38,661 nucleotides of DNA from Planctomycetales bacterium (GTDB lineage: Bacteria; Planctomycetota; Planctomycetia; Pirellulales; Pirellulaceae): positions 1 through 38,661 of the forward strand of contig JAGQPS010000018.1 in the NCBI GenBank assembly GCA_020426595.1, in the 5' to 3' direction. The notes below the pieces were generated by a model that was given only the letters and a program-made list of their open reading frames with translations, was not told the DNA's origin and searched no databases. Every line of letters starts with the position of its first letter. Position 1 is the stretch's first letter. A program made the position numbers and the translations under genes. Shown piece after piece: positions 1 through 38,661 of this stretch.

Positions 1-1529
1 GTTTGACGTGACGTCGCCAAACTGGCCTCCGTGGCGGCCAGCCCTTCCGCGGCGGTCGCGAGTCGAGCCGCGAAGATCGCCAGCGAAACCTCTTCCGGCG
101 TGACTCCCAGGTCCGTGGCCGCCGCGTTGAGTTGGTTTTGGATCGCTTCCCACTGAGCCACCTGCGCGCGTTGACTCGTGGCCGTCGCTTCAAGCGACTG
201 GATTTGGCCGGTAAGCGTTTCCACTTGACCTCGTGCCGCGAGTAGAGCGCCGACGTGAGTCAACTGAGCCTGGTTCGCCTCGAACAGTTCCTTGCGGGCG
301 AAGTTGCGGGCCGAACGAGTCGCGAGCTCAAGTTCCTCGAGTGGCTCGAGCGAGACCGCCGCGACTTCCTGAAGAGCCGGCGCCGCGGCATCGGCTTGCA
401 GAAGCGTTTCGATATCGAAGGGGCGTTGGTAGGCTTGGCTCAGCGCGATCTCGCGCAAGAAGGGTTTGATGCGATACTCATGTTCGATCAGCCCATCGGT
501 CAAGGCGGCCAACAGTTCGGGATAGGTCGGCGGATTGTCGGCGTGATGCAGGTCGAGCGGATGCACGATGCCTCGGCCCAGCATCAAGGCCCACAGCCGA
601 TTGGCCCAGTTCTGGGCGAACATGCGATCCGACGAATGCACCATCGCCTCGGCAAAGGCCGCGCGGCGTGACCAACGCGGGACGTGGCGTACCTTGTCGG
701 CCGGAGCCACCGCATACGGTTGGTCGGTGGGAACCGGCGAATCCAAGATCGGCCAACCGTCGGGGAGCCGCATCTCGGCTTGTCCGGAATCGCCGGTAAA
801 TGCCGAAGTGAACTCGAAGCCACCGTCCGCCTTCTCGGCGACGTAGGTCACGTCATCGATCGCCAGCGGCGCGCTGCGTAGCAGTCCCGCGTAGATGCCG
901 TAGTAATCCTCTTGATAGTACGAGTCGATGTGCGGGTGGTTATGGCACTGGGCGCATTGCAAGTCGACGCCAAGAAAGACTCGCCCGATGTCTCGGGTGA
1001 GCAGATGCGCGTCGACATCCCGGGCCAACAAGAACTTGGCCGCGGGCCGAAGGTTCTCGTCGGCTCCATCGGCCGAAAGGATCTCGATGGAAAGCTGGTC
1101 CAGCGGTTTATCGTTCGAGAACGACGTGTTGAGATACTTGAGCCAATCGGCTTGCTCGATGTGCTTCTTGGGGCGGCGTTCCATCGAGGCGACATCGAAC
1201 CACGTCGCCAAATGCCGGGCGTGGCGCGGGTCGTCGAGCAAGCGGTCGACGAGTTGACTCCGTTTGTCGGTGGCGGAATCGTCGAGAAAGGCTCGCACGT
1301 CCTCGATCGGTGGAACTTGTCCGATCAAGTCGAGATAGATCCGTCGAATGAACTCCTCGTCACTCGCGACGGGCATGGGCGCCGGGCCCCATTGCCGTTG
1401 CATGAGTCCGTCGATGCGTTCGTGCAGGGCCTCTTGAGCCGAGGCCGTGGTAGCGGTCAGCGTCAAGGCAACGAGAATCAAGAGCCGAGCCAGGCGACTC
1501 GTAGGCCGCGCCAGGGACATGCGGATCAT
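1..1529 (-). CDS. Secreted DUF1549/DUF1553 (PSD1-type) protein with CXXCH motif, 3' end outside window
   Basis: Reading leftward from an ATG at 1529, the frame is open to the window edge (509 codons), so the C-terminus is missing. Residues 1-31 form a signal peptide with a hydrophobic stretch ending TASAQ. The DUF1549 region spans roughly residues 35-215 and contains CAQCH at 192-196, which matches the heme c attachment pattern. The start of a DUF1553 domain follows at about 270-371, with NRLWALMLGRG and ending SQAYQRPF. After this the chain becomes helical and rich in A, E and Q from about 375 to the edge, where a usual DUF1553 domain would simply continue. Such proteins are abundant in planctomycetes and are thought to be extracytoplasmic, but their biochemical role is not established. 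An in-frame ATG at 1520 is an alternative start. Confidence 0.85.
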   Translation of the reverse strand, partial: MIRMSLARPTSRLARLLILVALTLTATTASAQEALHERIDGLMQRQWGPAPMPVASDEEFIRRIYLDLIGQVPPIEDVRAFLDDSATDKRSQLVDRLLDDPRHARHLATWFDVASMERRPKKHIEQADWLKYLNTSFSNDKPLDQLSIEILSADGADENLRPAAKFLLARDVDAHLLTRDIGRVFLGVDLQCAQCHNHPHIDSYYQEDYYGIYAGLLRSAPLAIDDVTYVAEKADGGFEFTSAFTGDSGQAEMRLPDGWPILDSPVPTDQPYAVAPADKVRHVPRWSRRAAFAEAMVHSSDRMFAQNWANRLWALMLGRGIVHPLDLHHADNPPTYPELLAALTDGLIEHEYRIKPFLREIALSQAYQRPFDIETLLQADAAAPALQEVAAVSLEPLEELELATRSARNFARKELFEANQAQLTHVGALLAARGQVETLTGQIQSLEATATSQRAQVAQWEAIQNQLNAAATDLGVTPEEVSLAIFAARLATAAEGLAATEASLATSRQ

Positions 1530-2332
1530 CGGACGACATCCCTATCGTGCGTCGTGCTAAGCGAACTACCTCAACAATCCTCTGCGCACTCGGTCCTGAG
1601 TGAGGAAGATCGTCCAGCAAGACTTAGGAGTTAGGCGGGTTCGACCCGTGTTCGGCATGCTGGTCCGGAGGGTGATGTCGTGGGACGGAGTTCTGCTCCG
1701 CCACGCTCCACGTTGGAACCGACGCATGACTTCGGGACGAAGGAACTTAGGAAATCCAGCTTGAGCTGCGAAGGAAGCGGTGGGGACGGCTCCAGCTCAT
1801 CAGCCGAAGGCCGCCATCGAAGCAGGTGCGAGGGCCAAGCCAAACACTCCAGATACGAAGTGCATGGGCGCTGACCGTTGCCTCGCCGGTGACTCACCAA
1901 CCAAGGCACCCTCTTGCGAAGGCGACTGGTGATTGTTGCCCGGCGGCTGAACACATCCCCTCAAGCTCATCGCCAAGGGGGTTAACTCGCCCATTATGGT
2001 AAGACGTTGGCTTCTCGCCCGTCAAGAAGAATCGGCCGCACGACCACGGCGGCTTGCCGCTCCCCCAAGTCCTTTCCACCTCGGGGGAGCGAATCCCCCG
2101 CCGCATAAAACGAGGGGACATTGGTCGCCGACTTCAGAGCTCGCGGCAGACTCACCGAGGCTCGCGCTGCCGCGGCGCATTGCGAGCTTCATGTCGCCGC
2201 CCAACCCGTTCCAGTGAGCCTAATCTCCAGACACTTGCCGGCGAAACCGCCAAACGTTACGCATCGGCGGGCCGGCGCGAGTTGCGATGAGTTTAGGACC
2301 GGCCCGACCGCCGGGTCCATCGCGCGCGATTG
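1530..2332. other. Long intergenic region without a supported gene
   Basis: About 800 bases lie between the start of the DUF1549 gene and the end of the methyltransferase gene. Short open frames exist on both strands but none resembles a known family or has a convincing ribosome binding site. A stretch at about 1636-1745 (GACGGAGTTCTGCTCCG and flanks) looks like dispersed intergenic repeat sequence. Several inverted repeats occur, the strongest at 2058-2100. Confidence 0.5.
2058..2100. repeat. Overlapping inverted repeats (two mutually exclusive hairpins)
   Basis: CGCTCCCCC at 2058-2066 can pair with GGGGGAGCG at 2083-2091, a perfect 9-bp stem with a 16-nt loop. CGGGGGA at 2082-2088 can instead pair with TCCCCCG at 2094-2100, a 7-bp stem with a 5-nt loop. 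The two structures share the central G-run and exclude each other. No gene starts or ends close by, so function is unknown. Confidence 0.5.
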
Positions 2333-2911
2333 TTACTCGACTTTCTGGATGATCATTTGACCGTTTCCAATTGGCAGTACCGAAATGGAGAGGCCAAGTT
2401 CATCGGAAAGGAACCTTCTGAAGTCCAGAAGCTCCTGGGGATGGGTTGTCGCATTGTCGACCACGATTAGCCCAAATCGAGTTGTTCGGACCAGATCAGC
2501 TGCCCATCGGGAATAGGCGGTTCTATCGGAGTCCAGGAAGACAAACTCGTAGGTCTCGGTATTGCAATCGCGAAGAAACTCCCCACAGTCGGCGACATGA
2601 AGCGCGACATTGTCTTGTAGTTCGCACTCCGTCAAGTGTTTTCTAGCTAGATGAATCTTGTCGCGTGAGATGTCGACAGAGTCGACTTGAGAGTGAATTC
2701 GACGAGCCGCGCGTGCAAGCCATATCGTCGAGAAGCCGTTAGAGGTGCCAAGTTCGAGAATTCGCTTGGGCTTCAGTTCTGACACGAGGAGGTCAAGGAA
2801 GGTTCCGGTTGATGGTGTAATGTTGAGCATCATTTCCGAACGCGTCGTCGTTGAAGAGTCGTTTTGACGACCTTCAACGTATAGTCGTTCGAGGTAGGAA
2901 TCGATTGTCAT
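2333..2911 (-). CDS. Class I SAM-dependent methyltransferase, O-methyltransferase type
   Basis: The 192-residue product carries the SAM-binding motif I (ILELGTSNGFSTIWLA), an acidic motif II (VDSVDIS), and the motif FVFLDSDR followed by LIVVDNA. This is the order seen in the caffeoyl-CoA/catechol O-methyltransferase-like family (COG4122). It probably methylates a small hydroxylated substrate in the cytoplasm, but the substrate cannot be told. I chose the ATG at 2911; a TTG at 2929 would add six residues and neither start has a strong Shine-Dalgarno sequence. GC is low: 45% in a 60-base sample (2341-2400) against over 60% in neighbouring genes. The gene stands alone between non-coding stretches. 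Both facts suggest horizontal acquisition. Confidence 0.85.
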   Translation of the reverse strand: MTIDSYLERLYVEGRQNDSSTTTRSEMMLNITPSTGTFLDLLVSELKPKRILELGTSNGFSTIWLARAARRIHSQVDSVDISRDKIHLARKHLTECELQDNVALHVADCGEFLRDCNTETYEFVFLDSDRTAYSRWAADLVRTTRFGLIVVDNATTHPQELLDFRRFLSDELGLSISVLPIGNGQMIIQKVE

Positions 2912-3148
2912 AAGCTTTTCGGGTGACAATTGCGCGTGCGGCTATTCGGCGGAGAGCGTCGTGGAGCCCGGCCAACCGCGGTCTCTTGTTCGGTTTGTTT
3001 CGTCGCCGATACGCCGGCGTTTGGGCCACGTCACGCGTTGTTCCAAGGATGGTTGCGCATGGGATCGTGATCTCGCCCACTCATCCATGCCACAGCGCAA
3101 CCACCAAGCGACGGAGTTCGCCGTCAAGCTGTGGGTGGGTACGCGGAA

Positions 3149-3173
3149 CCTGCTTTTGCGGAGCAAAAGCAGG
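3149..3173. repeat. Perfect 10-bp hairpin
   Basis: CCTGCTTTTG at 3149-3158 and CAAAAGCAGG at 3164-3173 form a perfect 10-bp stem around the loop CGGAG. No T-run follows on either strand. The loop equals the minus-strand loop of the repeat hairpin at 3224-3255, so the two may belong to one family. Confidence 0.7.
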
Positions 3174-3223
3174 CCATGTCGTACGCCGAGAAGCGGGCAC
3201 GCCGCGGGCCTTCAAGAACGAGT

Positions 3224-3255
3224 CGCAAGAGTGTCGGCTTTCGCTCCGCGAAAGC
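3224..3255. repeat. 32-bp dispersed repeat with 7-bp hairpin, copy 1
   Basis: The 32 bases are identical to 37201-37232. The inner part, GCTTTCG-CTCCG-CGAAAGC, forms a 7-bp stem with a 5-nt loop. It lies 55 bases downstream of the rsfS stop codon, in the same relative orientation as copy 2 downstream of the lhgO stop. Confidence 0.85.
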
Positions 3256-3310
3256 ACGGCTCTCTCAACCTAGAGGCAGGAGCCCCTTCCCCACCCTACG
3301 GTCACGCCGC

Positions 3311-3820
3311 TCAGCCCGCCGCGTCGGCGGGGACGACCTCGGAGAGGTCAACCTTTTCGGCATCCGCCCAGAGATTCTCGAGGCTATAGAAGGCTCGCGT
3401 GTCTTCGTCGAACAGGTGGACGATGATCGTGCCGAAATCCTGCACCACCCAGCGTCCTTCGTCCATGCCGTCGGCCCGGAGGAGTTCCTCCCCCAGTTCC
3501 TTCTTGAGGACGCGGTCGACTTCGTCGGCCATCGCCCGCAATTGCCGGCTACTCGTACCTGTCGCGATGATGTGGTAGTCAAACATCGCCGTGAGTCGGC
3601 TCATGTCGAGCACGATGATTCGCGTCCCCATGTTCTCGGCGATGACGCGAGCCGCCGTCAGCGCCAGCTGCAGGCTTCGGTCCGGGTTCACCCGCCCCAC
3701 CGATCCACGCACCACGGAATCCTGAATCTCCTCAGGTTCCGGATTCGCATCCGTAACCGATGAAGGCTCGCTGGAAGGAGCGGTTTCGTCCGCTGGAATT
3801 GGGGATTCAGATTCTGACAC
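3311..3820 (-). CDS. rsfS: Ribosome silencing factor RsfS (Iojap/DUF143 family)
   Basis: The C-terminal 110 or so residues match RsfS: ALTAARVIAENMGTRIIVLD, then DYHIIATGTSSRQLRAM and the conserved WVVQDFGTIIVHLFDE. RsfS binds ribosomal protein uL14 on the large subunit and blocks subunit joining during starvation. The N-terminal 50 or so residues are an acidic, S/P/E-rich extension of no known function. The frame is open upstream to a GTG at 3883, but a near-consensus promoter predicts transcription starting at about 3881. I therefore prefer the GTG at 3820, 11 bases after GGGAG (169 residues). The GTG at 3832 is another option. Confidence 0.88.
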   Translation of the reverse strand: MSESESPIPADETAPSSEPSSVTDANPEPEEIQDSVVRGSVGRVNPDRSLQLALTAARVIAENMGTRIIVLDMSRLTAMFDYHIIATGTSSRQLRAMADEVDRVLKKELGEELLRADGMDEGRWVVQDFGTIIVHLFDEDTRAFYSLENLWADAEKVDLSEVVPADAAG

Positions 3821-4269
3821 TACTCGTTTCACTCCCGGAAATGACTTTTGCCGAACTCGGGGCCATCGGTCCTTGGACCGCACCCGGATTGTACCGGTCG
3901 ACTCGTGATTTGTCAGCCAGCGATACGGGCGATGTCGGCCCGTTCCGCAGGGTTCACACCGTCGCGATAGGCACTAACGGACCGAGATCCTGGGCCCGCG
4001 GTGGGTGGGAAGGTGGGTGGGAACGGTTGCGACAAAGGAGTGTTTCGCCCCAAGTCAGGTTCGCCCGCGCGACTCGCTCCGGTCGCGTTCGACGAATCGG
4101 CCGGCGGCCAGGGGCGAGACGTACGACGGGCCAGGCTTGTGTCCGGCCAATTCCCGCGGCCTCGTCACGGGGTATGATGCGGACCTGCCGCCGCCGCTTG
4201 CTCCGCTCGAAGGAGTGTTCCTCGGTGGCTCGCTTTCGCCGCTCCGTTGCAGAGGTAACGAGGTCCGCC
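3821..4269. other. Divergent intergenic region between rsfS and the PLP enzyme gene
   Basis: About 450 bases hold the rsfS promoter and, presumably, that of the rightward PLP-enzyme gene. The rightward frame stays open back to 3760, but upstream of 4270 its residues are arginine-rich and unlike any dehydratase, so I do not count them as coding. The GTGGGTGGGAAGGTGGGTGGG stretch near 4000-4020 is G-rich. Confidence 0.5.
3888..3916 (-). promoter_or_regulatory. Sigma-70-like promoter for rsfS
   Basis: On the minus strand the -35 CTGACA (3916-3911) and the -10 TACAAT (3893-3888) are separated by exactly 17 bases. Each hexamer has one mismatch to consensus. The predicted start is near 3881, giving a leader of about 60 bases if translation begins at 3820. 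Confidence 0.65.
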
Positions 4270-5259
4270 ATGTCCGCCGATCGTAACCGGCTCGATTCAC
4301 TTGCCCTACCCGTCGCGCGTGATGTTGAAGCCGCGGCGACTCGCATCGCCAGTTTGGTGCACCGGACTCCGGTCATGACCTCGCGAACGTTGAACGCGCT
4401 GGCCGGCGCCGAGGTTTTTCTCAAGTGCGAATCGTTTCAACGAGTCGGTGCGTTTAAGGCTCGTGGCGCTTGCAATGCCCTTGCATCGATGAGCGACGAG
4501 GAGCGAGCACGCGGAGTCGTGACTCATAGTTCGGGCAATCATGCCGCCGCCCTCGCACTCGCCGCCGCCTTGCACGGCACGCGAGCTTGGGTCGTGATGC
4601 CAACCAACGCGCCTCGTGTCAAGCGAGAGGCGGTCGCTGGTTACGGCGCGACCATCGTCGATTGCGAGCCGAACGTGGCGGACCGGGAACGGGTCGCCGA
4701 GCAAGTGCGCCAAGAGACCGGCGCGGAACTCGTGCATCCCTTCGACGACCCGCGCGTGATCGCGGGACAGGGAACCGCAGCCTGGGAGTTGCTCGACCAG
4801 GTCACGGGCTTGGACGCCATTTTGACTCCGGTGGGAGGTGGCGGGTTGATCTCGGGTACCTGCTTGGCGACTCAATCACGATCGCCACAAACACTGGTCT
4901 ATGGCGCCGAACCGCTGGGAGCCGACGATGCCGCCCGCTCCAAGAGCTTGGGCCAGCGCGTCGGTTGCGAGCATCCCCGAACCGTCGCGGATGGCCTTCG
5001 CGCCAGTATCGGGGAGTTGACCTGGCCGTTTATTCGCGACCACGTGCGTGAAGTGATCACGGTCGAGGAAGACGCCATCGTGAGCGCGATGCGTTGGGTT
5101 TGGGAGCGGATGAAGCTGGTGATCGAGCCGAGTAGCGCGACCGTCCTCGCCGCCTTGTTCACGGGGCGGTTGCAAGCGGACAACCGCCAACGCATCGGTC
5201 TCATCATCAGTGGCGGCAATGTTGATCTCGATGCCTTGCCTTGGCTCGAAACTCGTTAG
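4270..5259 (+). CDS. PLP-dependent threonine dehydratase / serine racemase-like enzyme
   Basis: The 329-residue protein is a fold-type II PLP enzyme. It has the Schiff-base lysine motif AFKARGA (K63), the substrate loop SSGNHA at about 87-92, and the glycine-rich phosphate-binding loop VGGGGLISG. ISGGN lies near the C-terminus. The length and the absence of a C-terminal ACT regulatory domain match catabolic threonine dehydratases and serine racemases rather than biosynthetic IlvA. The reaction is probably deamination of threonine or serine to a 2-oxo acid and ammonia, or serine racemisation; sequence alone does not separate them. The ATG at 4270 is preceded by AGAGGTAACGAGG. The gene stands between divergent rsfS and epmA in the same direction, with 257 bases to epmA. 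Confidence 0.85.
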   Translation: MSADRNRLDSLALPVARDVEAAATRIASLVHRTPVMTSRTLNALAGAEVFLKCESFQRVGAFKARGACNALASMSDEERARGVVTHSSGNHAAALALAAALHGTRAWVVMPTNAPRVKREAVAGYGATIVDCEPNVADRERVAEQVRQETGAELVHPFDDPRVIAGQGTAAWELLDQVTGLDAILTPVGGGGLISGTCLATQSRSPQTLVYGAEPLGADDAARSKSLGQRVGCEHPRTVADGLRASIGELTWPFIRDHVREVITVEEDAIVSAMRWVWERMKLVIEPSSATVLAALFTGRLQADNRQRIGLIISGGNVDLDALPWLETR

Positions 5260-5516
5260 CCACCACGACGATTCGGCGACGGACCAAACTCGTCGATGGG
5301 AAATCGGGACCGAACACGATCACTCCGCGCGAGTTCGTCCCTGAGGGATCGTTCGGCGTTCGGTCCAAGTTTGGCGAGAAAACCAGTGGCTCAACCGTCA
5401 AACCATCGGTGCCCTGCCCTTGCCCGAAGACGATCGGATGGCGAAACGGACGCCGCCGTGAAACGCCCGGCACCTTTCATTCATTCCTCGGTCCAACGTC
5501 AACGAAAGGCACGGTG

Positions 5517-6587
5517 ATGAGCCATCCGTATGGGGCGACCGCGACCGAGGAACGGTTGTTGTTTCGAGCCAACTGGATCCGCCGGCTCCGAGAGTGGTTC
5601 TGGGCGCGGGACTTTGTCGAGGTCGAAACGCCGGTATTGTCTTGGGACTCGGTCATCGATCGGCACCTCGATCCGATCGTCGTACCTTGCGAGGCGACGG
5701 GCCTGGTCTCGCCAGCCAATCAACGGCACGAGCAAGACCAGAAGGACGCCAAGTCCCAGGCCGGTAAGGCGGTTGATACGACTCGGTCACCGGATGAACT
5801 GTTCCTACAAACCTCGCCCGAGTTCGGCATGAAACGCCTGTTGGCGACCGGCCTCCCTCGCATCTTTCAAGTGACGCGCGCCTTCCGCGCCGGGGAACGA
5901 GGCCCTTGGCACAATCCCGAATTCACCATAGCGGAATGGTACAGCGTCGACGACAACTACGAGCGTGGCATCGAGCGACTCGCGGACCTCGCCGCTCACA
6001 TGTTTCCGAGCAAGGTTGAGCGAGGCGTGAGGTGTTTGAGTTATCGAGAGGCGTTCCAGCAAGCGGCCGGCTTAGACCCGTTCGCGGATGACAAGGACGC
6101 CATGACGCGACGAGCCATCGACCTGTTGTCGGACGAATCGCTCGCTCCCGGTGAATTGGCCGCCGATCCGCAATGGATGCTCGATCTCGTCTTCGACGCG
6201 CGTGTCCAACCGATGCTGCGCGGCGAGGGAGCGGTGATCGTGACCGACTATCCCGCGGACCAATCGGCCCTCGCGCGCACCGCGGAACGAGAATATGGTC
6301 GAGTCGCCGAGCGTTTCGAACTCTTCATCGACGGCATTGAGTTGGCCAACGGTTACCACGAACTCTTGGATCCCGACGAACTGGAGCAGCGCAACCGGAC
6401 CAACAACCAACTGCGCGAGGCCGATGGTAAGCGCCCCCTTCCGCCAGAGAGTCGGCTGATCGAGGCGATGCGTGCCGGCTTGCCCGCTTGTGCCGGTGTG
6501 GCCTTGGGAGTGGATCGAGCGGTCGCGGTCGCTTGCGGCGCCGATACGATCGACCAGGTTTGGGCGTTTCCTTGGGAGCGCGCCTAG
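5517..6587 (+). CDS. epmA: EF-P lysine lysyltransferase EpmA (GenX/PoxA)
   Basis: The 356-residue protein is a class II aminoacyl-tRNA synthetase catalytic core without the anticodon-binding domain, as in EpmA. It has motif 2 (FQVTRAFRAGERGPWHNPEFT), the segment LQTSPEFGMKRLL, GIELANGYHEL, and motif 3 (GVALGVDRAVAVACGA). EpmA attaches (R)-beta-lysine to a lysine of elongation factor P, which helps ribosomes through polyproline stretches. An insert of about 20 polar residues (around residues 68-90) is absent from the E. coli protein as I remember it. The ATG at 5517 follows AAAGG; the frame stays open back to 5241 but that part does not look coding. The partner enzymes EpmB and EF-P are not in the window. 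It converges with the MMPL gene, 34 bases apart. Confidence 0.88.
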   Translation: MSHPYGATATEERLLFRANWIRRLREWFWARDFVEVETPVLSWDSVIDRHLDPIVVPCEATGLVSPANQRHEQDQKDAKSQAGKAVDTTRSPDELFLQTSPEFGMKRLLATGLPRIFQVTRAFRAGERGPWHNPEFTIAEWYSVDDNYERGIERLADLAAHMFPSKVERGVRCLSYREAFQQAAGLDPFADDKDAMTRRAIDLLSDESLAPGELAADPQWMLDLVFDARVQPMLRGEGAVIVTDYPADQSALARTAEREYGRVAERFELFIDGIELANGYHELLDPDELEQRNRTNNQLREADGKRPLPPESRLIEAMRAGLPACAGVALGVDRAVAVACGADTIDQVWAFPWERA

Positions 6588-6621
6588 CTGAAGTGCTGCT
6601 TGGCCAAGTGGAAGAAGGGAC

Positions 6622-9387
6622 CTAGGCGGGCGGGTCCAACCTCGCGACATCGTCGGAGCTGGATGGCCGAGAGTGCTCTGGCCGAGGGTAAAAACGTGCG
6701 ACCATCGCCAGGTACGCGGGCAAGAGCAGCGGTCGGACGACAAAGGTATCGAGCAAGACTCCGATCGTGAGCGCGACTCCCATCTGAATCATCCCCTGCA
6801 ACGATCCTCCGGAAGGCGTGAGCCAGTCCTTTAGCGGGCCGAGCCAAGCGGGGAGAGCGTGATGCCACGCTGGGCTGGTCATCGACACGAATGTCCCGGC
6901 CATGATCGCCCCGCAACTACTGATGATGCCACCGGTTCGCGACATCGCGAGTCGCAGTCCCAAGAGCGGTCCATGACGCCGTTGTTCCTCGAAAACACGC
7001 GAGGCGAGGTAAACGTTGTAGTCCTCGCCCACCGCGACCAAGATCACGAATAGGAACAGCGGCACCTTCCACTCGAGTCCCACGTAGTTGTCGCCGTAGG
7101 CCCACGAGAACGCGAGGTCGGCGAGACCGACCGTGACGAGGTAGCTAAAGACGACGCTCAGAATCATGTAGGCGCACGTGATGGGGTGCCGAAGAATCAC
7201 GACCAACACCAGATAGACCGCCAGCACGGTGAGCCACTCGATGCGCCACGAGTCGGCGACGGTGACTTCCCGTAGGTCGTGAACCGCCGCGGAGGTGCCG
7301 GCGACGGAAAACCTCGCTTGGCTCCAGAAAGAATCGGCGGAATCGGCCTTGTCCTTCAAACGGTCCAGAAGCTGATCGATCGTCGCCGTGGCCTCGGGAG
7401 AGAACGCATCGGTATCGAGGACCGCATCGAAACGAATGACCGCGCCGAGGTCTCCGCTGGCGGCGTTTTGAACTGGGGGAGCGGCGAACAAGGCGTGAAT
7501 CGAATCGAGCGACTTGATGGAGGCCTGGGAGATGCCGGTGGCCGAACCACGATGTCCCAGAGGCGCTTCGGGACTTCGCACGTACTGCACGTGCGGCAGT
7601 TGCTCCAGCTCAACAGCCAATTCGCCCGCGGCGGTAAAGGCGGGCGGCGTGAGTCGGCCGTCCCCCCAAGCTTGAGTCGACTCCGGTAGCTCGGCCAAAA
7701 TCACGATCGGGCCGCTTTCTCCGATCGGAAAATGGGACCGCAGCATGTCGGTTCCCTGTCGGCTCGGACGCTCCGCATCGAGTCCCGCCAACAAGTCATA
7801 GGTCACCTTGCTTTGTTGGTGCCAGCCGTGCCAAGCGAACGGCACGAGCACGACCAACGCTCCCAACAGCCACTTCCCCGGATGCGCGACAACCCAGCCG
7901 GAAAGCCGCGACCAAAGGCCTGGCGGTAGTTGGGACGAGCCTTCATCCATTTCCGGCGGGAGTTTGCCGGGCCAAAACAACCAACGACTCAAGCCCACCA
8001 ACAACGCGGGCGTGAGCGTTAAACAAGCCGCGAGCGAAACCAGCAACGCGATGCCGATGGCCGGACCGCTGAGTTGAAGTTTCCCGAACTGCGCGAACGC
8101 CATCATGCCGAGCCCGAGGACCGTCGTCAGCGCGCTGGCCATGATCGCCGGGCCGACCTGCGTGAGCGACTCGGCGATCGCGATGCGTCGGTCTCGATCG
8201 CCCGCCGAATTCTCACGCGTTCGCGCGATCAGGAACAGACAAAAGTCGGTACCCGCGCCAAAGAGAATCACGACGACGAAGATGCGAGTCGTCTTGAAAA
8301 CGGCGAAACCCCACCACTCCCAACCGGTCCATACGTCGACCTGCGTGGCGAGAGCCAAGAGCCGCAGGGCGACATCCAAGGAGACTCCGATCGTGATCAA
8401 GGGAACGAGAATCATAAGCGGCGCTCGGTACACGAGCGCGAGGATGACCGTCACGAAAACGATCGTGGTCCACTCGGTGTTGCTGACCGCCTCGGCGCTG
8501 GCCGCCAACAAATCGCTTCCGACCGCCGCCGAACCGGAAATGCCGATCTCAGGCGGATCGTCACTATGAAGCTTCACCCAGGCTCGCACCTCGTCCAGTT
8601 CACCTTGCACGCGCTGGAACAGCTCGACGTTGCGTACCTCAAGGAACTCGCTGTCGAGGTGCAACACGATCAGCCGAGCGATCGCGACCGAATCGCGGAG
8701 GTCCATCAGCGCCGAACCAATGCCCTCGGTCCGCCAGGTCCACACTTTCTCGATGGGAAAGCCGCTGGTCGCGTCGGGGCGTGTCACTTGTTCGATCGCC
8801 GGATCAAGATCGACGGCCGTTTCCCGCAGCTCATCCGCCTGCGACGCATCCCCCGCGAGCTCCATCGCCCAGGAACGCGCGAGCAGACAGCGAGCGATCG
8901 GTGAGGGTTGATTTGGAACGAGCCAGGGAGGCGCATCCTCCGCGTCGCTCGGGCGAGTTTCGTAAAGAGCTTGAGTCAACGAGAGCGCGCGGCCGTAGTG
9001 TTCGAACGCGGTTCGAGCCAACCGCTCGCGCTCGTCACCTGTCGCCTGCTCGGCTCGAGCCACGAACGAATCGCCGGCGATGAGGGTCAAGCGACGCGCC
9101 ACGTCGTAGGCGGCCGCCAAATCGACTTCCGACCCCGGCGGCTCATGCCGGCCGACGATCACCACCATATGGCTTCGCGCGAATAGGTTGGGAAACCGAG
9201 TCTCAAGCACTTCCTGCCCGGCGACACTCGGGCATTCGGTCGGCAGGTACTGGAAATCGCCATCCTCGGTGACTTGGTCCCAAGGAGGAGCGACGAGGCG
9301 CGCAGCGACTAGCAGAACTCCCCAAGCCACAAGTACCCAGAGCCAGTGTCGCGTGATCAGGTTGGCGAGTCGCCTCGTCAAATCCAT
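6622..9387 (-). CDS. MMPL/RND-family membrane exporter with a large helical insertion
   Basis: This 921-residue protein has an N-terminal membrane helix (about 13-33), a first extracytoplasmic porter domain, a membrane block (about 305-475), a second porter domain (about 530-700) and a second membrane block (about 712-900). Both membrane blocks contain the MMPL motif: GTDFCLFLIARTRE at 379-392 and GEDYNVYLASR at 787-797, whose aspartates are associated with proton coupling. MMPL proteins export lipids, hopanoids or other hydrophobic compounds. Residues about 105-205 form an alanine- and leucine-rich helical insertion that resembles tetratricopeptide repeats. The gene follows pyrB on the same strand after 170 bases and lacks an adjacent membrane-fusion or outer-membrane partner. 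Confidence 0.88.
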   Translation of the reverse strand: MDLTRRLANLITRHWLWVLVAWGVLLVAARLVAPPWDQVTEDGDFQYLPTECPSVAGQEVLETRFPNLFARSHMVVIVGRHEPPGSEVDLAAAYDVARRLTLIAGDSFVARAEQATGDERERLARTAFEHYGRALSLTQALYETRPSDAEDAPPWLVPNQPSPIARCLLARSWAMELAGDASQADELRETAVDLDPAIEQVTRPDATSGFPIEKVWTWRTEGIGSALMDLRDSVAIARLIVLHLDSEFLEVRNVELFQRVQGELDEVRAWVKLHSDDPPEIGISGSAAVGSDLLAASAEAVSNTEWTTIVFVTVILALVYRAPLMILVPLITIGVSLDVALRLLALATQVDVWTGWEWWGFAVFKTTRIFVVVILFGAGTDFCLFLIARTRENSAGDRDRRIAIAESLTQVGPAIMASALTTVLGLGMMAFAQFGKLQLSGPAIGIALLVSLAACLTLTPALLVGLSRWLFWPGKLPPEMDEGSSQLPPGLWSRLSGWVVAHPGKWLLGALVVLVPFAWHGWHQQSKVTYDLLAGLDAERPSRQGTDMLRSHFPIGESGPIVILAELPESTQAWGDGRLTPPAFTAAGELAVELEQLPHVQYVRSPEAPLGHRGSATGISQASIKSLDSIHALFAAPPVQNAASGDLGAVIRFDAVLDTDAFSPEATATIDQLLDRLKDKADSADSFWSQARFSVAGTSAAVHDLREVTVADSWRIEWLTVLAVYLVLVVILRHPITCAYMILSVVFSYLVTVGLADLAFSWAYGDNYVGLEWKVPLFLFVILVAVGEDYNVYLASRVFEEQRRHGPLLGLRLAMSRTGGIISSCGAIMAGTFVSMTSPAWHHALPAWLGPLKDWLTPSGGSLQGMIQMGVALTIGVLLDTFVVRPLLLPAYLAMVARFYPRPEHSRPSSSDDVARLDPPA

Positions 9388-9557
9388 AGCGGGGATCGCG
9401 TTTGAAGGAGGATGGCCACGCCAGCGGAGCTCGGTTGCGAGGATTCGCGATCATTCCACGTGGAGAGTGACTTCCCCGAGTCACCCCACACACATGCCGT
9501 TCAACGCGATTCGTATTTCGGCCGTCGATCGTAGCGCTTCCGTCATGCCGACGAGAA

Positions 9558-10772
9558 CTACCGAGTCCGCGTGTTGGAATCGCTCCCGTCCTTAAAGGCT
9601 TGGTCATACAGGTCGTACAGGTCGTCCACGACGTTGAACAGATGAACCAACAGAGCCGCCCGGGCCCACATCCCGTTGCGGGCCTGGCGGAAGTACATCG
9701 CTCGCGGATCTTGATCGATGTCGGTCGGAATTTCCTGGACGACCGAGTCCCGCGGGAACGGATGCAGGATCGGCGCGTACGACTTCATTCTCGCCACGCG
9801 TTCGGGCGTCAGCAGGAATGGAGCAAGATCGAGCGAGCCGATCTCGGCCTCTTGCTGCGACGAGTTGTGTTCGCGCTGGATCCGCGTCATGTACAGACAG
9901 TCAAGTCGCTCGAGAATCGGCACGCCGTCCAAGGTCGCGTCCAGCGAATCGAACTCGTGCAGGTTGATTCCCGCGTCGACCAAACGATTGCGCAGGTCGA
10001 CATCCAGTTGCAACGTTTCGTGATTTGGAGCGATGAAGTACATCGTGACTCCCTCGAACAGCGACAACAGTTCGACCAGCGAGCGGACCGTACGGCCGCG
10101 GCCGAGGTCACCGCAGAAAGCGTAGACCTTGCGATCGGGACCGAGCGTCAAATCGGTGTACTTGCGCCGCAGGTCGTGGAAGCGGCTGCGACGAGTCCCC
10201 TCATGGTGGTCGAACTGAAAGGTGCGTTGGATCGTGTAGACATCGAGCAACGCCTGAGTCGGATGTTGATCGGTTCCGGCTCCACCATTGATGATCGGCA
10301 CGCTACGCCGCTCTTGCCTCTCGAGATCGTTCATCAAGTAGGCGCAGCACTCGGCGAAATCCGGCAGTTTGCTCCGCATGATGATGATGTCGAAGTAGCT
10401 ACTGAACATGCGGATCGAATCGAGCGGGCTCTCGCGTTTCACCTCGCTCGACGTGCTGGGATCGCGGACTTCGTTGCAGGTGAGCCCGAGAATCTGGCAG
10501 GCCGCCATGAACGAGAGAAACGTGCGAGTCGAAGGCTGAGTGAAATACAGCATCGCTCGCTTGTGCGAAAGCAGGTGCCGAAGGTCGTCACTCCCCTGCT
10601 TCGATTTGGAGAGTTCCCGGATCTTGTCGGCCATCGCGCAGAGTTTGTCGAGCAACGAACGGTTGAACTGCGAGGCGAACAGGACGTGCTTGAGCCTTCC
10701 CTCTCGCTCGAAATCATTGGCCCTCATCCGAACGGGGCGTTTGAGCTGCCACTCGTAATCCGAGAGGTCCAT
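9558..10772 (-). CDS. pyrB: Aspartate carbamoyltransferase, catalytic chain, variant form
   Basis: The 404-residue protein has the ligand-binding elements of transcarbamylases: STRT at 81-84 for carbamoyl phosphate, a lysine in the 80s-loop region (K112, in SEVKRESPLDSIRMF), R133, HPTQ at 170-173, R297/Q299 in MTRIQREH and the HPFP loop at 337-340. The last two elements point to aspartate as co-substrate, so it should make carbamoyl-aspartate for pyrimidine synthesis. It is about 90 residues longer than E. coli PyrB: a longer N-terminus, a basic insertion at about 185-213 and an acidic C-terminal extension. Q79 replaces the glutamate that precedes STRT in the usual signature (F-x-E-x-S-T-R-T). 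No pyrI regulatory gene is adjacent. I use the ATG at 10772; TTG codons at 10799 and 10796 would add nine or eight residues. Confidence 0.85.
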   Translation of the reverse strand: MDLSDYEWQLKRPVRMRANDFEREGRLKHVLFASQFNRSLLDKLCAMADKIRELSKSKQGSDDLRHLLSHKRAMLYFTQPSTRTFLSFMAACQILGLTCNEVRDPSTSSEVKRESPLDSIRMFSSYFDIIIMRSKLPDFAECCAYLMNDLERQERRSVPIINGGAGTDQHPTQALLDVYTIQRTFQFDHHEGTRRSRFHDLRRKYTDLTLGPDRKVYAFCGDLGRGRTVRSLVELLSLFEGVTMYFIAPNHETLQLDVDLRNRLVDAGINLHEFDSLDATLDGVPILERLDCLYMTRIQREHNSSQQEAEIGSLDLAPFLLTPERVARMKSYAPILHPFPRDSVVQEIPTDIDQDPRAMYFRQARNGMWARAALLVHLFNVVDDLYDLYDQAFKDGSDSNTRTR

Positions 10773-11373
10773 CGTCGTGATTCCGTGAGGGATCAACAAC
10801 GAACGCCAGCCATCGGAGTTCCAGATTCGACTCGAGATCGTTTCTCGGGGCGAGTAGCTGGTGCGATCGTTGCAATCGGTTCAGAAGATGCGAAACAGCA
10901 CACCGGGAGCCCAAGTGGGTCGCCGAGCGGTTCGGATGGTCCCCAAACGCGACCCATCCCCACCGCGACGCCCATAAGATAACGGGTGAGCGGGATCGGC
11001 GCCTATTGGACGCCCGCTGGCCGGTCGCACCCCTGAAAACGCTTGCCGAACCAGTGATTGTCCGAGTGGACCAGCGTCTCGCCGACGGATGGGCGTGGGA
11101 TCCGAGCCCCCAGAGGGCCCGCCGCGAATCCTCTGAGTGAACCGGGCTTACCGACGCTTTTCGCGGACTCGAGGGCCCCCGCGTCCGTCCACCGCGAAAC
11201 CCGCCACTTCATGGTCTCGCGTCCCACTCGTTCTGGACTAAGCTGGATAGCTGGGCGAAACCTCTTCAACCATCGAGGTTCCGTTCCTGGTCCAGGTGCC
11301 CGTGGTCAATCGCCGGATCCCGTGGCGCTCTTCACGTCTAGCTCGTACTCCCTCCAACCCTTGAAGACCCACC
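10773..11373. other. Divergent intergenic region between pyrB and the DapA-family gene
   Basis: About 600 bases should hold promoters for both divergent genes. I see no convincing promoter pair, RNA gene or conserved open frame. A small inverted repeat, CAGAGG/CCTCTG, lies at 11111-11135. Confidence 0.45.
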
Positions 11374-12381
11374 ATGGCATCCAGCGGGCGTTTAAGCGGC
11401 ATCTTCACTCCCAATATCGTGCCCCTGGATTCGCGGGGTGACATCGCCGAGGGCGAGTTGCGTCGCTATGTCGATTGGTTGATCGACCATGGCGTGCACG
11501 GGTTGTATCCCAACGGGTCGACCGGGGAGTTCTTGCGGTTCACTCCGGAAGAGCGTCGTCGCATCATCGAGATCATCGCCGATCAAACCGCCGGCCGCGT
11601 ACCGATTCTGGCTGGCGCGGCCGAAGCGAACGTGCGAGAAACGATTTCGGCGTGCGAGTACTACTACGAACTCGGCACGCGCGCCGTCGCGATCGTGTCT
11701 CCGTTCTACTACCGACTGACGAGCGAAGGCGTGTACGCCTATTTCAAGGAGATCGCCGACAACTCGCCGATCGACATCACGCTTTACAACATTCCTCTCT
11801 TCGCTTCACCGATCGACGTGCCGACGGTCAAACGATTGGCGGAAGAGTGCCCACGAGTGGTGGCGATCAAGGATTCCTCGGGCGACTTGCCGCACATGAT
11901 GCGCATGATCGCGGAAGTGCGTCCGCTGCGACCCGATTTCTCGTTCCTCACCGGTTGGGACGCGGCGCTCATGCCGATGCTGCTCATCGGATGCGATGGA
12001 GGCACGAATGCGACGAGCGGTGTCGTGCCCGAGATCACCCGCCGGCTGTACGAGCTGACGATGGCTGGCAAGATCGACGAGGCTCGTGACTTGCAGTACC
12101 GCTTGTTGCCTCTGTTCGATTCGATGCTGTACTCGGCGGAATTCCCCGAGGGCTTCCGTGCGGCCTTGAAGCTCCGTGGCTTCGAGCCCGGACGGGGACG
12201 ACAACCGCAAAGCGCGGTGCAGCAAGAGGCTCTGACTCGGTTGGCCGATCAACTACAGTGTCTCTTGGCCGCCGAGGGCTTCACGAAGGAGCCAATCGGA
12301 GGCTGCGGCGTGAATGGTGGAGTCGATCCCCAGCAAGTCGCTCGAATCGTGCAACAAGTCCTAAGTCAGCTCAAGAGCTAG
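11374..12381 (+). CDS. DapA-family class I aldolase/lyase with encapsulation-peptide-like C-terminal tail
   Basis: Residues 5-300 form a dihydrodipicolinate synthase/N-acetylneuraminate lyase-type TIM barrel. The Schiff-base lysine is K166 in [10 protein letters not shown], the catalytic tyrosine is Y138 in LYNIP, and NGSTGE (47-52) is the usual carboxylate-binding loop. The arginine that follows YNxP in true DHDPS is replaced (YNIPLFASP), so a catabolic aldolase or lyase is more likely than DapA. At 335 residues the protein is about 40 longer than the family norm. The extra part is a glycine-rich linker (GGCGVNGG, about 309-316) followed by a predicted amphipathic helix at 317-334 ([18 protein letters not shown]). 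That layout resembles microcompartment encapsulation peptides. The gene faces polX, 18 bases away. The substrate is unknown. Confidence 0.85.
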
Positions 12382-12399
12382 GCGTGCAGCGATTGAGCT

Positions 12400-14145
12400 C
12401 TATCGCCGGTTTCGCTTCCAGGCGATGAAGCCATCGGCATCTCGAGTGTTGAGCACGTCGTTGGCGGTGAGTCCGCCGCGACGCGCTTGGATGACTCCAC
12501 ACCGGAGCACGGTTAGACCCGAGACACTATGCGCGTCGCTGCTAATCGTGACGGGGATGCCTAACTCGGCGCACCGAGCGACTTGTACGTCATCCAAATC
12601 GAGGCGATGGGGATTTGCGTTGAGTTCGAGCGCCTTGCCGTGTTCCACGCACGCTTGCATCACCGCCGGCAGGTCGACTTCATAAGGCTCGCGGCGCAGC
12701 AACAGGCGGCCGGTGGGATGGGCGATCACGTCGACCGAAGGATGTCGAACCGCGTTGAGCATCCGCTCCGTGATCTGCTCCCGCGGCTGATTCTGACCGT
12801 AGTGGATACTGGCGGTCACCCAGTCGGCCTGAGCGAGTACCTCGTCCGACAGGTCCATCGTGCCATCCTCGAGGATATCGCATTCGATGCCTTTCAGGAT
12901 GCGAAAGCCCAGTTCCTGGCTCCAGGCACGATCGAGTTCATCGACCTCGCGCCACTGCGCTAACAACCGTTCCTCATCCAGCCCTCGCGCCATCGCGACT
13001 CGCTGGGAGTGATCCGAGATCACGATGTAACGCAGCCCAAGGTCGTACGCTCCACGCGCCATTTCCTCGATGCTCGCCGTGCCATCGGTCGCGGTGGTGT
13101 GCATGTGCAAGTCGCCTCGCAGATCGCTCAATTCGATCAGCGGCGGGAGCTCGGCGGGGCGCGAATCTTGGAACTCGAGTCGAGCCTCGCGCAGTTCCGG
13201 CGGGAACCAGGGCCAGCCAATGGCCTCGTAGACGTCGGCTTCCGTTCGTCCCGCGATCCAGGTTTCGCTTTCCCCTTCGACTCGGAACACGCCCCACTCG
13301 TTGATTTTCAAGCCGAGTTGCTTGGCATGGGCGCGGACCTTGACGTTGTGGGCCATCGAACCGGTGAAGTACTGCAGCGCCGAGCCAAACGACTCATCCG
13401 GCACGACGCGCAGGTCGATTTGAAAACCGTTCCGCAATCGCACGCTCATCTTGGTTTCGCCACGCGCGATGACTTCACGCACATCGTCGAATTCCGCCAG
13501 ACGATCCATGACGGCGGCTCCATCGGGAGCCACGACGATCAGGTCGAGGTCGCCCACCGTCTCGCGCCCGCGCCGCAGGCTTCCCGCGAATTCCAGTTTC
13601 TCGTGAGCGACCCCGTCGAGATGATCGCGCAGGCGGCAGGCGATCGCCTCGGCATCACTACGCAGCAGTCGCTGTTGGCTCGAACGCGCGATCGAGAGCC
13701 CTTCCAGGATCGTCGTTTCGGTCTTGGCTCCGAATCCCTTGAGCTTGCGTAGCTCCTGGTTCTGGCAGGCTTGTTCGAGCTTGTCGAGCGAGTCGATCTT
13801 CAGCTCCTGAAACAACGTGGCCGCTTTCTTGGGGCCGAGTCCTGGGACCCGCAACAAGTCGAGGACTCCGTCGGGCAACTGTCGACGCAGTTCCTCGAGC
13901 TGCGGAATCGCTCCATCAAGGACGAGCGCCCGCATCTTCTCGCCAACCGCCTCGCCAATTCCCTCGATCGACGTTGGATCGAAGGTCGGGTCAGCCAAAC
14001 GCGACGAGAGAGGTTGTAGCCAACCACGAATGACACGAGCGGCGTTTCGGTAGGCGCGGACTCGGAACGAGTTGGCTCCCTGGAACTCCAGGAGATCGGC
14101 CAATGTTTCGAATTCATCCGCGATGGCGTCGTTGGACCAGCTCAC
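12400..14145 (-). CDS. polX: DNA polymerase X family protein (PolX) with PHP exonuclease domain
   Basis: The roughly 581-residue protein has an N-terminal helix-hairpin-helix region, the family X polymerase core with the catalytic aspartates in VGDLDLIVVAPD and FQIDLRV, and the thumb motif FTGSMAHNVKVRAHA. A C-terminal PHP domain starts at DLHMHTTATDGT. Further metal ligands lie in VISDHSQR, GIECDIL, ASIHYG, VIAHPTGR and SSDAHS. Bacterial PolX fills gaps in base excision repair and the PHP domain adds 3'-5' exonuclease or AP endonuclease activity. The start overlaps the end of the upstream DinB gene: GTG at 14145 forms GTGA with its stop and has GGGAG 8 bases upstream, which suggests translational coupling. 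A TTG at 14148 is an alternative. Confidence 0.92.
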   Translation of the reverse strand: MSWSNDAIADEFETLADLLEFQGANSFRVRAYRNAARVIRGWLQPLSSRLADPTFDPTSIEGIGEAVGEKMRALVLDGAIPQLEELRRQLPDGVLDLLRVPGLGPKKAATLFQELKIDSLDKLEQACQNQELRKLKGFGAKTETTILEGLSIARSSQQRLLRSDAEAIACRLRDHLDGVAHEKLEFAGSLRRGRETVGDLDLIVVAPDGAAVMDRLAEFDDVREVIARGETKMSVRLRNGFQIDLRVVPDESFGSALQYFTGSMAHNVKVRAHAKQLGLKINEWGVFRVEGESETWIAGRTEADVYEAIGWPWFPPELREARLEFQDSRPAELPPLIELSDLRGDLHMHTTATDGTASIEEMARGAYDLGLRYIVISDHSQRVAMARGLDEERLLAQWREVDELDRAWSQELGFRILKGIECDILEDGTMDLSDEVLAQADWVTASIHYGQNQPREQITERMLNAVRHPSVDVIAHPTGRLLLRREPYEVDLPAVMQACVEHGKALELNANPHRLDLDDVQVARCAELGIPVTISSDAHSVSGLTVLRCGVIQARRGGLTANDVLNTRDADGFIAWKRNRR

Positions 14146-14642
14146 CAAGTCATCTCCCGCGTGGGCTCGAGTCCCAACATCGTTCGTTTGAGGTTGAGGT
14201 GCCGACGGTGGCTCTCGATGTGTTCGACGTAAACTCGCACCAATTGCCCAAGTGACATCGGACCGTTCTCGCTATGCGTGCCGGTACGGGCGAAGTCGTC
14301 CGGGGTAAGAGCGGAGAGAATCGCGTGCAGGTCGAGTCGATGAAGGCGGAACAGTTCGGCCAAACGCTCGAGCGATCGAGTCGCCGGGGACAAGCGAGCG
14401 AGGAATGCGTTCTCGTCGTACGCCCAGAACGAAGGTCCCGGCTCCGCGATCACCCGTCGTAAACGCCAGCCGCCCACGAGGTCGGCGTCGACGCAATGAA
14501 CGACCAATTCACGAATGGACCACTTGCCTTCCACCAGACGGGCATCGAGCTGCTCGGCCGGTACGCCCGCGAGTGCTTCCGCGGGGAATGTCGCCTGAGC
14601 CGCGAATCGCTCGAGCCAAATCGGATCCCACTCATTCGTCAT
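14142..14642 (-). CDS. DinB-like four-helix metalloprotein
   Basis: The 166-residue protein matches the DinB/DUF1572-like fold. Residues near the N-terminus (GKWSIRELVVHCVDAD) give the first metal-binding histidine, and YVEHIESHRRH near the C-terminus gives the other two. Members of this superfamily include bacillithiol and mycothiol transferases and damage-inducible proteins of unknown role; the exact reaction cannot be told. It is the first gene of a two-gene unit with polX, overlapping it by a few bases, so the two are probably translated from one mRNA. Confidence 0.8.
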   Translation of the reverse strand: MTNEWDPIWLERFAAQATFPAEALAGVPAEQLDARLVEGKWSIRELVVHCVDADLVGGWRLRRVIAEPGPSFWAYDENAFLARLSPATRSLERLAELFRLHRLDLHAILSALTPDDFARTGTHSENGPMSLGQLVRVYVEHIESHRRHLNLKRTMLGLEPTREMTW

Positions 14643-14820
14643 TGGATTGGCCTTGTCGTTCTGCTTCGTTCATCCATCCCAATCGGATGGTTTTCGCGGG
14701 GGCTGGGCGACATGATTCACGCGTCGACTCGTCCGCCCGCCTCGCGATTATAGGGTCGGTTGGCCTCGGAGCTCAGGGGAGGCTCCATTGCTTCAAGCAC
14801 GTCCCCCAAGCATCATGGAT

Positions 14821-14845
14821 ACCGGCCGTCGGCCGGTTTTCTTGA
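14821..14845 (+). terminator. Orphan intrinsic terminator upstream of the SelA-like gene
   Basis: ACCGGCC at 14821-14827 pairs perfectly with GGCCGGT at 14831-14837 around the loop GTC, followed by TTTCTTGATTTT. This is a textbook rightward terminator. No rightward gene ends upstream of it: the nearest gene is leftward (DinB, starting at 14642). It therefore ends either a small unannotated transcript from 14643-14820 or an attenuated leader of the SelA-like gene. Confidence 0.7.
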
Positions 14846-14895
14846 TTTTGGACCCTTCCCATCGACTCGCCTTTCTTGTTTCGAGCTGATCACCC

Positions 14896-16398
14896 ATGCC
14901 CAATCCGCTGCGTTCGTTGCCGACCGTCAATGAGCTGCTTGCCGCACCTCAGCTCAAGCTGTGGGTCGAGCGAGCGAGCCACACGACCGTCGTGGCGATC
15001 GCGCGACGCGTGTTGGATGAAGTGCGTTCGCAATGGCGCTCGGCGTCCGCGGAGGTTGAGTTTCCCAGTCCGACCGAGTTGATCGATCGAATCGCGACTT
15101 GGGTGGGGCGCGAGGAGCGTGAACGCCTGATCCCGGTGATCAATGCCACGGGATTGCTGCTGAGCGACTCGTTGGGACGAGCTCCGTTGGCCGAGGACGC
15201 GTTGGCCGCCGCCGCTCGTATTGGCCAGCGCTACTGCAGCTTGGAGATCGATCTCGACAGTGGTGAGTCGATGGATCGACAAGACTCCGTCGAACGATTG
15301 CTCCGCGACCTCACGCAGGCCGCGGGAGCGCGGGTCGTCAACAACCAGTCCGCGGCGATGCACCTGGCCGTCGCTTCGCTGGCCAGGGACGGCGAGGTGT
15401 TGATCTCGCGGGGCGATCTCTATGACTTTGGAGAGGACTATCGACTCGCCACCACCCTGCAAGAAGCGGGCTGCCGCCTTCGCGAAGTGGGATCGGTGAA
15501 TCACACCTCGCTCGACGACTTCCGCCTCGCCCTGACTCCCGAGACACGGCTTATCTTGCGGGTCGATCGAGGGGCGGGGCCAGCCGGTGGAGTGTCCATG
15601 ACGGAACTCGTCAAGCTGGGGCGAGCTCACGACATTCCGGTGATGGCGAGTGTCGCCCTCGCTTCGTTGATCGAGCCGGCGGTATTGGGCATCGACGCCA
15701 AGGGGACGCTGTCCGATTGGATCGCCACGGGCGCTGACCTGATCCTGGCTTCGGCCGATAAGTTGATCGGTGGACCTTCGGCCGGGTTGTTGTTGGGCAA
15801 GCCGACCGTACTCGAGAAAATCGCTCGACATCCGCTGCATCGCGCGGTTCGCGTCGACCGACTTACCTTGGCCTCGTTGGCCGCCACATTGCGACTCTAT
15901 CGCGACGCCTCGTTGGCCATGCATCGCCTCCCGCTGCTCGCGCTGCTCGATACTCCGTTATCCAATCTCAAGTTGCGGGCCGAGCATCTGGCTTCCCGGT
16001 TGCGCGCGACGGGTGTTTTCGCGGAGGTCGAAACGTCGCAAGGTCAGGCTCACCTCGGCATCTGGAGCCCGGACGATGTGGCTGTCGATTCGTGGCAAGT
16101 GTTGCTCAAGCCGACGCAGGAGACCGCCGCGCAAATGCGGAAGCGACTACGCAAATCGACTCCAGTCGTGTTGAGTCGCGTCGTCGAGGACCGAGTCGTG
16201 ATCGACCTGCGATCGTGTGCTCCTGGTGAGGACGGGGCGATCGCGGAGTTGGTCGAGAATTGGGCGCGGGGCTCGGACGAGGAGGCTCTCACGCCGCCGC
16301 CCGTAGCCATCACGAGTCCCACGCTCGACCCCGTGTTGCGACGTCGCCAGGAGGATGCGGCCGATGCCGCGCCAGCGCCTCCGCAAGGGAACCACTGA
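14896..16398 (+). CDS. SelA-like PLP protein, divergent from selenocysteine synthase
   Basis: The 500-residue protein aligns end to end with L-seryl-tRNA(Sec) selenium transferase. It keeps the PLP lysine motif ASADKLIGGPSAG (K289), the VINATG start of the core, the VVNN motif, ISRG, HPLHRAVRVDRLTLASLAATLRLY and the C-terminal SRVVEDRVVIDLRS. Compared with E. coli SelA as I remember it, several motifs are changed: HTNLGR is SDSLGR (90-95), GRGHRD is lost near 123-129, TTNRT is SVNHT, HTSN is DRGA, and TDLGSGS is ASVALAS (251-257), which removes an aspartate likely to contact PLP. The tail after about residue 460 is proline/alanine-rich. It may be an inactive or repurposed paralogue. No selB or selD is in the window. 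Confidence 0.75.
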   Translation: MPNPLRSLPTVNELLAAPQLKLWVERASHTTVVAIARRVLDEVRSQWRSASAEVEFPSPTELIDRIATWVGREERERLIPVINATGLLLSDSLGRAPLAEDALAAAARIGQRYCSLEIDLDSGESMDRQDSVERLLRDLTQAAGARVVNNQSAAMHLAVASLARDGEVLISRGDLYDFGEDYRLATTLQEAGCRLREVGSVNHTSLDDFRLALTPETRLILRVDRGAGPAGGVSMTELVKLGRAHDIPVMASVALASLIEPAVLGIDAKGTLSDWIATGADLILASADKLIGGPSAGLLLGKPTVLEKIARHPLHRAVRVDRLTLASLAATLRLYRDASLAMHRLPLLALLDTPLSNLKLRAEHLASRLRATGVFAEVETSQGQAHLGIWSPDDVAVDSWQVLLKPTQETAAQMRKRLRKSTPVVLSRVVEDRVVIDLRSCAPGEDGAIAELVENWARGSDEEALTPPPVAITSPTLDPVLRRRQEDAADAAPAPPQGNH

Positions 16399-16536
16399 AC
16401 GCGGGGGCTGCATGGGACACCACTCCGCCCGAGCGGCCCACGCATGATCCCATGGCTCGCTCGAGGAAACGCGAAGGCCAGTATCAACGGAATGCCGCAC
16501 CTTGCTCCACTTGCCGTACCAAGCTTCCCTAGCTGG

Positions 16537-17460
16537 ATGTTCACCATGACGCACGCACCCACTTGTCGGCGATGGAAACCCTTGAGTTCATGGGCGTGGT
16601 GTTTTGTCGCTGTCTTGCTGAGCTGTTCGGCGGCCGTGGCACAGGATTCGGTCATCCCAAGCCGCTGCCATATTTGGGGACCGTTCGAAGTTGGCGCGTG
16701 GTCGCGCGTTCAAGTCGACGTGGAAGTGTACGAACGGGGACAGCGACTCCATCACGTCGAGCGCACGGTGACTCGTGTACTCAAACGTCGGGACGAACAG
16801 GGATACCAGCTCGACATCGACACCTGGGAACGATTGGGAGTCGCTTTAGGGCCGCGAGAACGCCGCACCACGGAAACGGGAGACTATCCCTGGTTCGTCT
16901 CGGCCGACCGGCTTAAGGACCTGGGTGAGGAGTCTCGGAGCGAGTTGGAATGGCAGGGGGAAACGATTTCGTGCCAAGTCTTTGAGTACGAGACGGTGCA
17001 ATCGGGACGCGTGATTAGCCATCGTGACCTGTTTCACGCCGATCGATTCCCCTTCTTCCTCGGCCGTCTCGTGGTGCGCACCCCGGAAGGTGAGCCCGAA
17101 CGCATCGAGGCTCGTGAATACAGCCGAGTGATCGAATCGGAGGTGCCGATCTTCCTGGGGGACCGCATCGTCTCGGGAGTATTGACCAAGACGACGTTGG
17201 ACTCGCCGGAGCGGAGCGTCGTGATTCTCGAGGAGCTCGCCCCCGAGGTTCCGGGCGGGCTAGTTTCCAAACGAGTGGTCGAGCGCGACCGCGATGGGGC
17301 GATTGTCCGCAGGGAAGTCGTCTCGCTCGTCGATTTCGGGGATGCCAGCGATTGGGAGCAAAACGACGGCGAGTCGGGGCAGCTCGAAACGAGCCGCTTG
17401 CGAGGCCGGCTCTTCCGCCGCTGGAACCGTGCGGACGGGAGCGATGACTCGCGGCAGTAA
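16537..17460 (+). CDS. Secreted protein of unknown function
   Basis: The 307-residue product starts at the ATG at 16537 (16546 is an alternative). It has a basic N-terminus and a hydrophobic signal sequence ending CSAAVAQ, so cleavage after AVA is likely and the protein is exported. The mature part is mostly beta-strand in character, rich in charged residues, with segments such as WGPFEVGAWSRVQV and ILEELAPEVPGGLVSKRV. I do not recognise a domain. It looks like the planctomycete proteins of unknown function that carry a periplasmic lipoprotein-carrier-like beta fold, but that is only an impression. It lies between the SelA-like gene and guaB in the same direction. Confidence 0.7.
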   Translation: MFTMTHAPTCRRWKPLSSWAWCFVAVLLSCSAAVAQDSVIPSRCHIWGPFEVGAWSRVQVDVEVYERGQRLHHVERTVTRVLKRRDEQGYQLDIDTWERLGVALGPRERRTTETGDYPWFVSADRLKDLGEESRSELEWQGETISCQVFEYETVQSGRVISHRDLFHADRFPFFLGRLVVRTPEGEPERIEAREYSRVIESEVPIFLGDRIVSGVLTKTTLDSPERSVVILEELAPEVPGGLVSKRVVERDRDGAIVRREVVSLVDFGDASDWEQNDGESGQLETSRLRGRLFRRWNRADGSDDSRQ

Positions 17461-17575
17461 GTCGTTGCCCGAGGCATCGACAGTGAGGGCTCGGGGTGGG
17501 AGCGGCGAGATGCGTCTCCTCGGTGCGGGCTCCGTGGGCCCCAATTTCTTGACCGCCGCTCGGTCCTATGCCTCG

Positions 17576-17605
17576 TTGCCAAGTCGGCGTTTGTTGCCGC
17601 ATAAT
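17576..17605 (+). promoter_or_regulatory. Candidate sigma-70-like promoter for guaB
   Basis: TTGCCA at 17576-17581 and CATAAT at 17600-17605 are separated by 18 bases, each with one mismatch to consensus. Transcription would start near 17612, giving a leader of about 137 bases before guaB. Confidence 0.5.
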
Positions 17606-17653
17606 GCTCGGTTTACCCGGAGCGGATGTTTGGCGGTCTCGAGACCCTCTCCA

Positions 17654-17688
17654 GGGAGCCCTCTTGGCTCCCCGTGCGGTCGTTTTTT
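17654..17688 (+). terminator. Hairpin plus T-run in the guaB leader
   Basis: GGGAGCC (17654-17660) and GGCTCCC (17666-17672) form a perfect 7-bp stem with loop CTCTT. A run of six T begins 11 bases later at 17683. The distance is long for a simple terminator. It may end transcripts of the upstream secreted protein or act as an attenuator inside the guaB leader. Confidence 0.4.
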
Positions 17689-17748
17689 CGAACGAGAACG
17701 CTTTCAGAAGCTCCTACGTCGCAGTCGCCAAGCCGAGGGAGAGCAACC

Positions 17749-19221
17749 ATGGAAAAGATCGTTCAAACGGCCATCACGTTTGATGATGTGTTGCTGATTC
17801 CTCGCTACAGCGAAGTGATGCCTTCGGAGGTCGAAGTCGCCACCAATCTGACTCGCAATATCCGGCTCAACACGCCGCTTTTGTCGAGTCCGATGGACAC
17901 GGTGACCGAGAGTGCGATGGCGATCGCGCTCGCGAAGGTGGGTGGCGTCGGCATCATCCACAAGAACATGTCGATCGAGGCCCAGACCGAGGAAGTCTAC
18001 AAGGTCAAGCGTAGCGCCAACGGCATCATCGACGACCCCGTCACGTTGCAGCCCGAGATCCCAGTCGTCGAAGCGCGGCGCCTGATGGACCAGCACAATG
18101 TCTCCGGTGTTCCCATTGTGGATAAGGGAGGAAAACTGGTCGGTATTTTGACTCGGCGCGATCTGCGGTTTCTAGAGGAGGGCGACACCCTCATTGCGGA
18201 CGTGATGACCAAGGACAATTTGGTCACGGCGACGGGAGAGGTAACGCTTGAGCAAGCTGAAAAGATTTTAACGGACAAAAAGGTGGAGAAACTTCTCCTA
18301 GTTGACGACTCATACAGGTTGACTGGACTGATCACGATCAAAGACATCGACATGATGAAGAGCTTTCCGCAGGCCTGTAAAGACAGGCAAGGGAGGCTGA
18401 GAGTTGGAGCCGCGATTGGTGTCTTGGATTTTGATCGCGCCGAGAGTCTGATCGGCAAGGATGTCGACATCCTTGTGGTCGACAGTGCTCACGGCCATTC
18501 GGGCAATGTGATCGAGACCGTCCGCGAGATCAAACGCCGTTGGAGGATCGATGTTGTCGCCGGCAATGTGGCGACGACGGAAGGTGCCAAGGCTTTGGTG
18601 GACGCGGGAGCCGACGCTGTGAAGGTCGGGATTGGACCGGGATCGATCTGTACGACTCGAGTGGTGAGTGGAGTCGGCGTGCCTCAGGTGACGGCCATCA
18701 CGAATGCGGCGGCCGTCTGTGAGCCCGCGGGAGTCCCAGTCATCGCGGACGGAGGAATTCGGTTTTCGGGAGATATCACCAAGGCGCTCGCGGCTGGAGC
18801 TTCTTGCGTGATGATTGGCGGCCTCTTCGCGGGGCTCGCTGAAAGCCCGGGACAGATCATCCTCTACCAAGGACGGACTTTTAAAGCGTATCGAGGGATG
18901 GGCTCGCTCGGAGCCATGGCCAAGGGGTCGAGCGAGAGGTACCGACAAGGATCGTCATCGGGCGGCAAGTTCGTGCCGGAGGGCGTGGAAGGGCGAGTCC
19001 CTTTCAAGGGCGTCCTGGCCGATTTCGTCTACCAACTGGTGGGCGGGCTGCGAGCCGGCATGGGGTACTGTGGAACTCGAACGATTGAGGAACTGCGAAG
19101 GGATGCGCAATTCATACAGGTCTCTGCTGCGAGCGTTCGTGAGAGTCACCCACACGACATCGCCATCACTCAAGAATCTCCCAACTACAGCCCCGAGACG
19201 ATGTCTGGCGGCTCGAGTTGA
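17749..19221 (+). CDS. guaB: IMP dehydrogenase
   Basis: The 490-residue protein oxidises IMP to XMP with NAD+, the committed step of GMP synthesis. It has the TIM-barrel start [12 protein letters not shown], two CBS domains (about residues 95-215), the NAD-side motif DSAHGHS, the catalytic cysteine loop [11 protein letters not shown], the phosphate-binding [10 protein letters not shown] and the flap region around [10 protein letters not shown]. The length matches the bacterial norm. The ATG at 17749 has GAGGGAGAG upstream. A stretch at 18241-18360, inside the second CBS domain, has about 43% GC although the surrounding gene is near 60% or higher. The frame ends 7 bases before the next gene's likely start. 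Confidence 0.96.
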
Positions 19222-19228
19222 CGGTTTG

Positions 19229-20461
19229 GTGCGCCGCGGCGCGGTGCTCGGTGCCGTCCTCGCCACCGCTTGTGGTGTCATGCCGTGGGGTGGATCGTTG
19301 GTTGGGACTCGCGCCTTGGGGCAAGATTCGGACGTGCCGCGATTGATCGCGCGCCCCGTTGCCGCTCGGCCCCTACCGGCTGTTGAAACTCCGGCCGCCG
19401 CTGAAACTTCGGCGGTCACACCCATCCGATCCACGACCAGCCAGGACGGCTGGGCCTCGTCGGGCAACGCGAGCCAGACGCCCGTCATGCGGGATGAAGC
19501 GGTTCGCCGAACGGCGGTGCAAGAGGGCGAGTTGCAGTGGCAGCGTCGCTCCGGTGGAGCCACCAGCGCGCCGGTTCAGTTAGGAGCGCCCCGAAACGCG
19601 GCTCCTCGTATCGCGGCGGAGCAGCCGATCAACGATCCCTTTGGTGATCGTTCGGCGGTGCGACAGCCTCGTGGCGGAGCCGCCTACGCGTCGACTCGCT
19701 ACCAAGACGAAGCGGGCGTCGGTGATGCCGCCTCCGCTCCGCCACTTGGATTGCCGGCTCAGATCGGCGAGCGAGCCACTCCGTTCGACTGCGAGGCTTT
19801 CTACGCCAAGCTCGCGAACAATCCGCTTTCGAGCATCGAGCTCAACCTCTCCCCTTCCGTCGATCCCGAGGCTCGGACCGACGAAGAAATTCGGGCCGCC
19901 TTGCTGCGGATCGCTTCCGCGCAAACCCCGGTCGACTGGGTCGACCGCACCGGCCGTGTCGTGGCTCATGGTCGTTTGACCGATTGGCATAACGGCATGG
20001 TCTTCGTCATGGACGAAGCGGGCGAGGAAGTGACGGTCTCGTACTACGATCTGAGTGCCGCCAGCCGCCGCGTGGTCACCGCGGCTTGGGGAGTGCCGGC
20101 CGAGTGCTCGTTACTCGAACAAGGTTCGGTCGATCGCATGTGGGCCTACCAGACCTACACCTGGACCGCCTCGCAGTTGTGTCACAAGCCGTTGTTCTTC
20201 GAGGACGTGCAGCTCGAGCGATATGGTCAGACCTCGCGTCCGATCGTGCAGCCGTTCCGCAGCGGAGCCCACTTCTTCCTGAACATCGCGGCGATGCCGT
20301 ACAACGCGGGTGTCTATCCGCCGAACGAGTGCCGCTATTCGCTGGGCTACTATCGGCCGGGCGACTGCGCTCCGTATCTCAGCAAGTCTCTACCGCTGAG
20401 TGCCCGCGGAGCGATGTTCCAGGCGGGAGCGGTGGTCGGAACCGCGGTCGCGCTCCCCTAA
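19229..20461 (+). CDS. Secreted planctomycete protein of unknown function
   Basis: Starting at the GTG at 19229 (410 residues; TTG at 19226 is an alternative), the product has a signal-like segment (GAVLGAVLATACGV) ending around RALGQDS. A region of about 150 residues follows that is rich in A, P, T and R and probably disordered. The C-terminal half looks folded: PFDCEAFYAKLANNPLSSIELNLS, then TPVDWVDRTGRVVAHGRL, and a tail with CHKPLFFEDVQLERYG and FFLNIAAMPYNAGVYPPNECRYSLGYYRPGDC cut across two lines of short aromatic and cysteine motifs. I recall similar sequences only in planctomycetes, with no assigned role. It may be cotranscribed with guaB, 7 bases upstream, and a strong hairpin follows 84 bases after its stop. 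Confidence 0.72.
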   Translation: MRRGAVLGAVLATACGVMPWGGSLVGTRALGQDSDVPRLIARPVAARPLPAVETPAAAETSAVTPIRSTTSQDGWASSGNASQTPVMRDEAVRRTAVQEGELQWQRRSGGATSAPVQLGAPRNAAPRIAAEQPINDPFGDRSAVRQPRGGAAYASTRYQDEAGVGDAASAPPLGLPAQIGERATPFDCEAFYAKLANNPLSSIELNLSPSVDPEARTDEEIRAALLRIASAQTPVDWVDRTGRVVAHGRLTDWHNGMVFVMDEAGEEVTVSYYDLSAASRRVVTAAWGVPAECSLLEQGSVDRMWAYQTYTWTASQLCHKPLFFEDVQLERYGQTSRPIVQPFRSGAHFFLNIAAMPYNAGVYPPNECRYSLGYYRPGDCAPYLSKSLPLSARGAMFQAGAVVGTAVALP

Positions 20462-20544
20462 CATCGTGGCTCGTCCCGCGCCAATCACCGGCTTGATGAT
20501 CGTCGACCGGTCACATGGCTAGGACCCGTGCTCGAATCAACCGC

Positions 20545-20578
20545 ACGCCTCGGCTCCCATCTCGTGGGACCGAGGCGT
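20545..20578 (+). terminator. Strong terminator-like hairpin
   Basis: ACGCCTCGG (20545-20553) pairs with CCGAGGCGT (20570-20578), and inside it TCCCA (20555-20559) pairs with TGGGA (20565-20569), leaving one bulged C and the loop TCTCG. This gives 14 base pairs. Only a short T-run (TTTCTT) follows, at about 20584. It lies 84 bases after the upstream gene and probably ends the guaB unit. Confidence 0.6.
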
Positions 20579-20762
20579 CGGCGTTTCTTGCCGCTGGCAT
20601 CAATTCATCTTGTGGCGGAAGGGGCGAATCCCTATCGTTCCCCCGCTAAGTCGACGCGGGCGGCTCGACGGCGAACGTGGGAACACTCCAGCGGTCGTTC
20701 GTTTCGCCCCTGGTATCGGTACGGGATGAGACGAGAGATTCTCCCATCGAAGGGGAAGACGC

Positions 20763-21542
20763 GTGGGTGCACCGCGAAATTCGGCAACTTGGAGCCTGCT
20801 ACTCTTGGGCTGTCTGGTGATCGCGCCAGGGTGCAGCATGATCGCCGATTCCAACAACACCCAAGGGGCTCAGCTCTTCCAAACCGGGCGTTACAACGAC
20901 GCGATTACGTCGTTTCAGCAGGCACTTCAACGCGATCCCGCCAACGCCGATGCTTGTTACAACCTCGCGTCGACCTACCATCATCTGGGCATGGCAAGCC
21001 GAGACACGGCGATGGTGACCCAGGCCGAGGCGCTCTACAACGAGTGCCTCAATCGCGAACCCAACCACGTGGATGCCCATCGAGGCCTAGCCGTGTTGCT
21101 CGTGCAGGATGGTCGCAAGGACGCCGCGTTCACGTTGCTGCGTCGCTGGGCGGCCGGCGCGCCACTCAGTCCCGAACCGAAAATCGAATTGGCTCGCCTC
21201 TATCGCGAGTTCGGCGATACGCAAACGGCGACGGAGTTGCTGGCCGAAGCCCTTAAACAAGACCCACAAAACATTCGCGCCAATCGCGCGGTTGGCTCGA
21301 TTCGCGAGGAGCAAGGTCAACTCGCTTCCGCGATGGATAGCTACAATCGCGCTTGGATGGCCAACAGCACGCAGGGCGATCTGGCCACTCGCATGTCCAT
21401 GTTGCAGCAGCAACTGGTGACAGGTTCGGGTGTGAACGGAGCCGATTCTCGCTTGGCTCAAAATCCAGGAACGACTACGGTCAGCGGCACGAGCACGACG
21501 ACGGCGACCGGATCGACGATCAACACGAACAACCGCTACTAG
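20763..21542 (+). CDS. TPR lipoprotein
   Basis: The 259-residue product starts at a GTG with GAAGGGGAAG upstream. A signal sequence (LLLLGCLVIAPGC) ends in a lipobox with C24, so the protein is lipidated. Tetratricopeptide repeats follow: GAQLFQTGRYNDAITSFQQAL, DACYNLASTYHHLG, ARLYREFGDTQTATELLAEAL and ANRAVGSIREEQGQLASAM. The last 35 residues are a threonine/serine/glycine/asparagine tail. TPR lipoproteins act as scaffolds for envelope complexes; the partner is unknown. It sits after a terminator-like hairpin, so it is probably transcribed alone. Confidence 0.85.
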   Translation: MGAPRNSATWSLLLLGCLVIAPGCSMIADSNNTQGAQLFQTGRYNDAITSFQQALQRDPANADACYNLASTYHHLGMASRDTAMVTQAEALYNECLNREPNHVDAHRGLAVLLVQDGRKDAAFTLLRRWAAGAPLSPEPKIELARLYREFGDTQTATELLAEALKQDPQNIRANRAVGSIREEQGQLASAMDSYNRAWMANSTQGDLATRMSMLQQQLVTGSGVNGADSRLAQNPGTTTVSGTSTTTATGSTINTNNRY

Positions 21543-21582
21543 TCGGCTGTCCGTCCGAGAAGATGCCGCCGCGGCGCCCGCT

Positions 21583-22140
21583 TCAATCTCCGTGTTTCGC
21601 ACGCAAGCGAGGCGAAAGTCGTACGATCCAGTGGATGCGTTCGAATTCATCGAGCCAGTCTTGCGTGACCGAATTCAGCAATTCGCTTTCCACGCTTAGG
21701 CCCACCGGGCAAGCAGCGCCGATCTGAGTCGAGGCCATTCGGCGATACTTGCTGAGCGTGCGGTCACCACCCCATCCCAGGAACTCGAAGTCCTCGTTCA
21801 TGTAGATGAGCTGGGGGACTCGAGGCGCGCCGCAAATCCGAAAATGGTCCCGCCATTCCTCATTGGCGTCTCGGTCGATATAGCGGATCGACAAGCAGGA
21901 TGTCGCCTGACAGAAATGCTCGAAGATCGGGCATTGTTCGATGCAGTCGCCGCACCACGCGCCGGCGAAGCACAAGGCGTTCACTTGGCGTGACATCGAA
22001 CTCAAGACTTGCCGCTGGGAGTCGGAAAGCCGGACGGCATCGAACGTCGCCTGCCAGCGAGGGAGTTGTTCGGGGGTCGCATACTGCTGGAGAAACGACT
22101 GATAGTCTTGGCCAGCTTCAAAAGCGGCGGCGAGGTCCAT
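21583..22140 (-). CDS. Thioredoxin-like protein with WCGDC active site
   Basis: The 185-residue protein has a thioredoxin fold with the redox motif AWCGDC (C63, C66), an extra pair of cysteines close by (C57, C70), and the cis-proline segment APRVPQLIYMNED. This corresponds to the thioredoxin family group that carries WCGDC (Thioredoxin_9-like). No signal peptide is seen, so it acts in the cytoplasm, probably as a thiol oxidoreductase. The start is the ATG at 22140 with AAGGA upstream. It converges on the TPR lipoprotein gene with a 40-base gap. Confidence 0.85.
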   Translation of the reverse strand: MDLAAAFEAGQDYQSFLQQYATPEQLPRWQATFDAVRLSDSQRQVLSSMSRQVNALCFAGAWCGDCIEQCPIFEHFCQATSCLSIRYIDRDANEEWRDHFRICGAPRVPQLIYMNEDFEFLGWGGDRTLSKYRRMASTQIGAACPVGLSVESELLNSVTQDWLDEFERIHWIVRLSPRLRAKHGD

Positions 22141-22572
22141 CTTCGGGGTCCTTCTTCGAGCAAGCGGTACGGTTCACGGACGCGCAGCCGACATTCCTCA
22201 ACCATCACGCCGATCGGAACGTCTTTCAGCGTCCGAGTCGTGCATGGCTCGCGGACTGACGAAGCGAACCCCCGCCTGCTTCGTTCATTCCTTCCATGGT
22301 GGCCCCCTCCGCCGTCAATTCGTGGCGGGTGGGACGGTGACTTCAAGATCGGCGACTCGAACCGCGAGCGTGAAGCTCGCGGTCGAGAAAACAGCGGCCG
22401 ATCAGGAGTCCCAGGGAGAAACGCCTGCCCTCGTTTCCAAGCAACTTTGGGTGCCGATCCCCATGCGGTCCGCACCTTTCCGAATGAGCCGGCGAAACAA
22501 GGGCACGGGTCGACACCCTCGCGCGTCGCGGGCCTATCGGTAGTCTCGAGCGATCGCTCGCTCGAGGTGAAC
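22141..22572. other. Intergenic region with two perfect hairpins
   Basis: No supported gene lies in these 430 bases. ACCGCGAGC (22361-22369) pairs with GCTCGCGGT (22375-22383) around GTGAA. CTCGAGCGA (22545-22553) pairs with TCGCTCGAG (22558-22566) around TCGC. The second begins 6 bases after the stop of the lysine-rich gene. Neither is followed by a T-run. Confidence 0.5.
22545..22566 (-). terminator. Terminator-like hairpin without T-run after the lysine-rich gene
   Basis: A perfect 9-bp stem with a 4-nt loop starts 6 bases downstream of the stop codon at 22573. The missing T-run makes Rho-independent termination uncertain; it could instead protect the 3' end of the message. Confidence 0.35.
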
Positions 22573-22758
22573 TTACTTCTTGGCCGCCTTTTTCTTGGCT
22601 GGCTTCGCGGCGGCCTTCTTCGCGGCCTTCACGGCCTTGGCCGCCTTCTTCGCCGGCTTCTTGGCACTCTTCGAGGCAGCCGACTTCTTCGAGCCGCCAA
22701 AGGCGTCGCTGAAGTTGTCCGAATACTTCTTCGTCGCGCCAACACGCAGGATGGTCAT
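22573..22758 (-). CDS. Small lysine/alanine-rich protein with histone-H1-like tail
   Basis: The 61-residue product has a short N-terminal part (MTILRVGATKKYSDNF then SDAFGGSKKSAAS) and a C-terminal tail of about 35 residues made almost only of lysine, alanine and proline in AAKK/PAKK repeats. Such tails bind nucleic acid and resemble eukaryotic histone H1 and bacterial Hc1/AlgP-type proteins. I recall small proteins with a similar N-terminus and basic tail in planctomycetes. The likely role is nucleoid or RNA binding, inferred from composition only. It lies 220 bases downstream of ettA on the same strand. Confidence 0.8.
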   Translation of the reverse strand: MTILRVGATKKYSDNFSDAFGGSKKSAASKSAKKPAKKAAKAVKAAKKAAAKPAKKKAAKK

Positions 22759-22978
22759 GGTCTCTGTAAACTCCGTCCAAATCAGACAAAAACGTTAGTC
22801 CTCGAGTTCACCACCAAGGGCGAACCCGAGTCGGAACTCGTGCCGACGCATCGGAGTGACGCATCGGAGTCCTGTTCCCAACACACTTTATTCTCTCCCC
22901 ATGGACCCACACGCGGTGTGGATGATCGGGGAATTGAAGCCGACTTTCCTACTGCACGCGGCGGGTAGGGTCAAGCCG

Positions 22979-24652
22979 CTATTGCTTCACCCGCTTGTAT
23001 CGGAATCGCTGAGGCTCGTCCGCCGACTTTCCGAGCCGTTCCTTTCTTTGACGTTCATACGTCTCGAAGTTGCCTTCGCACCAGTGGACGTATCCATCCC
23101 CTTCGAAGGCGAGAATGTGCGTCGCGATGCGGTCGAGGAACCAGCGGTCGTGCGAAATCACCACCGCGCAACCCGCGAAGTTGAGCACCGCCTCCTCCAA
23201 GGCTCGGAGCGTATCGACGTCCAAGTCATTGGTCGGTTCGTCCAACAGCAGCACATTGCAGCCTCGCCGCAGCAGTTTCGCCAGTTGGATGCGGTTGCGT
23301 TCACCACCGGAGAGGACGCCCACTTTTTTCTCTTGGTCGGGCCCGCGGAAATTGAAACGCGACACATAGGCCCGCGCGTTGATCCGCTTGCCACCCATGT
23401 CGAGTAGATCGTTGCCTCCCGAAATCTCCTCGTAGACCGACTTGTTCGGATCGAGATCGTCACGGAGCTGATCGACGTAGCCCAGCTCCACCGTCGGACC
23501 GACTCGCATCGTTCCCTTGTCGGGCGTGTCTTGCTGGGTGAGCATGCGGAACAGCGTCGTCTTACCAGCGCCGTTGGGCCCGATCACGCCGATGATGCCA
23601 CCAGCCGGCAATCGGAACGACAGGTCATCGATCAGCACCTTGTCGCCAAAACCCTTGCTCAAGTGATCGGCCTCGATCACCAAGTCACCCAAGTGGCGCC
23701 CCGGTGGGATTTGCATCTCGAATTCGTCGAGTCGCTCCTCGAACCCTTCCGACGCCATCTGTTCGTAGGCATTGATACGAGCCTTGCTCTTCGCCTGTCG
23801 AGCTCGCGGCGCCATGCGAATCCACTCCAGCTCGCGCTGCAAGGACTTGCGCCGGGCGTCGGCCGATTTCTCTTCCTGAGCGAGCCGGGTTTCCTTTTGC
23901 TCGAGCCACGAACTGTAATTGCCTTCCCAGGGAATGCCCTTCCCACGATCCAACTCCAGGATCCAGCTCGCCACGTTATCGAGGAAGTAGCGATCGTGAG
24001 TCACCGCGACGACGGTGCCGGGATACTCGCGCAGGAAATGTTCGAGCCAGAGCACCGATTCGGCGTCAAGGTGATTCGTCGGCTCGTCGAGCAGCAGCAA
24101 GTCGGGTCGCGCGAGCACCAGCTTGCATAACGCGACGCGTCGACGTTCACCACCCGACAACTTGGTCACATCCGCCTCGCGTGGAGGCAGATTGATGATG
24201 TCCATCGCGATCTCGATTTCGCGATCCAGCTCCCAGGAATTCGTCGCCTCGATTTGATCCTGTACGCGAGCCATCTCGTCGTACACCTTCTGCATCGCAT
24301 CGTCGTCGAGCGGCTCGGAGCACTTAGCGGTCAGCTCGTTGAATCGGTCGAGCAACGCGCGTCGCGGCGCGACGGCATCCTGCAGGTTCTCCCAAACGTT
24401 CTTGTCGGGATCGAGCTGCGGTTCCTGGGGGAGAAAGCCGCAGGTGAAACCGTCGGTGAGAATCGCGTCTCCGTCGAAGTCCTTGTCGACCCCCGCCATG
24501 ATCTTGAGCAGCGAACTCTTACCCGAGCCATTGCGGCCAAGCACGCCAATCTTGGCTCCCGGGTAAAACGCCAACCAAATATCGGTCAACACGGCCTTCG
24601 TGCCGTGCTTCTTCGTCAGTTCTCGAATCGTGTAGATGTACTGCTTACCCAT
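22979..24652 (-). CDS. ettA: Energy-dependent translational throttle protein EttA (ABC-F)
   Basis: The 557-residue protein, almost exactly the length of E. coli EttA, has two ABC ATPase domains and no membrane segment. Walker A motifs are GRNGSGKSS and GPNGAGKTT, signatures are [14 protein letters not shown] and [14 protein letters not shown], and Walker B motifs are [12 protein letters not shown] and [12 protein letters not shown]. An arm is inserted in the first domain and a charged P-site interaction linker joins the two ([15 protein letters not shown]). EttA binds the ribosomal E site and gates the first peptide bond according to ATP/ADP ratio. The frame is open to 24976, but MGKQYIY at 24652 matches the family start, and what lies upstream does not look coding. 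Confidence 0.94.
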
Positions 24653-25184
24653 CACACCGTCTCGTGGATCGCTGCCCGCCGGATCCGCACCTTGCGTCGT
24701 CGGCGAGTGAACTGGGGCAAATCGAGTCTCGCGACGCGCCGTCGCGCCCGGGCCCCTCAATCCGCGATGGTACCGCTGTTGGGGCGATTCCGAAACGCCC
24801 GGTCTCGGAATCTCCAAGTCATCCGGGCGGCACCTGGGTGAACCGGCCGTGGTAGTCGCCGCGTCATGAAGCGGCCCGTGAACCGAACCGCACGGCGACG
24901 TCGCCTGGCACCACGAGACGCCAAGCACCGCGGCTAGGTTCAGGAAACCGGTTAATGTTCGTCGCCCGTGCGGCAAGAGGTGAGCAACTGGGCTATCATG
25001 ATCGCCCGAAAGTCGCGGCCGCTCACTCTCCCAGGCGGAAGCCAGCTCCGCTAGTCAGTCCGCCGGCTTGGTTTGGATGAGCCAAGCGACTCGTCGGACT
25101 GCGACTCGTTGGATCATCACGCCGCGGTTCACGTACGCCTTCCGTCACTCCCGCACGTTTCTCGTTCTCACGCATCGGAACACG
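24653..25184. other. Divergent intergenic region between ettA and the exonuclease gene
   Basis: About 530 bases. A perfect 8-bp inverted repeat, GATTCCGA/TCGGAATC, lies at 24786-24812 with an 11-nt loop, about 135 bases upstream of ettA; it could be an operator or a leader hairpin. I see no gene or RNA here. Confidence 0.45.
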
Positions 25185-25748
25185 ATGGCCAAAACACTCG
25201 ATGTCATCCTCGTGATCGATGTGGAATCAACCTGCTGGGAAGGTTATCCACCTCCCGGGCAGATGACGGAGATCATTGAGGTCGGGCTTTGTCTCGTCGA
25301 TACCGCCAGCCTGGAGCGGCTCGAGAAACGCTCGTTGATGGTGAGGCCCCAGAAATCAACGGTCAGTGCTTTCTGCACGGAGTTGACGGGCATCACGCAG
25401 GAGATGGCCGAGGCGGGCATGACGTTGAGCGATGTCGTGCACATCCTGATGGATGAGTACCGAGCTCCAGAACGGCTATTCGCGAGTTGGGGTGACTACG
25501 ACCGCAACCAGTTTCGCCGCAATTGCGACAGCTACGGCATTCCTTACCCGTTCGGGCCCACGCACCTGAACGTCAAGAATCTCTTTTCAATCGCGTGGGG
25601 CTTGAGGCAAGAACTCGGCATCGATTCGGCCATGGAACGACTCGGTCTCACCATGGTCGGGCGACATCATCGCGGTGTCGACGACGCCTGGAACATCGCG
25701 GAGTTGCTTTGCTTGCAACTGAAACGCATTCGCCGCACCGGGATCTAG
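25185..25748 (+). CDS. 3'-5' exonuclease of the DEDD superfamily (ERI-1/KapD-like)
   Basis: The 187-residue protein is an RNase T/DnaQ-type exonuclease. Exo I is VIDVESTCW with the D-x-E pair, Exo II includes SWGDYDRNQF, and Exo III is HHRGVDDAWNIAEL with the histidine and aspartate of the DEDDh type. The CW after the Exo I acidic pair and the segment HLNVKNLF are typical of the ERI-1/3'hExo and KapD subgroup rather than the polymerase III epsilon subunit. It therefore probably trims RNA or short DNA ends. The ATG at 25185 is chosen; the frame is open further upstream to 25068 without family similarity. Confidence 0.88.
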   Translation: MAKTLDVILVIDVESTCWEGYPPPGQMTEIIEVGLCLVDTASLERLEKRSLMVRPQKSTVSAFCTELTGITQEMAEAGMTLSDVVHILMDEYRAPERLFASWGDYDRNQFRRNCDSYGIPYPFGPTHLNVKNLFSIAWGLRQELGIDSAMERLGLTMVGRHHRGVDDAWNIAELLCLQLKRIRRTGI

Positions 25749-25816
25749 TGCTCACCGCGACCGAGCCGCGTCGATCGCGTCCCCGATACGAATACGGGGC
25801 TTGAGTGTTTGTTCTG

Positions 25817-26335
25817 TCAATTGTCGTGGCTCGGTTGCCCCGTAGGGCCTTCCGGGGCAAGCGACGGGGCGGAAGCGGTCAACGGGAATATGAAGTTGCG
25901 CATGTGCTCGCGCTCGGTCCAGCCAAGCTTCGAATAGAAACCGAGTTCGTAGGACTTCCGGTCTCGCCCATTTAGCAGACTCAATCTTGTGCAGCCGCGG
26001 CTCCGTGCTTCGGCCTCAATGAGTCGTAGCAGCTCGGTACCGATTCCTTGACTCGCGAAATTGGGATGGACAAAGAGCTCCGACACGTAGCCCTCGCCGC
26101 CATCGAGAAGTAGGAAGGCAACCCAATGACAGGCGATGTAGCCGACAATCCTTGTCTCGATCTCGGCGACGTGGATGCTCGAGCGGTCCGTTGATAATCC
26201 CGTGACTAGATTCGATCCAACGACCTCGGTGAGTTTCGAAAGCGGCTGGTGGTTGCCTATCGCGAGCTCGGGCATCGCATGAATCACCGAGGCAATTCCT
26301 GGGGCGTCGTCGATGACAGCACGTCGTACTAGCAT
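25817..26335 (-). CDS. GNAT-family N-acetyltransferase
   Basis: The 172-residue protein has the GNAT fold. The N-terminal strand-helix is VRRAVIDDAPGIASVI, and the acetyl-CoA binding motif A is VSELFVHPNFASQGIGTELL, with Q-x-x-G-I-G in the pyrophosphate loop. It ends with LLNGRDRKSYELGFYSKLGW. The substrate is unknown. The ATG at 26335 starts right at the first strand; a longer frame to 26533 adds residues with no family match. Sampled GC is 55-58%, slightly below the neighbours. It converges on the exonuclease gene. Confidence 0.85.
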   Translation of the reverse strand: MLVRRAVIDDAPGIASVIHAMPELAIGNHQPLSKLTEVVGSNLVTGLSTDRSSIHVAEIETRIVGYIACHWVAFLLLDGGEGYVSELFVHPNFASQGIGTELLRLIEAEARSRGCTRLSLLNGRDRKSYELGFYSKLGWTEREHMRNFIFPLTASAPSLAPEGPTGQPSHDN

Positions 26336-26562
26336 GGCGTTGTCCGTCTGACTTTCGTTCGGTAGTCGCCAAGCTTCGGCACTTTCATCAAGAACGCGCA
26401 CCCTGGTCGCCGTACTTGACCGTGCCTGACTGTTGTCCGCGCTGTAGAAAACCGCGCCGTGGTCGCCGCGAGGAAGTACGTCCGCGCTCCGCCGCTTATT
26501 GAGAGCTCCATCGTCAGCGCAGGGGAATCGCAAAGTGCGGCAACGGCGTTGTCGCTTTGACG

Positions 26563-28041
26563 CTACGCCGTGAGTACCGACTCGCGCAGGTCTCGGGCGA
26601 GCTGTCGGGTCTTGAGATAGAACCCGCGGATCAGATAACCGAAGTACACGTTCAGGCCGATCGACAGAAATAGCAAGCCAAGCGCTAGGACCGAGACGTC
26701 CTTCGGAGGTTCCGTCTCAACCTCCGTGGGGCCATTCGGATTCAGCGTCGAGCCGCTGGTGTTGCTCGTGTTCGAGGTCGTCGGGCGAGTGCTATTGAGC
26801 GATGTGCCGACGCCGCTCGATGTGTAGCTCGTCGGCCGAATCGTTCCCGCAAGCTGCTGACCCGCGTTGGCGCTGGCCAGCGGCCCCTGGGAATTGACCC
26901 AGTCAGGAATCTGGGGTTTGGTCACGGCGGGCAAGGAGCTTCCCGATCCCGACATCGGGTATCCCGCACCCGTCGTGGTACCGGTGCCTTGACCTGGGGC
27001 ATACGGAACTGGATTGGTTTGGCCTTGGGTCGAGGCGTAGTAGCCAGGATTGTTCGCGGGGAGGTTGGGCGGAGCCATCAAGCCCGGCTGATATGAGCCG
27101 CCATTCCAGCCCGAGGTGGAGTAGCCGGAGCCCTGCCCTTGCCCGGTGACGGGCCACTGGGGGCTGCCCGTGGCCTGGCCGCCGGTCGCTCCCGTATTCG
27201 TGCCGGCCAAAGGCGATTGATAGGACGGGCCAGGTTGAGGCGTCGTCGGTTGATTGACCGATTGCCAAGTGTTGCCGGCCCCATTCGGATTGGTCTGATT
27301 CACCGGCCAAAGCGACGTGCGAGGCAAATTGCTGTTGGGATCCGCGCCGCCAACATTGCGTCCCGCGTCCCAATCGCTCGCGCCCACGTTGCTACCCAAG
27401 GGCGAGGCAAGCTGAGCCGGTGGAAGCTGAGTCGGCGGTAACCGCGCCGGTGGATTGTTGGCTTGATACGAGCCCGTCGCGTAGGGCATGCCTTGCATCA
27501 ACGGGGCATCCATCAAGCGATTGAAGGCGTCCCACTGCAACGCCTCGGGGTTGATGCGAATGTTCCCGTCAGCTGGTGCGTTACCAACTCCAGCAAGCGG
27601 ACTCGAGTCGGCAAGGGTCGGCCGGAGTGGCACGCCTCGATCGACGCTATTGGGAGCGAATGCCTGCGGTTGCTGTTGCCGCTGGAAGGCTTCCGCCGGC
27701 GAGAAGGTGTTCGGCGACGACGCGGGTGGCGAACTCGACGGCACCTGCTGCAGAAACGCAAGAGAGGCGACGTTGCTCACCTGAGCCACGCCTGAATCAG
27801 CGTCGCCCGAAGCCGCGATGGCCGGCTTCTGCAAACGCTGTTCACCATACTGCAATCGCACCGCGCCCACCGGGTTCACACCCTGGGGAATGATGCTCGT
27901 GATGGGATAGCCGGCCCGCAAAGCCTCGATGGCTTGCTCATCCAATTGGATCACGTAGACCTGGTCGCCCTCGGGACGAGTCTCCCAAGTCGTTTCCACG
28001 CCGGACACAGCTATAACCAATGCGACGGCCAATCCGTTCAT
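26563..28041 (-). CDS. Low-complexity surface protein with C-terminal membrane anchor
   Basis: The 492-residue product has a short hydrophobic N-terminus (GLAVALVIAVSG) that acts as signal or anchor and a small folded part of about 80 residues with VYVIQLDEQAIEALRAGYPI and VNPVGAVRLQYGEQRL. A long region of about 330 residues rich in Q, P, N, G, S and T follows. It ends in one membrane helix (VSVLALGLLFLSIGLNVYFGYL) with a basic cytoplasmic tail. I recognise no known domain. I chose ATG 28041, with GGAG upstream, over 28056 and 28077. It is transcribed divergently from the next gene cluster. Confidence 0.72.
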   Translation of the reverse strand: MNGLAVALVIAVSGVETTWETRPEGDQVYVIQLDEQAIEALRAGYPITSIIPQGVNPVGAVRLQYGEQRLQKPAIAASGDADSGVAQVSNVASLAFLQQVPSSSPPASSPNTFSPAEAFQRQQQPQAFAPNSVDRGVPLRPTLADSSPLAGVGNAPADGNIRINPEALQWDAFNRLMDAPLMQGMPYATGSYQANNPPARLPPTQLPPAQLASPLGSNVGASDWDAGRNVGGADPNSNLPRTSLWPVNQTNPNGAGNTWQSVNQPTTPQPGPSYQSPLAGTNTGATGGQATGSPQWPVTGQGQGSGYSTSGWNGGSYQPGLMAPPNLPANNPGYYASTQGQTNPVPYAPGQGTGTTTGAGYPMSGSGSSLPAVTKPQIPDWVNSQGPLASANAGQQLAGTIRPTSYTSSGVGTSLNSTRPTTSNTSNTSGSTLNPNGPTEVETEPPKDVSVLALGLLFLSIGLNVYFGYLIRGFYLKTRQLARDLRESVLTA

Positions 28042-28085
28042 CGGTGGAGACTCCATTCGTCTTACGCACAAGACCACCGGGTGGT

Positions 28086-28114
28086 ATCCTATCCGCCTTT
28101 GCTAGTCATCGCAA
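28086..28114 (-). promoter_or_regulatory. Candidate promoter of the surface-protein gene
   Basis: On the minus strand TTGCGA (28114-28109) and TAGGAT (28091-28086) are separated by 17 bases, each hexamer with two mismatches to consensus. The start would be near 28079, about 38 bases before the ATG at 28041. Confidence 0.4.
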
Positions 28115-28264
28115 ATAGAAGATTGGCAAAGTAGTTGCGCGAAATGAGCGACTTGTGAACTTCGACCCGTTTCACGCGGGCCCAAGGAGTTCCGTCTCTT
28201 TGCAGGCTTATCCAAGCTGTCAGCTAGTTGCCTAGTTTGAGACGACTGGGTGGCTGGGCGAGTG

Positions 28265-29320
28265 ATGTCGGCGCGGGTTCGTTCGATCGCTTGGATCGAA
28301 AAGAGTTTTTTGCCGGGAAGGATTCTTGTGGGACTCGGCGTCACGCTTCGTCGCTGGCTGCCAACGGTGATTCGCTCGATCACGCTCGTCGCCGTGGTTG
28401 TGGGAATCGCGTTGACGATTCGCCGTGCCTGGCAGGACGAGTCGCTTCGGGCGCTCGATTGGTCGCGGGTGGGTTGGCCCTGGTTGCTGGCCGCCACCGC
28501 GGCCTATGGCTTGGGTACGCTGCCCGGTTGGCGATATTGGCACGCGGTTCTTTTGCGATTCGGACAACGTCCGACTCCGCGTGAGTCACTGCGGGCATTC
28601 ATGATGGGGCAACTCGGCAAGTACCTTCCAGGCAAGGCGATGGTGGTCGCGATTCGTGCGGCGACCGTGCGGAGTGATCGCACCTTGGTGGCTCCCGCGG
28701 CGGCGGCGGTGTTCGTCGAGACACTCACGCTGATGGCGGTGGGCGCCACGGTCGCTGCTTCGTACTTGGTGTTCTGGGCTTGGCAGGAGCCCGCCAAGTT
28801 GAGCGCCCGCCTGCCGCTACTCGGACTGGCCGTCGTGTTGATGTTGGTGGCGGGAGTCCCGACTTATCCTCCGTTGTTTCGGCGGCTTGTCCGGTTCATC
28901 CGTCTCCGCAAGGCCGACCCTTCGATCGAGCAAGCGGTCGCGGGACTCGATGGTGGCCTTCTGGCGCGCGGTTGGGGCTGGAATCTGTTGGCGTGGGGAT
29001 GTTGGGGGGCGAGTCTGTTTTGTGTCCTGTCCGCCTTGCCGGGAGCCGACCCGAGTTGGATCGATTTGCCGTTGATCACGGCGTGTGTCGCCTTGGCGAT
29101 GGTGGCGGGTTTCCTCTCGCTATTGCCGGGAGGCATTGGCGTGCGGGAGCTGGTCATCCTGACGCTTCTGGCTCCATTCGGTTCGGCTCAAGCCATCGTC
29201 GCCGCCGTGTTGCTCCGGCTCTGTTGGTTGCTGTCCGAGCTCGTCATTGCGACTATCCTGTATCTCTGGGGAAATGGGCCGGCTCCGGCATCGGAAACGC
29301 GGGAAGGTTCGCTCGATTGA
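28265..29320 (+). CDS. Flippase-like integral membrane protein (LPG synthase TM/UPF0104 family)
   Basis: The roughly 351-residue protein has about eight membrane helices and the arrangement of the lysylphosphatidylglycerol synthase transmembrane family (also AglD/UPF0104). Signature segments are MMGQLGKYLPGKAMVVAIRA in the first half and the glycine-rich SLLPGGIGVRELVILTLLA near the end. Such proteins flip or help transfer lipid-linked compounds and often sit beside glycosyltransferases, as here. There is no aminoacyl-transferase domain, so it does not make lysyl-PG. The ATG at 28265 is chosen; a GTG at 28250 would add five residues and neither has a clear Shine-Dalgarno sequence. The next gene starts after 222 bases. 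Confidence 0.82.
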   Translation: MSARVRSIAWIEKSFLPGRILVGLGVTLRRWLPTVIRSITLVAVVVGIALTIRRAWQDESLRALDWSRVGWPWLLAATAAYGLGTLPGWRYWHAVLLRFGQRPTPRESLRAFMMGQLGKYLPGKAMVVAIRAATVRSDRTLVAPAAAAVFVETLTLMAVGATVAASYLVFWAWQEPAKLSARLPLLGLAVVLMLVAGVPTYPPLFRRLVRFIRLRKADPSIEQAVAGLDGGLLARGWGWNLLAWGCWGASLFCVLSALPGADPSWIDLPLITACVALAMVAGFLSLLPGGIGVRELVILTLLAPFGSAQAIVAAVLLRLCWLLSELVIATILYLWGNGPAPASETREGSLD

Positions 29321-29465
29321 GTCCCCTACTCGGCCTGTTTGTTTCCTCGGAGGCGTTGCTTGGGAGTCGACTGAATCAGCCACCGCAAGGCGCGGTGCGT
29401 TGAGATGGTGTGATGCGTCGAGCCGGAGCGGTTGAGTGCGAATCACCCTCTGTCGACTTGTACTA

Positions 29466-29477
29466 ATCGACGTCGAT
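29466..29477. promoter_or_regulatory. Perfect 12-bp palindrome upstream of the glycosyltransferase gene
   Basis: ATCGACGTCGAT lies 65 bases before the ATG of the GT2 gene. It could be a regulator binding site, but a 12-bp palindrome in GC-rich DNA may also be chance. Confidence 0.25.
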
Positions 29478-29542
29478 CAAACAACTCGCGGTCTGTGTCA
29501 CACGTGCTTGGTATCGACCGAAGTAAGTTCCCTGGAGTCAGC

Positions 29543-30613
29543 ATGAAGTACTCGGCCGTCATTCCGGTGTTCAACGAGCAGGAGAGTCTGCGGACGTTGC
29601 ATACCGAACTCCGAGCGGTGGCCGAGGCGCGGGGCTGGGAGCTCGAGATCGTGTTTGTCGACGATGGCTCCACCGACGACAGTTGGCGGATCATCGAGTC
29701 GCTCGCGGCCGAGGATTCGCTTGTAAGTGGCGTTCGTTTTCGGCGCAACTTCGGCAAGGCCGCGGCGTTGATGGCGGGTTTCGCCGAGGTTGACGGCGAC
29801 GTGGTGTTCACGCTCGATGCCGACCTGCAGGATGATCCCAAGGAGCTGCCTCGATTCGTGGAGGCGCTTGAGAAGGGTCACGATGTGGTCAGCGGTTGGA
29901 AGACCGTGCGTCACGACCCCTGGCACAAGACGATTCCCAGCCGCGTCTTCAATCGCATGGTCGGCTGGTTGACCGGAGTCAAGCTGCACGATCACAACTG
30001 CGGCTTCAAGGCTTATCGAGGCGAGGTGTTGCCCGAGATTCACTTGTACGGTGAGCTGCATCGTTTCGTTCCGGTCCTCGCCGCCGCGCGGGGATTTCGC
30101 ATCGGCGAGATTTCGGTCGAGCATCGAGCCCGCAAGTTTGGTCGTTCGAAGTACGGATTCGAACGGTTCCTGAAGGGGTTTCTCGATCTGACCACCGTGT
30201 ACTTCCTCACGGGATATGGCTCCCGTCCCCAGCATCTATTGGGATCGGCGGGGCTCGCAAGTTTCAGTGCCGGCCTTTTGGGACTGTTCTATCTCACCGT
30301 GTATTGGTTGGTGCGTGAGTTCGGCGGATACGCCGATGAGTGGGCGCCTCTCCATCAGCGCCCGCTCGTGCTTTATTCGCTGGGAGCGATGCTGCTTGGC
30401 GCGCAGTTGTTGTCTCTCGGCTTCCTCGCCGAGTTGATCACGGCTCAGAATGCCAAGTCCGAAGTCAAGTACTCCGTTCGAGCCCGGGTGCGCGGAGCGA
30501 CGAACTCGAAGACTCGTTGTGAGCTTAGTGATGCTCGGCGGATCGATGATCTCGATGATCCCGCCAGCCTCCATCACCCTCCCGACTCCACCCCGGACTC
30601 CGACGCCAGCTAG
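29543..30613 (+). CDS. Family 2 glycosyltransferase with C-terminal membrane helices (DPM/GtrB-like)
   Basis: The 356-residue protein has a GT-A domain: AVIPVFNEQESL, the nucleotide-binding FVDDGSTDDS and the metal-binding LDADLQDDP. HDHNCGFKAYR and the EHRARKFGRSKYG segment are typical of polyprenyl-phosphate glycosyltransferases such as DPM1 and GtrB. Two membrane helices follow (about residues 225-250 and 275-297). It probably transfers a sugar from a nucleotide sugar to a polyprenyl phosphate at the inner membrane face. The C-terminal 50 residues are polar and probably disordered. The ATG at 29543 has GGAG 7 bases upstream. It is flanked by two integral membrane proteins in the same direction. 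Confidence 0.9.
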   Translation: MKYSAVIPVFNEQESLRTLHTELRAVAEARGWELEIVFVDDGSTDDSWRIIESLAAEDSLVSGVRFRRNFGKAAALMAGFAEVDGDVVFTLDADLQDDPKELPRFVEALEKGHDVVSGWKTVRHDPWHKTIPSRVFNRMVGWLTGVKLHDHNCGFKAYRGEVLPEIHLYGELHRFVPVLAAARGFRIGEISVEHRARKFGRSKYGFERFLKGFLDLTTVYFLTGYGSRPQHLLGSAGLASFSAGLLGLFYLTVYWLVREFGGYADEWAPLHQRPLVLYSLGAMLLGAQLLSLGFLAELITAQNAKSEVKYSVRARVRGATNSKTRCELSDARRIDDLDDPASLHHPPDSTPDSDAS

Positions 30614-30739
30614 GACACGCACGATTCCAGAATCGAGTCATGGACATATCCCGCACGTTGGTCGATGAACTCGGTCCACTTGTTTTCGCCAACGCCGATC
30701 GACGCTTCCCTTTGACCCACCGCTCATGAGGCATCGCGA

Positions 30740-32449
30740 ATGTCGGATTCACCCCATGCGTCGCCCAATGATGCCGCGATTGATTCCGCGACTCCGTTGG
30801 CATCCACGACGACGCCAACCAGCGGATCTCCTTGGCGCTGGGACGCGACTTGGATCTTGGTGATCGTGGCGGTGGTCGCCGGCAGGATCTTCGCGCTACA
30901 GCCGCTCCAGGAAAACCGCCACTCGCCGTTCATGTCGGCGAATGACCGAAGCCGTTGGGCGACGATTCGAGCGTTGGGAGATGACGGTACCTATGCGATC
31001 GATCATCTGACGGTCGAGCGAGGCAGCGTGTGGAATACGATCGACAAGGTCGTGCATGTTGGCGAGGACGGACGGCTGCATGAGTATTCCAGCAAGCCGA
31101 CCTTGTTGCCGACTCTCTATGCCTATCTCTATCGAGCGATTCGGCTGACGACCGGTTGGAGTTTGGATCACCAGCCGTTCTCCGTGGCACGGACGCTGTT
31201 GTTGCTGGTCAACGTGCTTCCCCTGGCCGTGTTGCTGGGAGCGGTCGCGACCTTGGCTCGCAAACGCGGCATGTCGGCGTGGACTCGGGCGATCTTGGTA
31301 GCCGGACTCGGCCTAGGAACTTCGTTGGGGACGTTCGCCGTTACGCTCAACAACCATCTTCCAGCGGCGGTGTCGGTCGGCATCGTCATTCTGAGTTGGT
31401 GGCTTTGCGCGACAAAGGATGATCCGAAACGGACCGGCGCGGACGAATCGTCCCGCGATGCGAGCGTGGGGAAGCGGAGCCATTGGTGGTTCGCCATCGG
31501 CGGCTTGTTCGCCGCCTTCGCCGCCGCGAATGAACTACCCGCGCTCTCGTTCCTTTGCTTGGCGGCTTTCGCCTTCCTGCTGGTCGACTGGCGCAAGACG
31601 CTGCTGATCTTCCTGCCCGCGGCGGGAATCGTGGCGTGCGCGAGTTTCGCGACCAATTGGCAGGCTCACCATTCCTGGCGGCCTCCGTATGCCCATCGTT
31701 CCGACGGCGCGGTACTCCTGCAATTGCCGGCTGAAGCGGCGGACGCGGCGGCGCGCGGCGAACTGAGCGCCGAGACGCGCCGAGTCCTCAACGATGGCGG
31801 AGTCATGGTTTCGTCCCGCTGGTCGCTCAATCCGGGCACGACACCCGTTCCCGAGGGGACGCGGCGCTGGGTGCTCACCGATCTTGGCTCCGATCAACGT
31901 TGGGCCCTCGTGCAGCCCACCTCCGAATCCCAGATCGATGTGCGCGAATGGGACAACTGGTACGAATACGATTGGAGCTACTGGAGCCAGCCGCGGGAAA
32001 GTCGATCGCGTGTCGATCAAGGAGAAGAGTCACGGGCTCGCTATGCTTGGCACATGTTGTTGGGACACCACGGCCTGATATCGCTCTCGCCGCTCTTGGC
32101 GTTGGCGGTGGCTGGCGTCGTGCTGGGACTCCGACCGGGGCAACCGAGAATCTGGCAAGCGTTCACGATCGCCGTGCTCCTGTTAACCGTTGTCGTGTTC
32201 GGGTTTTACTTGAGCCGGCCCTTGATCGATCGAAACTATGGTGGGCAGACGAGCTACTTGCGCTGGATGCTCTGGTTCACTCCGATGTGGATCCTGTTGG
32301 CCATGGATCCCATTGAGCGATTGGCGAAACGCGCCGCGGGGAGGGCGGTCGTCCTGACGCTGCTGGGAATGAGCATCGCCAGTGCCGCGTATGCCCAGGC
32401 GAATCCATGGATCCACCCTTGGCTCTACACGTGGCTCGGTGGCGAGTAG
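30740..32449 (+). CDS. Multi-pass membrane protein, glycosyltransferase-39-like
   Basis: The 569-residue protein has a polar N-terminus, a first helix at about 35-55, an extracytoplasmic loop and about ten further helices. NRHSPFMSANDRSRWATIRAL after the first helix, then the helix block with SLGTFAVTLNNHLPAA, and the late motif RNYGGQTSYLRWMLWFTP resemble membrane glycosyltransferases of the GT-C type that use polyprenyl-linked sugars. I cannot identify the catalytic acidic residue with confidence. Similar proteins occur in planctomycetes as uncharacterised proteins. Next to the GT2 and the flippase-like protein it could use the lipid-linked sugar made by the GT2. Function is inferred from context. 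Confidence 0.78.
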   Translation: MSDSPHASPNDAAIDSATPLASTTTPTSGSPWRWDATWILVIVAVVAGRIFALQPLQENRHSPFMSANDRSRWATIRALGDDGTYAIDHLTVERGSVWNTIDKVVHVGEDGRLHEYSSKPTLLPTLYAYLYRAIRLTTGWSLDHQPFSVARTLLLLVNVLPLAVLLGAVATLARKRGMSAWTRAILVAGLGLGTSLGTFAVTLNNHLPAAVSVGIVILSWWLCATKDDPKRTGADESSRDASVGKRSHWWFAIGGLFAAFAAANELPALSFLCLAAFAFLLVDWRKTLLIFLPAAGIVACASFATNWQAHHSWRPPYAHRSDGAVLLQLPAEAADAAARGELSAETRRVLNDGGVMVSSRWSLNPGTTPVPEGTRRWVLTDLGSDQRWALVQPTSESQIDVREWDNWYEYDWSYWSQPRESRSRVDQGEESRARYAWHMLLGHHGLISLSPLLALAVAGVVLGLRPGQPRIWQAFTIAVLLLTVVVFGFYLSRPLIDRNYGGQTSYLRWMLWFTPMWILLAMDPIERLAKRAAGRAVVLTLLGMSIASAAYAQANPWIHPWLYTWLGGE

Positions 32450-32766
32450 CCGGGACGCTTTTGGTTACTCGCGGTTGGTTGCTCGCGGTATCGTGGCTAT
32501 TCGCCGGCGTCGTGCCTACTCGCGGTGATCAGATCGACCGCACGGGATCGACGCCGACTGACGGTCACAACAAAAAAGGGTGGGACCACCATCACGGCGT
32601 TCCCACCCTTCAGCGACTTCGCTAAGTCTCGCAGGCCAACTCTCGTAGGTCACGAGCCAAATTCAACCGACGTGTCGGCTGGTCGATCGTGGCCAAGGGA
32701 CCGTGTTGACTTGTCGGTCTCCGCGATATTTCATCGACGGAGTCCCGAGCGGCATTGCCATGGGAA
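32450..32766. other. Intergenic region between converging genes, with terminator
   Basis: The membrane-protein gene (rightward) and the superoxide dismutase gene (leftward) converge here. The only clear element is the intrinsic terminator at 32570-32610. Confidence 0.5.
32570..32610 (-). terminator. Intrinsic terminator of the superoxide dismutase gene
   Basis: On the minus strand AAGGGTGGGA (32610-32601) pairs perfectly with TCCCACCCTT (32585-32576), followed directly by more T residues (TTTTGTTG). It lies about 155 bases after the sod stop codon. Confidence 0.8.
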
Positions 32767-33375
32767 CTAGCCCTTGGCGGCCGCATAACGATCGGCGACC
32801 GCGTTCCAGTTGATCACCTCGTAGAAGGCGGCGATGTAGTCCGGCCGTCGGTTTTGGTAATTCAAGTAGTAGGCATGCTCCCAGACATCGAGGCCCAGGA
32901 TGGGCGTGCGCCCTTCCATCAACGGGCTGTCTTGATTGGCCGTGCTTTCCACGACCAACTTGTCTCCGTCGACGCTTAGCCAAGCCCAACCGGAACCGAA
33001 TCGAGTCGCGGCGGCCTTCGAGAACTGTTCCTTGAAGCCGTCGAAACCTCCAAAGGTCGAGTCGATGGCGGTGGCCAGATCGCCGGTCGGGGAGCCTCCC
33101 GCGTTCGGTCCGAGCACGGTCCAGAACAACGAGTGATTGGCATGTCCGCCGCCGTTGTTGCGCACGGCCGTGCGAATATTCTCGGGAACCTGGGACAAAT
33201 CGCTGATCAATGCCTCGACGCTCAGCGACTCGAGAGGCGAACCGGCGATCGCGTTATTAACATTGGTGATGTAGGCGTTGTGATGCTTCGAGTGATGGAT
33301 CTCCATCGTGCGGGCATCGATGTGAGGGGCTAGCGCATCGTAGGCGTACGGGAGATCGGGTAGGGTAAAAGCCAT
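32767..33375 (-). CDS. sodA: Superoxide dismutase, Mn-type of the Fe/Mn family
   Basis: The roughly 202-residue cytoplasmic enzyme dismutates superoxide. Metal ligands are H27 in MEIHHSKHH, the second histidine of [11 protein letters not shown] (about 81), and the aspartate and histidine of [10 protein letters not shown] near residues 162-167. The glutamine in STANQDSPL and the GGGHANHS segment are the pattern of manganese enzymes such as E. coli SodA, while iron enzymes have the glutamine elsewhere. Cambialistic use of iron cannot be excluded. AAGGAGT precedes the ATG at 33375. A clear terminator lies downstream, so it is a single-gene unit. Confidence 0.95.
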
Positions 33376-33639
33376 CAGAGACTCCTTGCTCGCTGCTGGT
33401 TGGGATCAAACACGTTATCTCGATCATCCTTGGGTGTTCGCCCTGTTTTCGCAACCGGGGGAACATGGCTTTTCCCGTGTCGACGACGCCTTGTCGTTCG
33501 CTTGGGCCGCGGCTTGGAAGGAACTCCCGCGGCGCTCATTGGATTCACGAGGGGCATCGCGAACGGTCCGCGGGAGACCGTTTCGGTGGGGCTTATTCCA
33601 CCGTTTCCGTAAGAGGCGGATTGTTTCCAGGAGACTTGG

Positions 33640-35136
33640 TTGGTGTCGAGGGCCACGCAACGTCGCATGAACACGCAACGTCGCACGAAGTGGGGCTTCC
33701 GTCTCCTGGTATTGGCGATGGTCGCCCTCCCCTGGTTCATCGCCGAGGGCGTTCTGCGCGGGCTGGGGTGGCCACGCCATAGCGAGGTGAATGACGTCTC
33801 GCTGGGATTCGAGGGGACTCGTCCGCTGTGGTCCCTTTCGGACGACCGGCAGTGGTTTGAGATCGCTCCCGAGCGACGTTTCTATTTTCAATACGACCGT
33901 TTTCCCGCGAACAAGGAGAGCGACGAGCGACGAATCTTCGTGGTGGGTGGTTCGACGGTTCAGGGCAATCCCTACACGATCGAAACCGCCTTTTCGACTT
34001 GGGCTCGCTTGGCTCTCGAGGTCGGTGACCCTCGGACTCGGTGGACCGTCGTCAATTGCGGCGGCGTTTCGTATGCCTCCTACCGCCTCGTCCCGTTGGT
34101 CGAGGAATTGCTGACGCACGACCCCGACGTGATCGTTCTTTGTACCGGTCACAACGAGTTCCTCGAGCGACGCGAGTATCGTGACTACCTCGCGACTCCG
34201 CGGTGGCGGCGGCGCTGGGGAAGTTGGGCCCGGCAATCGGCACTCGTTTCGTGGACACTCGATCGCTCGATGTCCCGACCGCAAGTCGCCACCGAGCGTC
34301 TATCGGCCGAGGTCGACGCCGTACTGGATCACGAGGGAGGCGCCAGTCACTACCATCGCGACGTGGAATTCGAGCAGGCGGTGAGCGAACATTTCGCCGC
34401 GTCACTGGCTCGGATTGGCACGATGTGTCAGCGAGCCAACGTGCCGGTCGTGCTCGTGCTGCCGGTCAGCGACGAACGGGATACTCCTCCGTTTAAATCC
34501 GAAACCCAATTCGATCGGACGGCGGCCGCGGAATTCGAGGCGGCGATTCGCTCGCCAACATGGCTAACCCGGTCGGCGCGAGTTCGGCTCGCGATGCTCG
34601 AGCAATGGCGGCAAGGAGCCGACGACCACGCGGGCATTCACTATCACCTTGGTCTCGCCTGGGATTCCTTGGGAGAGGCGGAGCGAGCCCGGACCGCGTA
34701 CCGCCGAGCCATTGATCTCGACGTGTGTCCACTGCGCTGTCCGAGCCCGCTGCTCGATGAGTTGCGACAAGCAGCGACGTGTTACGAATGGAGTGTGGTG
34801 GACATGCCCGCCCTCCTCGCCTCGGAAACCATGGATGGCACGATCGATCGGAGCGTTGTGATCGATCATGTCCACCCCACGATCGCGTCTCATCAACGCG
34901 TGGGGCGCGAATTGGCGATGGTCGTCGCCCGATTGCTTGACCGGCCCGCCGCGGCCGAAGACGAGGCGGTGTCGGAAACGTATCGAGAATGGCTGGAGGC
35001 CCTGCCCGTGGCCTATTTCGAACATGGCGCCGAGCGACTTCGTCTGTTCGAACTCTGGGCACGCGGCATGGTTGTGCGGGGCAAGCCTCCTCTGGGATCT
35101 GTCGGAGGTGGCGAAACACCAGGGGCGCCTCGATAG
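33640..35136 (+). CDS. Membrane-anchored SGNH-hydrolase-like protein with TPR-like segment
   Basis: Starting at the GTG at 33640, with AGGAGA six bases upstream, the product has 498 residues; an ATG at 33667 would remove nine. A basic N-terminus and one helix (about 19-40) anchor it in the membrane. The SGNH blocks follow: GGST with S105, the glycine of NCGGVSYASY (about 142), N172 in GHNE, and D/H in VIDHVHPT at about 420. A region before the last block (HYHLGLAWDSLGEAERARTAYRRAI) looks like a tetratricopeptide repeat. Such proteins are esterases or acyl transferases acting on carbohydrates or lipids outside the cytoplasm; the substrate is unknown. Confidence 0.8.
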   Translation: MVSRATQRRMNTQRRTKWGFRLLVLAMVALPWFIAEGVLRGLGWPRHSEVNDVSLGFEGTRPLWSLSDDRQWFEIAPERRFYFQYDRFPANKESDERRIFVVGGSTVQGNPYTIETAFSTWARLALEVGDPRTRWTVVNCGGVSYASYRLVPLVEELLTHDPDVIVLCTGHNEFLERREYRDYLATPRWRRRWGSWARQSALVSWTLDRSMSRPQVATERLSAEVDAVLDHEGGASHYHRDVEFEQAVSEHFAASLARIGTMCQRANVPVVLVLPVSDERDTPPFKSETQFDRTAAAEFEAAIRSPTWLTRSARVRLAMLEQWRQGADDHAGIHYHLGLAWDSLGEAERARTAYRRAIDLDVCPLRCPSPLLDELRQAATCYEWSVVDMPALLASETMDGTIDRSVVIDHVHPTIASHQRVGRELAMVVARLLDRPAAAEDEAVSETYREWLEALPVAYFEHGAERLRLFELWARGMVVRGKPPLGSVGGGETPGAPR

Positions 35137-35659
35137 CAACGCCTCGAAGCGTGAGACGTCGAGTCGGGTAACAAGGGCGCGTCTTGCGTCGCACGAAACT
35201 CGGCGCATGGGGCTCAGCGGGGATTTCTCCATCGTGCGTGATGGCTATGAAAGCCACACGAGAACTCTTGCTCGCGTCTAGCCAAAATTCACGTGACCTT
35301 GGCGCGACAAGCGGACGCTGTCCCCAGGGCCACCATTGCCACCGCGACCTGGCAGCGGAGCCAACCATGTCCGCCCGAAGCTTCCAGGAGTTCCGAGCCG
35401 ACATGGCATGACGACGATATTCGTTCCACGCGATTCGCGAGCCAAGCTCGACGACCTAGCAGGGGGCCGACCGCAAGAACGAAAAAAGGGGCCCCATGTC
35501 CGAAGACACGAGACCCCCGTTGCGAGGCTTGGTTAGCTTGACGCGCTTTTCCGGTTCTTCAACTCACCAGGGAATCGACGGAACTCAAGGGGAAGGGTTT
35601 GAACCATCCGCCCATCAACAGCGAGCCGCCAAACCGGCGTGCGTCGCGACAAGCCTTGA
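35137..35659. other. Intergenic region between converging genes
   Basis: No supported gene. It contains the strong terminator of the leftward DUF1559 gene at 35482-35518. A tRNA-like inverted repeat directly after the DUF1559 stop was examined and rejected. Confidence 0.5.
35482..35518 (-). terminator. Intrinsic terminator with TTCG tetraloop after the DUF1559 gene
   Basis: On the minus strand the arm 35517-35505 pairs with 35500-35488 over 13 positions (G-T pairs included) around the loop TTCG, followed by six T (35487-35482). UUCG is an unusually stable RNA tetraloop. It lies about 140 bases after the stop codon. Confidence 0.82.
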
Positions 35660-36649
35660 TCAAAGTGGCGGCGCGTTGTTGTCCGCCATGGCGCCGAGCG
35701 GCACCCAGTAGCCCCATCGGCCACCGCCAATGGTCTTGGAGTTCAAGACACGTTGCACCGAACCGTCACCCATGCAGAATTGAGTGATGGTCGGGTGATC
35801 GCTGCTGAACTTGTACCAAACTTGTTGGCTACGATTTTGAGGCAGACCGCTCGAGTGGGTCGGGAGAATGCCGACACCCATCCACGAGTGGCTGAAGTAG
35901 GAACCGGTACCGTGACCCGATCCGCAGGTCTCGCCCAACATGAAGGTGTTCGCACTACCGTCCGGCATGTGCCCGAAGCTGGTTTCGCTCCGGTTACCGA
36001 AGATACCGCGGTAGGTGAACCAAGCATTGGAGCTCGGCACGCCGTTGTATCCACCGGCACAGCCAACGTAGTTCGTCTTGCCAAGGCCAGGCTGGTTGGC
36101 GAAGTAGCCTCCACCCACCGTGGCCGAACCCGTGTTCGAGCCGGTTTGGTAGCAGGTGATCACAGCGAACACGTTGCCCTTCAGCGACGAATCGGTTGAC
36201 GGGCAGAGGAACGCACCCACCTTGGTTTGAGCAATCGACCAGGTGACACCATTGCCCCACCATGAGCCCACCGCGGGCACGCTTCCATCACCGGCATAGT
36301 TGCCGATGCCAATGTTACGGGCGGTGCTAATGCGTTCGTACTGGTTGTTCATTTCCAGGTACGGCAACAAGTGGACAAGCAGTCCGACGTTGGCCTGGGC
36401 GTAATCAGCGCCCGTATTACCAGTCGGATTCCGCTGTGAGATCACGCCCGGGGGCAACTTGTTGTTGACCGCATGGAAGTTGTGACACGCCAGACCCAAC
36501 TGCTTCAAGTTGTTGGCGCACTGGATGCGCCGAGCCGCCTCGCGAGCCATCTGAACGGCTGGCAGGAGCAGCGCGATGAGAATGCCAATGATGGCAATCA
36601 CTACGAGGAGTTCAACGAGCGTGAACCCCTTCCGCTTGGAGAAAGACAT
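35660..36649 (-). CDS. DUF1559 protein with type IV prepilin-like N-terminus
   Basis: The 329-residue protein begins with a prepilin signal: a short basic leader (SFSKRKG), cleavage before [16 protein letters not shown], and a hydrophobic helix. [13 protein letters not shown] follows, and the C-terminus has the H-x9-DG motif ([14 protein letters not shown]) that defines the planctomycete DUF1559 family. Dozens of such genes occur per planctomycete genome; they are thought to form pseudopilin-like surface or secretion components, without proven function. The ATG at 36649 has GAGGAA upstream; a longer frame to 36694 would put extra residues before the prepilin leader and is unlikely. The gene has its own promoter, long leader and terminator. 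Confidence 0.93.
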
Positions 36650-36717
36650 ACGCGATTCCTCGATCAATAGAAATGAAACGACAGATCGAAACACCTATCG
36701 GAAACGCGAACCCAGCC

Positions 36718-36738
36718 AAAGGGGAAGTAAAGGGGAAG
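36718..36738. repeat. Tandem 11-bp repeat in the DUF1559 leader
   Basis: AAAGGGGAAG occurs at 36718-36727 and again at 36729-36738, separated by one T. In the message this reads as two C/U-rich blocks about 70-90 bases before the start codon. Confidence 0.5.
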
Positions 36739-36811
36739 ATCAATCGGGCCGGGAACTCGATACCGAACTTGTCGTTCGCTCTCGAAGAATTAAGAATCCG
36801 AGAACCTCCGC

Positions 36812-36839
36812 ATTCTAAGGAGTCATCGGCTCGTCACAA
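36812..36839 (-). promoter_or_regulatory. Candidate promoter of the DUF1559 gene
   Basis: On the minus strand TTGTGA (36839-36834) and TAGAAT (36817-36812) are separated by 16 bases. The -10 has one mismatch to consensus and the -35 two. The start would be near 36805, giving a leader of about 155 bases. Confidence 0.45.
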
Positions 36840-37200
36840 CGTTTTTCAGACGCTCTGAGGAAAAAAACGGTGATTTTTCGGGACCTTCGGGCAAGATCCT
36901 GGTTTCACGCTGATTTTGAATTCTTGTGCCGCAAAAGGAAGCGTCCGCGCGGCCCAAGGATGACTCGTGTGGCCCGCCGTTCGATCAAGGGAAATCACCC
37001 GAATTCGTGCGGTTTCACTGGTAAAAAGCCGACGGAGCTCTCGCGAATTTCGGTGAAACTCAACGACTCGATCGAGAAACACGGAGTGACTGTGTTCGTT
37101 GTTGAGCTGTGATACGGCGCGCGTAACCTGCGTTCGAGGAGCAGGAGCCGACTCCGCCCCACGCTGGCAATCGGGCAAGCCGCGGTCCCAAAGACAGAAG

Positions 37201-37232
37201 CGCAAGAGTGTCGGCTTTCGCTCCGCGAAAGC
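37201..37232. repeat. 32-bp dispersed repeat with 7-bp hairpin, copy 2
   Basis: Identical over 32 bases to 3224-3255. It lies 87 bases downstream of the lhgO stop codon, in the same orientation relative to the gene as copy 1 is to rsfS. Confidence 0.85.
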
Positions 37233-37319
37233 GTGCCCTGTTCTTTCAACTTGGACGGAGGATCCGTGACTTGGTCACCACGGAGCAAGACCGAGACCAC
37301 GGAGAGGTCCGCGAGGGTT

Positions 37320-38504
37320 TCAAGGAAGGCGGTCGCAGATCTCACGAGCGATGGCGAGCGACGCGGTCGCCGCGGGACTTGGGGCGTTGACGACGCTCAA
37401 GAAGCCAGCTCGGTCGCGAAACAAGAAATCGTCGACCATTCGCCCATCGGGCTCGACCGCCTGAGCCCGCACGCCAGCGGCCGCGGGGCGTAGGTAACTC
37501 GCTTCGAGCGATGGCATCAGCCGGCGTAGCGCTCGAACAAACGCGGCCTTGCTAAACGAACGCCACAGTTCACCCATCCCCATCCGCCAATGACGCGAGG
37601 CCAAGCGGAGAAAGCCCGAGTACGTGATGCTCTCCCACAGGTCGCGCAATCGGATCGAGCCCATGCGATATCCTTCCCGAGAGAACGCCAAAACGGCGTT
37701 CGGCCCACATTCGACGGAACCATCGATCATCCGTGTGAAGTGAACTCCCAGGAATGGAAAGGCCGGGTCGGGAACCGGGTAGATGAGATTGCGACAGAGA
37801 TGTCGCTGTTCGGAAACCAGCTCGTAGTATTCGCCGCGGAATGGAACGATTCTCGCGCCGGGATCGACTCCTCCGAGACGGCTCACGCGATCGGTCTGCA
37901 ACCCACCACAGTTGATGACTTGCCTGGCTTCAAACTCGCCTTGAGTGGAAGCGACGACCGTCGCCGATCCGTCGCTCCGGAAGCCCGTGACCCGCGCCGA
38001 TGTCACGACCCTCGCTTCCCCGCGAGTCGGTAGTAATTGGGCTAGTTTCTGGGCGACCGCACGATACGAGACGATGCCCGCCTCGGGCACATGGATCGCC
38101 GCGATGCCCGCGCAATGCGGTTCGAGTTCGGAGAGTCGCTCCCGACCGATTCGCTCGCAATCAACTCCGTTGGCTTGTCCTCGTTCGAGAATGTTGTCCA
38201 AGCGTCCTAGTTCGCTCTCGTCGACCGCCACGATGACCTTTCCGCACCGCTCGAACGGAACGGAGTGTTCCGCACAGAAGGCTTCCATGCGGGCCTTCCC
38301 TTCCCGGCAAAGGCGCGCCTTGAGCGATCCGGGACGATAGTAGATACCCGAATGCAGCACGCCCGAGTTATGGCCCGTCTGGTGATGGGCGACTTGAGGC
38401 TCCTTCTCAAGCACGACGATGCGAGCTGCTGGAAATCGGCCGATCAGTTCCCAAGCGGTCGTCAATCCGACAATCCCGCCTCCCACGATTACGAAGTCGT
38501 TCAT
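37320..38504 (-). CDS. lhgO: L-2-hydroxyglutarate oxidase
   Basis: The 394-residue flavoprotein has an N-terminal dinucleotide-binding motif (VIVGGGIVGLTTAWEL), the acidic strand end VVLEKE, and the family-typical HHQTGHNSGVLHSGIYY for FAD. INCGGLQTDRVSRLGG follows, and the C-terminal region VNAPSPAATASLAIAREI closes the FAD site. LhgO oxidises L-2-hydroxyglutarate to 2-oxoglutarate and passes electrons to the membrane quinone pool, removing a by-product of central metabolism. The length matches the E. coli enzyme (about 400 residues). The usual partner genes glaH and gabD are not next to it. The stop is followed by the 32-bp hairpin repeat. Confidence 0.93.
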   Translation of the reverse strand: MNDFVIVGGGIVGLTTAWELIGRFPAARIVVLEKEPQVAHHQTGHNSGVLHSGIYYRPGSLKARLCREGKARMEAFCAEHSVPFERCGKVIVAVDESELGRLDNILERGQANGVDCERIGRERLSELEPHCAGIAAIHVPEAGIVSYRAVAQKLAQLLPTRGEARVVTSARVTGFRSDGSATVVASTQGEFEARQVINCGGLQTDRVSRLGGVDPGARIVPFRGEYYELVSEQRHLCRNLIYPVPDPAFPFLGVHFTRMIDGSVECGPNAVLAFSREGYRMGSIRLRDLWESITYSGFLRLASRHWRMGMGELWRSFSKAAFVRALRRLMPSLEASYLRPAAAGVRAQAVEPDGRMVDDFLFRDRAGFLSVVNAPSPAATASLAIAREICDRLP

Positions 38505-38590
38505 CAGGCATGTCGTCTAAGAAAAGGGGATGACAGCCGCGCGGCTTCGAACGCGTCGCGGCTCAATCGTCCGGTTGTCACCCCAGAGTT

Positions 38591-38651
38591 GCAAAGAGCC
38601 CAGATACGCAAAGAGCCCAGATACGCAAAGAGCCCAGATACGCAAAGAGCC
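38591..38651. repeat. 17-bp tandem repeat, 3.6 copies, at the window edge
   Basis: The unit GCAAAGAGCCCAGATAC occurs at 38591-38607, 38608-38624 and 38625-38641 without mismatch, followed by ten more matching bases. The unit length is not a multiple of three and no frame uses it, so it is intergenic. Confidence 0.9.
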
Positions 38652-38661
38652 TCGTGTCCTG

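Follow-up and report, generated by a model that had tools for sequence, protein, structure and literature searches.

Persistence of SelA without selenocysteine (Sec) decoding is already known (PMC1794560; PMC4607533). In Helicobacter pylori and H. acinonychis, SelA has outlived the Sec trait, with deletion of the loop 218-224 and substitution of T191/T192 and S217, the lysine and arginines 86, 312 and 315 being kept, and Cravedi et al. (2015) proposed that H. pylori SelA has been repurposed, binding a small phosphorylated amino compound (PMC4607533). An archaeal SelA homologue has also been reported to lack SelA activity (PMC1794560). The planctomycete SelA studied here is encoded in the window, the whole 38,661-nucleotide stretch of DNA that was analysed, and has in common with H. 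pylori SelA the lost Sec trait, the lost dimer-dimer loop, the substituted T191/T192 and S217, and the retained lysine and arginines. However, H. pylori SelA lacks the N-terminal tRNA-binding domain, which the window SelA keeps (PF12390, aa 5-44), and its catalytic residues are reported to be conserved (PMC4607533), whereas the window SelA has lost D247 and the DxGSG loop. The SelA-like PLP enzymes DgaE (7lc0) and Cap15 (8t7j) share the fold of the window SelA, have no tRNA substrate and are a precedent for turning this scaffold to small substrates, some of them phosphorylated, but the window SelA is much less like them than like true SelA and falls far below the cut-offs for DgaE and the SelA-related ammonia lyase (TIGR01437, 54.7 vs 385.3 bits; NF047797, 41.3 vs 600). 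We take the archaeal homologue without SelA activity to be MJ0158 (2aeu; TIGR03576), which differs from the window SelA in oligomer and lineage and whose family model gives the window SelA 28.9 bits against a cut-off of 304.45.

Identity and motifs of the window SelA

The window SelA is encoded by an ORF with an ATG start and a TGA stop, intact through 500 codons and with normal codon-position GC:

14896..16398, + strand: altered SelA (500 aa), the genome's only SelA (TIGR00474 353.8 bits, PF03841 282.2, PF12390 36.3; AlphaFold2 pLDDT 90.9; 3w1i Z 48.0)
14908..15027, + strand: SelA N-terminal domain, kept (aa 5-44; PF12390 E 6.1e-9; identity at the level of canonical SelA)

Homology to SelA is full-length, TIGR00474, the NCBI selA equivalog model with a cut-off of 267.9 bits, matching aa 5-454. 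AlphaFold2 with 68 homologues produced a confident model (pTM 0.85) with helices at aa 4-49 in the N-terminal domain, the part of A. aeolicus SelA that binds tRNA-Sec. The solved structures closest to this model are all SelA, led by A. aeolicus 3w1i (rmsd 1.9 Å, 384 residues aligned), and the best non-SelA structures are DgaE (Z 30.9) and Cap15 (Z 30.6). Profile scores, predicted fold and the match to 3w1i together identify the protein as SelA by descent and fold, bearing out the preliminary description, which held that the overall SelA architecture and the PLP lysine K289 were retained. It had also foreseen misannotation as a selenocysteine synthase, and since the score exceeds the equivalog cut-off, the NCBI model would indeed give the protein that name.

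We aligned the window SelA to A. aeolicus SelA (3w1h; Aa numbering below), E. coli SelA (8uzw) and 72 canonical planctomycete SelAs, and read the roles of active-site and interface residues from Cravedi et al. (2015), according to whom the region 218-224 is crucial for the decamer (PMC4607533). The motifs compare as follows:

15163..15180, + strand: SDSLGR replacing HT[NG]LGR, with R95 (= Aa R86) kept (aa 90-95, alignment)
15490..15501, + strand: GSVN replacing GTTN (aa 199-202), where Aa T191 and T192, of the dimer-dimer interface, become S200 and V201 (role from PMC4607533)
15565..15579, + strand: DRGAG replacing HxSNYxxxG (aa 224-228, alignment), with S217 lost (now G226) and Aa 218-221 deleted (4 residues)
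15646..15666, + strand: ASVALAS replacing DDIGSGA (aa 251-257, alignment), the PLP-ring aspartate Aa D247 becoming S252
15751..15762, + strand: SADK (aa 286-289, alignment), with the PLP lysine K289 (Aa K285), D288 (D284) and S286 (S282) kept
15841..15852, + strand: RAVR (aa 316-319, alignment), with Aa R312 as R316 and Aa R315 as R319, selenophosphate site kept

Relative to canonical SelA (A. aeolicus 3w1h/3w1i, E. coli 8uzw), the window SelA therefore retains the architecture, fold and N-terminal domain, the PLP lysine with D284 and S282 (SGDKLLGGPQ of SelA reads SADKLIGGPS), and every selenophosphate-site residue (R86, R312 and R315, together with R119, as R95, R316, R319 and R128), that is, 7/7 lysine and phosphate-site residues, but lacks the PLP-ring aspartate, the DxGSG loop, the HT of HTNLGR, S217, T191/T192 and the 218-221 loop, and its genome lacks SelB, SelD and tRNA-Sec. 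At the interface needed for the active decamer, T191, T192 and the loop 218-224 are not preserved, and the equivalents of D199 and R174 are kept.

Replacement of DDIGSG by ASVALA leaves S252 in the place of the PLP-ring aspartate, and S250 and G251 of the DxGSG motif are also absent, so that the loss of the acidic residue that should hold the PLP ring, noted in the preliminary description at aa 251-257, is confirmed. The role of the DxGSG aspartate is established knowledge for fold-type I PLP enzymes. D247, S217 and T192 are invariant in 72/72 canonical planctomycete SelAs, and all three are replaced in the window SelA. The remaining motif replacements listed in the preliminary description also hold (HTNLGR to SDSLGR, TTN to SVN, HTSNY.. 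to DRG with a four-residue deletion, DDIGSG/TDLGSG to ASVALA), except that GRGHRD, counted there among the lost motifs, is E. coli's own variant and not a motif of the family: canonical planctomycete SelAs read SGxRSQR, and in this region the window SelA keeps the invariant arginine (Aa R119, R128) and has lost R116. Full-length alignments were collinear, and no shifted versions of the missing motifs were found in them. Over the 90 columns that are at least 95% conserved in the 72 canonical proteins, the window SelA keeps 62 residues and the SelA of a related genome, G106, keeps 89; for the window SelA alone, loss at the chosen catalytic columns was not significantly greater than at other conserved columns (p 0.08). 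The window SelA is long-branched in SelA trees.

The selA locus and the selenocysteine pathway

The neighbours of selA serve as landmarks of an orthologous locus:

12400..14148, - strand: polX, upstream landmark (NF006375 521 bits; collinear in G106 and G308)
14142..14642, - strand: DinB-like gene between polX and selA (PF12867), not found at that place in G106 or G308
16444..17460, + strand: conserved, probably secreted protein without a Pfam family, directly 3' of selA in canonical and altered loci (locus comparison)
17626..19221, + strand: guaB, IMP dehydrogenase, landmark (TIGR01302 617.7 bits)
18815..20461, + strand: conserved gene that follows guaB, without a known family, landmark (locus comparison)

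The product of 16444-17460 belongs to a family of about 300 aa with a hydrophobic N-terminal segment, whose genes separate selA from guaB in many planctomycetes, and its start lies perhaps near 16547. The ORF listed as 18815-20461 overlaps guaB by 400 bases, and its true start is therefore probably after 19221.

From 6.6 kb to fam16, the gene order of the window is that of G106 (b6622 - o9558 - g11374 - polX - selA - fam6 - guaB - fam16), where a canonical selA occupies the position of the window gene in a genome with SelB, SelD and tRNA-SeC. In the congener G308, polX adjoins fam6 at a distance of about 0.4 kb with neither selA nor dinB between them, the single run of N (NN) near the locus falls inside fam6, past its signal peptide, and no SelA was found elsewhere in the 80%-complete assembly. 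The window, G308 and G106 form one clade in GuaB, fam6 and concatenated trees (99/97, 100/100 and 100/100), and a SelA tree constrained to place the window and G106 together is not rejected and has a slightly higher likelihood than the unconstrained one (p-AU 0.57). Across the genomes compared, canonical and altered SelAs share one locus, between polX and fam6/guaB. The term paralogue, used in the preliminary description, has to be given up: as the only SelA of its genome, at an orthologous locus, the window SelA is a positional orthologue of canonical SelA, and is the lineage's own selA. Three related genomes thus present one locus in three states, with SelA canonical and presumably working in G106, altered in the window and deleted in G308, a case of an enzyme outliving its pathway among close relatives. 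The absence of selA from G308 indicates that the gene is dispensable and its role non-essential in the window's genus.

The genome of the window is a fragmented assembly (5.96 Mb, 867 contigs, 91% complete). A PF03841 search of it returned the window SelA as the sole SelA; a second match, confined to positions 173-234 at 24.2 bits, was not counted as another SelA. Neither SelB nor SelD exceeded its cut-off in this 91%-complete assembly, and tRNA-Sec was not found in it by Rfam and ARAGORN. One Rfam tRNA-Sec match there (50.7 bits, over the gathering score) was rejected, ARAGORN calling it tRNA-Ser(tga) and true tRNA-SeC of relatives scoring 67-80 bits. The same search in five SelB-positive relatives gave 67-80 bits and an ARAGORN call of tRNA-SeC(tca), and in SelB-negative relatives at most 51 bits, with tRNA-Ser or tRNA-Leu. 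SelB, SelD and tRNA-Sec are missing from the congener G308 as well. With all three components absent and five SelB-positive relatives as positive controls, the window SelA almost certainly no longer makes Sec-tRNA, as the preliminary description had supposed.

Altered SelAs across the family

We surveyed 159 genomes of the window's family. A SelA-family match (E <= 1e-3, the weakest matches being taken as scored, without a one-by-one check) was present in 152/159, and SelB and SelD each exceeded their cut-offs in 77. Among genomes with fetched loci, canonical SelA was accompanied by SelB in 60/63, the three others being 72-84% complete with SelD present, and when the only fetched SelA was altered, SelB was absent from 58 of 59 genomes and present in one. 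The Fisher value for this association (1e-29) is only descriptive, because the genomes are related by descent and the rows are not independent. Outside the family, G110, G239 and G260 also have an altered SelA and no SelB. The SelA of G110 (L155) is mildly altered (HTDLGH, EVDDSYR, HDIGLG) and keeps 82/90 conserved positions; its genome has neither SelB nor SelD, and this copy is apparently at a still earlier stage of change. A SelB-like match beside the altered SelA in L077 and L081 was set aside, being CysN/CysC in L081, the one checked. The majority of SelAs in planctomycetes are of the canonical kind and are found together with SelB, and the altered ones arose within them, which does not fit the suggestion of a separate, aberrant planctomycete clade.

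The PLP lysine is absent from 62 of the 65 other altered homologues, where for example SGDKLLGGPQ becomes PGDALLGGPE with GGP retained, and the window SelA, unlike these lysine-less proteins, retains K289. The altered copies are nevertheless SelA: L108, a very divergent one, is modelled with pLDDT 89.0, and its top structure is SelA (Z 33.9, vs 23.8 for the family ranked second). Among altered copies from genomes other than the window's, 13 unsaturated pairs compared by NG86, some with dS above 1, gave dN/dS of 0.04-0.22. Identities in the core, N-terminal and C-terminal domains are 0.61/0.39/0.40 in canonical SelA and 0.34/0.36/0.36 and 0.27/0.34/0.36 in altered SelAs, and the excess conservation of the core is gone even in pairs matched on end-domain identity, which is what a protein retained after loss of catalysis would show. 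The altered SelAs of relatives probably have a new function and carry the wrong name in databases. Two lysine-less proteins (L142:6001-7419, 374.5 bits; L153:5986-7395, 363.7 bits) pass the 267.9-bit cut-off of TIGR00474, so that a selA annotation alone is no evidence of selenocysteine use; the name is an annotation trap when set on proteins without the catalytic lysine. A search of open-access literature turned up no description of SelAs maintained by selection without the lysine, nor of this planctomycete pattern; a negative from such a collection is weak evidence.

Proposed fate of an orphaned selA

The window SelA is likely to be an orphaned enzyme, left behind in its lineage when selB, selD and tRNA-Sec were lost, no longer a Sec synthase and held by selection for another role. 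The protein still has the fold of SelA, with its N-terminal domain, PLP lysine and phosphate-site arginines in place. Gone are the aspartate of the PLP ring, the serine of the PLP 3'-OH and the surfaces through which dimers come together as the decamer that processes tRNA. Such a protein would be expected to be a dimer and to handle neither tRNA-Sec nor selenophosphate. By analogy with H. pylori SelA, selection may retain it, most likely as a binder of a small phosphorylated amino compound on which it may still carry out some PLP chemistry. Because K289 and all phosphate-site residues survive, a PLP- or phosphate-ligand-binding protein at an early point of repurposing is the most likely description. 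The new PLP-dependent or structural role put forward in the preliminary description is putative, maintenance of the protein under selection being what points to it.

The main rival to an orphaned but maintained SelA is a gene without present function, drifting to deletion after the loss of the pathway and still open by chance, and we consider this improbable, though it deserves weight. Deletion of selA in the congener G308 is what such drift would produce, and the change of 28/90 conserved positions and the long branch fit it. However, guaB differs between the window and G308 by a dS of 0.96, corresponding to about 0.48 synonymous changes per site in the window's lineage since the split. Over this divergence the gene has acquired neither a stop nor a frameshift in its 500 codons, and its codon-position GC is normal and its modelled fold confident. 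About 51 stops would be expected in the ORF per neutral change per site, hence about 24 since the split from G308, an expectation valid only if Sec loss predates that split, and the observation of none argues against long neutrality. The 62/90 conserved positions still in place, with the lysine and phosphate-site residues among them, and purifying selection on the altered copies of sister lineages also speak against a relic.

A role of a different kind would be that of a PLP-free pseudoenzyme, a candidate scaffold that would bind RNA or protein by way of its conserved end domains at the N and C termini, a role that its lysine-less relatives may share. The vanished core excess, the absence of the lysine from nearly all other altered homologues and the occurrence of altered SelAs beside a complete Sec system in seven genomes are in favour of such a scaffold, but the window SelA still has its lysine and phosphate-site residues, and the pattern of conservation shows that catalysis was lost rather than that a specific new binding function was gained, so for the window protein we find this unlikely as well.

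That the window SelA is an ancient, always distinct paralogue, which survived when the true SelA was lost, is very hard to sustain. SelA trees do group the altered copies of several families in one clade (88/88, and 97/90 in another tree). However, canonical and altered copies sit at the same polX - fam6/guaB locus, neighbour genes pair the window with a genome that has canonical SelA, and neighbour-gene trees need 4-5 changes between the canonical and altered states. Given the shared locus, these 4-5 changes and the p-AU of 0.57, we read the altered clade as at least partly long-branch attraction, from which such grouping is expected, and did not adopt a single ancient altered-SelA clade; the neighbour-gene trees imply instead that altered copies arose several times within canonical planctomycete SelAs. 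Least credible of all is a divergent yet working Sec synthase whose SelB, SelD and tRNA-Sec escaped detection or fell into gaps of the assembly. In its favour are the retained N-terminal domain, PLP lysine and selenophosphate arginines, and an assembly that reaches 91% completeness. Against it, the window's genome and G308 each lack all three of these separate components, D247, S217 and T192, which do not vary among the 72 canonical proteins, have been exchanged, and S250 with G251 has gone too.

The orphaned SelA of the window may belong to a larger process. Many related lineages would have gone further, losing the lysine too, so that a PLP-free, selectively maintained protein derived from SelA remains, and the wider family offers dozens of further outcomes, mostly lysine-less yet under purifying selection, in which the fate of a Sec synthase that no longer makes selenocysteine becomes testable. 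We tentatively suggest, as a possibility short of an even case, that after loss of Sec decoding SelA was converted repeatedly across this planctomycete family into a maintained PLP-free protein, the window representing an early stage, and that the converted SelA is kept beside, and unused by, a complete Sec cassette with another type of SelA, apparently re-acquired.

Seven genomes carry a canonical and an altered SelA together, the altered copy occurring alongside a full set of Sec genes. In all of the seven but G344, the canonical copy is of the HTN type, has selB and often selD adjacent, and groups with the SelA of another family (98/91), a placement which suggests that these cassettes were re-acquired horizontally. 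Planctomycete Sec genes of mixed origins have been reported earlier (PMC4807772). In L090, L100, L102, L109 and L111, selB, the HTN-type selA and selD lie side by side, the altered SelA being elsewhere in the genome. Among SelB-positive relatives, many SelD genes carry a single in-frame TGA, and SelD itself therefore looks like a selenoprotein there.
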